From Geoalkalibacter subterraneus (GTDB taxonomy: Bacteria; Desulfobacterota; Desulfuromonadia; Desulfuromonadales; Geoalkalibacteraceae): a DNA stretch of 64,000 nt. The stretch's first letter is position 1. Every line of letters starts with the position of its first letter. This document shows, piece after piece, positions 1-64,000 of this stretch. Position numbers and translations under genes: made by a program. The stretch is from contig NZ_CP010311.1 of NCBI RefSeq assembly GCF_000827125.1, positions 2,232,001 to 2,296,000 on the forward strand, given 5' to 3'. The notes below the pieces were generated by a model, which worked only from the letters and a program-made list of their open reading frames with translations, ran no database searches and was not told the origin of the DNA.

Positions 1-468
1 ATAGAAATCAAGGAAGCGCAGTTTATTTCTTTAGGGATTGATTTGAGTGGAAACAAAGGTTTCGAGGGAATAACCTATGATCGGGAAGGTGATCGTTTCT
101 TTATCGTCAAGGAACGAGATCCACGTCAACTATATGAGATTTCCGGCGTCGGGGCTAGCCTCGAGGGGGACATGCAGATTCAAATTAAGGATTTGACCGA
201 CTGGGTCAAGGACAGGGTCTTTGCCACCGACTTGTCTGACATTTATTTTGATCCGGGCACAGGTCATCTTTTTATTCTCAGCGACGAGTCAAAATTGCTG
301 ATGGAAATGACGGATCAAGGTGAAATGGTAAGCTTCAGGTCTTTCAATCGATGGTTTAGCGATTTGCGCAAATCCGCGCCGCAGGTCGAAGGCCTTACGT
401 TTGATTCTGACGGAAATCTTTATGTGGTCAGTGAACCAAATCTGTTTTATGTGTTTCGCCGCCAATGA
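1..468 (+). CDS. SdiA-regulated-family protein, C-terminal part
   Basis: The reading frame is open from the first base, so the gene starts upstream of the window and 155 residues are visible. Blocks FEGITYD, FFIVKERDPRQLYEI and VEGLTFDSDGNLYVVSEPN resemble the repeated blades of the SdiA-regulated family (beta-propeller-like, usually periplasmic or lipoproteins of about 250-300 aa). A TTG at 43 could be read as a start but has no reason to be preferred because the frame continues upstream. The biochemical role of the family is not established. It converges on the LPS kinase gene that ends at 506, with only 37 bases between the two stop codons. Confidence 0.7.
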   Translation: MEIKEAQFISLGIDLSGNKGFEGITYDREGDRFFIVKERDPRQLYEISGVGASLEGDMQIQIKDLTDWVKDRVFATDLSDIYFDPGTGHLFILSDESKLLMEMTDQGEMVSFRSFNRWFSDLRKSAPQVEGLTFDSDGNLYVVSEPNLFYVFRRQ

Positions 469-505
469 ACACTAAAATGTGTATCTAGTCAGAAATGTCA
501 GAGGG

Positions 506-1321
506 TTATCCTGATCGATATTTACGATCGAAGCGTTTTTGCAGCTGCACGCCACGTTGGGTAATTCGACGCCAAAGATCTCCATATTGTCGCAAGGACT
601 CCCTTAAAGAAAGCCCGATGTAGACTTGGATAAAACGATAATAATCCCGCGTTGTCAGTCCGATTTCAAGGCTGGAAAAATACAACCCGGCAAGGTCCTT
701 CAATCGCCAACGGTAAGGCAGCCGATTCCGGATCTGCACACGATGAAGATCAATGAGGTAAAGGTGCAGATCTTCGGGGTTGAGCCGGTCTCGACCGGAA
801 GATACATCGAGCAGAAAATGACAAAGGTAGTAGTCTCGGTGGTTGAGGCCGTTCTCATGCAACATGCGGGAAATCTCCGCAACTCGTGTAATCAACGCCC
901 TTTTCAATCGAGGTGGCGGGGGAGATATTAGCCAATCACGACAGAAATCCTCAAGGCTTTCGGTCTGCACCAGATCCTCAGTCACCAAAAAGGATTGGCG
1001 CTCAACGAGGCTGTGACCTCGCTCACCGTAGGCCACGATTGTCATGGTTTCAACTCCCAGGTGATGGAGCGCCTGTATCGCCTTCCATTCGTTTCGTGCT
1101 GACGCTACTGGCGGCCTGCGTAACGTCAGCAGGCTTTTGAATAATCGTTTCCATCCCAGCCCACTATACATTTTGACAAAATAGCTCTTTCCCAGCAGTT
1201 CAAAACGTAAGGTGCGGCGACCATCCATGTTTCGGAATTCTTTCCCTTGGAGAGCAAAAATTTGGTCGAATGGATCTTTGCCCTGCCAAAGAGCTTGCCA
1301 CTCTGGTGGAAGGATCAGCAT
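506..1321 (-). CDS. waaP: Lipopolysaccharide core heptose(I) kinase WaaP
   Basis: A 271-aa protein, close to the roughly 265 aa of enterobacterial WaaP, a cytoplasmic kinase that phosphorylates the first heptose of the inner core. The catalytic segment HRDYYLCHFLL (HRD at 161-163) and the downstream LIDLHRVQIR block match WaaP; Lys50 in FVKMY is the likely ATP-binding lysine. The ATG at 1321 overlaps the end of the waaG gene by 7 bp, which indicates translational coupling at the tail of the LPS core operon. Core phosphates bind divalent cations and stiffen the outer membrane; that is known for the family. The exact sugar acceptor in this organism is inferred. Confidence 0.9.
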   Translation of the reverse strand: MLILPPEWQALWQGKDPFDQIFALQGKEFRNMDGRRTLRFELLGKSYFVKMYSGLGWKRLFKSLLTLRRPPVASARNEWKAIQALHHLGVETMTIVAYGERGHSLVERQSFLVTEDLVQTESLEDFCRDWLISPPPPRLKRALITRVAEISRMLHENGLNHRDYYLCHFLLDVSSGRDRLNPEDLHLYLIDLHRVQIRNRLPYRWRLKDLAGLYFSSLEIGLTTRDYYRFIQVYIGLSLRESLRQYGDLWRRITQRGVQLQKRFDRKYRSG

Positions 1322-2433
1322 GTCAACACCTTACCTTCGATAATATCAGCCGCCCGTTCAGCCAATCCAAACAGATCCGTTTTATGCAAATAGTCATCCG
1401 CGGCTTTTTGCCAAACACTGGGATCTAGAGTCAACATGTCGGACATGTTCTGGCTGAATTTCTGAAGATTGAACGGTGATGAATGAACTCGACCGGCGCC
1501 TGAGTTCTTAATATGAAAACTGTAGCCACATGTGTCTGTCACAAGAACGGGGAGTCGGGCGGCTATTGCCTCAACCAGAATCATTCCCGCCGACTCTCGA
1601 TAAGCAGGGTGTACCAGTAGATCAGCAGAGAACAAAAAGTCAGCAACGTCATCGCGTCCTCCCATAAATCGGACCTGATGGGCCAAACCGAGTTTTTCCG
1701 CCTGGCGCTCAAACGGCTTCTGATTATCCCGTCCGAGGATCATCAACAGGCTCTTTTCACGCAAAGGGGAAGGCAAGCGAGCCAAGGCCTCCAGAGCACG
1801 ATCAAGACCTTTAATTCGGAATCCAGAACCGACCATCAAAAGTAATTTCTGATCAGGCTTTACGTCCAGTTTATTCCGGAAGGCTATTCTGCGTTTCACA
1901 TAATCCGAAGGGGCGAGACGATCCTTTTCAACACCCGGCGGCAACAGAAAAAAACGTGAACTCGGCGTCCTGTAATATTGCTGAATATGGGGAATTTCCA
2001 TATCGCTTAGCATAAAAATTCGCGTTTTGCTCTCTCTACCAAATACCCCGCGCTCTGCGTCTAAAAAACTGCGTGAACGCGGCAAATATTTATACCAGAA
2101 AGGCTTCTGCTTTAATTTAAGGGCAAAAGACGGATCAGCGCCAAAGTAAAAGTCCAGTCCGGGCATTCGATTAAATCCAACCAGCGCATCATAGTCTTTT
2201 TCTGCAGCATATTCGCGAACCAGAGAAGAGAACTTTTCATACCGTCTATAGTTAGGCCAGGCCTCAATAGGCAACACTTCCACATTCAGTTTTGCAGGCT
2301 GAGGTCCGCTCCACTCCATACAGTAAATATCCACCTGATGTCCGCGCCGCACACACTCTTGAGCAATCTTGATGCAGTCACGTTGCAGCCCCCCGTAGGG
2401 GAAGTATTTGAACAGGGCAAAAGCCAATCGCAT
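1315..2433 (-). CDS. waaG: LPS core glucosyltransferase WaaG (GT4)
   Basis: A GT-B glycosyltransferase of 372 aa. I start it at the ATG at 2433 because the protein then begins MRLAFALFKYFPYGGLQRD, which is how WaaG proteins begin; a longer frame to 2541 would add 36 residues overlapping the neighbouring gene. The family EX7E motif is visible in ESAGMILVE near the C terminus. WaaG transfers a hexose (glucose in E. coli) from a nucleotide sugar to heptose II on the cytoplasmic face of the inner membrane. It sits between a sugar-kinase-like gene and waaP, the usual core-operon setting. The donor sugar cannot be read from sequence. Confidence 0.9.
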   Translation of the reverse strand: MRLAFALFKYFPYGGLQRDCIKIAQECVRRGHQVDIYCMEWSGPQPAKLNVEVLPIEAWPNYRRYEKFSSLVREYAAEKDYDALVGFNRMPGLDFYFGADPSFALKLKQKPFWYKYLPRSRSFLDAERGVFGRESKTRIFMLSDMEIPHIQQYYRTPSSRFFLLPPGVEKDRLAPSDYVKRRIAFRNKLDVKPDQKLLLMVGSGFRIKGLDRALEALARLPSPLREKSLLMILGRDNQKPFERQAEKLGLAHQVRFMGGRDDVADFLFSADLLVHPAYRESAGMILVEAIAARLPVLVTDTCGYSFHIKNSGAGRVHSSPFNLQKFSQNMSDMLTLDPSVWQKAADDYLHKTDLFGLAERAADIIEGKVLTC

Positions 2434-2446
2434 GGGGGACCAAAAT

Positions 2447-3103
2447 TCACTTTCTACTTGTAATATCGAGTCGGCGAAGGGCCCGAATTTGCCCGTCAGC
2501 CAATCGAGCCACAGCTTTATACCCTCTCCAAAAAGATTCAATGTCTGGCTGAAGAATCAGGGCATCTTGTTCATAGCGCAATAAATGACGGAAATTGCGG
2601 CGGCGCTGGTGCAGGCGCAAAGGTTGGTTTTGCAGGCGCAGATCAAGAATGTCGATCAGCGCAAACTCACCATCGGGCTGCACCAGGATATTGCCCCAAT
2701 GCAGAGAGCGAAAAAGGACTCCCCGTTGGTGCAGCAACGCGACAAAGGAACCGAGGCGCTGCATAAGATCTGGCAAATCTGCCCCTGGACGCTGGCAGTG
2801 CCACCGCAGTGTCTCTCCGGGTAAATATCGATACCAGACCAGATCACGGGCGGGTTTGCAGCATTGCCCATACCGAAGAACCGTTACTGTTGTAATGCCG
2901 CGCTGTATCAGCTTTTGAGCCACTTGAGCGAACCGGCGCGCCGGGGGGGAGAATAGAGCGCGGGAGAAAAACCGTTTTCGTCGAAAAACCTTGACAATTA
3001 CCTCTTCGTCGCACAAAAGCACCTTGGGGCCATAGGCATCTTTTTCCAGCAATCGGCAGCGCCGCAACAACCGGGAGTATTCAGAGGGGGAAATCCTTTC
3101 CAT
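2447..3103 (-). CDS. LPS core kinase-like protein (Kdo/heptose kinase superfamily)
   Basis: A 218-aa protein with a small protein-kinase-like fold: VIVKVFRRKR near the N terminus could hold the nucleotide-binding lysine, and HWGNILV and FALIDILDLRL resemble the catalytic H-x-x-N and metal-binding D of the lipopolysaccharide kinase (Kdo/WaaP) superfamily. It ends 13 bp before waaG and starts 3 bp after gmhA, so it belongs to the core operon. Pseudomonas LPS core loci carry several such kinases beside waaP; a second core-sugar phosphorylation is the natural inference. The acceptor is unknown, and the HRD motif of WaaP is replaced here by RSLHWGN, so it is not a plain waaP duplicate. Confidence 0.7.
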   Translation of the reverse strand: MERISPSEYSRLLRRCRLLEKDAYGPKVLLCDEEVIVKVFRRKRFFSRALFSPPARRFAQVAQKLIQRGITTVTVLRYGQCCKPARDLVWYRYLPGETLRWHCQRPGADLPDLMQRLGSFVALLHQRGVLFRSLHWGNILVQPDGEFALIDILDLRLQNQPLRLHQRRRNFRHLLRYEQDALILQPDIESFWRGYKAVARLADGQIRALRRLDITSRK

Positions 3104-3106
3104 ATC

Positions 3107-3694
3107 TCAATCCGCGCCGAACAACTCCGTTTCCACCAGATCACACAAAATATGGATAAATGTCAGGTGCGCTTCCTGGATATGGGGGGTCTCTGCAATT
3201 GCCACGTTAAGCGTCAGGTCGGCCTGCCGCACCAGCTCCCCGCCGTCACGTCCGCTAAAGGCGATGGTGGAGCAGCCACGCTGCGAGGCACTTTTCATAG
3301 CGTGCAGAACATTTGGGGACTGGCCACTGGTTGATATTCCTATAACGATATCTCCAGGATTGGCCAAAGCTTCGATCTGCCGGGAAAAAATCTGTTCAAA
3401 ACCAAAGTCGTTCCCCACGGCAGTAAGGATCGAGGTATCGGTGGTCAATGCGATAGCCGGCAAGGCGGCACGGTTTTTCAAGAAACGGCCGACCAGTTCG
3501 GCCGCTAAGTGCTGAGCATCAGCCGCTGAGCCGCCATTGCCCATCACAAGCACTTTCCCACCCGATTGCAAGCACGCGCATAAACGGCGTGCACACTCGG
3601 CCAGGTCGGAAGTCAGGGGAAGAACAACCTCTTCAAACACCGTGATATGCCGCCTCAGGTGTTGAGATATTTTACTTTCCATTGGCGTGGCCAC
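3107..3694 (-). CDS. gmhA: Phosphoheptose isomerase GmhA
   Basis: A 195-aa SIS-domain enzyme that converts sedoheptulose 7-phosphate to D-glycero-D-manno-heptose 7-phosphate, the first step of ADP-heptose synthesis for the LPS inner core. MGNGGSAADAQHLAAELVGRF and ISTSGQSPNVL form the phosphosugar site; ETPHIQEAHLTFIH carries the family's zinc and catalytic His/Glu residues. The start is the GTG at 3694, not the internal ATG at 3682, because a strong AGGAGG lies about 7 bases before it. It follows the heptosyltransferase genes, so heptose supply and use sit together; the later enzymes hldE and gmhB are not in the window. Confidence 0.95.
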   Translation of the reverse strand: MATPMESKISQHLRRHITVFEEVVLPLTSDLAECARRLCACLQSGGKVLVMGNGGSAADAQHLAAELVGRFLKNRAALPAIALTTDTSILTAVGNDFGFEQIFSRQIEALANPGDIVIGISTSGQSPNVLHAMKSASQRGCSTIAFSGRDGGELVRQADLTLNVAIAETPHIQEAHLTFIHILCDLVETELFGAD

Positions 3695-3812
3695 TTTTTC
3701 CCTCCTATTGCCCCTTCTCGACCAGCAATTTACCGATTGATGAGATCACAAAATTCGCTAACCGCTGCGTTGCTGCAATGGCTCTACCTAATTTGGCGTA
3801 CATAACTACGCT

Positions 3813-4913
3813 TCATTGATCGACAATCGCGCGCCTTGCATTTGACGCTTCTTTCTTATCCGTCCAGCTTGAATTTTTTGCGAAAGCATCATCGATTGCG
3901 TCAAGGACTTGATCGGCGCTGATGGCCTCCGCGCATTCACTCTGCCGGGGACACTGTTTACGTAAACACGCAGCACATTCAAGCGGAACCTGCAGACATC
4001 GATGCAGAGGCCCCCGCGGTCCGTTGCGCTGGGCATCTGTGACCCGATAGAGAGAGACCGTTGGCGTCCCTACCGCCGCCGCTATGTGGACCGGGCCGGT
4101 ATCACCCCCCACCACCAGGTCGGCACGCTCCAGCAGCGCCACCAATTCCCTGAGCGTTCCCCGTGGCCAGATGACGGCCTGATCCCCGCTGGCACGGCAG
4201 ATGGACGCGGCTGCTTCCTTTTCTTCCTGATTTCCCCAAGTCAGGACGATATCGTATGCTTCCCTCCTGGCAAGAGCGCGGGCTAATTCGGACCAGTTCT
4301 GCAAGGACCACAGCTTGGTCTCCCATGTTGTTCCGTAATGAAGAATGATCAAGGGGCGCTTTCCCAGATTGCGTGTTTGCAACATCAATGAGATTGCTTC
4401 CCGCTCCGACTGTCCGGCAACCAGTGGTCCGGCAAGAGGTACATTCTTACCGTCGGGAATGGCAGCACGGGCTACGGCCAGAGATCGTTCGCTGATATGG
4501 TGTTGTGCCTCAGTCAAAGATATTTTGCGGTTTGTCGCCAGAAGATTGGGCCATTCACGCACTGCGGCGCGATCGAAACCGAACCGCTTCTGCGCCCCGG
4601 AGAAAAGCGTGAAGAGGCCGCTTTTGCTGTTGCCCTGCAAATCCAGAACAATATCGTAGTGCTCAGACCGGAGAGCTTTGATTCCTGCCCAAAAGCCAAC
4701 CAGCGCCGCTAATGTCCCAGCCTTGCGCCACGCTTTGGTGTTGACGCGGTGAATTCTTCCAATCAGGGGATGTTGGTCGAGAATGGCAGCAAATGATTCC
4801 TCCACCAACCAGTCGATCTCAATGGAAGGGTCAGCGCTTTTGATCCATGACAGCACCGGCAGCGCATGGACCACATCCCCCAATGCGCTGGTCTTGACAA
4901 TCAGCACTTTCAC
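3813..4913 (-). CDS. waaC: ADP-heptose:LPS heptosyltransferase I WaaC
   Basis: A 366-aa GT9 glycosyltransferase that adds the first heptose to Kdo2-lipid A on the cytoplasmic side of the inner membrane. The N terminus KTSALGDVVHALPVL (with the catalytic Asp) and the C-terminal GGDTGPVHIAAAVGTPTVSLY are typical of the heptosyltransferase I branch; a cysteine-rich tail (CAACLRKQCP) follows. The start is GTG at 4913 in a 4-bp GTGA overlap with the stop of waaF, with GGAG about 7 bases upstream, so the two are translationally coupled. A five-pair hairpin (GCGTA/TACGC) lies just past the stop codon. Confidence 0.92.
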   Translation of the reverse strand: MKVLIVKTSALGDVVHALPVLSWIKSADPSIEIDWLVEESFAAILDQHPLIGRIHRVNTKAWRKAGTLAALVGFWAGIKALRSEHYDIVLDLQGNSKSGLFTLFSGAQKRFGFDRAAVREWPNLLATNRKISLTEAQHHISERSLAVARAAIPDGKNVPLAGPLVAGQSEREAISLMLQTRNLGKRPLIILHYGTTWETKLWSLQNWSELARALARREAYDIVLTWGNQEEKEAAASICRASGDQAVIWPRGTLRELVALLERADLVVGGDTGPVHIAAAVGTPTVSLYRVTDAQRNGPRGPLHRCLQVPLECAACLRKQCPRQSECAEAISADQVLDAIDDAFAKNSSWTDKKEASNARRAIVDQ

Positions 4914-5941
4914 GATCGTGCTCCGAGAAGCTCATCAGCCGCAGTAAGCACATCATTGACGGTCACAGCTTCCATGCAACGATGATCAGTGGGGCATTGG
5001 CGCAGCATGCAGGGGGCGCAATCCGCATCGCTGCGAATAATGCGACAGCTCTGCGCATGGGGCGAAGTCGTCCGATGATCCGTGGGGCCGAAAACCGCGA
5101 CAATCGGCACGCCAAAGGCGGCCGCCACATGCATGGGGCCAGAATCATTGGTCACCATCAAACGGCAGCGGTCCAGCACCGCCATCATCTGGCGCACTGA
5201 GGTTTGGCCGATCAGGTTGAGGGGCCGACTATGCATGCTATTCTCAATATCTGCACCAATTTCACGCTCTCCCGGTCCGCCGGTCAGAACAATCTGAACC
5301 TGATGTTTTTCAGCCAGGCTGTCAGCTACTGCTGCAAAACGTTCCGGAATCCAGCGTTTGGCGGAACCATAGGCTGCACCGGGATTAACGGCAACCCAAG
5401 GATGGCCGGAAAACTGCTGCGATGCCCATTGCTTTTCATCGTCAGTCAACGCCAGTTTAAGACAGTCGTCACCTCCGGAGAGGCCAATTTCACGCACCAT
5501 CCTCAAGTAGTATTCGGTATGATGAAGGCCGTGTTTGCGATCTGCGGCGGGCACGCCGTAATTAAGCAGCCAGCCGCGGCCGTCGGTCTTGTACCCGGCG
5601 CGCCGGGGAATCAGGGCCCAAGCCGCCATAAACGCCGCTTCAATGGCATTTTGGAAAAGAATTGCGAGGTCGAAACGCTCACGACGCAGTTGCGCGCAGA
5701 ATTTGATGAATCCACCAAGCCCCTGATGCTCACTCTTTTTGTCAAAAACCAGAACCCGGTCGCAATCCGGATGATACTGGAATAATTCAGCTACCAGCGG
5801 ATTGGCCACAACGACAATTTCCGCATCCGGAAAGGTTGCTCGTACCTGACTCAGCGCCGGGGTGGTCATCACCGCATCACCAACCCAGTTGGTCATCCGA
5901 ACCATGATTTTATTTATCGATGCAGGATCAATTTTCTTCAA
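4910..5941 (-). CDS. waaF: ADP-heptose:LPS heptosyltransferase II WaaF
   Basis: A GT9 enzyme of about 343 aa that adds the second heptose of the inner core. RMTNWVGDAVMTTPAL at the N terminus and TNDSGPMHVAAAFGVPIVAVFGPTD near the C terminus are the heptosyltransferase II signatures. The start is uncertain: GTG at 5953, TTG at 5941 (GGGG shortly upstream, giving MKKIDPASINK) and ATG at 5905 are all in frame; I favour 5941 because deltaproteobacterial WaaF proteins usually have a short leader before this motif. It overlaps waaC by 4 bp. Confidence 0.9.
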   Translation of the reverse strand: MKKIDPASINKIMVRMTNWVGDAVMTTPALSQVRATFPDAEIVVVANPLVAELFQYHPDCDRVLVFDKKSEHQGLGGFIKFCAQLRRERFDLAILFQNAIEAAFMAAWALIPRRAGYKTDGRGWLLNYGVPAADRKHGLHHTEYYLRMVREIGLSGGDDCLKLALTDDEKQWASQQFSGHPWVAVNPGAAYGSAKRWIPERFAAVADSLAEKHQVQIVLTGGPGEREIGADIENSMHSRPLNLIGQTSVRQMMAVLDRCRLMVTNDSGPMHVAAAFGVPIVAVFGPTDHRTTSPHAQSCRIIRSDADCAPCMLRQCPTDHRCMEAVTVNDVLTAADELLGARS

Positions 5942-6005
5942 CACACACCCCACGCAAGCCTCAAGGCTTATGCCTTATGCCTTATGCCTTTCGCGTCCCG
6001 CGTTC

Positions 6006-6173
6006 CTAAAGCCTTTCAGCCTCATCAATCAACATCACCGGAATATCATCCTGCACCGGATAAACCAGCCGACACTTCTCGCATACGATGCCTTTACGCT
6101 CTTCGTCAAAACGAACCGCGCCCTTGCACTGAGGGCAGGCAAGAATTTCAAGCAACTCAGGTTTCAGTGTCAT
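6006..6173 (-). CDS. Trm112/YcaR-family zinc-ribbon protein (55 aa)
   Basis: A 55-residue protein. It begins MTLKPELLEILACPQCKGAV and contains CPQC and CEKC pairs spaced as in a zinc ribbon, then YPVQDDIPVML. This is the pattern of the Trm112/YcaR (UPF0434) family, small proteins that elsewhere activate methyltransferases or have unknown roles. Its ATG overlaps the lpxK stop codon by 4 bp (ATGA), the same lpxK-ycaR order seen in enterobacteria, so it is co-translated with lpxK. The function within lipid A synthesis is unknown. Confidence 0.85.
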   Translation of the reverse strand: MTLKPELLEILACPQCKGAVRFDEERKGIVCEKCRLVYPVQDDIPVMLIDEAERL

Positions 6174-7252
6174 ACAACGCTCCTTTTATGCTGCAGCTTA
6201 TCCTGTAATGTCTGGCGAAAATCCTGTTCATCTTCAATCTGAAGAGTCATCGGAACCTGATAGCAGGAGCGTGGAAATGCCTGCCCCTGCAATTTAACAC
6301 CATCTTTTTCAGTGGTTATGAAGAAATCGGCTTGCTGACCCGCATGTTGCAGTCGCTTCAGTGTATGAGGATCGTAATTTTCATGATCGGGCAGGGAAAT
6401 CCGGTCGACCAGCTGCAAGCCAGCCTGCTCAAGTTGTTTGAAAAATGCGGCGGGGTCTGCGATCCCAGCAAATGCCACCCCTTTCTTTCCTGCAAGTTCC
6501 TGCAAAGAGGCGCGTTGTCCGTCAAGGGATATTCCCACATTGTCCAGCACATGACAAGAGCGCCACACCTTGCTGTTGATCTGAAGAAGAGAAAGATCGG
6601 CGTTATTGCAGCGTGTCGCAAGAAAAAGATCGCCGCGATGCAGACCAGAAGGAAATTCCCGCAAAGGACCGGCGGGAACGGGAAAGCCGTTGCCCAGGGG
6701 ATTGCGACCGTCGATTAAAACAATATCCAGATCACGGGCTACCGCCAGATGCTGAAACCCATCGTCAAGTACAACGATTTTCGCACCGAATTCTTCAACC
6801 GCCCTGCGGACACCATCACGACGGCGGCGTGACACCAGGATCGTTGCCGAGGGATTGCGCCGAGCAAGCAGATACGGTTCGTCGCCGCAGTGCGAAGGTT
6901 CCAAAAGTGGGCCATTGCCACGGCAGACCACTCCGACGCCTTCAATACCCTGCCCGCCATATCCCCTGCTGACACAGGCAACGGGGATCTCTTGCGCGGA
7001 AAAAAGTTTGAGAAGGTAATCGACCGCGGGGGTCTTCCCGGTCCCGCCAACGGAGAGATTACCCACCGAAATCACCGGCACCGGTGCACGATAGACCGCG
7101 AACACCCCGGCGCGGTAAAACCATACACGTAAAAGCCCGATCAGTCCATAAAGGATGCTCAATGGCTTCAGCGCCATGAATAGCAGATGTTCACACATCG
7201 TCTGCGGCCCTTGATAGGCCAAACGGCGATGCAGACGCGAGAAGAAATCCAT
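6170..7252 (-). CDS. lpxK: Tetraacyldisaccharide 4'-kinase LpxK
   Basis: A 360-aa inner-membrane-associated kinase that phosphorylates the 4' position of the lipid A disaccharide. The P-loop SVGNLSVGGTGKTP (about residues 62-75) is the hallmark of LpxK, and LDDGFQH follows about 100 residues later. A hydrophobic helix at residues 26-50 is the usual membrane anchor. It starts 3 bp after the waaA stop and its end overlaps the small zinc-ribbon gene. The presence of lpxK shows that a 4'-phosphate is made at least transiently. Confidence 0.95.
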   Translation of the reverse strand: MDFFSRLHRRLAYQGPQTMCEHLLFMALKPLSILYGLIGLLRVWFYRAGVFAVYRAPVPVISVGNLSVGGTGKTPAVDYLLKLFSAQEIPVACVSRGYGGQGIEGVGVVCRGNGPLLEPSHCGDEPYLLARRNPSATILVSRRRRDGVRRAVEEFGAKIVVLDDGFQHLAVARDLDIVLIDGRNPLGNGFPVPAGPLREFPSGLHRGDLFLATRCNNADLSLLQINSKVWRSCHVLDNVGISLDGQRASLQELAGKKGVAFAGIADPAAFFKQLEQAGLQLVDRISLPDHENYDPHTLKRLQHAGQQADFFITTEKDGVKLQGQAFPRSCYQVPMTLQIEDEQDFRQTLQDKLQHKRSVV

Positions 7253-7255
7253 CCC

Positions 7256-8545
7256 CTACCCTTGCGCCGCTCTAAGCAGCTCCAGAGTGCGCTCGGTGGC
7301 ACCGGCATTGCGCGAAAGCAGCCCGTAGCCCCTTTTTCCCATAGACCCGCGCTCCTGCGGGTGATCGAGCAATCTCTCCAGTGCGTTCAGGAGGTCGCCT
7401 GCGTCATCAACCATCATACCGCCGCCCGCTTCAAGAACGAGACGGGATATTTCCTTGAAGTTGTGCATGTGCGGGCCGAACAACACCGGTTTTTTCAGCA
7501 GGCATCCTTCAAGAATGTTGTGCCCACCCACATTGCGCAGACTCCCTCCGACAAACACGATGTCGGCCAAGGCATAGAGTTTAAGCATTTCTCCAACGGT
7601 ATCGACGAGCAGGATTTCACCGGAACGCAACAGTTCCGAGCGTTGATCAATGACGCTGCGCATCACCATCGGCAATCCCTTGGCCTGAAGCATTTCCGCA
7701 ACAGATTTGCAGCGTTCGGGGTGCCGGGGCACAAGAACCAGCACCAGGCGCCTTCCCTGATCAATCAATCGCTTGTAGGTGTCAACAAGGATCTGTTCCT
7801 CACCGGCATGAGTACTGCCGGCCACCCAGACAGGAATCTGCTTATCGATGCAAAAATCCTCACGTAGCTGGTCGAGCTCATCCTTGCCGGGCAGCGATGC
7901 ATGCAGATCAAATTTCAGATTGCCAGTAACGACAACCTGCTCGGGCAGTGCGCCCATGGCAAGGATACGCTCGGCATCCAGTTCGGTTTGCATTCCAAGG
8001 GAATTAAACTGCCGCAAAACCGGGCCCAGCAGCCGGCGGCCGAACATGTAGCGCGGAAAGGAACGATCGGAGATTCGCCCATTGACCAGCACGACCGGAA
8101 TGTTGCGCTGACGCGCGAAACGGATCAGGTTGGGCCAGATTTCCGTTTCGACGATAACGATCAAACGAGGATCGATTTTTGTCAGAACGCGTCGAATGAC
8201 AAAGGAGAAATCAAAAGGGAAAAACAGGCAGAGATCGAGTTCCGGAAGTTTGCGGGCAATATCGTGCCCGGTCTCCGTCACATTGGTCAGCAGCAGGCTG
8301 TAATCCGGATAGGCTTTGCGGAGCGCTTTGATTAATGGAATAGCGGCGCGTGTCTCCCCCACCGACACAGCATGAATCCATATCACTTTACGGCCACGCA
8401 GCACCTGCGTCTGGGCAGAATCAAACAGGCCTAATCTCTGCCCCAGGCCCCGGCGCACTTTACCACGGGTCGCTCCCCGCAGTAGGTAGTAAGGCACCAG
8501 AAAAAGGGCGGCCAAAAAAAGAATTGCGTCATACAGCAGATACAC
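7256..8545 (-). CDS. waaA: Kdo transferase WaaA (KdtA)
   Basis: The enzyme moves Kdo from CMP-Kdo onto the lipid IVA precursor. With the GTG at 8545 as start the protein is 429 aa, close to E. coli WaaA (425), and begins with one membrane helix (YLLYDAILFLAALFLVPYYLL); GGAGGAG lies about 6 bases upstream of that GTG. The longer open frame to 8632 would overlap the preceding gene by about 100 bp. HAVSVGE holds the family's catalytic Glu, and HNILEGCLLKKPVLFGPHMHNF is the C-terminal GT-B signature. Whether one or two Kdo residues are added cannot be told from sequence. Confidence 0.93.
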   Translation of the reverse strand: MYLLYDAILFLAALFLVPYYLLRGATRGKVRRGLGQRLGLFDSAQTQVLRGRKVIWIHAVSVGETRAAIPLIKALRKAYPDYSLLLTNVTETGHDIARKLPELDLCLFFPFDFSFVIRRVLTKIDPRLIVIVETEIWPNLIRFARQRNIPVVLVNGRISDRSFPRYMFGRRLLGPVLRQFNSLGMQTELDAERILAMGALPEQVVVTGNLKFDLHASLPGKDELDQLREDFCIDKQIPVWVAGSTHAGEEQILVDTYKRLIDQGRRLVLVLVPRHPERCKSVAEMLQAKGLPMVMRSVIDQRSELLRSGEILLVDTVGEMLKLYALADIVFVGGSLRNVGGHNILEGCLLKKPVLFGPHMHNFKEISRLVLEAGGGMMVDDAGDLLNALERLLDHPQERGSMGKRGYGLLSRNAGATERTLELLRAAQG

Positions 8546-9191
8546 CCTGCTCCTCCAAGCGCTTTTTAGCAGTCTGCAGGGTCGTGGCAAGACCCTGCGA
8601 CAATTTTTGCTGGAAACTTTCCATGGTGTCACTGGAATCGTAGGTCAAAGGATCGCCATAAGCGAATACGCCCCGCGAGAAGGGAAAAGGCAATAAAAAA
8701 CGGTCCCAGCTCCTGAAACGATACCCGCGACTGCAGGCAAAAGCCATCGGCACCACAGGCCTTCGAGTCAGGCGAGCCAATTGAACAACCCCCTCTTTAA
8801 CTTCATGACGGGGTCCTCGTGGACCATCTGGGGTGATGACCAGATCGTAAGGTTGGCGTGCCAGATCCATAAGCGCCTTGAAGGCTTTGCGCCCCCCGCG
8901 GGTCGAGGAGCCGCGAACGGCGCCCTGCCCGAAACATTCCATGGTCTTGGCGATCAACTCGCCATCTTTCGACTCACTGATGAGGATTCGCGCACCGGGG
9001 CCATGGTATCCCTTGACCATCAAAAGCAGTTGATCATGCCAAAAAGCGATAATAACAGGTTCTTGATTTTGCCGGCTTTGCGGCAGTCCGACCACTTCGG
9101 TTCGCATGGATCGGTACAGCAGGTTGATAAATCCAGCAGCCAGCCTCGGTACCACCTGAAAAAGAACCCAGTGTCGAATCTGTTTCTTCAT
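8529..9191 (-). CDS. DUF374 lysophospholipid acyltransferase-like protein
   Basis: A 220-aa protein with blocks AFWHDQLLLM, RGSSTRGGRKAFKALM and TPDGPRGPRHEVKEGVVQLA, which define DUF374, a branch of the lysophospholipid/lipid A acyltransferase superfamily. The classical HX4D motif is altered here: His and Asp are adjacent (WHDQ), as is usual for DUF374. It lies between msbA and waaA, where other bacteria place lpxL/lpxM, and its end overlaps the waaA start by 17 bp. A role in secondary acylation of lipid A is therefore a reasonable inference, not proof. No lpxL/lpxM-type gene is seen in the window. Confidence 0.8.
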   Translation of the reverse strand: MKKQIRHWVLFQVVPRLAAGFINLLYRSMRTEVVGLPQSRQNQEPVIIAFWHDQLLLMVKGYHGPGARILISESKDGELIAKTMECFGQGAVRGSSTRGGRKAFKALMDLARQPYDLVITPDGPRGPRHEVKEGVVQLARLTRRPVVPMAFACSRGYRFRSWDRFLLPFPFSRGVFAYGDPLTYDSSDTMESFQQKLSQGLATTLQTAKKRLEEQGVSAV

Positions 9192-9194
9192 CGC

Positions 9195-10931
9195 CTATTC
9201 CCGGAACTGCATCTGGTACAACTTGGTATAGAGTCCGTTGCGTGCCAGAAGTTCGTTATGAGTCCCGACCTCAAGCACACAACCATTGTCTATGACCACA
9301 ATTTTGTCTGCATCCATAATGGTCGACAGGCGATGTGCAATTACAAAAGTTGTGCGATCGCGCATCAGGTTGGCCAGTGCACTCTGAACCTCATTCTCGC
9401 TTTCGGTATCCAGGGCACTGGTCGCCTCGTCAAGAAGAAGAATAGGTGCATCACGCAAGATCGCCCGGGCGATGCTGATGCGCTGCCGCTGTCCACCGGA
9501 GAGACGAACACCCCGATCACCGATATGGGTCTGATATTTTTCGGGCAGATGAAGAATAAAGTCTTCAGCGAAGGCTTTTCGTGCGGCTTTTTGAACCTCT
9601 TCCTCGCTGGCATCCCAGCGGCCGTAGCGAATATTATTGTAAATTGTGTCATTGAACAGAAATGTTTCCTGGTCAACCAATGCGATATGTTTTTTCAGGC
9701 TTTTGAGCGTTACCTGGCAAATATCCTGTCCATCGATGCGCACAGCACCCTTCTGTGGGTCATAGAAACGTGTCAGAAGCCCGACGACTGTGGATTTACC
9801 TGCCCCGCTTGGCCCCACCAACGCGACAATTTCTCCTGGAGCGGCACGCAGATTAAAATCATGCAAAACATACTCTTGGCCGTCATAGGAAAAATCGACA
9901 TGGTCGAATACGACTTCACCTGAAGTAATCTCAAGCGGTTGAGCCCCGGGAAAGTCCTTGACGGCCACCGGTTCATCCATGATTTCGAAGACGCGTTCGG
10001 CGGCTCCCAGGGATTTTTGTATCGTGTTGTTGACCTTCGTCAGCCGCTTGAGCGGACCGTACATCATGAACATGGCGGTGACAAAGGAGAAGAGTTCGCC
10101 TTGTGTCATAGCCCCATCGATCACACGATTGATTCCGTACCAGAACACTGCCGCGGCCCCGATAGACGCAAAAATTTCAACAATCGGGGCAGTTGCTGCG
10201 TCATATTTGAGAACCTTGCGGATAAACCGGTAGTATCTGAAATTTTCATCCCTGAAGCGACCACTTTCGCGTGATTCGGACCCAAAAGCCTTGATGACCT
10301 TAATGCCGGCAAAGGTCTCCTGCAGGACGCTTGAGACCCCGCCCATCTGCTTCTGCCCCTTGACGGTATTTATCTTGACCTTGCGGCCGATATAAATGGC
10401 GGGGAAAATGACGAGGGGCAAAACAGTGAAAGACACCAGCGCCAGATTCACATCCCGGTAAAAGACCAGAGCGACCAGGCCGATTAACGCGAATGAATCG
10501 CGAACCACGTCAACCACGACATCCGCAGCCGAGCGCTGCATCATGCCGACATCATTAAGCACGCGCGACATAAGGGATCCGGTCTGATGGCGCCCGAAAA
10601 ATCCCATAGATTGCCCAACGGACCGAGAGTACAGATCATTTCGGACATCCTGAATCACCAATTGTCCAGCCGTCTTGATCATGTATTCCTGAAAATAGCG
10701 CGAAGCCCCCTTAACAACGGCCAGGGAGAGAATGGCAACGGGAACGTAGTAAACAATATCGGCATTTTTCGCAGCAATAATATTGTCCACCAAAGGCTGA
10801 ACGAGCTGTGCGAACATGACATCGGTCCCGGCCACAAGAACCGAGGCGACGACAGCAAAGGCAATCCGCCAGGCGTAGGGCCTCGAATACTGCAAAAGTC
10901 TGCGATATATTTCAAGGGCTTTACTATCCAC
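9195..10931 (-). CDS. msbA: Lipid A export ABC transporter MsbA
   Basis: A 578-aa half-transporter: an N-terminal six-helix membrane domain (residues about 15-310), then an ATPase with Walker A GPSGAGKST, signature LSGGQRQR and Walker B ILLLDEATSALD. MsbA flips core-lipid A from the cytoplasmic to the periplasmic leaflet as a homodimer. The start is GTG at 10931, overlapping the lpxB stop by 8 bp, with GGAGG about 6 bases upstream. The location between lpxB and the acyltransferase/waaA genes distinguishes it from general multidrug exporters of the same fold. Confidence 0.92.
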   Translation of the reverse strand: MDSKALEIYRRLLQYSRPYAWRIAFAVVASVLVAGTDVMFAQLVQPLVDNIIAAKNADIVYYVPVAILSLAVVKGASRYFQEYMIKTAGQLVIQDVRNDLYSRSVGQSMGFFGRHQTGSLMSRVLNDVGMMQRSAADVVVDVVRDSFALIGLVALVFYRDVNLALVSFTVLPLVIFPAIYIGRKVKINTVKGQKQMGGVSSVLQETFAGIKVIKAFGSESRESGRFRDENFRYYRFIRKVLKYDAATAPIVEIFASIGAAAVFWYGINRVIDGAMTQGELFSFVTAMFMMYGPLKRLTKVNNTIQKSLGAAERVFEIMDEPVAVKDFPGAQPLEITSGEVVFDHVDFSYDGQEYVLHDFNLRAAPGEIVALVGPSGAGKSTVVGLLTRFYDPQKGAVRIDGQDICQVTLKSLKKHIALVDQETFLFNDTIYNNIRYGRWDASEEEVQKAARKAFAEDFILHLPEKYQTHIGDRGVRLSGGQRQRISIARAILRDAPILLLDEATSALDTESENEVQSALANLMRDRTTFVIAHRLSTIMDADKIVVIDNGCVLEVGTHNELLARNGLYTKLYQMQFRE

Positions 10932-12105
10932 TGTTTTCCTCCAGCCCTTTACTCATCTCCGATGCCATGCGCGCCACCTTCTCCGAGCATCCACCTTCAC
11001 CAAGCAAATGACGAACTTTGCGCAACTGCTCCTTGATCTGATCGCGATAAGCCTGATCTTCCAGGATATGCAGGACCTCGGCACTGATCGCCTCCGCAGA
11101 GGCAGCCTCCTGAATGAACTCGCGAACCACACCTTTTCCGGCAACAATATTGACCAGGCCGATATGCGGCACCTTGACAAGGCGCTTGCCTATGGCGAAT
11201 GTCAGTGGATTCATTTTGTAAATGATGGCCAGAGGTGTCCCCACCAGCGCTATCTGCAGAGTGACGGTGCCGGACACCGAAGCGATGGCATCACAGGCGT
11301 TGGCGGTATCGTAAATGTTATCCTGAACCATCTTGATCTTGAGACCGCTGCCAAGAATGCGTTCGTAAAAATTGGTGTGTTTGAGCGAATGCGCAACCGG
11401 CAGCAAAAACTGAATATCCGGGCGCAGCCGATGCAAAGTACGCGCAGTATCGGCGATTGTATCGAAAATGTATTTGAGCTCACTGCGGCGGCTGCCGGGA
11501 AACAGGCCGACCACGGGCCGTTCCGGGTCGAGCCCGTGCCGCTCGAGATAAGCCTGGCGGCTCTCTTTCAGAGTCAGGTCCGCAACCAGAGGATGGCCGA
11601 CGTACTCCACATCGATATCCAAACTTTCGTAAAGTTGCGGCTCAAACGGGAAAATAGCCGCCAGACGGTCAACACGGCGAGCGATGGTTTTAACTCTACC
11701 GCGCCGCCACGCCCACACCTGAGGGCTGACATAATAGAGCACCGGGACACCGGCCGCTTTGGCTTTGGCCGCCAGACGCAGATTAAATTCCGGGAAATCA
11801 ATAAGAATAAGCACATCAGGGCGTCGATCACTCTTCAGAACTGACTCGAGTTTCCTGAAGGCCCGGTAGATGGCTGGAAAATGGGCAGCCACCTCAAACA
11901 GACCGACCACCGCCAGTTCTTCACCACGGAACAGTATTTCGCAACCCTGTTCCTCCATCCGGCGTCCGCCGACACCGAAAAATTCCAGATCGGGATCGAT
12001 GTCGTGCGCCGCACGAATCAGGTTTGCTCCGTGCAGGTCGCCGCTGGCCTCACCGGTGACGATCAGCGCACGGCGGTGTTGTGCATTCAGGTCATGGTCG
12101 CTCAT
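10924..12105 (-). CDS. lpxB: Lipid-A-disaccharide synthase LpxB
   Basis: A 393-aa GT19 glycosyltransferase that joins lipid X to the UDP-diacyl sugar to form the beta-1,6 disaccharide of lipid A. TGEASGDLHGANL at the N terminus, GVGGRRMEEQG and GLFPGSRRSEL are diagnostic. The ATG at 12105 overlaps the stop of the aminotransferase gene (ATGA), so it is coupled to the gnnA/gnnB-like pair. If those enzymes act as predicted, this LpxB must accept diaminoglucose-type substrates. Confidence 0.95.
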   Translation of the reverse strand: MSDHDLNAQHRRALIVTGEASGDLHGANLIRAAHDIDPDLEFFGVGGRRMEEQGCEILFRGEELAVVGLFEVAAHFPAIYRAFRKLESVLKSDRRPDVLILIDFPEFNLRLAAKAKAAGVPVLYYVSPQVWAWRRGRVKTIARRVDRLAAIFPFEPQLYESLDIDVEYVGHPLVADLTLKESRQAYLERHGLDPERPVVGLFPGSRRSELKYIFDTIADTARTLHRLRPDIQFLLPVAHSLKHTNFYERILGSGLKIKMVQDNIYDTANACDAIASVSGTVTLQIALVGTPLAIIYKMNPLTFAIGKRLVKVPHIGLVNIVAGKGVVREFIQEAASAEAISAEVLHILEDQAYRDQIKEQLRKVRHLLGEGGCSEKVARMASEMSKGLEENSG

Positions 12106-13199
12106 GCCAGGGCGTCACCTATCACACTGCAGATATATTTGATCTGATCTTCGCTGAGTTCGGGATACATGGGCAGGGACAGAACCTGCTGCGCCAAACG
12201 CTCCGACACCGGGCAGTCAAGTTGCGCAAATTCATCGCGAAATACTTCCTGGCGATGCAGGGGGATCGGATAGTAAATGGCGCAGGCAATTCCGGCCTCG
12301 GTCAATGCTTTCTGGACCTGGTCGCGCTGCTCGACCAGAATCGTGTACTGGTGGTAGACATGCACTCCCTTGCCGTCCTCAAAAGGCGTGGTCACAGGAA
12401 GATCGCGCAGACACTCATTATAGAGGTGTGCATTGCGACGCCGCAGGCGATTAAATTCCTCGATACGGGCCAGTTTGATCCGCAGAATGGCGGCCTGCAT
12501 CTCGTCAAGGCGGCTGTTGAAGCCGATCACAGAATGATGATATCGCTGCCGGCTGCCATGGTTGCGCAGAACTTTGAGTTCTTCAGCCACGTTCGCATCA
12601 TTGGTCGTCACCATGCCGCCGTCGCCGTAGCAACCGAGGTTCTTGCTGGGAAAAAAGGAATGACATCCCGCCAGGCCGATCGCCCCCGTCATTTTGTCGC
12701 CATAAGCTGCACCAAAGGACTGGGCACAATCTTCAATCAATTTCAATCCGTGCCGGTTACAGATCTCGACCATCGGAGCAAGATCCGCGGGCTGACCGAA
12801 CAGGTGTACCGGAAGAATCGCCGCGGTACGATTTGTAATAGCTTTTTCAATCAGTTCAGGCTCGAGGTTGAAGGTTTTAGGATCAACATCGACAAATACG
12901 GGGCGAGCGCCGACATAGGCAATCGCCTCCGCCGTGGCGATAAAAGTAAAGGGCGAGGTAATCACTTCATCCCCCTCCCCGATACCGGCGGCACGCAGCG
13001 CCAACTGCAGAGCATCGGTTCCGGAGGCGCAGCTGACAGCAAATTCAGCACCAAGATGCGCAGCAGCCTCCTGTTCGAGGGCCTGGACATTGGGGCCGAG
13101 AATAAACTGAGTAGACGCCAGGACACCCTGAATGGCCTGATCAATTTCGGTCTTCAGATTCTCGTATTGTTTTTTAAGGTCAACCATCGGGATATTCAT
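12102..13199 (-). CDS. gnnB: DegT/DnrJ-family aminotransferase, probable GnnB (UDP-GlcNAc3N synthesis)
   Basis: A 365-aa PLP-dependent sugar aminotransferase. The PLP lysine is Lys186 in SFFPSKNLGCYGDGG; EDCAQSFGA and GFNSRLDEMQAAIL are family motifs. In Acidithiobacillus ferrooxidans the oxidoreductase GnnA and transaminase GnnB, encoded between lpxA and lpxB, convert UDP-GlcNAc to UDP-2-acetamido-3-amino-glucose, which gives lipid A with amide-linked chains at position 3. The same order lpxA-oxidoreductase-aminotransferase-lpxB is present here, hence the call. It starts at ATG 13199 with AGGA 8 bases upstream and overlaps lpxB. A role in O-antigen sugar synthesis is the alternative, made less likely by position. 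Confidence 0.78.
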   Translation of the reverse strand: MNIPMVDLKKQYENLKTEIDQAIQGVLASTQFILGPNVQALEQEAAAHLGAEFAVSCASGTDALQLALRAAGIGEGDEVITSPFTFIATAEAIAYVGARPVFVDVDPKTFNLEPELIEKAITNRTAAILPVHLFGQPADLAPMVEICNRHGLKLIEDCAQSFGAAYGDKMTGAIGLAGCHSFFPSKNLGCYGDGGMVTTNDANVAEELKVLRNHGSRQRYHHSVIGFNSRLDEMQAAILRIKLARIEEFNRLRRRNAHLYNECLRDLPVTTPFEDGKGVHVYHQYTILVEQRDQVQKALTEAGIACAIYYPIPLHRQEVFRDEFAQLDCPVSERLAQQVLSLPMYPELSEDQIKYICSVIGDALA

Positions 13200-13356
13200 G
13201 GCAAAATTCCTGTCTGAAAAACAGTTGAAAAAGCGAATTCAACAGATTGAAATGATAATTTAGCGTGGTCGCTACAACAGGAGCGTAAAACACGAAAGGC
13301 GAGATCGCCCGATCCAGGCCCTCGCCTTCCTGCTAAAGGCTGTTCAACGCTCTGTT
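13200..13356 (-). other. 157-bp spacer inside the lpx operon with inverted repeats
   Basis: This gap between the oxidoreductase stop and the aminotransferase start is far longer than neighbouring ones. It holds an 8-bp inverted repeat (AAGGCGAG at 13296-13303, CTCGCCTT at 13321-13328), a short hairpin TAGCG/CGCTA near 13262-13274, and GTTGAA/TTCAAC at about 13225-13244 which on the minus strand is followed by TTTTT. Any of these could modulate read-through from gnnA into gnnB-lpxB. I find no gene in it. Confidence 0.4.
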
Positions 13357-14307
13357 CTACGATTTGACTTCATGAAACAGTTTGCGGGTAATCCAGAGCG
13401 CGACTTCCAGCGCCCGCTTACCGTCCTCCCCACTTACAACGGGGGGAAGTCCTTCCTTGACTGAACGGACAAAGGCCGTGATCTCATCGAGAAGAGAGTC
13501 GCCCTGGGAGAAGCTGGTTTCATCCATCGTCACGTTGGGAATGGCGGGAACTGGAATCCCCTGCCCCCCTTTGCGGAAAATGCCGATTTTACGTGACTGG
13601 TAATCGATGGAGACATAGGCATCGGGCTGAAAAATTCGAATTCGCCGCATCGGTTCACGGCTGACACGACTCGCGGTCACGTTGGCCACACACCCGTTGG
13701 CAAACTGTAGACGGGCATTGGCGATATCGACTTCCTCCGACAGAACCGGCACACCGACAGAATTGATCGACTCAACCGGAGAGTTGACCATATTGAGGAT
13801 GATGTCGATATCATGGATCATCAGGTCGAGCACGACATTGACATCGGTCCCCCTCGGTTTGAAGGGCGACAGACGGTGAGATTCGATGAACATGGGATTT
13901 TTAAGGACATCACCCAGTGCAAGAACGGCGGGGTTAAAACGCTCAAGATGACCGACCTGGAACACCAGGCCATTATCCTCTGCAATCCGAATCAGTTCAT
14001 CAGCTTCGGCTACAGTCTGCGTCACAGGCTTTTCCAGAAGGATATGTACGCCGGCTTCCAGAGCAGCCTTGGCAACTTTGAAATGCAGATGGGTCGGCAC
14101 AACGATCGAAACTAGATCGACGCTGTCGAAAAGGTCCGAATAATCGGCATATGCCTTAGTGCCGACTTCGCCGGCGACTTCTTCGGCACGAGCCTGATCT
14201 GCATCAACAACGCCGACCAGATCCACATCCGGCAGGGCCGCGTATTTCTGTGCATGAAAGCGCCCGAGATATCCGACGCCGATGACGCCGGCACGAAGAT
14301 GGCTCAT
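13357..14307 (-). CDS. gnnA: Gfo/Idh/MocA-family oxidoreductase, probable GnnA
   Basis: A 316-aa NAD(P)-dependent sugar oxidoreductase: Rossmann motif GVIGVGYLGRFHAQKY at the N terminus and the family EKP motif in LLEKPVTQTVAEADEL. It lies directly after lpxA (15 bp gap, GGGAG before the ATG) and before the aminotransferase and lpxB, the arrangement described for gnnA/gnnB in A. ferrooxidans, where GnnA oxidises C3 of UDP-GlcNAc to the 3-keto sugar. Function is inferred from family plus position; many Gfo/Idh/MocA proteins act on other sugars. The 157-bp gap to the aminotransferase is unusual in this tightly packed block. Confidence 0.78.
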   Translation of the reverse strand: MSHLRAGVIGVGYLGRFHAQKYAALPDVDLVGVVDADQARAEEVAGEVGTKAYADYSDLFDSVDLVSIVVPTHLHFKVAKAALEAGVHILLEKPVTQTVAEADELIRIAEDNGLVFQVGHLERFNPAVLALGDVLKNPMFIESHRLSPFKPRGTDVNVVLDLMIHDIDIILNMVNSPVESINSVGVPVLSEEVDIANARLQFANGCVANVTASRVSREPMRRIRIFQPDAYVSIDYQSRKIGIFRKGGQGIPVPAIPNVTMDETSFSQGDSLLDEITAFVRSVKEGLPPVVSGEDGKRALEVALWITRKLFHEVKS

Positions 14308-14322
14308 GATACTCCCTTTAAC

Positions 14323-15096
14323 TCAGCGCGCAATTCCGCGCTGGCTGCTTTTGACAAATTCAACAAATTCGACAACCTGGGGCACATCCCCGACTTCGTC
14401 GATAATTTGTTCAACGGCGGTCTCGAGACGCAGGCCCGAACGAAAAAGCAGACGATAAGCCTTTTTAATCCCTGAAACAGCTTTTTCGTCAAAGCCACGA
14501 CGCTTCAGGCCGACGAGGTTGAGCCCAACGGTTCTGGCCCGGTCGCCCTGGGCGATGGTAAACGGCGGCACATCCTGGTTGACCATGGATCCACCGCTGA
14601 TCATGACATGGCCGCCAACCCGGGTGAACTGATGAACGGCGATCAGCGCACTGAGAATCGCATAGTCGCCGATGGTGACATGCCCTGCGAGAGTCGCACT
14701 GTTGGCCATCACAATATGATCACCGAGATGACAATCGTGAGCGACATGACAGTATGCCATAAAAAGGTTATCGCTGCCGATTGTCGTAACGCCGCCCCCT
14801 CCGACCGTCCCGCAATGCAGAGTCACAAACTCACGCACCACATTACGATCACCGATTCGCAGAGCCGTCCTTTCACCGCTGAATTTCAGATCCTGAGGTG
14901 CTGCACCGATAGACGCAAACTGAAAAATCCGATTGTCCTCGCCGATTTCCGTATCGCCTTCAATTACGGTGTGCGGACCGATCGTCGTGCGGTCACCGAT
15001 CTTGACGTGTTCGCCGATCACAGCGTAGGGTCCGATGACAACATCCTTGCCGATATGGGCATCGGGGTGAACAATAGCCGTTTGGTGTATAGACAT
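14323..15096 (-). CDS. lpxA: UDP-N-acylglucosamine O/N-acyltransferase LpxA
   Basis: A 257-aa left-handed beta-helix acyltransferase with many hexapeptide repeats. It moves a 3-hydroxyacyl chain from ACP to position 3 of the UDP-sugar, the first step of lipid A synthesis. The catalytic His is His120 in CHVAHDC (His125 in E. coli). The residue aligning, by eye, with E. coli Gly173, part of the acyl-length ruler, is Gly, which in E. coli goes with C14 chains. ATG 15096 is preferred to the upstream TTG at 15105, which overlaps the fabZ stop. With gnnA/gnnB next to it, the natural acceptor may carry a 3-amino group, giving an amide rather than an ester. Confidence 0.95.
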   Translation of the reverse strand: MSIHQTAIVHPDAHIGKDVVIGPYAVIGEHVKIGDRTTIGPHTVIEGDTEIGEDNRIFQFASIGAAPQDLKFSGERTALRIGDRNVVREFVTLHCGTVGGGGVTTIGSDNLFMAYCHVAHDCHLGDHIVMANSATLAGHVTIGDYAILSALIAVHQFTRVGGHVMISGGSMVNQDVPPFTIAQGDRARTVGLNLVGLKRRGFDEKAVSGIKKAYRLLFRSGLRLETAVEQIIDEVGDVPQVVEFVEFVKSSQRGIAR

Positions 15097-15101
15097 ACTT
15101 T

Positions 15102-15545
15102 TCAACCGTTTTCTTTCGGAGCGAAGGTGGCTTTGAGGTCGGCTTCGGCGACAAGTTTATCGTCCACATAGGCTTTGCCTCTGAAACAATACAGGCCGCG
15201 TTTACAGTTCAGCAGTTCAAGATGCATGCGCAGCACATCGCCAGGACGGACCGGTTTACGAAAACGCGCTTTATCAATGCCGGTGAAATACGTCACCATG
15301 TCGGAGCCGATTTCATCACTGATGATGGCAAAGACACCGCCCACCTGTGCCATGGCTTCGATAATCAGCACACCGGGCATGACCGGATGACCGGGGAAGT
15401 GCCCTTGAAAAAAGGGTTCGTTGATGGTCACATTCTTAACCCCCACCACCCTCTCACCTTTGACCAGTTCCTCTATGCGGTCAACGAGCAGAAAAGGATA
15501 ACGGTGAGGGAGGCGCTTCATGATTTCATTGATATCCAATGTCAT
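15102..15545 (-). CDS. fabZ: 3-hydroxyacyl-ACP dehydratase FabZ
   Basis: A 147-aa hot-dog-fold dehydratase that removes water from 3-hydroxyacyl-ACP in fatty acid elongation. [19 protein letters not shown] contains the catalytic His and Glu. It sits between lpxD and lpxA, the common arrangement, because FabZ and LpxA/LpxD compete for the same 3-hydroxyacyl-ACP. The start ATG overlaps the lpxD stop by 4 bp. Confidence 0.96.
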
Positions 15546-16582
15546 GGATCCTGGTTCTCCTCAAGCTGTTTTTCGAGTTGCGCAACTTTCTTTCTTAACT
15601 GCTGCATTTCGCGTCGTATATCGGGAAGGCGCGGAAAGACCATGGAAGCCTTAAGCCAATCTTTATGCGGCATGGCGGGCGCGCCGGACATAACCTGGCC
15701 GTCAGGGATATTGCCTGCGGCAGCGCCCCTTGCAGCAATCGTCACGTTATTGCCGATATGAAGATGACCTGCGGCTGCACCCTGCCCGCCAAAAGTACAA
15801 TGGTTGCCGATGGTCGTGCTGCCGGCGATCCCCACCTGGGAGACCAGAATCGTGTCTTCACCGATGACCACATTGTGCCCGACCTGGACCAGATTGTCGA
15901 TTTTTGTGCCACGGCCGATCCGGGTCACGCCTAGAGCTGCGCGATCGATACAGGAAGCAGCCCCGATTTCAACATCGTCGCCAATTTCGACAATTCCCAC
16001 CTGCGGAATCTTGACATAGCGGCCACCATCGGGAGCATAACCGAATCCATCGGAACCGATTACAGCGCCCGGCTGGACGATAACGCGGTCCCCAAGTCGG
16101 CATCCTTCCCGTACAATGACATTGGCGTGCAGGAGACAGTTTTCGCCAACCTCAACGTCGGAATAAAGGATCACCCCAGGATGTAAAATAGTCCCATTGC
16201 CTACCCGTGCGCCCGCACTGACGACACAGCCGGGGTGGATGGTCACCCCTTCCCCCAGGGTTGCTTCGGGGTGGACATGGGCACCGTCCATGACCCCGAG
16301 AGAGGCGGGTCTGGATACATGCAGAAATTCCACCGCCCGGGCAAATGCCAGGTAGGGATTGTCGCTGACAATAAGAGCAACACGATCTGATTCGACACCA
16401 GGTGCGGCAATAACCGCGCTCGCTTGCGTTGTCTCGAGTTCAGCGACGTATTTGGGATTGGCAATAAAGGTCAGGTCCCCCTCGCGGGCTTCATCGATCG
16501 GGGCGACGCGCTTTATTTCCAGAGAAGCATCGCCGACCACATGACCGCCGATCTGTGCCGCAATGTCTGCCAGACTTGCCAT
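15542..16582 (-). CDS. lpxD: UDP-3-O-(3-hydroxyacyl)glucosamine N-acyltransferase LpxD
   Basis: A 346-aa trimeric beta-helix acyltransferase that adds the second 3-hydroxyacyl chain, at the 2-amino position, in lipid A synthesis. An N-terminal uridine-binding domain (residues 1 to about 100) precedes hexapeptide repeats; [21 protein letters not shown] holds the catalytic His. The C terminus is a short coiled coil rich in Gln, Leu and Glu. AAGGA precedes the ATG by 5 bases. It follows skp and bamA as in most Gram-negatives. Confidence 0.95.
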
Positions 16583-16596
16583 TGCGTTCCTTACTC

Positions 16597-17112
16597 CTAT
16601 CTGCTCTGAGCGTCGTAAGCCTTGATGATGTCTTCGGTCAGATCAACCTGGTCGTCGGCATAAAGAACGGAACTTTCCGTTTTTTCAAAAATCATGGTGA
16701 AATCGTTATTTTCGCCATATTTCTTGATCACCCCGAAAAGTTCCTCCAGGATGCGGCGGGTCGCATCTGCATCCTTTTGCTGAAGTTCTTCCTGGATGTC
16801 CTTTGTGAAGCGCTGGAATTCCTTGAGTTTCTGCTGATAGTCACGCTCTTTTTTGCCTCGCGCCTCTTCGGAGAGAAGAACGGCCTGCTTTTCGAGTTCT
16901 TCCTTCATCTTCTTGAGATCGGCCTGGCGCCTCTGGACTTCGCCTTCATACTCCTTGACCCTCTCCCCGATCTGCGCTTTTGCAGACTGCCCCGCAGAAC
17001 TCATGTTGAGAGCTTTCTGCAGATCCACATATCCAAGTTTAGCAGTTTGCGCCACCGCAGGCAGCACGGCCAGCAGAAGCATTGTGACGGTCAAAGCTAC
17101 AATTCGTTTCAT
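16597..17112 (-). CDS. skp: Periplasmic chaperone Skp/OmpH
   Basis: A 171-aa protein with a signal peptide ([22 protein letters not shown]) and a long charged coiled coil at about residues 45-125, then the conserved C-terminal body: the Skp trimer that carries unfolded outer-membrane proteins through the periplasm. ATG 17112 is chosen because AAGGAG lies 8 bases upstream; two GTG codons just before it are less well placed. It lies between bamA and lpxD, the conserved order. Confidence 0.9.
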
Positions 17113-17148
17113 GAGCACCACTCCTTTTTGTGTATGTGCTTATAAATC

Positions 17149-19398
17149 CTAGAAAAATCGACCAATGGAAAATTGCCATTCGGTGGTGTCCTCGTCTTCG
17201 CGCGGGTCGGGATTGTACCCCAACTCCAGTCGCAGAGGCCCCATCGGGCTGAACCAGCGGATTCCGGCCCCCACATTATAACGCATATCCGAGAAATAGG
17301 ATTCTCCATCTCCCCAGGCATTACCCGTATCGAAGAAAACCACTCCCTTAAGGCCCATATCCTTGGCTAACGGGAAGATATATTCAAAGTTGAAATAGGC
17401 CTCCTTCACCCCGCCGATATAATCGTCCCCATCCATGGGGCCGACATGGCGCGATTTAAAGCCGCGCAGACTGTTGATGCCGCCGAGGAAAAAGCGTTCA
17501 TCAATGGGGACATCCTCCCCTCCCCAGGCCTTGATATAGCCAACCTGGCCATGCACCGAAAAGTAAGTCCCCCACTTGAATGGAAAAAAGTGGCGGTGAT
17601 CAAGAATGTACTTGGTGAATTTTTCGGTGCCGCCAATGCCGGCAAATTCGATGGAGGCTTCCGACTGAGATCCCATGGTGGGATCAAGTCGGTAATCCGT
17701 AGTGTCTCGACGCAGCATGGCCGTCACGGCAGAGAGAGTCGATTCTCCCTCCTGCTCGAGAATGTATCGGGAAACCCCGGGGTCAACGTCGGTAATTTCT
17801 TTTTGCTCATAACGATAAAGGAAATAAGCCCTGAGGTCATCTGAGAGCGGGAAGCCGAATTTAAGATTGCCGCCCGTAGTTTCCTCGCTGAAATCGGGCC
17901 ACTCGCGGTCTGTTTTATACAGATCGAACCCGAGGGTCAGATCCTTGTCGAGGAAATAGGGGTCCGTCACACCAAAGCGGTAGGTTGTGGTCTTGCCTCC
18001 CAATGCGGCAGCGAGATCGAGCCTGAGGCCGCGCCCGAGGAAATTGTCCTGCTGCAGTGAACCCTGACCAATAAGCCCATCCACGGATGAATACCCGAAG
18101 CCGATGCTGAACGTGCCAGTGCCGCGCTCCTTGACGTCGACGTCGATATCCATTAACTCTTCTTCGTCGGTTTGGGCAGTGGAGACGTTGACCTCTTCGA
18201 AATAACCGAGGTTGTTGATGCGCCGGCGGCTTTCCTTGAGGTTGGTGGCGCTGTAAAGATCCCCCTCGATCAACTTCATTTCGCGGCGGATGACTTTGTC
18301 GCGGGTTTTGGAGTTTCCGCTGATCTGGATACGATTGATATGGACCATCGCCCCTTTTTCAATATCGAAGGTAATGTGTATCAGCCTTTCCTGATGGTCC
18401 AGGCGGGTCAGCGGTGCAACATTGACATAGGCGTAGCCGCGATCGGCGTAGAGGTCATTGAGAGCAAAAACATCCTCGCGAAGCGTCTTACGGCTGAAGA
18501 CTTCACCTTCCTGCAGCTTGGTGTTTTTGAGAAGCTCCTGCGGGGATTCAAGAAGATCCCCTTCAACCCCCAGGTTGCCGACGCGGAATTGGACCCCTTC
18601 TTCAATTTCAATCAATACGGACATGGTGCTCTTGTCATCGTTGAATGTGATGACAGGCTCCAGAACTTTGACCTGCACGTAGCCCCGGTTAAAATATTCG
18701 TCGGCAATCAATTCGAGGTCGTTCTTGAGCATATCGTGATTATAGGTACCGCGGCCGGTCAGCCAGGACAGGAACCATTTTTCACGAGTCTGCATGAATT
18801 TCCGCAGTTCTTTATCGGTAAAAACCTCATTACCCGCAAAGTTGATTTCAGAGACCAGAATCTTGTCTCCTTCGTCAATGGAGAAAATGACGGTGGCCTC
18901 ATTCTGATCATCGATCTCAACGTCGGTTTCAATGCGTGCGGCATGGAACCCCTCATCACGGTAGGCCTGACGAATAGCTTCAACGCTTTTTTCGATCTTT
19001 TCAGGATCATAGAGATCGGGGACACGCACGGTCGCCAGCTCACGCAGCTTGTCGTCTTTAAACTCTTTGCCACCGGTGAAACGGACCTCACGCACCAGGG
19101 GGCGCTCTTCGACGTGATAAATAAGGATGGATCCGTCAGACCCCTTTCCCGTCAGAGCGGTCACATCCCTGAAACGCCCTAAAGAAAAAATATTGCGGAT
19201 ATCGCGATCGATATCTTCAAGGGTCAGGGGCTGGCCGGGGCGCGCCTGAATGACAGAACGCACCGCGCGCTCCTCGACACGCTGCAATCCTTCAACAAGA
19301 ACATCCTCGAAGGTCAGGGCGGCTCCAGAAACGGACGACGCCCCGAAAAAGATCAGGCAGAAAAGAAGAATTCGAGCAGACATGCTCTGAATTGTCAT
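17149..19398 (-). CDS. bamA: Outer membrane protein assembly factor BamA
   Basis: About 749 aa: signal peptide, five POTRA repeats (residues about 28-425, beginning LTFEDVLVEGLQRVEE) and a C-terminal 16-strand barrel ending in an aromatic residue (IGRFF). LRGFKSRHVGP is the conserved RGF loop of the Omp85 family. BamA inserts beta-barrel proteins into the outer membrane. The start is uncertain: ATG 19398 gives a 27-residue signal peptide and has GGAG 11 bases upstream; ATG 19440 and a frame to 19494 are also open. Confidence 0.95.
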   Translation of the reverse strand: MTIQSMSARILLFCLIFFGASSVSGAALTFEDVLVEGLQRVEERAVRSVIQARPGQPLTLEDIDRDIRNIFSLGRFRDVTALTGKGSDGSILIYHVEERPLVREVRFTGGKEFKDDKLRELATVRVPDLYDPEKIEKSVEAIRQAYRDEGFHAARIETDVEIDDQNEATVIFSIDEGDKILVSEINFAGNEVFTDKELRKFMQTREKWFLSWLTGRGTYNHDMLKNDLELIADEYFNRGYVQVKVLEPVITFNDDKSTMSVLIEIEEGVQFRVGNLGVEGDLLESPQELLKNTKLQEGEVFSRKTLREDVFALNDLYADRGYAYVNVAPLTRLDHQERLIHITFDIEKGAMVHINRIQISGNSKTRDKVIRREMKLIEGDLYSATNLKESRRRINNLGYFEEVNVSTAQTDEEELMDIDVDVKERGTGTFSIGFGYSSVDGLIGQGSLQQDNFLGRGLRLDLAAALGGKTTTYRFGVTDPYFLDKDLTLGFDLYKTDREWPDFSEETTGGNLKFGFPLSDDLRAYFLYRYEQKEITDVDPGVSRYILEQEGESTLSAVTAMLRRDTTDYRLDPTMGSQSEASIEFAGIGGTEKFTKYILDHRHFFPFKWGTYFSVHGQVGYIKAWGGEDVPIDERFFLGGINSLRGFKSRHVGPMDGDDYIGGVKEAYFNFEYIFPLAKDMGLKGVVFFDTGNAWGDGESYFSDMRYNVGAGIRWFSPMGPLRLELGYNPDPREDEDTTEWQFSIGRFF

Positions 19399-19515
19399 GG
19401 GAAAAAGCACTCCGGGAAGGCTGATTATAAAGCGTTTCATTATAAGGAACCCCCCTTGGGGTGTAAACTGATTTTTCCGCCGGTTGCCTCCCACGAGGGC
19501 GGCTGAACGCGACGA

Positions 19516-20223
19516 TCATCCCTGCTGCGGAGTCACCAGAAGGCCGTCCTCCATATGAACCATGCGATCCATGCGCGCGGCCAGTGAATGACTGTGGGTC
19601 ACAACCACCATGGTCAACCCGCGATCACGATGCAGGCGTTCGAGGAGCAGATAAATCTCGTCGCTTGTCTTGCTGTCAAGATTGCCGGTCGGCTCATCTG
19701 CCAACAGCAGGCGAGGAGAGCGCGATAAAGCACGGGCAATGGCCACGCGCTGCTGCTCGCCGCCGGAGAGTTCTCCAGGCTTGTGCAGCAGCCGGTGGCC
19801 CAATCCCACATCCTGCAGAAGTTCACGGGCGTTTTTTTCAGCCTCCCGTCGGTCACAGCGCGCCACGAGAGATGGCATCATCACATTCTCCAGGGCGTTG
19901 AACTCGGGGAGAAGCTGATGGAACTGAAAGACGAACCCGACGGTGCGATTGCGAAACTCATCCAGGGCTCCACCCCGGAGGGAAAAAATATCGCGGCCCT
20001 CAAACAGAACCTGTCCTGAATCAGGGCGGTCAAGAGCGCCCAGAATGTGCATCAGGGTCGTCTTGCCCGCGCCGGAATAGCCGATAATGGCCACACGCTC
20101 GCCGCTATCGATTCTTAAATCGACCCCCCTGAGAACCTCCACCGCACCATGGGGAGTGTTGAATGTTTTTTTTACCCCCTGGGCGTCAATCAGCGGCAAG
20201 CCTTTCTCCTCCGACCTACTCAT
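19516..20223 (-). CDS. lolD: Lipoprotein-releasing system ATPase LolD
   Basis: A 235-aa ABC ATPase with Walker [11 protein letters not shown], signature [15 protein letters not shown] and Walker [13 protein letters not shown]. With the LolC/E permease it extracts outer-membrane lipoproteins from the inner membrane for LolA. I start at ATG 20223, which overlaps the permease stop by 8 bp; the longer frame to 20307 adds a low-complexity Arg/Trp stretch that is just antisense of nothing conserved. The [16 protein letters not shown] segment is typical of the LolD/MacB subgroup. Confidence 0.93.
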
Positions 20224-21466
20224 AGCGCAGCGCCTCGGCCGGATCCATACGGGAGGCGTGCCATGCCGGATAGATCGTCGCCAACAACGAAATCGCCATG
20301 GCCACAATCACAACCGACACCACATCGCCCGTATTGACAACGGACGGAAAAGTATCCATGCCATAAACGGTCTGGTCGAAAATCTTGAGGCCAAAAAGAC
20401 TTTCGATCTTTTTGATGATGGGATCAGCGTTAACGGCGATCAGCAAGCCGAGACCTGTCCCCAGAGATGTCCCAAGAGTGCCGATAATGGCGCCCTCAAA
20501 AACAAAAATTTTCATGATGCTGCGGGAGGTCGCCCCCATTGAACGCAGGATCGCAATATCCTTGTGCTTCTCCATAACCACCATGATCAGGGTCGTGGCG
20601 ATATTGAAGGCGGCAACCAGAACGATGATGCCAAGCACGATGAAAAGACCCAGCTTTTCCAATTTCAGGGCGGAAAGAAAAGACCCGAACATGTCCTGCC
20701 AGGACCGGACCGTAAAGGGAAAAGCGAATTCATCGCGCAAGGTTGAAACGACCTGGGCGGTGTGGTCAAAATTCGCGACATCGACCTCGATGCCCGTGAC
20801 CTGCTCCTCCAGCTCGAAAAACTTCTGTGCGGTGGCTAGGCCGATGTAGGCATAATAGGTATCCACCAGACTGCCCTGCTGCCGGATAATACCGACAACC
20901 TGGAAAGGCTTCATTTTAGGAACCATGCCGAAAGGCGTCAGGGTAAACATGGGCGGGATAACGTTGATGGTATCGCCTACCGCCACACCCAGTGTGGTTG
21001 CCGAATCAAGGCTGATCACGATTCCGGGCTTGGTGTCCGGCGCCTCGAAAAGAAGCGTCTCCAGATCCTGCCCGCCGACGGTCAAGGCGTCCTGGTCGAA
21101 AGCCTTGTTGCCCGACTCAACCCCTTTGACCTGCACGGCAGCCACATTCCCGCCTGAAAGCAGCATCGCTTCGCGCGCGATAAAGGGAGTTACGGCAGAG
21201 ACGCCTGGTGTTTTTTCGATGCGCTCAGCAATATCCGTGTACTCGGAGAGGGGCTCGCCATACTTCTGAACCAGGATATTGGGAAGATTGCCGAGAATCT
21301 GCTGGCGCACACCGTCATGAAAACCGGTCATGACCGCGAGTACGACAATCAGGGCGGCAACCCCGAGCGTCACTCCGCCGATGGAGATAAAAGAGATGAC
21401 GGAGATAAAGGTCTGCTTGCGCTTAGCCCGCAGGTACCGCAGGCTGACGAACAGTTCGTAGGACAT
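20216..21466 (-). CDS. lolC: Lipoprotein-releasing system permease LolC/LolE
   Basis: A 416-aa inner-membrane protein of the MacB/FtsX type: one N-terminal helix (about residues 22-45), a large periplasmic domain, then three C-terminal helices (about 275-400). ATG 21466 has AAAGGA 5 bases upstream. Only one permease gene is present, so the transporter is probably a homodimer of this subunit rather than the LolC-LolE pair of E. coli. It is coupled to lolD and follows lysS after a hairpin. Confidence 0.9.
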
Positions 21467-21482
21467 GAGATCCTTTAATTAC

Positions 21483-21511
21483 GAGGGGCCGCACACACAA
21501 AGCGGCCCCTC
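21483..21511 (-). terminator. GC-rich hairpin between lysS and lolC
   Basis: A perfect 10-bp inverted repeat (GAGGGGCCGC / GCGGCCCCTC) with a nine-base loop sits 20 bases past the lysS stop and just before lolC. No clear T run follows on the minus strand, so it may attenuate or protect the mRNA rather than fully stop transcription. Confidence 0.5.
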
Positions 21512-21530
21512 TGGAATTGGCGAACGAAAA

Positions 21531-23012
21531 TTATTTTTCCGGTCTCAACTGGGGAAAAAGGATGACATCACGGATGGAAGCCGAGTCGGTCAGAAGCATG
21601 ACCAGGCGGTCGATCCCGATTCCCTCCCCTGCGGTGGGGGGCAAGCCGAACTCCAGGGCACGCACATAGTCGTCATCCATGGCGTGCGCTTCTTCGTCGC
21701 CGGCTTCCTTTTCAGCCAACTGCTGCTCGAAACGCGCTCTCTGATCCAATGGGTCATTGAGCTCGTTAAACGCATTGGCCAGTTCACGTCCGACGATGAA
21801 GAGCTCGAAGCGATCCACCACCTCGGGATCTGAATCATTCTTTCGCGACAGCGGCGAAACTTCCGTCGGATACTGCGTGATGAAGGTGGGATGCCAGAGA
21901 TGAGGCTCAACCACCTCGTCGAAGATTTCCGTCAGGATCTTGCCGAGCCCCATCCGGGAATCAAGGTCAAGACCGAGGGAACGCGCATATTCCAGGGCCC
22001 GCGTCCTGTCTTCAAGAACGTCCTCCGAAACCTTGCCGTATTCCACAATGGATTGCTTGAAGGTCAGCCGCTTCCAGGGCGGAGACAGATCGACTTCTTT
22101 TCCGCCGTAAGTCAGGTTCAGCGTCCCGCAGACATCGGAGGCAACGGCGCAGATGAGCTCCTCGGTGAAATCCATCAGGTCCTCGTAAGTAGCGTAGGCC
22201 TGATAGAACTCCATCATGGTGAATTCGGGATTGTGCTGAATGGAGATCCCCTCGTTGCGGAAATTGCGATTGATTTCAAACACACGCTCCAGGCCGCCCA
22301 CCACGAGCCGTTTCAGATAAAGCTCGGGAGCGATGCGCAGGAACAGATCCATCTTGAGGGTATTATGGTAGGTTTTGAAAGGCCGGGCGGTTGCTCCGCC
22401 GGCCACCGGCTGCATCATCGGGGTTTCCACCTCGAGAAACCCGCGCTCGCGCATAAAATCACGAATCAGACCAATGATGCGGCTGCGCTTGAGAAACACG
22501 TCACGCACCTCGGGGTTGACCATCAGGTCGAGATAGCGCTGACGGTAACGCGTCTCCACGTCGGTCAGGCCATGCCACTTTTCCGGCAGCGGGCGCAGGG
22601 ATTTGGTCAGGAGGCGGATTTCTTCAGCGCGCAGGCTCAATTCACCGGTTTTAGTGCGAAAAGGGTGGCCGGCGACACCAACCACATCACCGAGGTCGAG
22701 CTTGCGAAACACCTCGAAAGCATCCTCGCCGACCTTGTCGCGTGCCACATAAACCTGCAGGCGGCCGCCGCGGTCCTGCAGCTGGATAAACGCAGCCTTG
22801 CCGAAATCACGCCGTGCCATAATGCGGCCGGCGATACGGTAGCGGGTCTCGCACCCCTCCAGCGCCTCGGTATCATCATCGGCATGCGCATCGCGCACGT
22901 CCATTGTGCCATGAGAAACGGGAAAATCATTGGCGAATGGGTTGTGCCCCCCTTCACGCAGTTCGTTTAACTTTTCGCGTCTCTGCAGCAGTATATCGTT
23001 GAGTTCTTCCAT
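21531..23012 (-). CDS. lysS: Lysyl-tRNA synthetase, class II
   Basis: A 493-aa class II synthetase: an N-terminal OB-fold anticodon-binding domain (residues about 55-170) and a catalytic core with motif 2 (FEINRNFRNEGISIQHNPEFTMME region) and motif 3 (GIGIDRLVMLLTDS). It charges tRNA-Lys. ATG 23012 is chosen over an upstream TTG at 23021 because the AAAGG site lies at a workable distance only from the ATG. The prfB-lysS order is the same as in E. coli. Confidence 0.96.
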   Translation of the reverse strand: MEELNDILLQRREKLNELREGGHNPFANDFPVSHGTMDVRDAHADDDTEALEGCETRYRIAGRIMARRDFGKAAFIQLQDRGGRLQVYVARDKVGEDAFEVFRKLDLGDVVGVAGHPFRTKTGELSLRAEEIRLLTKSLRPLPEKWHGLTDVETRYRQRYLDLMVNPEVRDVFLKRSRIIGLIRDFMRERGFLEVETPMMQPVAGGATARPFKTYHNTLKMDLFLRIAPELYLKRLVVGGLERVFEINRNFRNEGISIQHNPEFTMMEFYQAYATYEDLMDFTEELICAVASDVCGTLNLTYGGKEVDLSPPWKRLTFKQSIVEYGKVSEDVLEDRTRALEYARSLGLDLDSRMGLGKILTEIFDEVVEPHLWHPTFITQYPTEVSPLSRKNDSDPEVVDRFELFIVGRELANAFNELNDPLDQRARFEQQLAEKEAGDEEAHAMDDDYVRALEFGLPPTAGEGIGIDRLVMLLTDSASIRDVILFPQLRPEK

Positions 23013-23136
23013 TGATTCCAATACCTTTCAAGCCTTTGTCCAAGAGGCGTACATTAGCCCTGCCGGCAGATCAAGTCAAGGATAAATCAGGGTTTTTCCC
23101 CTAGCCCGGATTTTCAGTAACTCCGGCGAACCCCGA

Positions 23137-24232
23137 TCAGCTGCGGCTCAGGAGAAAGGCTTCGATAAAGCCTTCCAGGTCGCCGTCAAGAACGGCATCC
23201 GTATTGCCCATTTCGAAATTGGTGCGATGGTCCTTGACCATGCGATAGGGATGCAGCACATACGAACGGATCTGACTTCCCCATCCGATCTCCTTCTTCT
23301 CGCCGGCGATGTCGGAGGCTTCCTCTTCCTTTTTACGCATCTCCATCTCAAACAAGCGCGCTTTGAGTTGCTTCATTGCCATGGCGCGATTCTTATGCTG
23401 GGAGCGCTCATTCTGGCAGGCGACGATAATTCCGCTGGGGATATGAGTGATTCTGATAGCGGAGTCGGTCTTGTTGACGTGCTGCCCACCGGCGCCGCTG
23501 GCGCGATAAGTGTCGACCTTGAGATCCTTTTCATTGATCTCGATCTCAACATCATCATCGAGTTCCGGGAAAACGAATATCGATGAGAAAGAGGTATGGC
23601 GGCGCGCATTGGAATCAAACGGCGAGATGCGCACAAGGCGGTGGATTCCCATCTCGGCGCGCAGGAAACCATAGGCATAATCACCCTCGACGGTGAAGGT
23701 CGCGCCCTTGATCCCGGCTTCTTCCCCATCCTGATAATCGGTGATCTCGGTTTTCCACCCCTTGCGCTCGCAGAACCGGAGATACATGCGCAGCAGCATA
23801 TCAGCCCAATCCTGCGCCTCGGTGCCGCCGGCCCCGGCATTGATGCTGAAAATGGCATTGCGATGATCGTGAGGGCCGCTGAGCATACGCGCCATCTCGA
23901 GCTTGCGCAGCTCGCGCTCCATAGCCGGCAGGGCTTCGCTGACCTCCCGCCGCGTGTCCTCGTCATCGGACTCTTCACCCAGTTCGATGAGCACCTTGAG
24001 GTCTTCAATCTGCTGCGTCAGAGCCTCGATCGCTTCAACTGGTTTCTGCAGATTGGTGCGCTCACGGAGTTTTTCCTGCGCCTTGTCCGAGTCATTCCAG
24101 AAATCAGGGTCGGCTATTTCAGCTTCAAGCTCGGCAATCCGCTCTTTCTTGGCAACAACGTCAAAGATACCTCCAGAGTTCGCGGGCTTTTTCTTCGATG
24201 GCGTTCAGCGCCTCTTGTTCTTCACGAAACAT
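23137..24232 (-). CDS. prfB: Peptide chain release factor 2, with programmed +1 frameshift
   Basis: RF2 releases finished proteins at UGA and UAA. The gene is in two frames: ATG 24232 (AAGGA 8 bases upstream) reads 23 codons ending in CTT at 24164, then an in-frame TGA at 24161-24163; skipping one T lets reading go on as GAC from 24162 to the stop at 23137, for 364 aa in all (E. coli RF2: 365). The SPF codon-recognition motif (RISPFDSNARR) and the GGQ motif (GAGGQHVNKTDS) are intact. The frameshift lets the cell sense RF2 shortage. A gene caller would list only the downstream frame, about 285 aa from 23994. Confidence 0.96.
24160..24174 (-). promoter_or_regulatory. prfB: prfB +1 frameshift signal
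   Basis: On the minus strand the site reads GGAGG-TAT-CTT-TGA-C: a Shine-Dalgarno-like GGAGG three bases before the CTT slip codon, then the UGA stop and a C. This is the layout of the E. coli RF2 site (same TAT spacer), where the internal SD pushes the ribosome forward by one base when UGA is read slowly. Confidence 0.93.
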
Positions 24233-24327
24233 ATGGTTAATCCTTTCTTTCCACTCAAATAAAACTTATGGCGGGTGATGACAACCGCTCACCGGCCATG
24301 CAGATTAAAGATCAAGGGAACGAGCGA

Positions 24328-25878
24328 TTATAACGAGTTGCTTTGCGCTCCGCAAGAATTCGCAGCAGCCGGTTTTCGCCACAGGCGTACCAGGCACCAG
24401 AGGATGAAAACTCCACAGGCAATGGGCAGAATATCGCCCCAGGAGCGGTACAGACTGAACCCCGCCCCCAACCGGACCTGCGCGGAGGAGACCGCCGGCT
24501 CAAAAATCGGGGTGGCCTCCAGTATTTCACCACGTGGTGAGATAAAGGCTGAAATGCCTGTATTGGCGGCCCTTGCGGTCCAGATACGATTTTCGACTGC
24601 GCGGAACCGGGTCATAGCCAGATGCTGATAGGGAGCGGACGAACGTCCGAACCAGGCGTCGTTGGTGATATTGACCAGCAGATCGCTTCCCTGGCGTACG
24701 AAATCGCGGGCCAGTTCGGGAAATATCCCTTCAAAACAAACCAGAACCCCTATAGACGCCCCATTCGTCGACAGGGTTGTCACAGTCCCGGGCGAAAAAT
24801 CGCCGATACCTACCACCAATTTATCGATGAACGGCAAAAAAGTCTTGAGCGGAACGTATTCACCAAAGGGGACCAGGTGAACTTTGTCGCTGCGTCCGAG
24901 AATCTCCCCCCCAGACGAAAGCAGAAATGCACTGTTGAGATAGCGATATTCCTGGTTGACCTGTTCGTACGCCGGACTGCCGAAAAGCAGGTATCCGTCA
25001 ATGAGTTGCGGTACCCTTCTGACCTGCCGGCTTAAAACGCTGCTTTCCTGAAAATAAAAAGGCGTTGCGCTCTCCGGCCAGACCGTCAGATCGGCAGGGC
25101 GATCACCTGCCGCCTGCAAACTCAGATCGCGGTAGGTATTGACGGTATGTTGCTGGTATTCAGGGTTCCACTTGACCCCCTGATCGATATTACCCTGAAT
25201 CAGGTTGACCGTCAGCGAAGAACCTTCGGTCTCTGCGCCATTGAGCCGCATCCCGCCATAGCCCAACGCCGCAGCCAACAGCAGTAGCAGAACGGAGGTG
25301 CCGAACACGGGGAACCTTCGTTCCCCCTTCCGGCTTCTAAGGATTTCAAGCCCCACCGCATTAGCCATGATCAGCAGGAAGCTCAGACCGTAGACCCCGA
25401 ACAGATCGACGGATTGCAGGAGCAGCAAGCGCTCGTGCTGCGTATATCCCAGGGTCGCCCAGGGAAAACCGCTCAGCAGAAAAGAACGCAGAAATTCAAA
25501 AGCAATCCAGGAAACCGGCAGGACAAGGATCAGCGACAGGTTGAAACGTCGGCCGATATGGACCGCCGCCCATAAGGCCGCGCCCCAGTAAACAGCGAGA
25601 TAAACGACCAGCATCAGGTAAGCCGCAACCGAAAGCAGCGGATGCAGCCCACCATAGGTGGTCATAACAATATTGAGCCAGTAGAGAACCACCGCAAAAA
25701 AAACGAGGCCGGCAATAAATCCGGAACGGAAAGGGCGCTCTCTGCCCACCCACAGCAGAGGCAGCAGGCCGATCCAGGCCAGTTCCGCCAAGCCAGGGCG
25801 GGGAAAGGCCAGCGCCATGAGCAGTCCCGAGGCGACGCAGGCCCAGAACTTGAGAGATGAAAGGGTGGCAGGAATCAT
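24328..25878 (-). CDS. lnt: Apolipoprotein N-acyltransferase Lnt
   Basis: A 516-aa inner-membrane enzyme that adds the third acyl chain to lipoproteins. About eight N-terminal hydrophobic helices (residues 10-210) precede a nitrilase-like domain with the catalytic triad visible as Glu269 (WPESATPF), Lys332 (SDKVHLVPFGEY) and Cys381 (VLVCFEGIFPE). Its ATG overlaps the corC stop (ATGA), and it lies close to lolCD, so lipoprotein maturation and sorting genes are clustered. Confidence 0.95.
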   Translation of the reverse strand: MIPATLSSLKFWACVASGLLMALAFPRPGLAELAWIGLLPLLWVGRERPFRSGFIAGLVFFAVVLYWLNIVMTTYGGLHPLLSVAAYLMLVVYLAVYWGAALWAAVHIGRRFNLSLILVLPVSWIAFEFLRSFLLSGFPWATLGYTQHERLLLLQSVDLFGVYGLSFLLIMANAVGLEILRSRKGERRFPVFGTSVLLLLLAAALGYGGMRLNGAETEGSSLTVNLIQGNIDQGVKWNPEYQQHTVNTYRDLSLQAAGDRPADLTVWPESATPFYFQESSVLSRQVRRVPQLIDGYLLFGSPAYEQVNQEYRYLNSAFLLSSGGEILGRSDKVHLVPFGEYVPLKTFLPFIDKLVVGIGDFSPGTVTTLSTNGASIGVLVCFEGIFPELARDFVRQGSDLLVNITNDAWFGRSSAPYQHLAMTRFRAVENRIWTARAANTGISAFISPRGEILEATPIFEPAVSSAQVRLGAGFSLYRSWGDILPIACGVFILWCLVRLWRKPAAANSCGAQSNSL

Positions 25879-26759
25879 CAGGAGGTCGAGGCATCCGCAT
25901 CAGAAGGAACCCGGTCGACTCTGATCTTGCGGATCTTCTGGTGGTCACATTCTTCTACAGTCAGCAGCAGGTCGCCGTCCCGGACCTGCTCCCCTTCCCG
26001 CGGGACACGCCCCAGAAGGTTAAAGACATAGCCGGCGACGGTATCAAACTTTTCGCGCTCAACATGCGTGGCAAAATAATCCTCGAAATCCTCGATATTC
26101 AAACGGCTGTCAACCATGACGCTCCCGTCGGGCTGAGCCTGGAGCCATTCCTCCTCAAGATCGTACTCGTCCTGAATATCGCCGACGATCTCTTCGATCA
26201 GATCCTCGATGGTGATCAATCCGGAGGTGCCGCCGTATTCATCAACTGCAATAGCCAGGTGAATGCGCTGCGTCCTGAAATCCTGAAGAAGTTCCTGGAT
26301 ATTTTTGGTTTCGGGGATAAACAGAGGCGTCCGCATGACCTGCGTAACCTCGATATCGCTTGCATTCCGACCCCAATAGCGCAGGAGATCCTTGGCATAT
26401 ACAATGCCGACAATGTTGTCCGGCGAGCCTTCATAGATAGGGATGCGCGAATGCCCGCTCTCGATAATGGCTTCAAGCACCTCACAGATATCGGCGGAAC
26501 TTGCACAGCAGACCATGTCGGTACGGGGCACCATGATTTCACGGACCAGGGTATCACCGAATTCGAAGATGGAATGAAGCATTTCCCCTTCTCCTTCGTT
26601 GATAATCCCGTCTTCTTCAGATTCCTCAATGATTTCCTGCAGTTCCTCTTCCGTCAACGCCCGACGGCGTCCGCGAAAAAGGCGCTCCAGCAGTGAACGA
26701 AAACCTGTCTTGCCGTTTAGTTTGACGATGGGCTGATTGCCGCTACTGTCATCTTCCAA
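25878..26759 (-). CDS. corC: CorC/HlyC-type CBS-domain protein
   Basis: A cytoplasmic protein of about 293 aa with paired CBS domains (residues about 60-190; VREIMVPRTDM, HSRIPIYEGSPDNIVGIVYAKDLL) and a C-terminal CorC/HlyC domain (about 205-285). It lacks the membrane DUF21 domain, like E. coli CorC (YbeX), linked to magnesium and cobalt efflux. I start at TTG 26759, which has GGGAG 9 bases upstream and gives MEDDSSGNQ, like the acidic E. coli start; the frame extends to a TTG at 26798. The ybeY-corC-lnt order is widely conserved, here with dgkA inserted. Confidence 0.9.
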   Translation of the reverse strand: MEDDSSGNQPIVKLNGKTGFRSLLERLFRGRRRALTEEELQEIIEESEEDGIINEGEGEMLHSIFEFGDTLVREIMVPRTDMVCCASSADICEVLEAIIESGHSRIPIYEGSPDNIVGIVYAKDLLRYWGRNASDIEVTQVMRTPLFIPETKNIQELLQDFRTQRIHLAIAVDEYGGTSGLITIEDLIEEIVGDIQDEYDLEEEWLQAQPDGSVMVDSRLNIEDFEDYFATHVEREKFDTVAGYVFNLLGRVPREGEQVRDGDLLLTVEECDHQKIRKIRVDRVPSDADASTS

Positions 26760-26831
26760 CGTTCTTATCTCCCTTTCCAGTTGAAATTGCAGCCCCAAGG
26801 ATTCTTTTTTGCAAAACCACCCCTGGGGCTT

Positions 26832-27566
26832 TCACCTGAAAACCAGAAAAATCAGCAAAGTGGTGACAACGCCAAGCGTTGCACCGGCCAGCACCTCGAA
26901 CAGAGTGTGAATATTCATCAACAGACGGCTATGACTGACCATAATCGCCAGAAGCAGTGACAAGAGGATATAAACCGCGCCCACTCCGCTGAGCGATACA
27001 CAGGTCGCGATACTGAATGCCACGGCACTGTGCCCGCTGGGCATTCCGCCGCACAGAGGGGTTCCGCGTCCGGTCAATGATTTCAGCAGAACCACCAGAA
27101 TCACAACCACCAGGATGGCCACCACGGCAACCAGCCCCGGGGGTGGACGCAATATCGCAAGGGATTTGTCCAGATGCGGAATAAAATAACCCGAAAGAGC
27201 CAGGTATCCCAGCAGCACCGCCCCAACGCTGGCCATCAGGACCGCCCCGGCGGCCACATCCTTGATGGTACGCGCCAGGGGGTGGTAATCGGGCGAGACC
27301 ATGTCGACAACGACCTCGATAGCGGTATTGAACAACTCGGCAAACAGAACGAAAATCGCCGCCAGCGTCAGAAAAATGAATTCCAGGGCACTGACCCGCA
27401 GCACCAGGCCCAGAACCAGCAGCGCCAGCGCAGCAATCATGTGAATCTTCATGTGGCGCTGGGTCTTGACCGCCCAGAGGATGCCCTCGATCGCACAATT
27501 GACGCTTTGGTACCAATTGGGTGGCTTGAAATCTTTTGGATTTTCTGGGTCAGGAGAGGAATTCAC
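26832..27566 (-). CDS. dgkA: Diacylglycerol kinase (DgkA)-PAP2 phosphatase fusion
   Basis: About 244 aa, all membrane. Residues 20-125 form a DgkA domain (ELFNTAIEVVVDMVSPDYHPLARTIKDVAAGAVLM, matching the catalytic Glu and following helices); residues about 135-240 form a PAP2 domain with GMPSGHSAVAF and SHSRLLMNIHTLFEVLAGA. DgkA kinases phosphorylate diacylglycerol or undecaprenol; PAP2 enzymes remove such phosphates. In the PAP2 part the first motif lacks the usual Arg-Pro and the last acidic residue is Glu, so activity is uncertain. The start is uncertain (GTG 27566 or TTG 27572); it overlaps the end of ybeY. Confidence 0.85.
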   Translation of the reverse strand: MNSSPDPENPKDFKPPNWYQSVNCAIEGILWAVKTQRHMKIHMIAALALLVLGLVLRVSALEFIFLTLAAIFVLFAELFNTAIEVVVDMVSPDYHPLARTIKDVAAGAVLMASVGAVLLGYLALSGYFIPHLDKSLAILRPPPGLVAVVAILVVVILVVLLKSLTGRGTPLCGGMPSGHSAVAFSIATCVSLSGVGAVYILLSLLLAIMVSHSRLLMNIHTLFEVLAGATLGVVTTLLIFLVFR

Positions 27567-28002
27567 GTTCAATTTCCGAAAAAATCTCCCGTTCGCGGGC
27601 TTCCATCAAACGGGCCTGCTCCGCGGTGCCACGCTCATGGTCATAGCCCACAAGGTGAAGCATGCCATGCAGCAGCAGAAAATAAAGTTCGCCGACAAAG
27701 GGTTGTCCAGCCTCAGCGGCATCACGTGCGGCAGTCTCGGCAGAGATCACCACGTCACCCAGCAACAGCGGGGAGACGTCGCCTGCCTCCCCTTCCTGCA
27801 TGGCAAAGGAAATCACGTTGGTCGGCCGATCCTTGCCCAGGTAGTCGCGGTTGATCTCCTGGATCCGATCATCGTCGACCACCAGAATCGACACTTCGCC
27901 CTTAGGACATTCCAAGGCGTTTAAGATCTTCTGCGCCACCTTTCGGAGGGTCCGCTTCTCGATCCTTTGTTTCCTTTGCAGGTTCTCGATTTGTATCCTC
28001 AA
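27550..28002 (-). CDS. ybeY: Endoribonuclease/rRNA maturation factor YbeY
   Basis: A 150-aa metalloprotein with the zinc motif HGMLHLVGYDH, needed for 16S rRNA 3'-end processing and ribosome quality control. DRPTNVISFAM is the second conserved block. The start is TTG at 28002; it lies 101 bp inside the upstream HD-domain gene. I accept this start because the N terminus (MRIQIENLQRKQ) resembles that of Geobacter YbeY proteins, and no later start codon gives a complete fold. Confidence 0.9.
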   Translation of the reverse strand: MRIQIENLQRKQRIEKRTLRKVAQKILNALECPKGEVSILVVDDDRIQEINRDYLGKDRPTNVISFAMQEGEAGDVSPLLLGDVVISAETAARDAAEAGQPFVGELYFLLLHGMLHLVGYDHERGTAEQARLMEAREREIFSEIEREFLS

Positions 28003-30283
28003 TGACTTTCTTCTTTCCGCCGTCCTTGTCCCGCTCTTTGTAGGCCGGCTCGGGATAATCGACTCGATGGTGAAAAATACCCGCCAGAATGCGATTAAAG
28101 CTTTTGGCGATATTGTTCAGGTCCTTTAGGGTCAGCTCACACTCATTGAGTTGGCCGTCGATAAAAATGTTGTTGATGATTTTCTGCACCATCCCCTGGA
28201 TGCGCGCAGGGGTCGGCTCGGTCAGGGTTCGGCTGGCCGCTTCAACCGCATCAGCCAGCATGATCAGAGCCGCCTCGCGGGACTGCGGTCTCGGCCCTGG
28301 ATAGCGGTAGTCGCGCTCGTCGACCTGCTGAACACCGGGGTCTTCCTTGCTTTTGGCCTTGTCGTAGAAAAACTTGATCAAGGCGGTCCCGTGATGCTGC
28401 CGGATGATGTCAACCAGTTGCTCTCCGAGCTTGTTTTCACGGGCAATCTCAACCCCGTCCTTGACATGCGCCATAAGGATAAGTGCGCTCATGGAAGGGG
28501 CGAGCTTATCGTGCTTGTTTGCTGAATTCCCCGTATTTTCAATAAAATAAAGCGGCTTTCTGATTTTCCCGATGTCATGGTAATACGCAGCGACCCTCGC
28601 CAACAGAGGATTGGCGTTGATTTCTTCAGCAGCCGCCTCGGCCAGATTGCCAACGATAATGGAATGATGATAGGTTCCAGGTGCCTGCACCATCAGCTCG
28701 CGCAGCACTGGAGCATTCATATTGGCCAGTTCCAACAGTTTGATATCGGTCGTATATTTAAAGACTGACTCGATCAGAGGGATCGTGCCATTGACGATAA
28801 TTGCGCACACGATACCGCCGGCCAGCGCAAACCCCATCTTGTGCAGCAGGTGGATATCCACCATGCGGCCGGCCATGAAATGAATGGCCACCACCGTCCC
28901 CACATTGACCAGCGAAATCCACATACCGGCGCGATAAAGGGTCGACCGGGTCTTGCAGTGACGAACCCAGTGAGCGCCGGTCACGCTGCTGACCAGGGCA
29001 AAACCTGAAATGACCAGGCTGTTGCCGAAAAGCACGCCGATCAGGACCGAACTTAACGCCGCAAAGACAAAGGCGATCTCGGAATTGAGCACCAGCCGCA
29101 CCAGCATCGCCCCGACAGCAAAGGGGAACGCATAGTAATAACTGGTGGATTCAATATAGGGGAAGGCACTTTCGAGGGCGGTCGAAACAAAAATGGAGAG
29201 CTTGATCAGTATGAAAAGCCCGGTAAAGGTCAGGCTGATAAAAAGCAAGTCACGTCCATTGGGACGGTATTTGCGGATATTGCGCGTGGCAAAACGGTGC
29301 CCGACAAGCACCAGGATCAGGGTCGCCAGGAAAAGCCCGAACCCCATGGTCAATACACTGTAATCGCTGCCGATATCACGCATGGCACGCAGTTTCTTGA
29401 TCTGCTCCTCATTGACCCGCTCGCCTTCGCGAACGATCATTTCGCCTTTTTTCACCTGAAAAAAGACCGGCGTCACCGAGGCCATTGCCGCAGTTTTACG
29501 TGATTCGGTTTCTTCCTTGTTAAACGTAAGGTTGGGACGCAGAAGGCGCTGAGTCAGGGCAAAGAGGACTTCACGCTCTCTTTTTGACAGCGCTTCGACC
29601 GAATCGAGCCGCGCCCGCAGCATCTCCTGCGCATCTCCCATACCGATGACCTCGTCGCTGCGGCCGACAGTATTTTCCTGCTGACTTCTGAGATCACGCA
29701 CAACAACGCCTTTTTCGGCGTCGTTGAGAAACACCTTGCGATTGGCGACAATCATGGGGACAGAGGAAAAATTGAGCACCTGCCGAATGTCGTGCAGAAG
29801 ATCATCGGAAACCGGCAGACGACTCAGGACACTGAATTCCTCATCAGAGATCCCCGCATCGAGAGCATCTTCCAGCGTCTGCCTGATTTCGGGATCAGGT
29901 TCTTCGCCCTCTGCCAGGGGGTCGATGATCCTCAGCGCCTGAATCAGACGGTCGCCGAGTTCCGCCGTGACCTCAGCGTCGAAATCATAGACTGGCCGCA
30001 CGGCCTCCCGTGCCTCCTGACGCTTTTTCTCGGTCAGTGCCTCATCCGGGATCATCATATTGCGCGGCGCTTTGACGTCCCGGGAAGCCACATCACCGGG
30101 GCTGTAATAATCGGGGACGAAACCACCTTTGGGCACAATGATGACAGTAAGAACCAGGCAGAGAAAAAGCAGGAGAATCCGGTTCTGCTGCGCCTCGGTC
30201 AGTACAATCGGAATGCGAAAAAAATAAAAAGTATTCTTTTTCGCAGCGGATAAATCCGTGGTTTTTTTACCGTTTTTAGTCAT
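27902..30283 (-). CDS. 7TMR-HDED/HD-domain membrane phosphodiesterase (PgpH-like)
   Basis: A 793-aa protein: an N-terminal helix (about 35-55), a long extracytoplasmic 7TMR-HDED domain (about 60-315), seven helices (about 315-510) and a cytoplasmic HD domain with AAYYHDIGKIRKPLYF, a later QHHGTALIKFFY and a charged C-terminal tail. The family includes PgpH of Listeria, which degrades cyclic di-AMP; that specificity is an inference here. It starts 16 bp after phoH and its tail overlaps ybeY by 101 bp. The phoH-HD-ybeY-dgkA order is conserved in Firmicutes and Geobacter relatives. Confidence 0.88.
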   Translation of the reverse strand: MTKNGKKTTDLSAAKKNTFYFFRIPIVLTEAQQNRILLLFLCLVLTVIIVPKGGFVPDYYSPGDVASRDVKAPRNMMIPDEALTEKKRQEAREAVRPVYDFDAEVTAELGDRLIQALRIIDPLAEGEEPDPEIRQTLEDALDAGISDEEFSVLSRLPVSDDLLHDIRQVLNFSSVPMIVANRKVFLNDAEKGVVVRDLRSQQENTVGRSDEVIGMGDAQEMLRARLDSVEALSKREREVLFALTQRLLRPNLTFNKEETESRKTAAMASVTPVFFQVKKGEMIVREGERVNEEQIKKLRAMRDIGSDYSVLTMGFGLFLATLILVLVGHRFATRNIRKYRPNGRDLLFISLTFTGLFILIKLSIFVSTALESAFPYIESTSYYYAFPFAVGAMLVRLVLNSEIAFVFAALSSVLIGVLFGNSLVISGFALVSSVTGAHWVRHCKTRSTLYRAGMWISLVNVGTVVAIHFMAGRMVDIHLLHKMGFALAGGIVCAIIVNGTIPLIESVFKYTTDIKLLELANMNAPVLRELMVQAPGTYHHSIIVGNLAEAAAEEINANPLLARVAAYYHDIGKIRKPLYFIENTGNSANKHDKLAPSMSALILMAHVKDGVEIARENKLGEQLVDIIRQHHGTALIKFFYDKAKSKEDPGVQQVDERDYRYPGPRPQSREAALIMLADAVEAASRTLTEPTPARIQGMVQKIINNIFIDGQLNECELTLKDLNNIAKSFNRILAGIFHHRVDYPEPAYKERDKDGGKKKVIEDTNREPAKETKDREADPPKGGAEDLKRLGMS

Positions 30284-30299
30284 AAATTAGATATCTGCC

Positions 30300-31280
30300 T
30301 CATGACTCTGCGGAGGCCGCGGCCTTTTCATAGGCCTGCACGATCGACTGCACAATGGGGTGGCGTACCACATCCGCATCCGTAAAATGATTGAATGCAA
30401 TGCGCTCGATCTTTTGCAGCACCCTGACCGCTTCCAGCAATCCCGACACTTTTCCCGTGGGCAGGTCGGTCTGAGTCACATCGCCGGTAACAACGGCGCG
30501 ACTGCCAAAGCCAAGGCGGGTCAAAAACATTTTCATCTGTTCGGGTGTAGTGTTCTGAGCCTCATCCAGAATGACAAAGGCATCGTTAAGCGTGCGCCCA
30601 CGCATGAACGCAAGAGGCGCAACTTCGACCACGCCCTTTTCAATAAGAGCCTGCCCCTTTTCAAAACCCATCATATCATACAGGGCATCATACAGCGGGC
30701 GCAGGTAAGGGTTCACCTTTTCAACCAGGTCTCCGGGGAGAAACCCGAGACGCTCCCCCGCCTCAACGGCAGGGCGTACCAGCACAATGCGGCTGACTTC
30801 CTTTTTGAGCAGAAAGGCCAGGGCCATCGCCATGGCAAGGTAGGTTTTTCCTGTTCCGGCAGGCCCGATGCCGAAGACTACATCATTGTTGCGCATGGCA
30901 TCGATGTAGGCTTTCTGCGTCAGACTTTTTGGTGAGATGACTTTTTTGCGGAAAGAGACAAAAACCGTGTCGAGAAAGATGTTTTTGAGATGCGTCCCCG
31001 AATCGGCACTGAGAATGCGCACCGCATAGTCGATATCCGTCGGATAGACGGGATAGCCCTCGCGCATGAGGTCCAGCAGTTCCTCCAGCAGACGCTTGGC
31101 CAGCGCAACCTGCACCGGATCTCCCTGCAGGTGAACTTCACTGCCCCGCGATCCAATCCGGATTTTCAGAATCCGTTCGATCTGCTTCAGATTTCGGTTC
31201 TGCTGGCCGAACAGGTCGGCAGCCAGGTTCCGATCTTCTATAAGGAACCTGTCCTGAATATCGTCTCCGCTCAAAGACAT
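30300..31280 (-). CDS. phoH: PhoH-family ATPase (YbeZ)
   Basis: A 326-aa cytoplasmic P-loop ATPase: an N-terminal KH-like segment (residues about 25-75; RILKIRIGSRGSEVHLQGD) and a PhoH domain with Walker A FGIGPAGTGKTYLA and Walker B AFVILDEAQN. YbeZ proteins work with YbeY in RNA processing, and ybeY lies two genes downstream. It is the first gene of the long minus-strand block, divergent from eno. Confidence 0.92.
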   Translation of the reverse strand: MSLSGDDIQDRFLIEDRNLAADLFGQQNRNLKQIERILKIRIGSRGSEVHLQGDPVQVALAKRLLEELLDLMREGYPVYPTDIDYAVRILSADSGTHLKNIFLDTVFVSFRKKVISPKSLTQKAYIDAMRNNDVVFGIGPAGTGKTYLAMAMALAFLLKKEVSRIVLVRPAVEAGERLGFLPGDLVEKVNPYLRPLYDALYDMMGFEKGQALIEKGVVEVAPLAFMRGRTLNDAFVILDEAQNTTPEQMKMFLTRLGFGSRAVVTGDVTQTDLPTGKVSGLLEAVRVLQKIERIAFNHFTDADVVRHPIVQSIVQAYEKAAASAES

Positions 31281-32909
<1,629 letters not shown>

Positions 32910-32931
32910 GAATTGATTTTGAAGGTATCAG

Positions 32932-32972
32932 GCCCGCAGGAGCAATGAGACTCTTGCGGGCCTTTTTCTATT
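32932..32972 (+). terminator. Rho-independent terminator of eno
   Basis: GCCCGCAGGAG (32932-32942) pairs with CTCTTGCGGGC across a short loop, one G-U wobble, followed directly by CTTTTTCT. It begins 22 bases after the eno stop. Confidence 0.9.
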
Positions 32973-33102
32973 GCCGCTCTGAAAACACCGAACATTTTTT
33001 AATTGGGCGCGGGCGCTTATATATGGTAATTTCGCAACACCTTCCCAGACAACACTCTGAAAAAAAATAAAGATAAACGCTTTTCCACCGGGAGCCTTGT
33101 TT

Positions 33103-34086
33103 ATGAATGCACCTCTCCATTCCATGATTCTTGGCACAGGACACGCTGTCCCCGAACGCATATTGACCAATAGCGATCTGGAAAAAATGGTCGACACCTC
33201 CGATCAATGGATCGTCGAACGTACCGGAATTCGACAACGCCACATCGCCCCCCAGGGAACCGGCATTTCGCAGTATGCCACTGAAGCGGCAAAACAAGCA
33301 CTTGAAGATGCAGGCCTCGATCCCCAGGACATCGACCTGATTATCCTCGGCACTGTGACCGGCGACTACAAGTTCCCGGCGACCGCCTGCCTTATTCAGC
33401 AAAACCTCGGCATCGAGCACGCTGCCGCTTTTGACCTCTCAGCCGCCTGCTCCGGCTTCCTCTACGGTCTGAGCCTGGCCGACAGTCTTATTGCAACAGG
33501 AAAACACCACAACGCCCTGGTGATTGGAGGGGAGGTTCTTACCAGCATGGTGGATTGGACCGACCGCAACACCTGCACACTTTTCGGCGACGGCGCTGGA
33601 GCGGTGGTTGTTGGCCCTGCCCGGGATGCCTCCGGCATTCTCGCCACCCACATGGCCTCGGACGGTCGCTACCACCACCTGCTGATTAACCCGGGATGCG
33701 GCAGCATAAACCCGCCTACGCCCGATAATCTCCATCTCCATGCCATCCAGATGGAGGGACGCGAGGTTTTCCGCCATGCGGTGACCACCATGACCGACGC
33801 CCTCGCCAAGGTTCTTGAGAAAGCCGGAATGGGCATTGAGGATGTTGACCTGCTCATCCCCCACCAGGCCAATCTGCGAATCATTCAGGCGGTCGGCAAA
33901 AAAGTCGGCATCGACGAAGACCACATCTATATCAACGTCGACCGTTTCGGCAACACCTCGGCCGCATCGATCCCCATTGCGCTTGACGAGGCCCGGCGGA
34001 ATGGAAAGTTAAAGAAAGGCGATGTCGCTGCTATGGTGACGTTTGGAGCAGGCTTTACCTGGGCGGCAGGACTGGTGAGGCTGTAG
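33103..34086 (+). CDS. fabH: 3-oxoacyl-ACP synthase III FabH
   Basis: A 327-aa thiolase-fold enzyme that starts fatty acid synthesis by condensing an acyl-CoA primer with malonyl-ACP. The Cys-His-Asn triad is visible in SAACSGFLYGL, LIPHQANLRI and NTSAASIPIAL. ATG 33103 is chosen over TTG 33097 because GGGAG lies 8 bases upstream. It stands alone between eno and a convergent small gene rather than in a fab operon. Confidence 0.96.
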   Translation: MNAPLHSMILGTGHAVPERILTNSDLEKMVDTSDQWIVERTGIRQRHIAPQGTGISQYATEAAKQALEDAGLDPQDIDLIILGTVTGDYKFPATACLIQQNLGIEHAAAFDLSAACSGFLYGLSLADSLIATGKHHNALVIGGEVLTSMVDWTDRNTCTLFGDGAGAVVVGPARDASGILATHMASDGRYHHLLINPGCGSINPPTPDNLHLHAIQMEGREVFRHAVTTMTDALAKVLEKAGMGIEDVDLLIPHQANLRIIQAVGKKVGIDEDHIYINVDRFGNTSAASIPIALDEARRNGKLKKGDVAAMVTFGAGFTWAAGLVRL

Positions 34087-34100
34087 ACAGGCTATTCCGC

Positions 34101-34126
34101 AAAAAAAAGCCCACCAGGAGGTGGGC
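34101..34126 (-). terminator. Rho-independent terminator after the 33-aa peptide gene
   Basis: GCCCACC-loop-GGTGGGC (34109-34126), a perfect 7-bp stem with a 4-base loop, is followed on the minus strand by eight T (34101-34108). It lies 42 bases past the stop of the small gene; on the + strand it lies just after fabH and could also slow that transcript. Confidence 0.85.
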
Positions 34127-34167
34127 GATGCAAGAGAGGAAAGACCGAGAGATTTTTTACAATCCGA

Positions 34168-34269
34168 TCAGCCGACGAAATTGAGGATCAGGGCACCGAA
34201 TCCGATGCAGCTGGCGACAATGATAAAGACCTGTACCGCGAAATAAGATGTCCGAGTTTTCGATTCCAT
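34168..34269 (-). CDS. 33-aa single-helix membrane peptide, unrecognised
   Basis: Too short for ordinary gene calling. The frame runs from ATG 34269 to TGA 34168 and encodes a basic N terminus (MESKTRTSYF), then one hydrophobic helix (about residues 10-30) with Cys21, ending NFVG. AAAAGGAGGCGTC before the ATG is one of the best ribosome sites in the window; a near-consensus promoter lies 37-65 bases upstream and a terminator 42 bases downstream. A complete transcription unit around so short a frame argues that it is real. It does not match CydX, KdpF or other small membrane proteins I know. N-in orientation is likely from the charges. Confidence 0.75.
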   Translation of the reverse strand: MESKTRTSYFAVQVFIIVASCIGFGALILNFVG

Positions 34270-34299
34270 GACGCCTCCTTTTCTGTATATTCCCTTTAG

Positions 34300-34310
34300 A
34301 ACAATGTTAT
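34300..34310 (-). repeat. 11-bp box, promoter-proximal copy
   Basis: ATAACATTGTT on the minus strand. It covers most of the -10 element and the bases up to the predicted start site, where a bound repressor would block RNA polymerase. Its core AACA-T-TGTT is itself a short inverted repeat. An identical copy lies 76 bp upstream. Confidence 0.6.
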
Positions 34311-34334
34311 AACCATAAGGCCAGGTTATGTCAA
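34306..34334 (-). promoter_or_regulatory. Sigma-70 promoter of the 33-aa peptide gene
   Basis: On the minus strand TTGACA (34329-34334), a 17-base spacer and TATAAC (34306-34311): a perfect -35, optimal spacing and a five-of-six -10. The predicted start is near 34299, giving a leader of about 30 bases. Confidence 0.85.
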
Positions 34335-34375
34335 GGTGTTAATTTTTACCATTTCTATTGACAACCATTTTTCAA

Positions 34376-34386
34376 AACAATGTTAT
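34376..34386 (-). repeat. 11-bp box, distal copy
   Basis: A second exact ATAACATTGTT, 76 bp (about seven helix turns) upstream of the copy on the promoter and 28 bases after the ftsH stop. Two identical boxes on one helical face suggest cooperative or looping binding by one regulator. Confidence 0.55.
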
Positions 34387-34413
34387 TTGATTTATGGGAT
34401 TTTTTGATCTTGA

Positions 34414-36273
34414 TCATTCTTCTGGTTGGATAATCGCGTCAATCCTCTTCTCATCAATGGTTTCCTCCTCAAGCAGCACCTGAGCCAATTCTTCGAGAAG
34501 ATTATGTTTCTCCTTGATGATTTTATCCGCCTTGACTTCTGCCTCTTTGATGATATTTTCGATTTCGCGGTCGATCAGCCACGCCATTCTTTCACTGAAG
34601 GTTTTCTCCGTAGCAAGCTTTCTCCCAAGGAATGGGTGCTCTTCGCCGCGACTGAAGAACACCGGGCCGATCCGTTCACTCATCCCCCATTGGCACACCA
34701 TTTTCTCCGCGAGTTCAGTCACCTGCTTCAAATCATTCTGTGCCCCGGTGGACACTTCTCCAAAGATGGACTTTTCGGCCGCCCTGCCGCCAAGACTGAC
34801 CGCAAGGCGGGTTTCAAGATATGAACGCGGATAGTGATAGCGATCGTTCTGCGGAAGCTGCTGGGTCACACCAAGGGCCTGCCCGCGCGGAATGATCGAC
34901 ACCTTGTGGACCGGGTCCGCTCCCGGCGAAAAGCGCGCCACAAGCGTGTGACCGGCTTCATGGTAGGCGGTGATCTTCTTTTCCTGCTCCGTGAGCATCA
35001 GTTTGCGCTCTGCACCCATCAGCACGCGATCCTTTGCATCTTCAAGATGTTTCATGGTGACGCGCTCTGCATCCTCGCGGGCGGCAATCAAGGCGGCTTC
35101 ATTGACCAGGCTTTCCAGGTCGGCTCCGCACATGCCAGGAGTTCCGCGCGCCAGCACTTCGAAGTCAACATCATCCGCCAGGGGAACATGACGGGTGTGA
35201 ACTTTGAGGATCTCCATACGCGCCCGCCAATCAGGTCGGTCAACGACAACCTGACGGTCGAAACGGCCTGGCCTCTGCAATGCCGTGTCCAGTACATCGG
35301 GACGATTTGTGGCGGCCAGTACGATCACCTCGCTGTGGGGTTCGAACCCATCCATTTCAGACAACAGCTGGTTGAGGGTCTGTTCGCGCTCGTCGCTGCC
35401 GCCCCCCAACCCTGTACCGCGGGAGCGACCCACCGCATCAAGCTCATCAATAAAAATGATGCTCGGCGCATTTTTCTTGGCATTGGTAAACAGGTCCCGC
35501 ACCCTGCTGGCTCCCACCCCGACAAACATTTCAATAAATTGAGAGGCTGAGATGGAAAAAAAGGGGACGCCGGCCTCCCCCGCAACGGCTCGCGCCATGA
35601 GCGTTTTTCCTGTTCCCGGGGGGCCGACCAGAAGAATGCCGCGCGGCACCTTGCCGCCGATCCGTTGAAACTTGCCTGGTTCACGCAGGAAATCAACAAT
35701 TTCGCGCAGATCCTGTTTGGCCTCTTCAAGTCCGGCCACGTCATTGAAGGTTACTTTTGATTCCTCGCGGGTATAAAGCTTTGCTCCGGATTTGGAGATA
35801 TTGCCCATAAAACCGCCGGGACCGCCTTTGCCGCGCATGCTGCGCAACACAAACCACCAGACACCAAAGATAAGGATCCACGGCAGCATGTACAGAAGCG
35901 CATTGACCCAGAACGGATCTTTGGCAGGAGGCTTGGCGGAGACCTCCACGCCGGAATTTTCCAGCAGAGCCATCAGTTCAGGATCATCGATAGGAGGAAG
36001 GGTTGTACGGAAGGACTCAAATGGCTGAACAGTTTCATTTCCCCCAAGCGCATCTTGCCGGGGTTCTGCGACGGGTTCCTTAAAATTCCCGGTCAGCTTA
36101 TCGCCCTGAATAGTGACCTCAGATACATTATCCTGTTGCAAAGCCTTCTTGAAACGACTGTAGCTGATCTCCAGAGATCCCTGGGGAGCAGGCTGATTCG
36201 CGACATAGAGTACATTGAATGCCGCCAGCAGCAGAAAAAGAATGATAAATTGTCTCCAGAGATTTTTATTCAT
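34414..36273 (-). CDS. ftsH: ATP-dependent zinc metalloprotease FtsH
   Basis: A 619-aa inner-membrane AAA+ protease. Two helices (residues about 7-25 and 125-145) flank a periplasmic domain; then Walker A GPPGTGKT, Walker [12 protein letters not shown], the second-region-of-homology arginines in RPGRFDRQV, and the zinc site HEAGH in [13 protein letters not shown]. FtsH degrades misfolded membrane proteins and, in E. coli, LpxC, so it sets the LPS level. It follows the zinc-ribbon gene after a terminator. Confidence 0.96.
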
Positions 36274-36325
36274 GACATCTCCGCTTCTGGAAATTCAAAC
36301 AGATCGGGTCCCAAAGCCCCTGCAC

Positions 36326-36363
36326 AAGAAAACCCCTGCCAATCCAACAGGTTCGACAGGGGT
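36326..36363 (-). terminator. Terminator after the zinc-ribbon gene
   Basis: ACCCCTG (36332-36338) pairs with CAGGGGT (36357-36363); reading the minus strand, the stem is followed by TTTTCTTG. A second nested pairing CCTG/CAGG is possible. It separates the zinc-ribbon gene from ftsH. Confidence 0.7.
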
Positions 36364-36405
36364 GCATAATTAAGATGTCGGCGTCACCAGCTCATCAACA
36401 GCAAC

Positions 36406-36717
36406 TCAGCCGGCTCTGCGGTCTTCCTCTGCCTGAAACCAGCGCTCGAACCAGGTTCGGTGATCTTTTTCGGCGAGAAGCTGCAGATCTTTCGGCCCGA
36501 GCCAGACCCCGCCGCAATCGGGGCATTGATCCATCGGGACATCCCGAAATACAAGTTTCTGCAATGGCTCGCCACATTTGGGGCACCGATCGTGGCAGCA
36601 CTCCCGGATCAACCGTTCTTTCGAAACCTCGCGCAACTGTGAAATCTTCTCCTCTTCCAACTTGCGGAAGTAAAGATTTTCCAGCGCCTTTTTTCTTTCT
36701 TCCCAGAGATCAGTCAT
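36406..36717 (-). CDS. Small TFIIB-type zinc-ribbon protein
   Basis: A 103-aa protein: a charged helical N terminus (residues 1-40), then two CxxC pairs in DRCPKCGEPLQKL and QCPDCGGVWLGPKDL, the zf-TFIIB (transcription factor zinc-finger) domain found in many short bacterial proteins of unknown function, and an acidic/aromatic C terminus. Start ATG 36717 has GAGGTGA just upstream; the frame opens slightly earlier. It lies 96 bp after the Cas6-like gene on the same strand. Function unknown. Confidence 0.8.
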   Translation of the reverse strand: MTDLWEERKKALENLYFRKLEEEKISQLREVSKERLIRECCHDRCPKCGEPLQKLVFRDVPMDQCPDCGGVWLGPKDLQLLAEKDHRTWFERWFQAEEDRRAG

Positions 36718-36813
36718 AAGAATCACCTCATCGAGGAAACGAAGTTATAACCTTTTCTTTGCTTCGAGTATACCCGAGGACGAGGTGTTCGCAACCGCAG
36801 ATCGCCGAAATCC

Positions 36814-37752
36814 TTATGAGATTCGGTAGAAACCGGCACCGAAAGATGCCCCCTTGCCAAGATTCATCAGCGCTCCGACCCGCAACAGCCAGGCGATGTC
36901 CCGCAGGCCCTCCCCTGCGATCTCAAGAGTCCCGCTCACCCCGCCAAGATCCTGATGGGCAACGGAACCCTCAAGAGTGCGCCAATCACGCCAGGTCAGG
37001 GAATTCTGTATTTCATGGATCTGGGTGCGCGAAATTTCTTTATAACGTCGAGGATCATCCACGATCTCAACGCCAAACTGGGCATAAATCATAGATGAGA
37101 CGCGACGCAGAACAAACGGGAAAATTTGATCGAAAGCAGGTGTGAACAAAGGTCTGCCGTGCGAAATAAGACGCGCGGGAGTGACAAACTCCAGGAGAAG
37201 TGAGTGGTCATCGTCGATTTTTCGGTCAAGCCACCAGGAAAGGGGGATTAATGGCGGCGTCAGCATATCGAGCGGTTGCCCGAAATTCCAGAGTTCAACG
37301 TCCTCGTTCGCAGCATTTTCGGCAAAGATTTCTACGAGTTCAAAACACCCTTCACCATTGTGCAGACCTTTATGCCCCAACGCCTGCAAGACGCGCGCAA
37401 AATGAGACATGCGCGTCAAACCCTTTCCCCAGAAAACAACCCGCAGATCCATGGGGTCGCCGCAATCGAGCAGTCGACACTGCAGGGGGTCTGGTTGAAG
37501 GACAAAAGCAGGGCCGGGGCGTTGAAATCTTTTCAGCGCCACTGGATCTGTGGCTAAGGGTGGTTCAAAAAGATCGGCAAAGGCATCCTGACCATCGACT
37601 GCTTCATCAAGAACCTGCCGAGCCGTGGCACGTAAATCCCGGCGCAAACGAAGCATCCGCTCCAGGTCAAGGTCCATAGATTCCTGAAATTCGAACACGA
37701 ATCGGGCACAAACAAATTCAAGATGAAAAATCGCCTCGGGATATTCAATCAT
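36814..37752 (-). CDS. Cas6-like RAMP protein (PF10040 type), no CRISPR nearby
   Basis: A 312-aa protein. The C-terminal segment, about residues 250-312, contains GGVSGTLEIAG and ends LLRVGALMNLGKGASFGAGFYRI, the glycine-rich loop pattern of the Cas6/DUF2276 family, in which Cas6 enzymes cut CRISPR precursor RNA. The N-terminal half carries hydrophobic strands typical of RAMP ferredoxin folds. The family's RYSSRQ-like segment is replaced by TLEGSVAHQ, so catalytic residues are not obvious. No repeat array or other cas gene is in the window. Start ATG 37752 is preferred to TTG 37770; AAGGA lies 11 bases before it. Divergent from tgt. Confidence 0.72.
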   Translation of the reverse strand: MIEYPEAIFHLEFVCARFVFEFQESMDLDLERMLRLRRDLRATARQVLDEAVDGQDAFADLFEPPLATDPVALKRFQRPGPAFVLQPDPLQCRLLDCGDPMDLRVVFWGKGLTRMSHFARVLQALGHKGLHNGEGCFELVEIFAENAANEDVELWNFGQPLDMLTPPLIPLSWWLDRKIDDDHSLLLEFVTPARLISHGRPLFTPAFDQIFPFVLRRVSSMIYAQFGVEIVDDPRRYKEISRTQIHEIQNSLTWRDWRTLEGSVAHQDLGGVSGTLEIAGEGLRDIAWLLRVGALMNLGKGASFGAGFYRIS

Positions 37753-37914
37753 TGAAAATGAATCCTTCAAATTGCCTTTAAATCAGGTATCTGCTAAGGT
37801 GTCGACCCGATATGGATGATGCCGACTCAGTTGTGTGCGTCCAGGATTTCCTGATGAAAACCAACTTTTACCCACAGCATACCTGATTACATTCGCCGGA
37901 GAAAATCGATAGCC

Positions 37915-39030
37915 ATGCTGAAATTCGACCTGATAAAAAAAGACCCGACCACACGGGCACGGCGCGGACGAGTCACCACCCCGCACGGCACCATTGAAAC
38001 GCCTATTTTCATGCCGGTCGGCACCCACGCAGCGCTCAAGGCCATGTCGCCCGCTCAGGTCGAAGAAACCGGGGCGCAGATCATTTTGAGCAACACCTAT
38101 CACCTGCACCTGCGTCCCGGTGAAGGGTTGATCAGCAAGGCCGGAGGCCTGCACAAGTTCATGAGCTGGGATAAGCCGATTCTGACAGATAGCGGCGGAT
38201 TCCAGGTTTTCTCCCTACCCAAAAAGAAGATTGCCGAAGATGGCGTCTATTTCCGTCACGAAATCAGCGGCCAGGAAATCTTTCTTGGGCCCGCGGAGGC
38301 AACCCGCATCCAGAACGAGTTGGGAGCCGACATCGCAATGGCCTTTGATGAGTGCATCCCCTATCCCTCCACTCATGCCTATGCGGCCCAGTCAATCAAA
38401 AAAACACTGCGATGGGCCGAAATCTGCATGAAGAGCCATGCGCGCCCGGACCAGGCGCTGTTCGGCATTGTACAGGGCAGCACATTCGAGGACCTGCGCC
38501 GCGACTGCGCAAAGGCCCTGGTTGATATGGATTTCCCAGGCTACGCGGTGGGGGGAGTCAGCGTCGGTGAAGGTCTTGAGCTTCTCAAGAAGGTGGTGGA
38601 TTATACTGAGCCGTTTCTACCGGAGAACAAACCACGCTATCTCATGGGCGTGGGCCTGCCCGAAGATATTCTTGAAAGTATCGAACGCGGCATGGATATG
38701 TTTGATTGCGTTATTCCCACCCGCTATGCCCGCAGCGCGACACTGTTCACCAGCCATGGGCGGCTGCGCCTGACACACCGCCGATACCGCAGAGATTTCT
38801 TTCCGGTGGACCCGGCCTGCGACTGTTACTGCTGCCGCAATTTCAGTCGTGCCTACCTGCATCATCTTTACAATGCAAACGAAATTCTATCGGCGACTCT
38901 TGCCGCAATTCACAATGTGAGGTTTTATCTCAACATGGTTGCGGGAGCCCGCGATGCCATCGAGCAAGGGACATTCGCTGAATTCAAGCGGGAGTTTCTT
39001 GCCGAATACAATTCCCAGGGAAAATCCTGA
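37915..39030 (+). CDS. tgt: tRNA-guanine transglycosylase
   Basis: A 371-aa TIM-barrel enzyme that swaps G34 for preQ1 in tRNAs with GUN anticodons, a step in queuosine formation. DSGGFQVFSL and the nucleophile region DCVIPTRYAR are visible; the zinc site is CDCYCCRNFSRAYLHH. It is alone on the + strand here, without queA, yajC or secD after it. Confidence 0.96.
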   Translation: MLKFDLIKKDPTTRARRGRVTTPHGTIETPIFMPVGTHAALKAMSPAQVEETGAQIILSNTYHLHLRPGEGLISKAGGLHKFMSWDKPILTDSGGFQVFSLPKKKIAEDGVYFRHEISGQEIFLGPAEATRIQNELGADIAMAFDECIPYPSTHAYAAQSIKKTLRWAEICMKSHARPDQALFGIVQGSTFEDLRRDCAKALVDMDFPGYAVGGVSVGEGLELLKKVVDYTEPFLPENKPRYLMGVGLPEDILESIERGMDMFDCVIPTRYARSATLFTSHGRLRLTHRRYRRDFFPVDPACDCYCCRNFSRAYLHHLYNANEILSATLAAIHNVRFYLNMVAGARDAIEQGTFAEFKREFLAEYNSQGKS

Positions 39031-39057
39031 ATCAGTCGATCAACTGCAGGATTCATT

Positions 39058-39090
39058 ACAGAAGCCCCCGGTTTTTCCGGGGGCTTCTGT
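39058..39090. terminator. Bidirectional hairpin between tgt and rlpA
   Basis: A perfect 14-bp stem (ACAGAAGCCCCCGG and its complement) with a TTTTT loop lies between the converging stops of tgt (39030) and rlpA (39092). It has no long T run on either side but its strength and place suggest a shared terminator. Confidence 0.75.
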
Positions 39091-39091
39091 G

Positions 39092-39892
39092 TTAATTGGT
39101 TGCGACGACAAAACTGCTGGGAAAGCCCTGAAGGGTGAATTTCTGAGCCGCATTTTCGGCGGATTCAAGTGACGTGTATTTTCCCGCGCGGACCCTGTAG
39201 AACAACTGATTCTCCACATAACCGCGTTCGATCGCCGAATGCCCCTCGCGGTCCCGCATCTGCGCTGCAAGCCGCTCGGCGTTTTCGAGCACGGTAAAAG
39301 CGCCGATCTGCACCGTATAGCTTCCCACATCGTAGGAGGACGGCGCACGATAACTGACTTCACCGTCAGGCCCTGTCTGTCGGTATCCCAAAGCTTCCAC
39401 ACGCACAGGTGCGGTTCCCGGCCCCACAACTCCAAGCTCTTTGGCCGCCGAATAAGAAAGATCGATGATGCGCCCCTTCACGAAGGGGCCACGATCGTTG
39501 AGCCGCACAATCGTCTCGCGGCCATTGCTCTTGTTGGTGACACGAACAAAAATACCCAGCGGGAGCGTTTTATGCGCAGCGGTCATGTCGTGCATGTTGT
39601 AGACCTCGCCATTGCTGGTTTTTTTGCCGTGAAAATCCCTGCCGTACCAACTGGCGAGTCCGTCTTCAACAAAACCTTCATGGTCCAGCAAAGGGTGATA
39701 GCGCTGCCCAAAAACTTCGTAAGGCTTCTGCCATCCTTTGAGTTTCTGGTTCTGCGGCGTCTCGATCACCCGGCTGCGGGGCGGCTCCTCCATGAAACCG
39801 GAAGCACAGCCCGCAAGCATCACGACCAGCGAGATCAGCCAACACCACTTCATTGATGTACAGAGACTATTTCTCATAAAACTTCGATTCAC
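39092..39892 (-). CDS. rlpA: RlpA-family lipoprotein with SPOR domain
   Basis: 266 aa: a signal peptide ending in the lipobox LAGC (Cys29), a double-psi beta-barrel RlpA domain (residues about 75-165; GLASWYGRDFHGKKTSNGE, VRLNDRGPFVKGRIIDLS) and a C-terminal SPOR domain (about 190-265; YTVQIGAFTVLENAERLAAQM). RlpA proteins are septal lytic transglycosylases that cut denuded peptidoglycan. The start is GTG 39892 with GGGGA just upstream; an ATG at 39877 lacks a ribosome site. Confidence 0.9.
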   Translation of the reverse strand: MNRSFMRNSLCTSMKWCWLISLVVMLAGCASGFMEEPPRSRVIETPQNQKLKGWQKPYEVFGQRYHPLLDHEGFVEDGLASWYGRDFHGKKTSNGEVYNMHDMTAAHKTLPLGIFVRVTNKSNGRETIVRLNDRGPFVKGRIIDLSYSAAKELGVVGPGTAPVRVEALGYRQTGPDGEVSYRAPSSYDVGSYTVQIGAFTVLENAERLAAQMRDREGHSAIERGYVENQLFYRVRAGKYTSLESAENAAQKFTLQGFPSSFVVATN

Positions 39893-39987
39893 GCTTCCCC
39901 GCTCAATCTTTATGAGTCTTTTTTACATCATTGCCGCAGAACCGCGGGAGTGAGATGGCCCATCATCCCTCTTCCTGCCCAGACAAA

Positions 39988-40941
39988 CTACTCCACGACC
40001 ACCGACATGGCCCGGAACTTCTGGTAGCGCTGCTCCACAAGTTCCTCCCCGGACATTTCCTTGAGCTGCTCCAGGTGTTTTGTCAGCGACTCCTTGAGTT
40101 TGGCAGCCGCCTCCGCAGGATTGATATGGGCGCCTCCCAGAGGTTCCGGGACGACTTCGTCGATGACGACCTTGAGTTCCTTGATGTCCGCGGCCGTGAG
40201 CTTGAGTGCCTCTGCGGCGATGGGGCCCTTGGTGCCGTCGTTCCAGAGAATGGCGGCGCACCCTTCAGGGGAGATCACAGCATAAACGGAATATTCCATC
40301 ATCAGAACCCGGTTGCCGACGGCGATAGCCAGCGCCCCGCCGGACCCCCCTTCGCCGGTAATGGTGATGATAGTCGGCACAGTCAGTGCCGCCATCTCAC
40401 GCAGGTTGCGCGCAATGGCTTCAGCCTGGCCGCGCTCCTCGGCACCGATTCCGGGGAAAGCACCAGGCGTGTCGACAAAGCAGAAGATCGGCAGACCAAA
40501 CTGCTCGGCCATCTTCATGACGCGCAGGGCCTTGCGGTACCCTTCCGGGTTGGGCATGCCGAAGTTGCGATAGACTTTTTCCTTGGTATCGCGTCCTTTC
40601 TGGTGTCCGATGACAGCGCAGGGCTCAGCGTTGAAGCGGGCAAAGCCGCAGACCAGTGCCGGGTCGTCACGAAAATTGCGATCCCCGTGGACCTCGAACC
40701 AGTCAGTGAACATATGCTCGATGTAATCGAGGGTGTAAGGCCGGTTCATGTGGCGGGCCAGCTGGGTGCGCTGCCAGCGGTCAAGATTGGAAAAAATATC
40801 TTCGCGCAGTTTGGCGGCCTTTTTTTCAAGTTTCTTAATATCGCTTGAAAAATCGACATTATCGGTGGAAAAGTCGCGCAACTCTCTTATTTTGCGTTCC
40901 AGTTCAAAAATCGGCTTTTCAAAATCAAGGTAAAATTGCAT
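39988..40941 (-). CDS. accA: Acetyl-CoA carboxylase carboxyltransferase alpha subunit
   Basis: A 317-aa crotonase-fold subunit that, with AccD, moves the carboxyl group from biotin to acetyl-CoA to make malonyl-CoA. [25 protein letters not shown] and [16 protein letters not shown] are diagnostic. AGGAG lies 7 bases before ATG 40941. It follows dnaE by 49 bp, the dnaE-accA order common in proteobacteria. Confidence 0.96.
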
Positions 40942-40990
40942 GGATATTCTCCTGTGTCAGGATCCCTTCAGCTCTTAACCGCCAACGGGA

Positions 40991-43900
40991 TCACTCGAAA
41001 GTAATAACATTGTATCCAAAGAGTTTCTCGGCCGCTTCCATCATTTCATCGCTTGGGGCAACATTCAGGGTATCGGGAAGGCCGACAACCGTCTCAAAAT
41101 GATTGGGCACAACCAGGTGAAGAAAGGACGCGCAACGCCCTGGAAACTGTTTGATGATGTTCTTGAGTCCGCGCAGCTGTTCTTCGTCCAGCCCGGGCGA
41201 AGTCAGCCGAAAATGAACCTTGCGGGTCTGGCGTTCCTGCATATCGCGCAACGAAATCACCTCGCTCGCCATCAGTTTGCAGGTCTCCTCCCCCACATCC
41301 AGAGTTCCACTGACAAAGATCGGGTCCTCACCCTTGATCAGGTCCGAACTTGCCGCATAGACCTCGGGAAACAGCACCATCTCGACCAAACCGCTCAAAT
41401 CCTCCAGGGTCGCAAAGGCCATGCGGTCACCTTTTTTGGTGGTCAGCTCCTTGATGCCTGCCACGATACCACAGACCTTGACCTCCTCCTTGTCGGCGCG
41501 GTCGTGCAAAGAAGCCGCATCGCAGGTGGCAAAGCGCCGAATCGTATCCTGATAACGCGCCAGGGGATGGCCCGTAATGAAAAATCCAAGCGCCTCTTTT
41601 TCAAAGTTGAGCAGAACCTTTTCCGGCCACTCTTCAACCTCGGGAAGTTTGCCGTGTCCGTTGCCGGAGGACGAAACAATCTCCTCCATGCCGAACAGCG
41701 ACTCCTGCCCCATGGCGCGCTCGCGCTGCAGGCGTTGACCGGCATCCATGGCATCCTCAAGGGCTTCCATAAACTGCGCGCGACGCCCGTCGAGCGAATC
41801 GAAGGCACCGCACTTAATGAGCGCTTCCAGAACTTTTTTATTGACTTTCTGCAGATTAACCCGCTCGCAGAAATCATGCAACGAACTAAATGCCCCTTCT
41901 CGCCTTACCTCCAGGATGACCTCGATGGCCGAGCTGCCAACCCCTTTGACAGCGCCCAGTCCGAAACGGATGGCATTATCGTGCACAGTAAAACTGCGGT
42001 CGGAAGCGTTGATATCGGGGGGCAGTACCTCTATCCCCATGGAGCGTACTTCGGCGATGTTTTTCACCACCTTGTCGGTATTCTCCATATCCTCGGTCAG
42101 AAGCGCTGCCATGAACTCAACAGGATAGTGTGCCTTGAGGTAAGCCGTATGGTATGCCACCAGGGCATAAGCAGCAGAGTGAGATTTATTGAAACCGTAA
42201 GCGGCGAATTTCTCCATGAGATCGAAAACGGCTTCGGCTCTCTTGGGATCGAGGTTGTTCTCCTTCGCCCCTTTGAGAAAGATCTCCTTCTGCTTGGCCA
42301 TCTCTTCGGCTTTTTTCTTACCCATGGCACGGCGCAGCAGATCCGCACTCCCCAGGCTGTAATTGGCCAGCACCTGGGCGATGAGCATGACCTGCTCCTG
42401 GTAGACGATAACGCCGTAAGTGTCCTGCAGGATCGGTTCAAGCTGGGGGAAATCGTAGGTGATCTTCTTCTTGCCGTGCTTGCGCAGAATAAAATCATCG
42501 ACCATCCCAGAACCCAGGGGACCGGGACGATAGAGCGCGCAAACGGCAATGATGTCCTCGAAGCATGAGGGTTTGAGCTTGACCAGCAGCTCTTTCATTC
42601 CCGAGGACTCAAGCTGGAACACACCTGTCGTCTCCCCACGGGAGAGCAGCTCGTAGGTTTTGGGGTCGTCGTCGCCGATCAGCTTGAGGTCAAAATCAGG
42701 CTGCTGGCCCTCGCGGACCAGACGCACCGCATTGTTGATGACCGTCAGCGTTTTGAGGCCAAGAAAGTCGAACTTGACCAGGCCGATCTTCTCCACATAT
42801 CCCATGGAGAACTGAGTCACCTGTCCGCCCGATTTGGGGTCGACATACAGGGGGAGGTATTCCGTCAGATCATTGGGAGTCACCACTACGCCGGCGGCAT
42901 GGGTGGAGGCATGGCGTGTCAGCCCCTCAAGAGCCAGTCCGACGTTGAACAGCTCCTTGATCTTGGCATCCTTGTCGATGAGTTCGCGCAGTTTGGGCTC
43001 CTGCTTGAGGGCCTCATCGAGGGTAATGTTAAGCACGCCCGGGACGAGTTTGGCGATTTTATCCACCTCGCCATAAGGGATGCCCATGGCGCGCCCGACA
43101 TCACGCAGCACCCCTTTAGCCGCCATGGTGCCGAAGGTAATGATCTGGGCGACGTTGGCGGCGCCGTACTTGCGCCGCACATACTCGATGACTTCCTCGC
43201 GGCCGTAAATGCAGAAATCAACATCGATATCCGGCATCGAAATACGTTCCGGGTTTAGAAAACGTTCAAACAGCAGGTTGTAGGGCATGGGGTCGATGTC
43301 GGTGATGCGAATGGCAAACGCGACCAGCGATCCGGCGGCGGAACCGCGCCCGGGACCAACCGGGATGTCATGATCTTTCGCCCAGATGATAAAGTCGGCG
43401 ACAATCAGGAAATAACCCGGAAACCCCATCGAGATGATGCAGTCAAGTTCCCGTTCAAGCCGTTCGCGATACCTTTTTTCGTCCTCTTCACTGAGCTCGC
43501 GCACCTGCCTGATTTCTTCAAGCCGCTCTTCGAGCCCCGCCAGGGAATCTTCGCGCAGCACATCATCGAGTGTTTTTTCGGCGGGTTTTTCGTACTGGGG
43601 AAAATGATAGGTTTTGAGATCAATCTCGACATTGCATCGCTCGGCAATCCGCACCGTATTGGCGATGGCTTCGGGCACATCGGAGAACAGCTCTGCCATC
43701 TCCTGCGGTGTCTTGACGTAGAACTCGTCGTTGGGAAACCGCATGCGCGACGGGTCGTCCATGGTTTTGCCGGTCTGAATGCACAGCAGAACTTCATGGG
43801 CATGAGCCTGATCGCGGGTCAGATAATGGCAATCGTTGGTCGCAACCAGCGGCAACCCGAGATCTTGGGAGATTTCCTTCAGGCCGCGATTGACGCGTGT

Positions 43901-44461
43901 CTGCTCAGGGATGAAGTTTTCCTGGAGTTCCAAGTACAAGCGCTCATTATCGAAGATCTCGGCCATTTCACGGCTGCGCCGCAGGGCGTCTTCCATCTTG
44001 CCCTGTTCGATCAAGGTCGGGATTTCCCCGCCGAGACAAGCCGTGAGTGCAATAAGCCCCTGATTGTGCTCGCGCAGCAGATCCCAATCCACGCGCGGCT
44101 TATAATAGAAACCTTCCCGATAGGCAGCTGAGACAAGACGGCAGAGATTGCGGTAGCCTTCAAGGTTTTCCGCCAGCAGCACCAGGTGATGGGAGGCATC
44201 GGAAGAGCCACGGGCATTGCCTTTGGTCAGCCGCGACCCTTTGGCCACATAGACCTCGCACCCGAAAATCGGCTTGATTTCGGCAGCCCGTGCGGTCTGA
44301 TAGAACTCGATGGCCCCGAACATGTTGCCATGGTCGGTGATGGCCAGCGCGGGCATTTCCAGCGCGCGCGCCCGCTGGACAAGATCGCCGATTTTGATGG
44401 CGCCGTCAAGCAGACTGTATTGAGAATGCAGATGAAGGTGTACAAAAGGTGTTTGGCTCAT
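40991..44461 (-). CDS. dnaE: DNA polymerase III alpha subunit DnaE
   Basis: 1156 aa, the replicative polymerase of the C family (DnaE1 type). An N-terminal PHP domain (HLHLHSQYSLLDG; ITDHGNMFG), the catalytic palm with the aspartate motif PDIDVDFC near residue 410, a thumb/fingers region with YGVIVYQEQVM, helix-hairpin-helix segments and a C-terminal OB fold. Full length compared with E. coli (1160). Confidence 0.97.
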   Translation of the reverse strand: MSQTPFVHLHLHSQYSLLDGAIKIGDLVQRARALEMPALAITDHGNMFGAIEFYQTARAAEIKPIFGCEVYVAKGSRLTKGNARGSSDASHHLVLLAENLEGYRNLCRLVSAAYREGFYYKPRVDWDLLREHNQGLIALTACLGGEIPTLIEQGKMEDALRRSREMAEIFDNERLYLELQENFIPEQTRVNRGLKEISQDLGLPLVATNDCHYLTRDQAHAHEVLLCIQTGKTMDDPSRMRFPNDEFYVKTPQEMAELFSDVPEAIANTVRIAERCNVEIDLKTYHFPQYEKPAEKTLDDVLREDSLAGLEERLEEIRQVRELSEEDEKRYRERLERELDCIISMGFPGYFLIVADFIIWAKDHDIPVGPGRGSAAGSLVAFAIRITDIDPMPYNLLFERFLNPERISMPDIDVDFCIYGREEVIEYVRRKYGAANVAQIITFGTMAAKGVLRDVGRAMGIPYGEVDKIAKLVPGVLNITLDEALKQEPKLRELIDKDAKIKELFNVGLALEGLTRHASTHAAGVVVTPNDLTEYLPLYVDPKSGGQVTQFSMGYVEKIGLVKFDFLGLKTLTVINNAVRLVREGQQPDFDLKLIGDDDPKTYELLSRGETTGVFQLESSGMKELLVKLKPSCFEDIIAVCALYRPGPLGSGMVDDFILRKHGKKKITYDFPQLEPILQDTYGVIVYQEQVMLIAQVLANYSLGSADLLRRAMGKKKAEEMAKQKEIFLKGAKENNLDPKRAEAVFDLMEKFAAYGFNKSHSAAYALVAYHTAYLKAHYPVEFMAALLTEDMENTDKVVKNIAEVRSMGIEVLPPDINASDRSFTVHDNAIRFGLGAVKGVGSSAIEVILEVRREGAFSSLHDFCERVNLQKVNKKVLEALIKCGAFDSLDGRRAQFMEALEDAMDAGQRLQRERAMGQESLFGMEEIVSSSGNGHGKLPEVEEWPEKVLLNFEKEALGFFITGHPLARYQDTIRRFATCDAASLHDRADKEEVKVCGIVAGIKELTTKKGDRMAFATLEDLSGLVEMVLFPEVYAASSDLIKGEDPIFVSGTLDVGEETCKLMASEVISLRDMQERQTRKVHFRLTSPGLDEEQLRGLKNIIKQFPGRCASFLHLVVPNHFETVVGLPDTLNVAPSDEMMEAAEKLFGYNVITFE

Positions 44462-44671
44462 GAATTATCAGATCCGCAATGGTGAAAACGCGGTTTGAGG
44501 TTTGAAAACAGGAGTGATTTAAACGCAATCATCGGAAGAGATCGCCTGACACTGAATGTTTTTAATCAGGATAAATATCAGACCCGTAATAAAAACGAGC
44601 GCCGATTATCGCACACCCCCTTTAACAGGGTCAACGACGTATGCGAGATGTCGTCTCTCTTCAAAAATGGA

Positions 44672-45280
44672 TCACAGCACGCTGATTCCGAAATGTTCCA
44701 GCATCTCGACCAGCTTAATCAACGGCAGTCCGATCAGGGTGGTGTAGTCATCCCCTTCCAGGCGCTCCATCAGAGCGATCCCCAGCCCTTCGACTTTGAA
44801 AGATCCGGCACAGTCCACAGGATTTTCCCGGCGAACGTATTGATGAATCTGCTCGCGCGTCAGGTTTTTCAACCGAACTCGGTAAGTAGAGTAGTCAGCG
44901 GCAATCTCACCGGTTTGACTGTCGAAAACGCACAATCCGGTATAAAACATGTGGGTCTTGCCGGACATCAGACGCAACTGCTCTTCGGCGCGCTCAAACG
45001 TGCCGGGTTTTCCCAGAACATGGCCGCGAGCGTCGACGAAGACCTGGTCTGCTCCGATAATCAGGGCATCGGGGTATTTGTCTTTCAGGCTTCGGGCTTT
45101 TTGAACGGCAAGGTGCCTGACCAGCAGTTCCGGCGCAATCCCCTGATCGATGATCTCTTCACCCTGAGGGGCCGAAACATGAAAAGCCAACCCCAGCCGG
45201 CGCAGCAGCTGCAGGCGATAGGGACTCGTTGATGCCAGAACAAGACGACGGGTCGGTTCGATTTCAGACATGGTAGCCAT
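44672..45280 (-). CDS. maf: Maf-family nucleotide pyrophosphatase (YceF subtype)
   Basis: A 202-aa Maf protein. LVLASTSPYRLQLLRRLGL at the N terminus, GADQVFVDARGHVLGKP and CAGSFKVEGLGIALMERLEG match the YceF branch, which hydrolyses 7-methyl-GTP, rather than the dTTP/UTP branch. It probably clears modified nucleotides. Two ATG codons (45280, 45271) are possible starts. It lies 210 bp before dnaE in transcription order; that gap holds nothing I recognise. Confidence 0.88.
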   Translation of the reverse strand: MATMSEIEPTRRLVLASTSPYRLQLLRRLGLAFHVSAPQGEEIIDQGIAPELLVRHLAVQKARSLKDKYPDALIIGADQVFVDARGHVLGKPGTFERAEEQLRLMSGKTHMFYTGLCVFDSQTGEIAADYSTYRVRLKNLTREQIHQYVRRENPVDCAGSFKVEGLGIALMERLEGDDYTTLIGLPLIKLVEMLEHFGISVL

Positions 45281-45452
45281 GAAGTATCTTTAGCCTAAAG
45301 AAATCTGTTTTGCAACAGGGCAGAAGATGGACTTCGGAATTTTCTGCACAAGTCCATTTTTCTGCTCGGTTTTTCACTGTAAAATTTGCGACTCTCGCAA
45401 AACCCCTATTCTCAGGTGGTCTTACAGAAGTTGATAACAGGGCGATTTAGCC
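45281..45452. other. Intergenic region with hairpins and short repeats
   Basis: No gene. A hairpin ATGGACTT/AAGTCCAT (45327-45357) followed by TTTTTCT looks like a + strand terminator although no + strand gene precedes it. A 7-bp stem TTTGCGA/TCGCAAA lies near 45384-45400. The strings TTAGCCTAA and TTACAGAAGTT each occur twice (TTAGCCTAA near 45291 and 45447; TTACAGAAGTT near 45421 and 45458). It looks like debris around the decayed RND gene. Confidence 0.4.
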
Positions 45453-45896
45453 TAAGATTACAGAAGTTTATCAGACAAAGTTCTTCTCACCATCAATCGG
45501 GTCACCCTGTTCGCACTGATTCTTTCTCTGGGACTTGTGGTGGTTGACCCGATCACCAATGTCGACAACATCCAGCGGCATGTTTTCGCACGCAAGCGCA
45601 ACCCCCGCGATGCAACCCTCTTTGCGGTGGGTGAAGTCCTGCCGCCAGTCATCCTGTCCACCCTTGCAATTATCGTGTCCTTCACCCCGATGTTTTTTAT
45701 CACCGGGATAGTGAGTGTCGCAGACCCGGTTTTTTTCACGGCCACCGCCTTGGGAGCCTGGCCCATCACCCTCGATCCCATTTTCTCCGGTCTGGCCTGG
45801 GCATTGATTTTCGGCCTGATCGCTTCAACCCTGTTCACACTGGTGGTGGTGCCGGTGACTTTTTACGCGGTTTATCGACATAAATACGAATAAACG
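45453..45896 (+). pseudogene. RND efflux pump remnant with internal deletion
   Basis: The open stretch encodes about 138 residues after a stop at 45453. NRVTLFALILSLGLVVVDPI and VDNIQRHVFARKRNPRDA match the TM3-TM4 region of RND (AcrB/CusA-like) transporters, where VVDD-I-V-ENI-R is usual; VGEVLPPVILSTLAIIVSFTPMFFITG is TM5. The text then jumps to LGAWPITLDPIFSGLAWALIFGLIASTLFTLVVVPVTFYAVYR, which resembles TM11-12 at the very end of such pumps. Full pumps are about 1000-1050 aa, so both ends and some 600 residues are gone. The key VVDD Asp pair reads VVVDP. A gene caller would start it at GTG 45537. Confidence 0.75.
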
Positions 45897-45914
45897 CCGC
45901 TCTAATCGAATGCA

Positions 45915-46346
45915 TCAAACCGCTTTCTGACTGCACCCTCGTCGTGGAATTCGGGGTTTGCGCGGCCCAACTCCCACCGGGATACGGGAAAGTGTGTGGG
46001 TGCGCCCTCCGAGATGATAGGCAACAATGCGCGGCGCAGATGGCCGCCTGCCGCGCATCCCGCCGTCAACCGCAAATTTCATCCGGGAGACAGCTTCACC
46101 GACTGCCTGCTCCAGAGCGTCCCTTCCGATGCGCTGCAATAATGGGCGGATAGCGGTTTCGTCCAGATAAAGATCGGCCAGAGTGACATTCACCTGGTCT
46201 CCGACTTCAATCATGACCTCTCCCTCGTACCAGCCGTCTCCCAGCAGTGCGCAAACACGCAAAGCTCCATCATCCTTGAAATCAACGTGGTGAATGTCGA
46301 GATACAGCGCCGACGAAGCGGCCTGCTCAAGATCAAGTGCAATCAT
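45915..46346 (-). CDS. Hypothetical protein, 143 aa
   Basis: I do not recognise this protein. The start at ATG 46346 has AAGGAG 8 bases upstream; the open frame reaches 46418. The first 90 residues are acidic with predicted beta strands (SALYLDIHHVDFKDDGALRVCALLG, WYEGEVMIEVGDQVNVTLADLYL) followed by a helix; the last 45 are strongly basic (GMRGRRPSAPR, VGPRKPRIPRRG), as in a nucleic-acid- or membrane-binding tail. It lies 81 bp after the WYL regulator gene on the same strand and converges on the RND remnant. Confidence 0.55.
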   Translation of the reverse strand: MIALDLEQAASSALYLDIHHVDFKDDGALRVCALLGDGWYEGEVMIEVGDQVNVTLADLYLDETAIRPLLQRIGRDALEQAVGEAVSRMKFAVDGGMRGRRPSAPRIVAYHLGGRTHTLSRIPVGVGPRKPRIPRRGCSQKAV

Positions 46347-46427
46347 ATCCTCTCTCCTTTCCCTCCGGGTATGGATCAAGGATTGCACTGGACCGAGACA
46401 GAATATGTCACAAAGCAAATTGCAGAT

Positions 46428-47435
46428 TCAGCGATGGAGGGCCTGCTTCAGACCGTCACGAAACTTCTCCCGTAGAAAGGGGGGGGAAAGAACCTCAACA
46501 TGAGGCAGGAAGGAATAAAGCCAGGAGAGAATCTCCCGCTCGCCTGCGGCGGTGAACGAAAGAGTAAGAGAGCCATCCTTGTTTTCAACAATAGACTGGT
46601 CAGGATGCCAGGTGCGCTCGCGGATCAGGTGCGCGATCTCAGCGCCGAACCTTGCCTCGATGTTCATTGCACAGTCATCAATCAATCCAAAAGCCTGACC
46701 GGTCAGATCAGAAGCATCGAAATCCTCCGGCACCTCAAAACGCTCTCGCAGAATCTCAATATCCTGAATGCGGTCAACCAGGAACAATCTCAGAGCCTTG
46801 CGGTTATGACTGTACCCCCCAAGGTAAAGCGCGCTCTGGTAAAAAAGTAAAAGATAGGGATCGAACAGGTAGCTCTGCGCTTCTCTGCGAGGCGGGCGAT
46901 ACTGCATGCGACACCGGTATTGAAACAGCAGGGCACGGCGTACTTTCTCCAGGATCTCTTTCTTGTCGTGATAATCGCGAACCCCCTGGAATAGAGGCAC
47001 CGCGGCTTCTGAAATCCGTTCAAGATGAGCCACATTGCGCGGCGAGAGGCTGGATCGGATCTTATCGAAGATGGAATCGAGATCTTCCTGAAATGGAGTC
47101 CCCTGCAAAAACCCCAGTTGCCCGCGACACAGGTACAGTGTCATCAACTCTTCCAGGGAAAAATTGATGGGAGGGACTTTTTTAAAGCCTGTCAGGAAAC
47201 GGTAAAGCGTTCGGCCGTCCGCCTGGGGTTCGCGCAGAAGGGGATACCCTGCGTCTGAGACGGCCTGAAGGTCACGATAAACGGTGCGACGGTCGACCTG
47301 GCATTCTTCCGCCAACTCCTCGACCGTCGCACCATAACGCGCTTCGAGCAGCCGGATCACATTGTGAAGCCTGGCTGCCTGACTGTATTTCTTAGCCGGT
47401 TTTCCGGGCCGGCGCTTGCCTTGCGTTTTATCCAT
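46428..47435 (-). CDS. WYL-domain HTH transcriptional regulator
   Basis: 335 aa: a basic N terminus, a winged HTH (residues about 20-75; RLLEARYGATVEELAEECQVDRRTVYRDLQAV) and a WYL domain (about 150-240; here YLFDPYLLLFYQSALYLGGYS) with a C-terminal WCX extension. WYL regulators sense ligands or nucleic acid ends and often control defence or DNA-damage genes. ATG 47435 is used; the frame opens earlier but the added 50 residues look non-coding. Its target is unknown; it lies after ugd. Confidence 0.85.
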   Translation of the reverse strand: MDKTQGKRRPGKPAKKYSQAARLHNVIRLLEARYGATVEELAEECQVDRRTVYRDLQAVSDAGYPLLREPQADGRTLYRFLTGFKKVPPINFSLEELMTLYLCRGQLGFLQGTPFQEDLDSIFDKIRSSLSPRNVAHLERISEAAVPLFQGVRDYHDKKEILEKVRRALLFQYRCRMQYRPPRREAQSYLFDPYLLLFYQSALYLGGYSHNRKALRLFLVDRIQDIEILRERFEVPEDFDASDLTGQAFGLIDDCAMNIEARFGAEIAHLIRERTWHPDQSIVENKDGSLTLSFTAAGEREILSWLYSFLPHVEVLSPPFLREKFRDGLKQALHR

Positions 47436-47466
47436 AAACCCTGCAGACCGTCCTACAGCAACTGAA

Positions 47467-48837
47467 TCAAAGGGAGCAGGAACTCGTCGCCGGCTGAACC
47501 TGCTTTCCGCGCCCCATTGCGTAATAATCGAATCCCATCGATTCCATGCGTTCCGGATCATACTGGTTGCGGCCGTCGAACACAACCGGAGCCTTCATCA
47601 GGCGCTTCATCGCATCGAAATCGGGGTGGCGAAACGGTTTCCACTCCGTGACCAGCACCATCGCATCGACACCTTTCAAGGCGTCGTACTGATGCTCGGT
47701 AAGGACGAGCTTTTCCTCTTCGAACCAGGCTTTGGGCAGCTCACGCCGTGCAGTTTCGGCAGCCACCGGATCATAGGCCAGCACCCGGGCCCCTGCCCCG
47801 ATCAACTGATGCAGAAGCGCGATTGAAGGAGCTTCGCGCATATCATCGGTGCCCGGCTTGAAAGCAAGCCCCCACACGGCAAAGGTCAGTCCGGAGAGGT
47901 CTTTGCCGAAGCGTGTCGAGATCTTTTCGCCCAGCATCATCTTCTGAAACAGGTTGCGTTGATGGACAGACTGCAATACCAGAGGAAAAAGCTGGCGCTG
48001 CTCGGCCATATGGATCAGTGCGTTAACATCTTTGGGAAAGCAGGATCCGCCGTAACCGCAGCCTGGATAAATAAAAGAATAGCCGATGCGAGAGTCCGAC
48101 CCGATGCCGAGACGCACTTTTTCCACATCGACTCCAAGACGCTCACAGAGGGTCGAAATTTCATTCATAAAGGAGATTTTGGTCGCTAGCATGGCGTTGG
48201 CGGTGTATTTGGTCATTTCGGCATCGCGAACGCCCATCACCATGATCTTGTCATGATTACGCGAAAAGTCAGCATACAACGTCCGCATCACCTCAGTGGC
48301 ACGCTCACTCTCCGAACCGATAATAATGCGATCAGGGCGCATGAAATCATCCACCGCGGCCCCCTCTTTGAGAAACTCGGGATTGCTGACCACATCGAAT
48401 GGATGATCAACGCCGCGATCCTGCAACTCCTCCAGAATCACTTCACGCACTCTTTCCCCGGTCCCGACCGGCACCGTGGATTTATCCACCACAACCGCAT
48501 ACTTATCAAGGTTGCGTCCGATTTCCCTCGCAACTTCAATTACATAACTCAGGTCGGCGGAGCCGTCCTCGCCCGCGGGAGTACCAACGGCAATGAAATA
48601 GACATCGCTGTCGGCCATGGCATCAGCCAGCGCCGTGGTAAAACGCAGCCGCCCTTCCTGAAAATTGTTCTGAACAATGCGCTCAAGACCGGGCTCGTAG
48701 ATGGGGATGATCCCTTCCTTGAGCCGCTCGATCTTACTTTCGTCCACATCGACGCAATAGACATTATGTCCCATTTCAGAAAAACAGGCGCCGGTCACCA
48801 GACCCACATAGCCGGTTCCTACCACAGTCAAATTCAT
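47467..48837 (-). CDS. ugd: UDP-glucose 6-dehydrogenase
   Basis: A 456-aa NAD-dependent enzyme making UDP-glucuronate for surface polysaccharides or LPS modification. N-terminal Rossmann MNLTVVGTGYVGLVTG, the catalytic Cys in YPGCGYGGSCFPKDV and the C-terminal GLAFKPGTDDMREAPS are diagnostic. GGAGG lies 10 bases before ATG 48837. It follows galE, so both draw on UDP-glucose. Confidence 0.95.
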   Translation of the reverse strand: MNLTVVGTGYVGLVTGACFSEMGHNVYCVDVDESKIERLKEGIIPIYEPGLERIVQNNFQEGRLRFTTALADAMADSDVYFIAVGTPAGEDGSADLSYVIEVAREIGRNLDKYAVVVDKSTVPVGTGERVREVILEELQDRGVDHPFDVVSNPEFLKEGAAVDDFMRPDRIIIGSESERATEVMRTLYADFSRNHDKIMVMGVRDAEMTKYTANAMLATKISFMNEISTLCERLGVDVEKVRLGIGSDSRIGYSFIYPGCGYGGSCFPKDVNALIHMAEQRQLFPLVLQSVHQRNLFQKMMLGEKISTRFGKDLSGLTFAVWGLAFKPGTDDMREAPSIALLHQLIGAGARVLAYDPVAAETARRELPKAWFEEEKLVLTEHQYDALKGVDAMVLVTEWKPFRHPDFDAMKRLMKAPVVFDGRNQYDPERMESMGFDYYAMGRGKQVQPATSSCSL

Positions 48838-48902
48838 GTTTTGAGTACCTCCATAAGAAAACACCAGGGATCAATTACACTGGCTTACTTTATTCGCGTC
48901 CG

Positions 48903-49971
<1,069 letters not shown>

Positions 49972-50769
49972 TTACCAACGTGCGCCTACGCGCAAACCAT
50001 AACCGTCCTGGCCAATGGGGGTGGGACCGAAAAAATAGCCCGGGTTGTCCTCGTGAAAACGCACCGCAATACGCGCTGAAAGTTCGCCAATCAACGCTCC
50101 GACCATGACATCGGACAGCCAGTGTTCATCATCATAGACTCTTGAGGCCCCGACGAGGCCGGCTAATCCGTAATAAAGCCACGGAGTCCATGTCTTCCTG
50201 CTGCGGCTGCTCAATACCCCGGCCAAGGCAAAAGCGTTGGCGGTATGCGCAGACGACAGGGAATGACGCGGGTCTGAAAAAGACAGGGGACGAAAAGACC
50301 AGGCATCTTCATCAGCATCCGGGCGGTGACGGCCAAAACCGACTTTTACTACTGCAGTTGCGGCCTGAGACAGAAAAACAGCCTCAAAGGCCAACTGCCC
50401 TGTCTGTGCCAGGTGAGGGTCATCCCGCCAGGTACCGACGCCCCACAGCAGCGCGGAAGCCCCCAAGCCAGTGGCCGGATGTCCGAGAAGATCAAATCCA
50501 TCAGCCAGATGATCGATCGAAGAGCTTCGATTTCGGCGCATTTCACTGCGGAAATCTTCGTCCCACAGTGACGCCAGGCCGGCAGCCCCGACAACCCCAA
50601 TACTCAGCAGGGTTTCCTGGCGCGTCCAGAGGCCATCAAGCGCAACAGCGTTCTGCTGTTCTTCGGCACATCCAGGAGAAGCATGAAAAATCCCACACAG
50701 AATGAGTACCACAAGAAGGCACCTCCCTCTGTGTGACAAAGCAGCGCCCCGGACACGTTTTTGGGCCAT
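49972..50769 (-). CDS. Periplasmic PAP2-family phosphatase
   Basis: 265 aa with a signal peptide (about residues 1-35, ending GCAEEQ) and a PAP2 domain: KVGFGRHRPD (KX6RP), SLSSAHTANAFALAG (third residue Ala in place of the usual PSGH Gly) and SRVYDDEHWLSDVMVGALIG (SRX5HX3D). Such enzymes remove phosphate from undecaprenyl diphosphate, phosphatidate or lipid A. The C terminus ends in an aromatic residue (GARW). It starts 11 bp after guaA with GGGGTGA before ATG 50769; the longer frame overlaps guaA. Confidence 0.82.
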   Translation of the reverse strand: MAQKRVRGAALSHRGRCLLVVLILCGIFHASPGCAEEQQNAVALDGLWTRQETLLSIGVVGAAGLASLWDEDFRSEMRRNRSSSIDHLADGFDLLGHPATGLGASALLWGVGTWRDDPHLAQTGQLAFEAVFLSQAATAVVKVGFGRHRPDADEDAWSFRPLSFSDPRHSLSSAHTANAFALAGVLSSRSRKTWTPWLYYGLAGLVGASRVYDDEHWLSDVMVGALIGELSARIAVRFHEDNPGYFFGPTPIGQDGYGLRVGARW

Positions 50770-50779
50770 CTTCACCCCG

Positions 50780-52342
50780 TCACTCCCACTCGATCGTAGC
50801 AGGCGGCTTGCTGGAGATGTCGTAGACCACGCGATTGACGCCCTTGACTTCATTGATGATGCGATTGCTGATGCGGGCCAGGTCGGCATAGGGCATGGGG
50901 TACCAACCGGCGGTCATGAAATCGCGGGTTTCAACCGCACGCAACGCAACCACATATTCATAAGTCCGGCCATCGCCCATGACGCCGACACTTTTTACCG
51001 GCAGAAAGACCGCAAACGCCTGGCTGATCTTGTCATAATGACCGGTGCGGAAGAGTTCTTCAATATAAATGGCATCGGCACGGCGCAGGATATCGGCATA
51101 GTCTTTTTTCACTTCTCCGAGGATGCGCACGCCAAGGCCCGGGCCGGGGAAAGGATGGCGCCAGACCATAGGGTGCGGCAGGCCGAGTTCCTCGCCGATG
51201 GCGCGTACTTCATCCTTGAAAAGTTCGCGCAGAGGCTCAAGAAGCTTGAGCTTCATGAACTCAGGCAGGCCGCCGACATTATGATGGCTCTTGATGTTGT
51301 GCGCCTTGCCGGTTTTACCGCCGGCCGATTCGATGACGTCGGGGTAAATAGTTCCCTGGGCAAGCCACGACGCCCCTTCAATCCTGGCCGACTCTTCTTC
51401 AAAGATCTCGATGAAAAGGTTGCCGATGATTTTTCGCTTGCGCTCCGGATCCGGCTCACCGGCCAGAGCCTGCATGAAGCGATCCTCGGCATCGACACGA
51501 ATTACGCGAACACCAAGGTTTTCAGCAAAAGTCGCCATCACCTGATCGCCCTCTCCGAGGCGCAGCAGTCCGTTGTCAACAAAAACACAGGTCAGTTGAT
51601 CGCCAATGGCGCGATGGATCAAGGCCGCCGCCACAGAAGAATCGACACCACCGGAAAGCCCGAGGATAACCTGCCCATGACCGACCTGCTCACGGATGCG
51701 TGCGACGGCATCATCGATGATCTGTCCGGGAGTCCATTGGCCGGTGCAGCCGCAGATTTTGCGCACAAAGGTGTCGATCAGGATTTCGCCGCGGGGCGTA
51801 TGGCTGACCTCCGGATGAAACTGCACCCCGTAGAGCTTGAGTTCGGCATTCTCAATGGCGCAAACCGGCGCGTTATCGCTGCGGGCCACCGTTTCGAAGC
51901 CTTCCGGCATCCTTTCCACATGGTCGCCGTGGCTCATCCAGACCGGGCTTTTGCCCTCAACGAAGAAGCCGTCGAACAAGGGCCCCGGGCACCCCTGGGC
52001 GATCAGATCGGCATGGCCGTATTCGCGCTTGCCGGCCGGTACGACCAGACCGCCGAAGTGGTGGCTCATCACCTGCATGCCGTAGCAGATACCCAGAACC
52101 GGCACCCCCAGTTCGAAAACCGCATCGGAAAGACCCGGAGCACCTTCTTCATAAACCGATTTCGGGCCGCCGGAGAGAATAATGCCCTTAGGTGCAAACG
52201 CGCGGATCTCATCCTGTGTCATGTCATAAGGATGCAGTTCGCAATAAACGTGTGCCTCACGCACGCGCCGGGCAATCAACTGAGTATACTGGGACCCGAA
52301 ATCTAGAATGAGGATCTTTTCCTGATGAATATCCTGAACCAT
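50780..52342 (-). CDS. guaA: GMP synthase (glutamine-hydrolysing)
   Basis: 520 aa: an N-terminal class I glutamine amidotransferase (nucleophile in GICYGMQVM; His/Glu in FHPEVSHT), an ATP-pyrophosphatase domain with [14 protein letters not shown], and a C-terminal dimerisation domain ending ATIEWE. It converts XMP to GMP. ATG 52342 has GGAG 9 bases upstream and is preferred to GTG 52357. It lies after guaB but behind a terminator, so it probably has its own promoter. Confidence 0.97.
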
Positions 52343-52375
52343 GAGCGGTGACTCCACTGCGAAAAAAAGGTCGCT

Positions 52376-52414
52376 AAAAAATCGCGGGGCCGGGATTCAT
52401 GGTCCCGCCCCCGC
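52376..52414 (-). terminator. Rho-independent terminator after guaB
   Basis: A 12-bp near-perfect stem (GCGGGGGCGGGA / TCCCGGCCCCGC on the minus strand, one mismatch) with a seven-base loop, then GATTTTTT. It lies 30 bases past the guaB stop and separates guaB from guaA. Confidence 0.88.
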
Positions 52415-52443
52415 AAGGTGTTATATCCTTATGGGCTGTCGCA

Positions 52444-54060
<1,617 letters not shown>

Positions 54061-54122
54061 CTATCCCAGGAGACGTCCTGATATCAAGCCCAACTTACAA
54101 AAACCCGGTACAGAGAAAATGA

Positions 54123-55193
54123 TTATTGAGGGATGAACTCTTCGCGGCTTTTCATGCGCAAAACGGAAGCGGCAAGCAGCTTCACCGTATTTTCCAGGTC
54201 TTCGAGGGAGAGAAGTTCCACGGGCGTATGCATATAGCGCAGCGGCACATTGACCAGCCCGGTCGCTACTCCGCCGCGCGAGAGCTGCATGACATTGGCA
54301 TCGGTGCCGGTGGCACGCGGATGACCGAGAACCTGATAAGGGATCTGCTCTTCGCGAGCCGTCTCCACCAGGAGATCGAACAATGCCGGATTGATGTTGG
54401 GGCCTCGACCGATTACTGGGCCGCTGCCGACGCGGATGTCACCATGTTCCTTTTTGTCGACGTCGGGAAAATCGGTGGCAAAGCCCACTTCGATGGCAAT
54501 TCCCACATCCGGGTTGACGCCGTAAACGCTGGTTGCCCCGCCGCGCAGGCCGACTTCCTCCTGCACGGTTGAAACACCATAAAAATCAACGGCGAGCTCC
54601 TTCCGGGATCGCAGCTCTTCCAGCACCCGGGCAACAACGAAAACCCCCATCTTGTCATCAAACGCCCGGGAGGTCACTCGATCGTTCTGCAAACGCTCCA
54701 GACCAACTGCAAATGTAATCGCGTCCCCTACCGACACCAGTTCCTGCGCCTCGTCCCGGTTCCGGCATCCGATGTCGATAAACTGGCTCTTGATCTTGAT
54801 GACCGATTCGCGATCCTTGGGTTCAATCTGATGAATAGGCTTTTTACCGACCAAACCGTTGACTGTGCCGCGCCGCCCGTGGATTCTGACCCTCTGCCCG
54901 GGCACAAGATGGGCATCGACACCACCGATAGCGGCGAAATAAATAAAGCCCTGATCATCGACATGCTTGACCATAAAACCGATTTCATCGCAATGACCCG
55001 CCAGCATGACCCGGAGCGGACTTTCACCCTGCCCTTTGAGGCGGGCGATCACGTTGCCCATAACGTCGGTGCGTAATTCATCGGCAATATTTTCAACCGC
55101 GCGGCGAAAGACACGCTGAGCGGGCTGTTCAAATCCGGAAGGGCTGGGCGCCTCTACCAGTTCCTTAAGAAAATTGAAATGTTTCTCATTCAT
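54123..55193 (-). CDS. M42-family glutamyl/other aminopeptidase
   Basis: A 356-aa cytosolic metallopeptidase (YsdC/FrvX/CelM family). The two-metal site residues are visible in LAGHCDEIGFMV, AFDDKMGVFV, QEEVGLRGG and VEVGFATD. A PDZ-like insert lies at about residues 70-165. These form large dodecameric (TET) assemblies and trim peptides; substrate preference is not readable. Confidence 0.9.
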   Translation of the reverse strand: MNEKHFNFLKELVEAPSPSGFEQPAQRVFRRAVENIADELRTDVMGNVIARLKGQGESPLRVMLAGHCDEIGFMVKHVDDQGFIYFAAIGGVDAHLVPGQRVRIHGRRGTVNGLVGKKPIHQIEPKDRESVIKIKSQFIDIGCRNRDEAQELVSVGDAITFAVGLERLQNDRVTSRAFDDKMGVFVVARVLEELRSRKELAVDFYGVSTVQEEVGLRGGATSVYGVNPDVGIAIEVGFATDFPDVDKKEHGDIRVGSGPVIGRGPNINPALFDLLVETAREEQIPYQVLGHPRATGTDANVMQLSRGGVATGLVNVPLRYMHTPVELLSLEDLENTVKLLAASVLRMKSREEFIPQ

Positions 55194-55245
55194 GGATAAG
55201 ACCTGTCTGTAATTCGTAGCTCAAACACCAAAACCCGACACCTTG

Positions 55246-55270
55246 CCCCTCAGCCCTCAGCCCAACGCCC
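55246..55270 (-). repeat. G-quadruplex motif in a G-rich spacer
   Basis: On the minus strand GGG-N4-GGG-N4-GGG-N4-GGGG, within a 95-base spacer (55205-55300) that has eight runs of three or more G. It lies between the PHP gene and the M42 peptidase, so it is in the leader of the peptidase mRNA if the two are co-transcribed. Confidence 0.5.
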
Positions 55271-55297
55271 AAGGCCTCACACCCTATAACCCGCGCC

Positions 55298-55951
55298 TTA
55301 CCCCCTCATAGCCTTATCAACCAGGGCGGCACTGTTGCGACGACACTGCTCATACTCTTCATCGCTCAACCCCGCCCCCAGCGCCACATTACGGGACATT
55401 TCGGCTGAAACAAGATCTCCGGGGGCGTGAGCGTCGTTGTTGACAACCAGCTTGGCCTTGTATTTTCTCGCCAACTGCGCAACATGCCCGTTGGTAAGAC
55501 TGTGGCCTTTGCGTGTCGTGATTTCAAGGCAGACACCGCGCGCGGCGGCAAGCTCCACATCTTCATCGCGAATCAACCCGGGATGAGAAAGAATATCGAT
55601 ATCCGCCGCCAGGGCGGCGGCGTTGGTCCCCTCCGCGACCGGCTCCACCAGCGTTTCACCGTGGCAGACGACTATGCGGGCGCCCAGTTCCCGCGCCCGT
55701 ATGGCTGCTGCAGCAATCTGATTCGGCGGGATATGAGTCAGCTCGATTCCCGGAATCACCTTTATCCCCCAGGCATCCCCATAAATAGCCGCGGCTTCAA
55801 CCACCCTGGGAATGATGAAATCGAAATTGGAAAGGTCGCCATGATCGGTCAGAGCCATGGCTTCATAGCCGGCCACTGCCGCGCGCCGAATCAGTTCGGC
55901 AGGAATCAGTTCGCCGTCGCTGAAGAGTGTATGCATATGCAGATCAATCAT
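55298..55951 (-). CDS. PHP-domain phosphoesterase (histidinol-phosphatase-like)
   Basis: A 217-aa PHP protein with metal ligands in DLHMHTLFSDG, LTDHGD, PGIELTH, VVCHGET, ILSHPG and NNDAHAPGD. It is shorter than HisK histidinol phosphatase and belongs to the stand-alone PHP group, whose substrates vary. ATG 55951 has AAGGA 9 bases upstream and overlaps the end of the preceding regulator gene by 8 bp, so the two are co-translated. Confidence 0.85.
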   Translation of the reverse strand: MIDLHMHTLFSDGELIPAELIRRAAVAGYEAMALTDHGDLSNFDFIIPRVVEAAAIYGDAWGIKVIPGIELTHIPPNQIAAAAIRARELGARIVVCHGETLVEPVAEGTNAAALAADIDILSHPGLIRDEDVELAAARGVCLEITTRKGHSLTNGHVAQLARKYKAKLVVNNDAHAPGDLVSAEMSRNVALGAGLSDEEYEQCRRNSAALVDKAMRG

Positions 55952-57419
55952 GATCACGGTCCTTTTGAATGAATTCTGTCGCCAGATAAACAAGCAGGTT
56001 GCGCACTCCTTCCCTGTCCCCCCTGTTTAACATGAAACCTTCCCCGTCCGCCTCATTGAAAACAATCCGCGCCAGGGGCACCTTGGCCCGGCTTGCAAAA
56101 AATTGCTCTGCGGATCCGGTTTTGCCGGGTACGGCGAAAGAGAGAGCCCCCAACAAACGCCGGCAGAACGGAGCCCACAGGGGACCGGCATCCTCCATGG
56201 CCGGAAGAAGCAGAAGGCGCAGAGAGAAGGTCTCGCCAAGCCTCAGATACCCAATATCGTGTATGGTGCCCAGGCCAAGAGCCGCAGCGCCCCCCGGTTC
56301 CACTCTGAATTCGGCAATCCCCTGAAAAGATTGGATCAAACGCTGAACATCCTCGGAAGCTGAAGCGAGCACCAGCAGTTTCATGGAAGCTTCTTCCAGC
56401 AGGCTGTCCCCTTCCCCCAGACTGTCTTTGAGACGAATGATCTCCTCGGAGGTCAGAAGCGACCGCGAGGTGCCGGCTGTAGACTGTTCGCGCCGGACCT
56501 CGATCAGACCTTTCTCAATGAGAATTTTTACGATCTGCAGGATATCGTAATCGCTGCGCGGGCAGTGATCGAGCAGATCTCCGAGACGGGGGTGGTGTTC
56601 GAGCAACACCAGAATCTCCTGGGTGGTCGGGCGCAGACCGCGAGGCAGACGCTCCAGGGGCACTTTAAGAGCAAGAAGGGCATCGTGCGGCGGCAGATCG
56701 CCGGACATGGCGTTGAGTTCATCGCTCTGCCGCAAACCTTCCATGATCAGATGATCAAGGGGCTGCGTGATGCGTACTTCGCCGCCGGCGACACCGGGTG
56801 AAAAAGAAAAATGTCCTTTGTCCCAGGTCAGAAGTCGGAAAAACGCTTTCTCTCCCTCGACGGAACCGAGGCGAGCGTTCACAACGGTTCCTTCAAGAAG
56901 TTGGATCTCTCCCCTAACACTGTCGCGATCAAGCCTCAGGGTGCCGTCTTTGCGGTTGTGTCCCAGAATCTGCAGCATATCCGTCAATGAGACCTGCTCC
57001 AGATCACCTTCGACCTGCTTCCCCCCCCGGGTCACCTCTTCAGTGCGCTCCTGCCGACTGAGATGTCCCAGGGCCACCGACAACAACTGCTCGTGATTGA
57101 AAGGGCGTGCCAGGTAGTGATCGCGATGACGGCGAAAACCTTCGACATCCCGCCCCTCGGGACCGACGAAGAGAAAGGCCAGTTTGTCCGTACGGGGATT
57201 GGCGCGTAGAATCTGGCCGAGGCGAGGCCCGTCGATCATGGGGAGATCGACATCGACGACCATCAGGTCAGGAACCATGGCGAGGGCTCGCTCCAGAGCC
57301 TGACTGCCATCGCCGCAGGTATGAACGGAAAAACCGCGGCGCGCCAGGGCCTGGGCGACTTCTGCAAAATCGCCACGGGTGCTGGCAAATAGAATTTTTT
57401 TACCGGTAGACGTGTTCAT
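55944..57419 (-). CDS. Pseudo-receiver protein with DUF4388 (PATAN) domain
   Basis: 491 aa. Residues 1-120 fold like a response-regulator receiver and keep the Asp in LMVVDVDLPMIDG, but the acidic pair near the N terminus is replaced (ILFASTRGDF) and the conserved Lys is Arg (YLARPF). Residues about 135-240 are a DUF4388/PATAN domain (GDLEQVSLTDMLQILGHNRKDGTLRL). A winged-helix-like region follows (about 255-315), and residues 340-480 resemble a decayed small-GTPase fold without a P-loop. Encoded 8 bp after the receiver-GAF-GGDEF gene. Probably a protein-interaction regulator. Confidence 0.75.
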   Translation of the reverse strand: MNTSTGKKILFASTRGDFAEVAQALARRGFSVHTCGDGSQALERALAMVPDLMVVDVDLPMIDGPRLGQILRANPRTDKLAFLFVGPEGRDVEGFRRHRDHYLARPFNHEQLLSVALGHLSRQERTEEVTRGGKQVEGDLEQVSLTDMLQILGHNRKDGTLRLDRDSVRGEIQLLEGTVVNARLGSVEGEKAFFRLLTWDKGHFSFSPGVAGGEVRITQPLDHLIMEGLRQSDELNAMSGDLPPHDALLALKVPLERLPRGLRPTTQEILVLLEHHPRLGDLLDHCPRSDYDILQIVKILIEKGLIEVRREQSTAGTSRSLLTSEEIIRLKDSLGEGDSLLEEASMKLLVLASASEDVQRLIQSFQGIAEFRVEPGGAAALGLGTIHDIGYLRLGETFSLRLLLLPAMEDAGPLWAPFCRRLLGALSFAVPGKTGSAEQFFASRAKVPLARIVFNEADGEGFMLNRGDREGVRNLLVYLATEFIQKDRDHD

Positions 57420-57427
57420 AGAGATAC

Positions 57428-59314
57428 TCAGATCTGCACCTGCAGCTGATACTGTTCCTGAAGCTTGGCGATCATATTTTCAACGAAATAAAAATCGGAG
57501 GTATGGAATCCGACCAGTTCCCGCCCCCGTCTTCGGGCGAAAAAAGCGTAGGCGCTATCCTCGTTGAGATACATCAGAAAAGGCACCCGGGAAAAAGGTT
57601 CCGCATCAATATAGATGGGCAGGGTCCGCTGGTAACTCCATTGCACCCGTTCGCGGCCGCCTACAAGAAAAAGGGATGTTGCGGAGTTCTCCAAACGCTC
57701 AAGATAAGGCAGGGAGCGATGAATCTCCTCAAAATCAGCGCACCCGCGAAAGATCACGCCCCGCACACGGCCCGACTCGATCACTTCACGGCAGAACGCA
57801 CTCTGGATCAGATCGAGATGATGTGCCGGCATGCGAACAAAGCGGCTTCTGGTTCCATCCTGAAACCTCTTCAAGCGGGGAGAAACGCTCACGCCCTGCG
57901 ATGAAAAATCGTAATCCTCGGGACGGCCGAGCAGGCGGCCGACGACATCCCAAAAGGAGGCCCCCTGCCAGTTCTCTTTCAGAAACAGACTGTTGCGCAA
58001 ACCATCAAGGCGTTTTTCTGCGGTCGCGGAAAGGTCCTCGAAGCTCGCTCCGTCCAGGGGGAAGGATGCAGAGCGCATATAGGCTTTAATGGGATGGCTT
58101 TTCTTCAGGTCGCACAAGGTCAGGCGATCGGCCAGCGCTTTGCGGATGCGCTTCTGGGTGACAAGCGATCCCCAGTAGTCGGTTTCAGGCAGCAGAATAT
58201 AGAAATCGTCCCCCGCCGACATGGCCATGATGTCGGCATCGCGCAGAATGGTATTGATCGCCTCGATAATGCGCGACATGGCCGATTCAAGCTCACGATT
58301 GCGGAAATGGTGGTGCAGCTCGGCATAATTTTCCACCCGCAGCCGAATCAGCGAAAGATGCCGACCGTAACGCCGCACCTTGTTGAGTTCTTTTTCCATG
58401 TGATCACGGAAAAAAGCCATGTTGTAGGCTTCAGCGCTCGGGGTGCGCAGGCTGCGCTGTTCGATGGCGCGCTGCAGCAGCACATTGTGCAGGGCGCTGC
58501 CGGCAAATTCAGACACCGCAGCGGCCACACCCAGGTCGTTTTTCTGAAAGGCGCTGCGCCCCACCGGTGATTCAAGGCGAATCAGCCCCAGGGCTTCGTG
58601 TCCGTGGACCAGGGGAAGCCACATCCGGTCATCGCCCTCGAGAAGGACAGGCTCTCCCTTTAGAATCAGGCGCCGTTGTTCCCCGGCAGGCTGCAGCGTT
58701 TCTTCGGTGGCCGGCACACGGGCGAGTCCCCGACGGCAGCGGCGTCTGAAAAAATGTCCGCCGAAACCGGCCAGCCACAATACGGCCCCTTCGGCTTTGA
58801 GCAGTTCCATCAGGGTGTCGAGAACCAGGTCCCCCAGGCGATCAAGTTCATGTACATGGAGAAAGGCCAGGCATTTACGATAGGTGGTGAGGATTGAAGC
58901 GTACTCGATGTTTTCGTCGAGCAGTCGGTGGTGCTCCTGGTGAAGAGCTTTGCGAAACAGGGTCTTGTTGATCAGCAGTTGGAACTCTTCAGGGTTGATG
59001 GGCTTGAAAACGTAATCCGCCACCCCGAGCTTCATAGCAGCCACCGCCGTCGTGACATCGGCCTTGCCGCTGACCACGATCACTTCCTGGTCGGGATTGA
59101 ACATCTTGATGCGACGGCTGGTTTCAACGCCGTCGAGACCGGGCATTTCCAGATCGGAAATGACCAGGTCGAAATCTTCCCGTTTAAGCAGCTCAAGAGC
59201 CTCCTCGCCGCCGGAGACGCAACGCACGGCATATCCTTCAGGCGTCAGGAGATCCCGATAGAGTTCGTGAAAAAACTTTTCGTCATCGATGGCGAGAATG
59301 CGCCCTTTGGCCAT
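57428..59314 (-). CDS. Receiver-GAF-degenerate GGDEF response regulator
   Basis: 628 aa. The receiver (residues 1-120) is complete: ILAIDDEKFF, phosphoacceptor in VISDLEMPGLDG, VVSGKAD and YVFKPINPE. A GAF-like domain (about 140-285) and a GGDEF fold (about 300-430) follow, but the signature reads SAGDDF instead of GGDEF, so cyclic-di-GMP synthesis is doubtful. A C-terminal part of about 150 residues (RFVRMPAHHLDLIQSAFCREVI onward) matches nothing I know. Followed by the pseudo-receiver gene. Confidence 0.78.
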   Translation of the reverse strand: MAKGRILAIDDEKFFHELYRDLLTPEGYAVRCVSGGEEALELLKREDFDLVISDLEMPGLDGVETSRRIKMFNPDQEVIVVSGKADVTTAVAAMKLGVADYVFKPINPEEFQLLINKTLFRKALHQEHHRLLDENIEYASILTTYRKCLAFLHVHELDRLGDLVLDTLMELLKAEGAVLWLAGFGGHFFRRRCRRGLARVPATEETLQPAGEQRRLILKGEPVLLEGDDRMWLPLVHGHEALGLIRLESPVGRSAFQKNDLGVAAAVSEFAGSALHNVLLQRAIEQRSLRTPSAEAYNMAFFRDHMEKELNKVRRYGRHLSLIRLRVENYAELHHHFRNRELESAMSRIIEAINTILRDADIMAMSAGDDFYILLPETDYWGSLVTQKRIRKALADRLTLCDLKKSHPIKAYMRSASFPLDGASFEDLSATAEKRLDGLRNSLFLKENWQGASFWDVVGRLLGRPEDYDFSSQGVSVSPRLKRFQDGTRSRFVRMPAHHLDLIQSAFCREVIESGRVRGVIFRGCADFEEIHRSLPYLERLENSATSLFLVGGRERVQWSYQRTLPIYIDAEPFSRVPFLMYLNEDSAYAFFARRRGRELVGFHTSDFYFVENMIAKLQEQYQLQVQI

Positions 59315-59387
59315 ATCCGGTTCCGCTCAAGCAACGGGTTGTTCTGTGACGAAGGGATGAAAAATTGGCTGCAATGAGGCCGTCGCC

Positions 59388-60740
59388 TCAGCCGGTCCGT
59401 CTCATGGGCTCGACAGAGGCCGGCAGTTCACCACGCTGGCTGTTTTTCATGGACGCGATCACACGCACCGGCACAATACGTCCGATCAATGATGAGTCCG
59501 CTTCGAAGTGCACGATCCGGTTCCAGGTCGTGCGGCCGAAAAGTTCCCCCTTCTGCCGGCTCTCGCCTTCAACCAACACCGGCAGAGTTTGCCCCACATC
59601 CTGTTGCCAGATCCCTGTACTGATCGCCTGCTGCAATGTCAGAAGCCGATCGAAGCGCTCCTGTTTGCGTTGCGGCGGCAGAGACTCTTCCAGATCCGCC
59701 GCGGCCGTTCCCTCGCGCCGGGAATAAAGGAAGGAGAAAACATCGGCAAAACGGACTTTTTCCATCAGAGTCAGGGTCTGTTCGAACTGCTCCTCAGTTT
59801 CTCCGGGAAAGCCGACAATGATATCCGAGGTCAGGCGAATATCGGGGCAGGCTTCTTTGAGCCGCTGCACTTTATCCAAATATTCTTCGCGCGTGTAGCC
59901 ACGGTTCATTTTTTCCAAAACGGCATCAGAGCCGCACTGCACCGGTAAATGCAAGTGGGTGGCCAACTTGGGAAGCTCGCCGAAACACCGGATCAGATCA
60001 TCGGAGAGATCTTTCGGATGCGATGTCGTAAAACGGATCCGCTCGATTCCCTCGACCTCATGGACTTCGTGAAGCAATTGGGCAAAGGAAAGCTCTCCCG
60101 GCTCGTTGGCTCCGTAGGAATTGACATTCTGTCCCAGAAGAGTCACCTCCCTGACACCACGATCGGCCATTTCGCGCACTTCGTCCAGGATATCTGCGGA
60201 AGGACGGCTGATTTCACGGCCGCGGACATGGGGCACAATGCAATAGGAGCAGAAATTGTCGCACCCCTGCATGATGGTGACGAACCGGGTGATGTTGCCA
60301 TCGGTCGAACGTTCAGGGAACAGGTTCTTGCGCGTCTCCCGGTCAAGAAACTGCGTTTCCGCCCGGCGATCGCGGCGTTGGGCGCCGGCCACCATTTCAG
60401 GCAGACGGTGGATATTGTGAGTTCCGAAAACCAGGTCGACAAAGGGCAGCTTCTGCAGAAGACGCTCACCCTCCTGCTGGGCGACACAGCCGCCGACCCC
60501 GATGATCAGGTCGGGTCGGCGCTGCTTGAGAGGCTTGAAACGTCCCAAATGACCGTAAACCTTACGTTCCGCCTTGTCACGCACTGAACAGGTATTGAGC
60601 AGGATCAGATCGGCGTTCTCAGGATCTTCCACAGGCCGGTACCCTCCAGCCTGCAGCAGATCCACAATCTGCTCGGAATCCACCACGTTCATCTGGCAAC
60701 CGAATGTTTCAAGATAGAAAAACTTCGACATTTCTTTCAA
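59388..60740 (-). CDS. miaB: tRNA-2-methylthio-N6-dimethylallyladenosine synthase MiaB
   Basis: A 450-aa radical-SAM methylthiotransferase that adds the 2-methylthio group to i6A37 in tRNA. Three N-terminal cysteines (ETFGCQMN, LLNTCSVRD, GGCVAQQ) bind the auxiliary cluster; CDNFCSYCIVPHVRG is the radical-SAM motif; a C-terminal TRAM domain (residues about 380-445) binds RNA. The start may be TTG 60740 (AAGGG 5 bases upstream) or ATG 60731. Confidence 0.95.
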   Translation of the reverse strand: MKEMSKFFYLETFGCQMNVVDSEQIVDLLQAGGYRPVEDPENADLILLNTCSVRDKAERKVYGHLGRFKPLKQRRPDLIIGVGGCVAQQEGERLLQKLPFVDLVFGTHNIHRLPEMVAGAQRRDRRAETQFLDRETRKNLFPERSTDGNITRFVTIMQGCDNFCSYCIVPHVRGREISRPSADILDEVREMADRGVREVTLLGQNVNSYGANEPGELSFAQLLHEVHEVEGIERIRFTTSHPKDLSDDLIRCFGELPKLATHLHLPVQCGSDAVLEKMNRGYTREEYLDKVQRLKEACPDIRLTSDIIVGFPGETEEQFEQTLTLMEKVRFADVFSFLYSRREGTAAADLEESLPPQRKQERFDRLLTLQQAISTGIWQQDVGQTLPVLVEGESRQKGELFGRTTWNRIVHFEADSSLIGRIVPVRVIASMKNSQRGELPASVEPMRRTG

Positions 60741-60858
60741 TTAAACCCTTATTTTGGATGAATGGCGGTCATGGTAGTCAATCGGCGGCAGCGATGTCAA
60801 ACAAATTAACATGGACTGAAAAACCCCGGAAAGCTTTAAGTAACAGGGCTTGTCCTGT

Positions 60859-61350
60859 TCAATCAGCGCGCTCGAGCAAGTCGATCAGATGTTCGGGATA
60901 TTCGATGCAGCACAGGGTCAAAGAACGGGGGCTGCCCTGCCCCCGTATCCGCACATGAGCCAGATGCCTACCCAGAGGGAAGAATTGGACATCCCGAACC
61001 TCGTGCAACTCTAGTTCGGAGATCCTCCTGCGCCCAAAACCGCGCAGGACAATGAGGCGTTGGTCGGTCAGAAGGTAAAAGACTCCGGGCCACTCCACAC
61101 GCGCCAGCACCGGCGGGACACTCCCCAGGAGCAACGCAATCAATGGGAGGAGGAATACCAGGCGGGAAAGCACAACAGAATCATGCAATTCGCCTCCCAG
61201 CCGCACCACAACGCCGGCCAGTACCGCTGCGCCGAAAAGCAGGGCAGAAAATCGCATCAGGTTCAACCCGCGGAACGTATAACAGCGCGGCGCCGGCTTG
61301 GCCTCCCACCTGAGCTTTTCGCCGGGCCTCAATAAGTGATCTCGATTCAC
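60859..61350 (-). CDS. Membrane protein with bacterial PH domain
   Basis: 163 aa with two hydrophobic helices (about residues 32-50 and 62-80) and a C-terminal PH-like domain (YLLTDQRLIVLRGFGRRRISELELHEVRDVQ), as in YdbS/YdbT-type proteins of unknown function. Its GTG start overlaps the stop of the M48 protease gene (GTGA), so the two are coupled and may work together at the envelope. Confidence 0.75.
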   Translation of the reverse strand: MNRDHLLRPGEKLRWEAKPAPRCYTFRGLNLMRFSALLFGAAVLAGVVVRLGGELHDSVVLSRLVFLLPLIALLLGSVPPVLARVEWPGVFYLLTDQRLIVLRGFGRRRISELELHEVRDVQFFPLGRHLAHVRIRGQGSPRSLTLCCIEYPEHLIDLLERAD

Positions 61351-62666
61351 CGGGCAGATTGCAGTTGCTGCGCCCGCTGTGCTGCTGCCTGTCCGATTTT
61401 GCTGTCGGGGGCGGCCTGCGCGACTTCCTGATAAAGAGCGAGCGCATCGTTTCTGCGACCCACCCCTTCATAGGCCTGTGCCAGCAGATAACCGGCCTGG
61501 GGGGTCGGCAGAAGCTTCATACTGTACTCGAGATGCTCCACCGCGGCAGCCGGCTCTCTCTTTTCCAGAAGGACAAAACCAAGCCCCATGCGCGACTGGA
61601 AATACTCTCCATGCAGGTCAACGGCCTGACGCAGATACCTCTGGGCCGGAATCGTATCGCCGATCTTGAGGGAGGCCAGACCGACCCCCGTCAGGATCAG
61701 AGATTCCTGCGGGGCTATCCGCAACGCCTGCTGATAAAGTTCAATGGCTTTCTGATACTGTTCCTGGGCTTCAAGCTGACGCGCCTCGTCGTAGAGGTCA
61801 TAGGCTTTCTTTTTCTCCCGCAATCCGGCGGTCGCCTGCATAAAGGCGGTCGCATTGGTCTGCATGTCACTGCCGATTCGTGAAGGGGGATAATTGGCTT
61901 GAATGTACTGTTGGTTTTCCAGCATCCGTTCCTTGCTGAAGGGGTGGGTGCGGAAAAGACCGCTAAGCCAATCCGGCTCCGCCCCCCCCTCGAGTTTGCG
62001 ATAAAAGAGTTCCTGCAGCTCAACCGCGCCCTGCGGGTTGTAGCCGGCCCGCACCATATAATCGATGCCGAGACGATCCGATTCGCGCTCCTGCTCCCGG
62101 CTGTAAGTATTGTTGATCAAGCTGGCTGCAATCTGACCGGCCTGGCTGGTCAGTCCCCCATAGGCGGTCTGGGAAGTCAGACTTCCCAGCACCCCGACCC
62201 CTAACTCAAGCAGCACTCCGCGCTGAATTCCCTGGACCGAGTGACGCGCCGTCACATGTGCGATTTCGTGGCCCAACACCGAAGCGAGCTGTGCTTCATT
62301 TTCCATAACGGTCAGCAGCCCCCGGGTAATGGCGACCGGTCCACCGGGCAGGGCAAACGCATTTGGTGTGGAATCGTTGATGACCGTGAATTGATAGGGC
62401 AGGTCAGGCCTGTGGCTGTAACGCGCCAGGCGTTTGCCGACGGTGTCCACATATTCATTCAACTGCGGATCGGGATAGCTGCCGCCCATCTGCTGGATCA
62501 CCTGGGGATAAGAAGCCTGTCCCAATTCGATTTCCTGGCTTTCGGGGACAGGGATCAGCGCCAGCTCTCTTTTCCCTGTCACGGGATTAACGGCACATCC
62601 TGCCAACATTATCCCCAATAGCGCTAGAACGATCCATCGCATTGACCACCATCTTTTATCATTCAT
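61347..62666 (-). CDS. M48-family metalloprotease lipoprotein with TPR repeats (BepA-like)
   Basis: 439 aa. A signal peptide ends in the lipobox LAGC; the M48 zinc site is [13 protein letters not shown] with the third ligand Glu in [14 protein letters not shown] repeats occupy residues about 305-435. The layout matches BepA/YfgC, a periplasmic protease-chaperone for outer-membrane protein assembly. ATG 62666 has AAGGA 9 bases upstream. It is divergent from typA. Confidence 0.88.
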
Positions 62667-62746
62667 GCCGACTATCCTTTTCGATAATCTTCTGTGGGCA
62701 CTGCACATCGCCCCAAACGGAAAAATTCAGAACCCGCGATATTATT

Positions 62747-62775
62747 TTGCCTTTGTCCGTAAATTCAACTAATAT
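62747..62775 (+). promoter_or_regulatory. typA: Candidate sigma-70 promoter of typA
   Basis: TTGCCT at 62747-62752, a 17-base spacer and TAATAT at 62770-62775, about 50 bases before the typA ATG. Found by eye. Confidence 0.5.
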
Positions 62776-62827
62776 TGGAGGGTTTTTCCAATCAAACCGC
62801 AAATACGTTCAAGGAGTCTCTTCTCAA

Positions 62828-64000
62828 ATGTCGCAAAACATCCGCAATATCGCCATTATCGCCCATGTCGATCACGGCAAGACCACGCTGGTTGATGCCC
62901 TGCTCAAGCAGTCCGGCATCTTCCGGGACAACCAGGTCATCACCGAGCGAGTGATGGACAGCAACGACCTGGAAAAGGAGCGTGGTATCACGATCCTCGC
63001 CAAAAACCTCTCCATCCGTCATGGCGATCTCAAAATCAATATCGTCGACACCCCGGGTCACGCCGACTTCGGCGGCGAGGTGGAGCGTGTTCTGAAAATG
63101 GTCGATTCGGTCCTGCTGCTGGTCGATGCCTGCGACGGCCCCATGCCCCAAACCCGCTTCGTCCTCAAGAAATCCCTCGATCTCGGCCTCAAACCGATCG
63201 TCGTGATCAACAAGATCGACCGCCCCGGCGCCCGGCCGGAAAAGGTGGTAGACATGGTATTCGACCTTTTCTGCGAACTCAACGCAAACGAGGACCAGCT
63301 TGACTTTCCCCTCGTCTACGCCAGCGCAAAAGAAGGATACGCAAAAAAGGAGATGGCCCAGGATTCGGACAATCTCGAACCTCTTTTCCAGATGATCGGC
63401 GAACGCGTCGCACCGCCGGAAGCAGATCCGGATCGACCCTTCCAGATGCTTATCACCCACATCGACTACAATGACTATATCGGGCGAATCGCCACAGGCA
63501 AGATATTCAATGGCCGCATCCGCACCGGCGACCCGTTGGCGCTGGTCAAACGCGGCGGGGAGATCGTGCGCGGCCGCATCTCCAAACTGCTCGGCTACGA
63601 CGGGCTCAAGCAGGTCGAGATCGAGTCTGCATCGGCGGGCGATATCGTCACCATAGCAGGCTTTGAGAAGGTCGGCATCGGAGAGACTTTCGCCGCCATC
63701 GACAACCCCCATGCCCTGCCCTATGTTTCCATTGACGAGCCAACCATTGCAATGAATTTCATGGTCAACTCATCCCCCTTTGCCGGTCGCGAGGGCAAGT
63801 TCATGACCTCGCGGCAGATCCGCGAACGACTGCAGCGTGAACTTCGCACCAACGTCTCACTTCGGGTTGAAGACACCGAGAACACCGACACCTTCAAAAT
63901 CTCCGGCCGGGGGGAATTGCACCTGTCGATTCTGATCGAAAATATGCGCCGGGAAGGTTTTGAGCTAGCGGTTTCCAAACCCGAGGTCATCATGCGGGAG
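62828..64000 (+). CDS. typA: Ribosome-associated GTPase TypA/BipA, N-terminal part
   Basis: The gene runs off the window after 391 codons of about 600. [26 protein letters not shown] is the G1 motif, [16 protein letters not shown] the G3 and VINKIDRP the G4 of the translational GTPase family; domains II and III follow, and [20 protein letters not shown] is a TypA signature. TypA binds the ribosome and aids 50S assembly and growth in the cold or under stress. AAGGAG lies 11 bases before ATG 62828. Confidence 0.96.

Follow-up and report, generated by a model that had tools for sequence, protein, structure and literature searches.

A 33-codon membrane peptide gene of the Geoalkalibacter family with a promoter design common to [NiFe] uptake hydrogenase

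We describe a 33-codon gene of Geoalkalibacter subterraneus that encodes a single-span membrane peptide, has homologues and evolves under purifying selection, and whose promoter and operator in the sister genus are of the same design as those of a [NiFe] uptake hydrogenase. This common promoter design, apparent only through genome comparison, would be the new element; it is pronounced in the sister genus but less so in the genome of the window (the whole 64-kb stretch of DNA that was analysed), where the operators are degenerate. It suggests a small membrane protein whose synthesis is coordinated with hydrogen oxidation and which would help the membrane during growth on hydrogen. The reading we favour, with a probability of roughly 0.46, is that of an inner-membrane one-helix peptide switched by a repressor alongside the [NiFe] uptake hydrogenase and supporting the hydrogen-oxidising chain. 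Small membrane proteins are difficult to detect, and assigning them a role is more difficult still; here promoter comparison supplies a testable physiological setting, namely hydrogen oxidation in metal- and electrode-respiring bacteria; it also exposes an operator common to uptake-hydrogenase promoters across the order, together with a link to citrate synthase.

The peptide gene lies on the minus strand of the window at positions 34168-34269 (33 codons plus stop, with the ATG at 34269 and the end of the stop codon at 34168) and encodes MESKTRTSYFAVQVFIIVASCIGFGALILNFVG. Its ribosome site AAAAGGAGG (34274-34282, minus strand) is placed 4 nt 5' of the ATG, the promoter TTGACA-17-TATAAC occupies 34306-34334 (minus strand; -35 from 34334, -10 at 34311-34306), and an intrinsic terminator with a 7-bp G+C-rich stem and a T8 tail is found at 34101-34126 (minus strand), the whole unit from promoter to T8 terminator spanning 34101-34334 of that strand. 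The near-consensus promoter, strong ribosome site, 33-codon frame and T8 hairpin announced in the original prediction are all there. Counting both strands of the 64 kb, TTGACA-N16..18-TATAAY has a single occurrence, at the peptide promoter, and AAGGAGG placed 2-8 nt ahead of a start codon likewise has one in the window, at the peptide gene; the terminator hairpin has a z of -4.86, with none of 200 shuffles folding equally well. A simple promoter scan does not list the promoter, because it demands a T at the final -10 position, where the peptide promoter has a C. The predicted structure is one helix covering residues 3-32 (mean pLDDT 84), and the Kyte-Doolittle maximum is 2.5 over 19 residues. 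With fewer than 50 residues and one helix, the product belongs with the small single-span proteins, its translation being deduced from selection, and its lysine/arginine-rich start would probably place the N-terminus inside. The strong signals make it plausible, as first suggested, that the peptide reaches high levels under some condition, though this is an incomplete account of its expression.

A search of 58 genomes, comprising the window's own and its relatives, recovered the peptide in five of the six genomes of the family, the window's own included, with E values from 6.9e-17 (self) to 5e-4 and one match per genome; the homologues are 36-61% identical to the window's copy. A profile retrieved the same five among 136 genomes of the order at E 2e-20 or better, eight further genomes giving weak matches only (E 0.017 to 0.093). 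G002, the sole family genome in which the peptide was not found, is only 81% complete. Absence of the frame from related genomes had been named beforehand as grounds for discarding the gene, and the frame is conserved. Between G003 and G001 the peptide genes have a dN of 0.06 and a dS of 1.83, 14 of their 19 differences falling at third positions, and between G005 and G004 dN is 0.04 and dS 0.31; codon comparisons that involve the window's copy are at or near synonymous saturation. Twelve residues are invariant (M1, E2, Y9, F10, V12, Q13, S20, C21, F24, G25, A26 and F31). The GGAGG core of the ribosome site is retained in all five peptide-bearing genomes, as are TTGAC and TATAAC of the promoter, at a spacing of 15-17. 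A G+C-rich hairpin with a T run also follows the peptide gene in the other four genomes; compared with shuffles over longer stretches, these fold with z of -4.21 (G003), -2.28 (G001), -0.13 (G005) and -1.24 (G004), clearly only in G003. Conservation, purifying selection and signals kept in five genomes bear out the original view that this is a complete mini-gene whose product is a membrane peptide with one helix, and judged by its sequence the gene is real and independently transcribed.

No known family had seemed assignable, and none was found in Pfam, NCBIfam or PDB sequences. At E<=10, the five members gave only Sublancin (0.14, one member) and SCO4848 (0.019, two members) in Pfam and NCBIfam, scans in which the HMMER filters can lose weak matches, and PDB sequences gave no match. 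Wider candidate homologues among the relatives, the order, the class and the phylum (E 0.003 to 0.6) were taken as chance. No convincing further relative emerged from 277 genomes of the class or 395 sampled genomes of the phylum, and the profile search did not detect the peptide elsewhere in the order, where many genomes carry both the hydrogenase and the operator. At 21 weak-match loci that were read (G193, G238 and G269 were left out), the matches were short, or fell in longer frames or in frames without the peptide layout, and the exact operator was absent within 150 bp upstream of all 21; the most similar frame among them, of 19 residues, is in G349 (L126, E 0.0035). As far as searched, the peptide thus appears to be confined to the Geoalkalibacter family.

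The -10 box of the peptide promoter is covered by a palindrome, ATAAC-N3-GTTAT, which is perfect in the four sister-genus peptide promoters. The two operators at the window's peptide gene carry one mismatch each: O1, ATAACATTGTTCT (34298-34310, minus strand), overlaps the -10 box and differs at one position from ATAACNNNGTTAT, and the operator-like O2, ATAACATTGTTTT (34374-34386, minus strand), lies 76 bp upstream of O1. In G003 an O2-like site has two mismatches and precedes O1 by 74 bp; G001, G004 and G005 gave none at <=2 mismatches. Since the conserved operator overlaps the -10 box, expression of the peptide gene is probably turned on and off, not constitutively high. On the plus strand, at 34358-34386, a TTGACA and O2 face rightwards, to the antisense side of ftsH; this site may be only an auxiliary operator.

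When the six family genomes were searched strictly for ATAACRNYGTTAT, 10 sites came up, four at the peptide, three at the hydrogenase and three elsewhere (citrate synthase in the window's own genome, G000; monomeric isocitrate dehydrogenase in G002; a hybrid histidine kinase in G004), and the backwards-read control of this search returned two, both in G001. When the -35 element was included, as TTGAC-N16..21-AACRNYGTTAT, the same genomes gave seven matches, which are the four peptide promoters and three hydrogenase promoters, with none in the control. All seven are in the sister genus, and in that genus the common promoter/operator design (7/7 matches) places the peptide with the uptake-hydrogenase regulon. 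The hydrogenase gene 3' of the operator is the [NiFe] small subunit (TIGR00391, E 1.1e-132), and the frames that follow it in G006 resemble, by eye, the large subunit, cytochrome b and a maturation protease. Four [NiFe] hydrogenase clusters are reported in G. ferrihydriticus (PMC12016550). A resemblance of the peptide to the C-terminal helix of this small subunit (AFGA motif) was dismissed as not significant, the five peptides giving P of 0.06-0.28 against shuffles.

Hydrogenase of this type is present in 73 of 134 genomes of the order. From these we read the 30 best-scoring loci and scored 28, omitting L091 (start not found) and L093 (short upstream region). The operator occurs at <=1 mismatch in 17 of these 28 promoters, compared with an average of 0.385 and a maximum of 2 in 200 sets of dinucleotide shuffles; with the three family promoters that gave the lead removed (L065-L067), it is still found in 14 of 25. 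Among 29 hydrogenase upstream regions, 22 contain the 9-bp core AACRNYGTT. By eye, a TTGAC lies <=35 nt upstream of the operator in 14 of the 17 operator-bearing promoters, for which a repressor blocking the -10 region would be the natural reading. Across the class, the promoter search gave 21 matches in 17 of 271 genomes, of which four are at the peptide, seven at the hydrogenase and 10 at neither (L051 being counted among the latter by identity to the L064 match), and the backwards control gave eight, about equal to those 10; the assignment comes from reading 16 of the loci, with four more coinciding with places known from the other searches. The window's own genome contributed no match to the class-wide search or to the TTGAC-N16..21-AACRNYGTTAT search of the family, and no more than the 9-bp core, AACAGCGTT, is seen at its hydrogenase promoter. 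In G003 a perfect operator accompanies the peptide, and no small subunit of this hydrogenase appears at E<=1e-130 (best 40% identity), which makes it unlikely that the peptide is an obligate hydrogenase subunit. From these distributions, the operator seems to be older than the peptide, whose gene would have been brought, within the Geoalkalibacter lineage, under a hydrogenase switch that was already there.

The reach of the operator extends to central metabolism. In five of the six family genomes (L122-L125 among the loci), AACRNYGTT occurs in the 400 bp that precede citrate synthase, with a shuffled mean of 0.155 and none of 1000 sets reaching five; these sites are not independent, three of the five being homologous within one genus. 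In G002 the core is far upstream (-390), and the full 13-bp operator stands at citrate synthase only in G000, with two to four mismatches in the others. The G000 site is a perfect ATAACGGTGTTAT (L077, G000:C1:1248441-1248453). A core ahead of citrate synthase implies a regulator that is not specific to hydrogen oxidation, and suggests one with a scope beyond hydrogen, covering donor choice and central metabolism. The comparison over six genomes strengthened this link, and a small measure of our confidence was consequently moved from the hydrogenase-centred reading to its wider-regulon rival.

We propose that a dimeric putative repressor would obstruct RNA polymerase by occupying the 13-bp palindrome ATAAC-RNY-GTTAT, which covers the -10 box, and that the same switch would govern the membrane-bound [NiFe] uptake hydrogenase. 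Upon release of this switch, the peptide would enter the membrane together with the hydrogen-oxidising chain and act there as an accessory helix stabilising or tuning a quinone-linked membrane complex. The target could be the cytochrome b module of the hydrogenase, where present, or another complex in the same regulon. It is from the promoter design that a role of the peptide as a hydrogen-linked membrane helper is inferred. That it is the dedicated partner of the [NiFe] uptake hydrogenase chain, with a helix tuning or stabilising the hydrogenase-to-menaquinone step and the ATAAC-RNY-GTTAT regulator governing uptake-hydrogenase promoters order-wide, seems to us rather unlikely. Dedicated small-membrane-protein partners are, to our knowledge, known for terminal oxidases and not for hydrogenases.

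A tentative but serious alternative is that the peptide assists a different membrane complex within this regulon, such as a menaquinone-linked reductase, and that the hydrogenase is simply another target of a regulator that governs electron-donor choice and central metabolism. Retention of the peptide without the hydrogenase in G003 speaks for it, as do the operators ahead of citrate synthase (G000) and isocitrate dehydrogenase (G002) and the AACRNYGTT cores of the five citrate synthase upstream regions; yet once a -35 is required the sister genus yields peptide and hydrogenase promoters only, and the full 13-bp operator precedes citrate synthase in G000 alone. The neighbourhood of the gene offers a further candidate, since the peptide might be a modulator of the FtsH protease, of a kind with other small FtsH-directed membrane peptides, and be encoded beside its target. 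In the window the gene sits between ftsH and fabH, and ftsH is directly upstream on the same strand in three of the five genomes (G000, G001 and G003), but in G004 and G005 its place is taken by a divergent saccharopine-dehydrogenase/carboxynorspermidine-synthase-like gene (a profile match for the G005 copy). The retained side is that of fabH, which is close in all five, adjoining in the window and beyond a small lipoprotein gene in the other four (profiles identified ftsH and fabH in the window; in the other genomes they were recognised by eye). The description "downstream of ftsH" is therefore correct for the window and fails as a stable feature, the link being gone in two of five genomes. 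This loss makes a partnership with ftsH doubtful; the peptide gene moreover owns a promoter, probably a regulated one, and we regard modulation of FtsH as improbable and ftsH as probably an accidental neighbour. SpoVM is among the small FtsH-interacting peptides; these resemble ours as small membrane peptides, here adjoining ftsH, and differ in that the adjacency is gone in two of five genomes and the promoter design is held in common with the hydrogenase. The small lipoprotein-like gene between fabH and the peptide carries the motif LGPPQSIIRP in the sister genus (L002, L003, L004 and L005) and is missing in the window; its G003 copy had no match in Pfam at 1e-5 or in NCBIfam at 1e-10.

The size, single helix, strong expression signals and likely tight control of the peptide would also suit the hydrophobic toxin of a type I toxin-antitoxin pair. 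Such a function is nevertheless very improbable in view of the low dN/dS, the invariant polar helix residues Q13, S20 and C21, the single match per genome and an operator common with a metabolic operon; the consensus scan, a weak test, lists no promoter on the 3' side directed towards the gene. We give hardly any credence to a small regulatory RNA in which the frame is incidental: the unit is short, with a strong promoter and terminator, but amino acids are kept while synonymous sites approach saturation in most pairs, and the ribosome site persists in 5/5 genomes. The favoured reading, a peptide supporting the hydrogen-oxidising chain, has its closest counterparts in CydX (PF08173-type) and CydH/YnhF, the small one-helix subunits of cytochrome bd. 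These too have about 30-40 residues and one helix and are tied to a quinone-linked respiratory enzyme. They are, however, tied to it by operon and complex, whereas the peptide is tied only by promoter design, and to a [NiFe] hydrogenase as the co-regulated enzyme. Unlike CydX/YbgT, the peptide is without a family profile match (Pfam, NCBIfam, E<=10) and is not beside cydAB, its neighbours being ftsH or the saccharopine-dehydrogenase-like gene on one side and fabH or the lipoprotein gene on the other.

Two known regulons were considered for the operator common to uptake-hydrogenase promoters across the order. Ueki and Lovley reportedly described the HgtR regulon of Geobacter sulfurreducens in 2010. 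A word search of the open-access literature, covering titles and abstract openings, returned nothing on the peptide or the operator, which is not proof of absence. NikR was considered and rejected: it is alike in having a nickel regulon and in coming from the same bacterial group, but the delta-proteobacterial consensus GTGTTAC-N13/14-GTAACAC (PMC545781) differs in half-site and spacing from ATAAC-N3-GTTAT and does not fit it. HgtR is described, in the accessible portions of PMC7894505 and PMC7726332, as a hydrogen-induced repressor acting on citrate synthase in Geobacter. Those portions name no Hya hydrogenase as an HgtR target, and the likeness lies in citrate synthase, which the operator core precedes here in 5/6 family genomes. 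These citrate synthase sites make HgtR a candidate regulator of the peptide operator, as a lead only and with no identity claimed.

Further sites were seen in these genomes. In G002, TTGTATACTGTATACAA followed by the operator ATAACGGCGTTAT stands ahead of the monomeric NADP-isocitrate dehydrogenase (L115, G002:C56:16623-16635), and a near-perfect operator, GTGTAACGTTGTTATA, lies just upstream of a CBS-domain gene (L032, G002:C108:3355-3371). A sequence similar to TTGTATACTGTATACAA, ATACTGTATACAA, is found upstream of the G000 citrate synthase and hints at another regulator of the TCA cycle.
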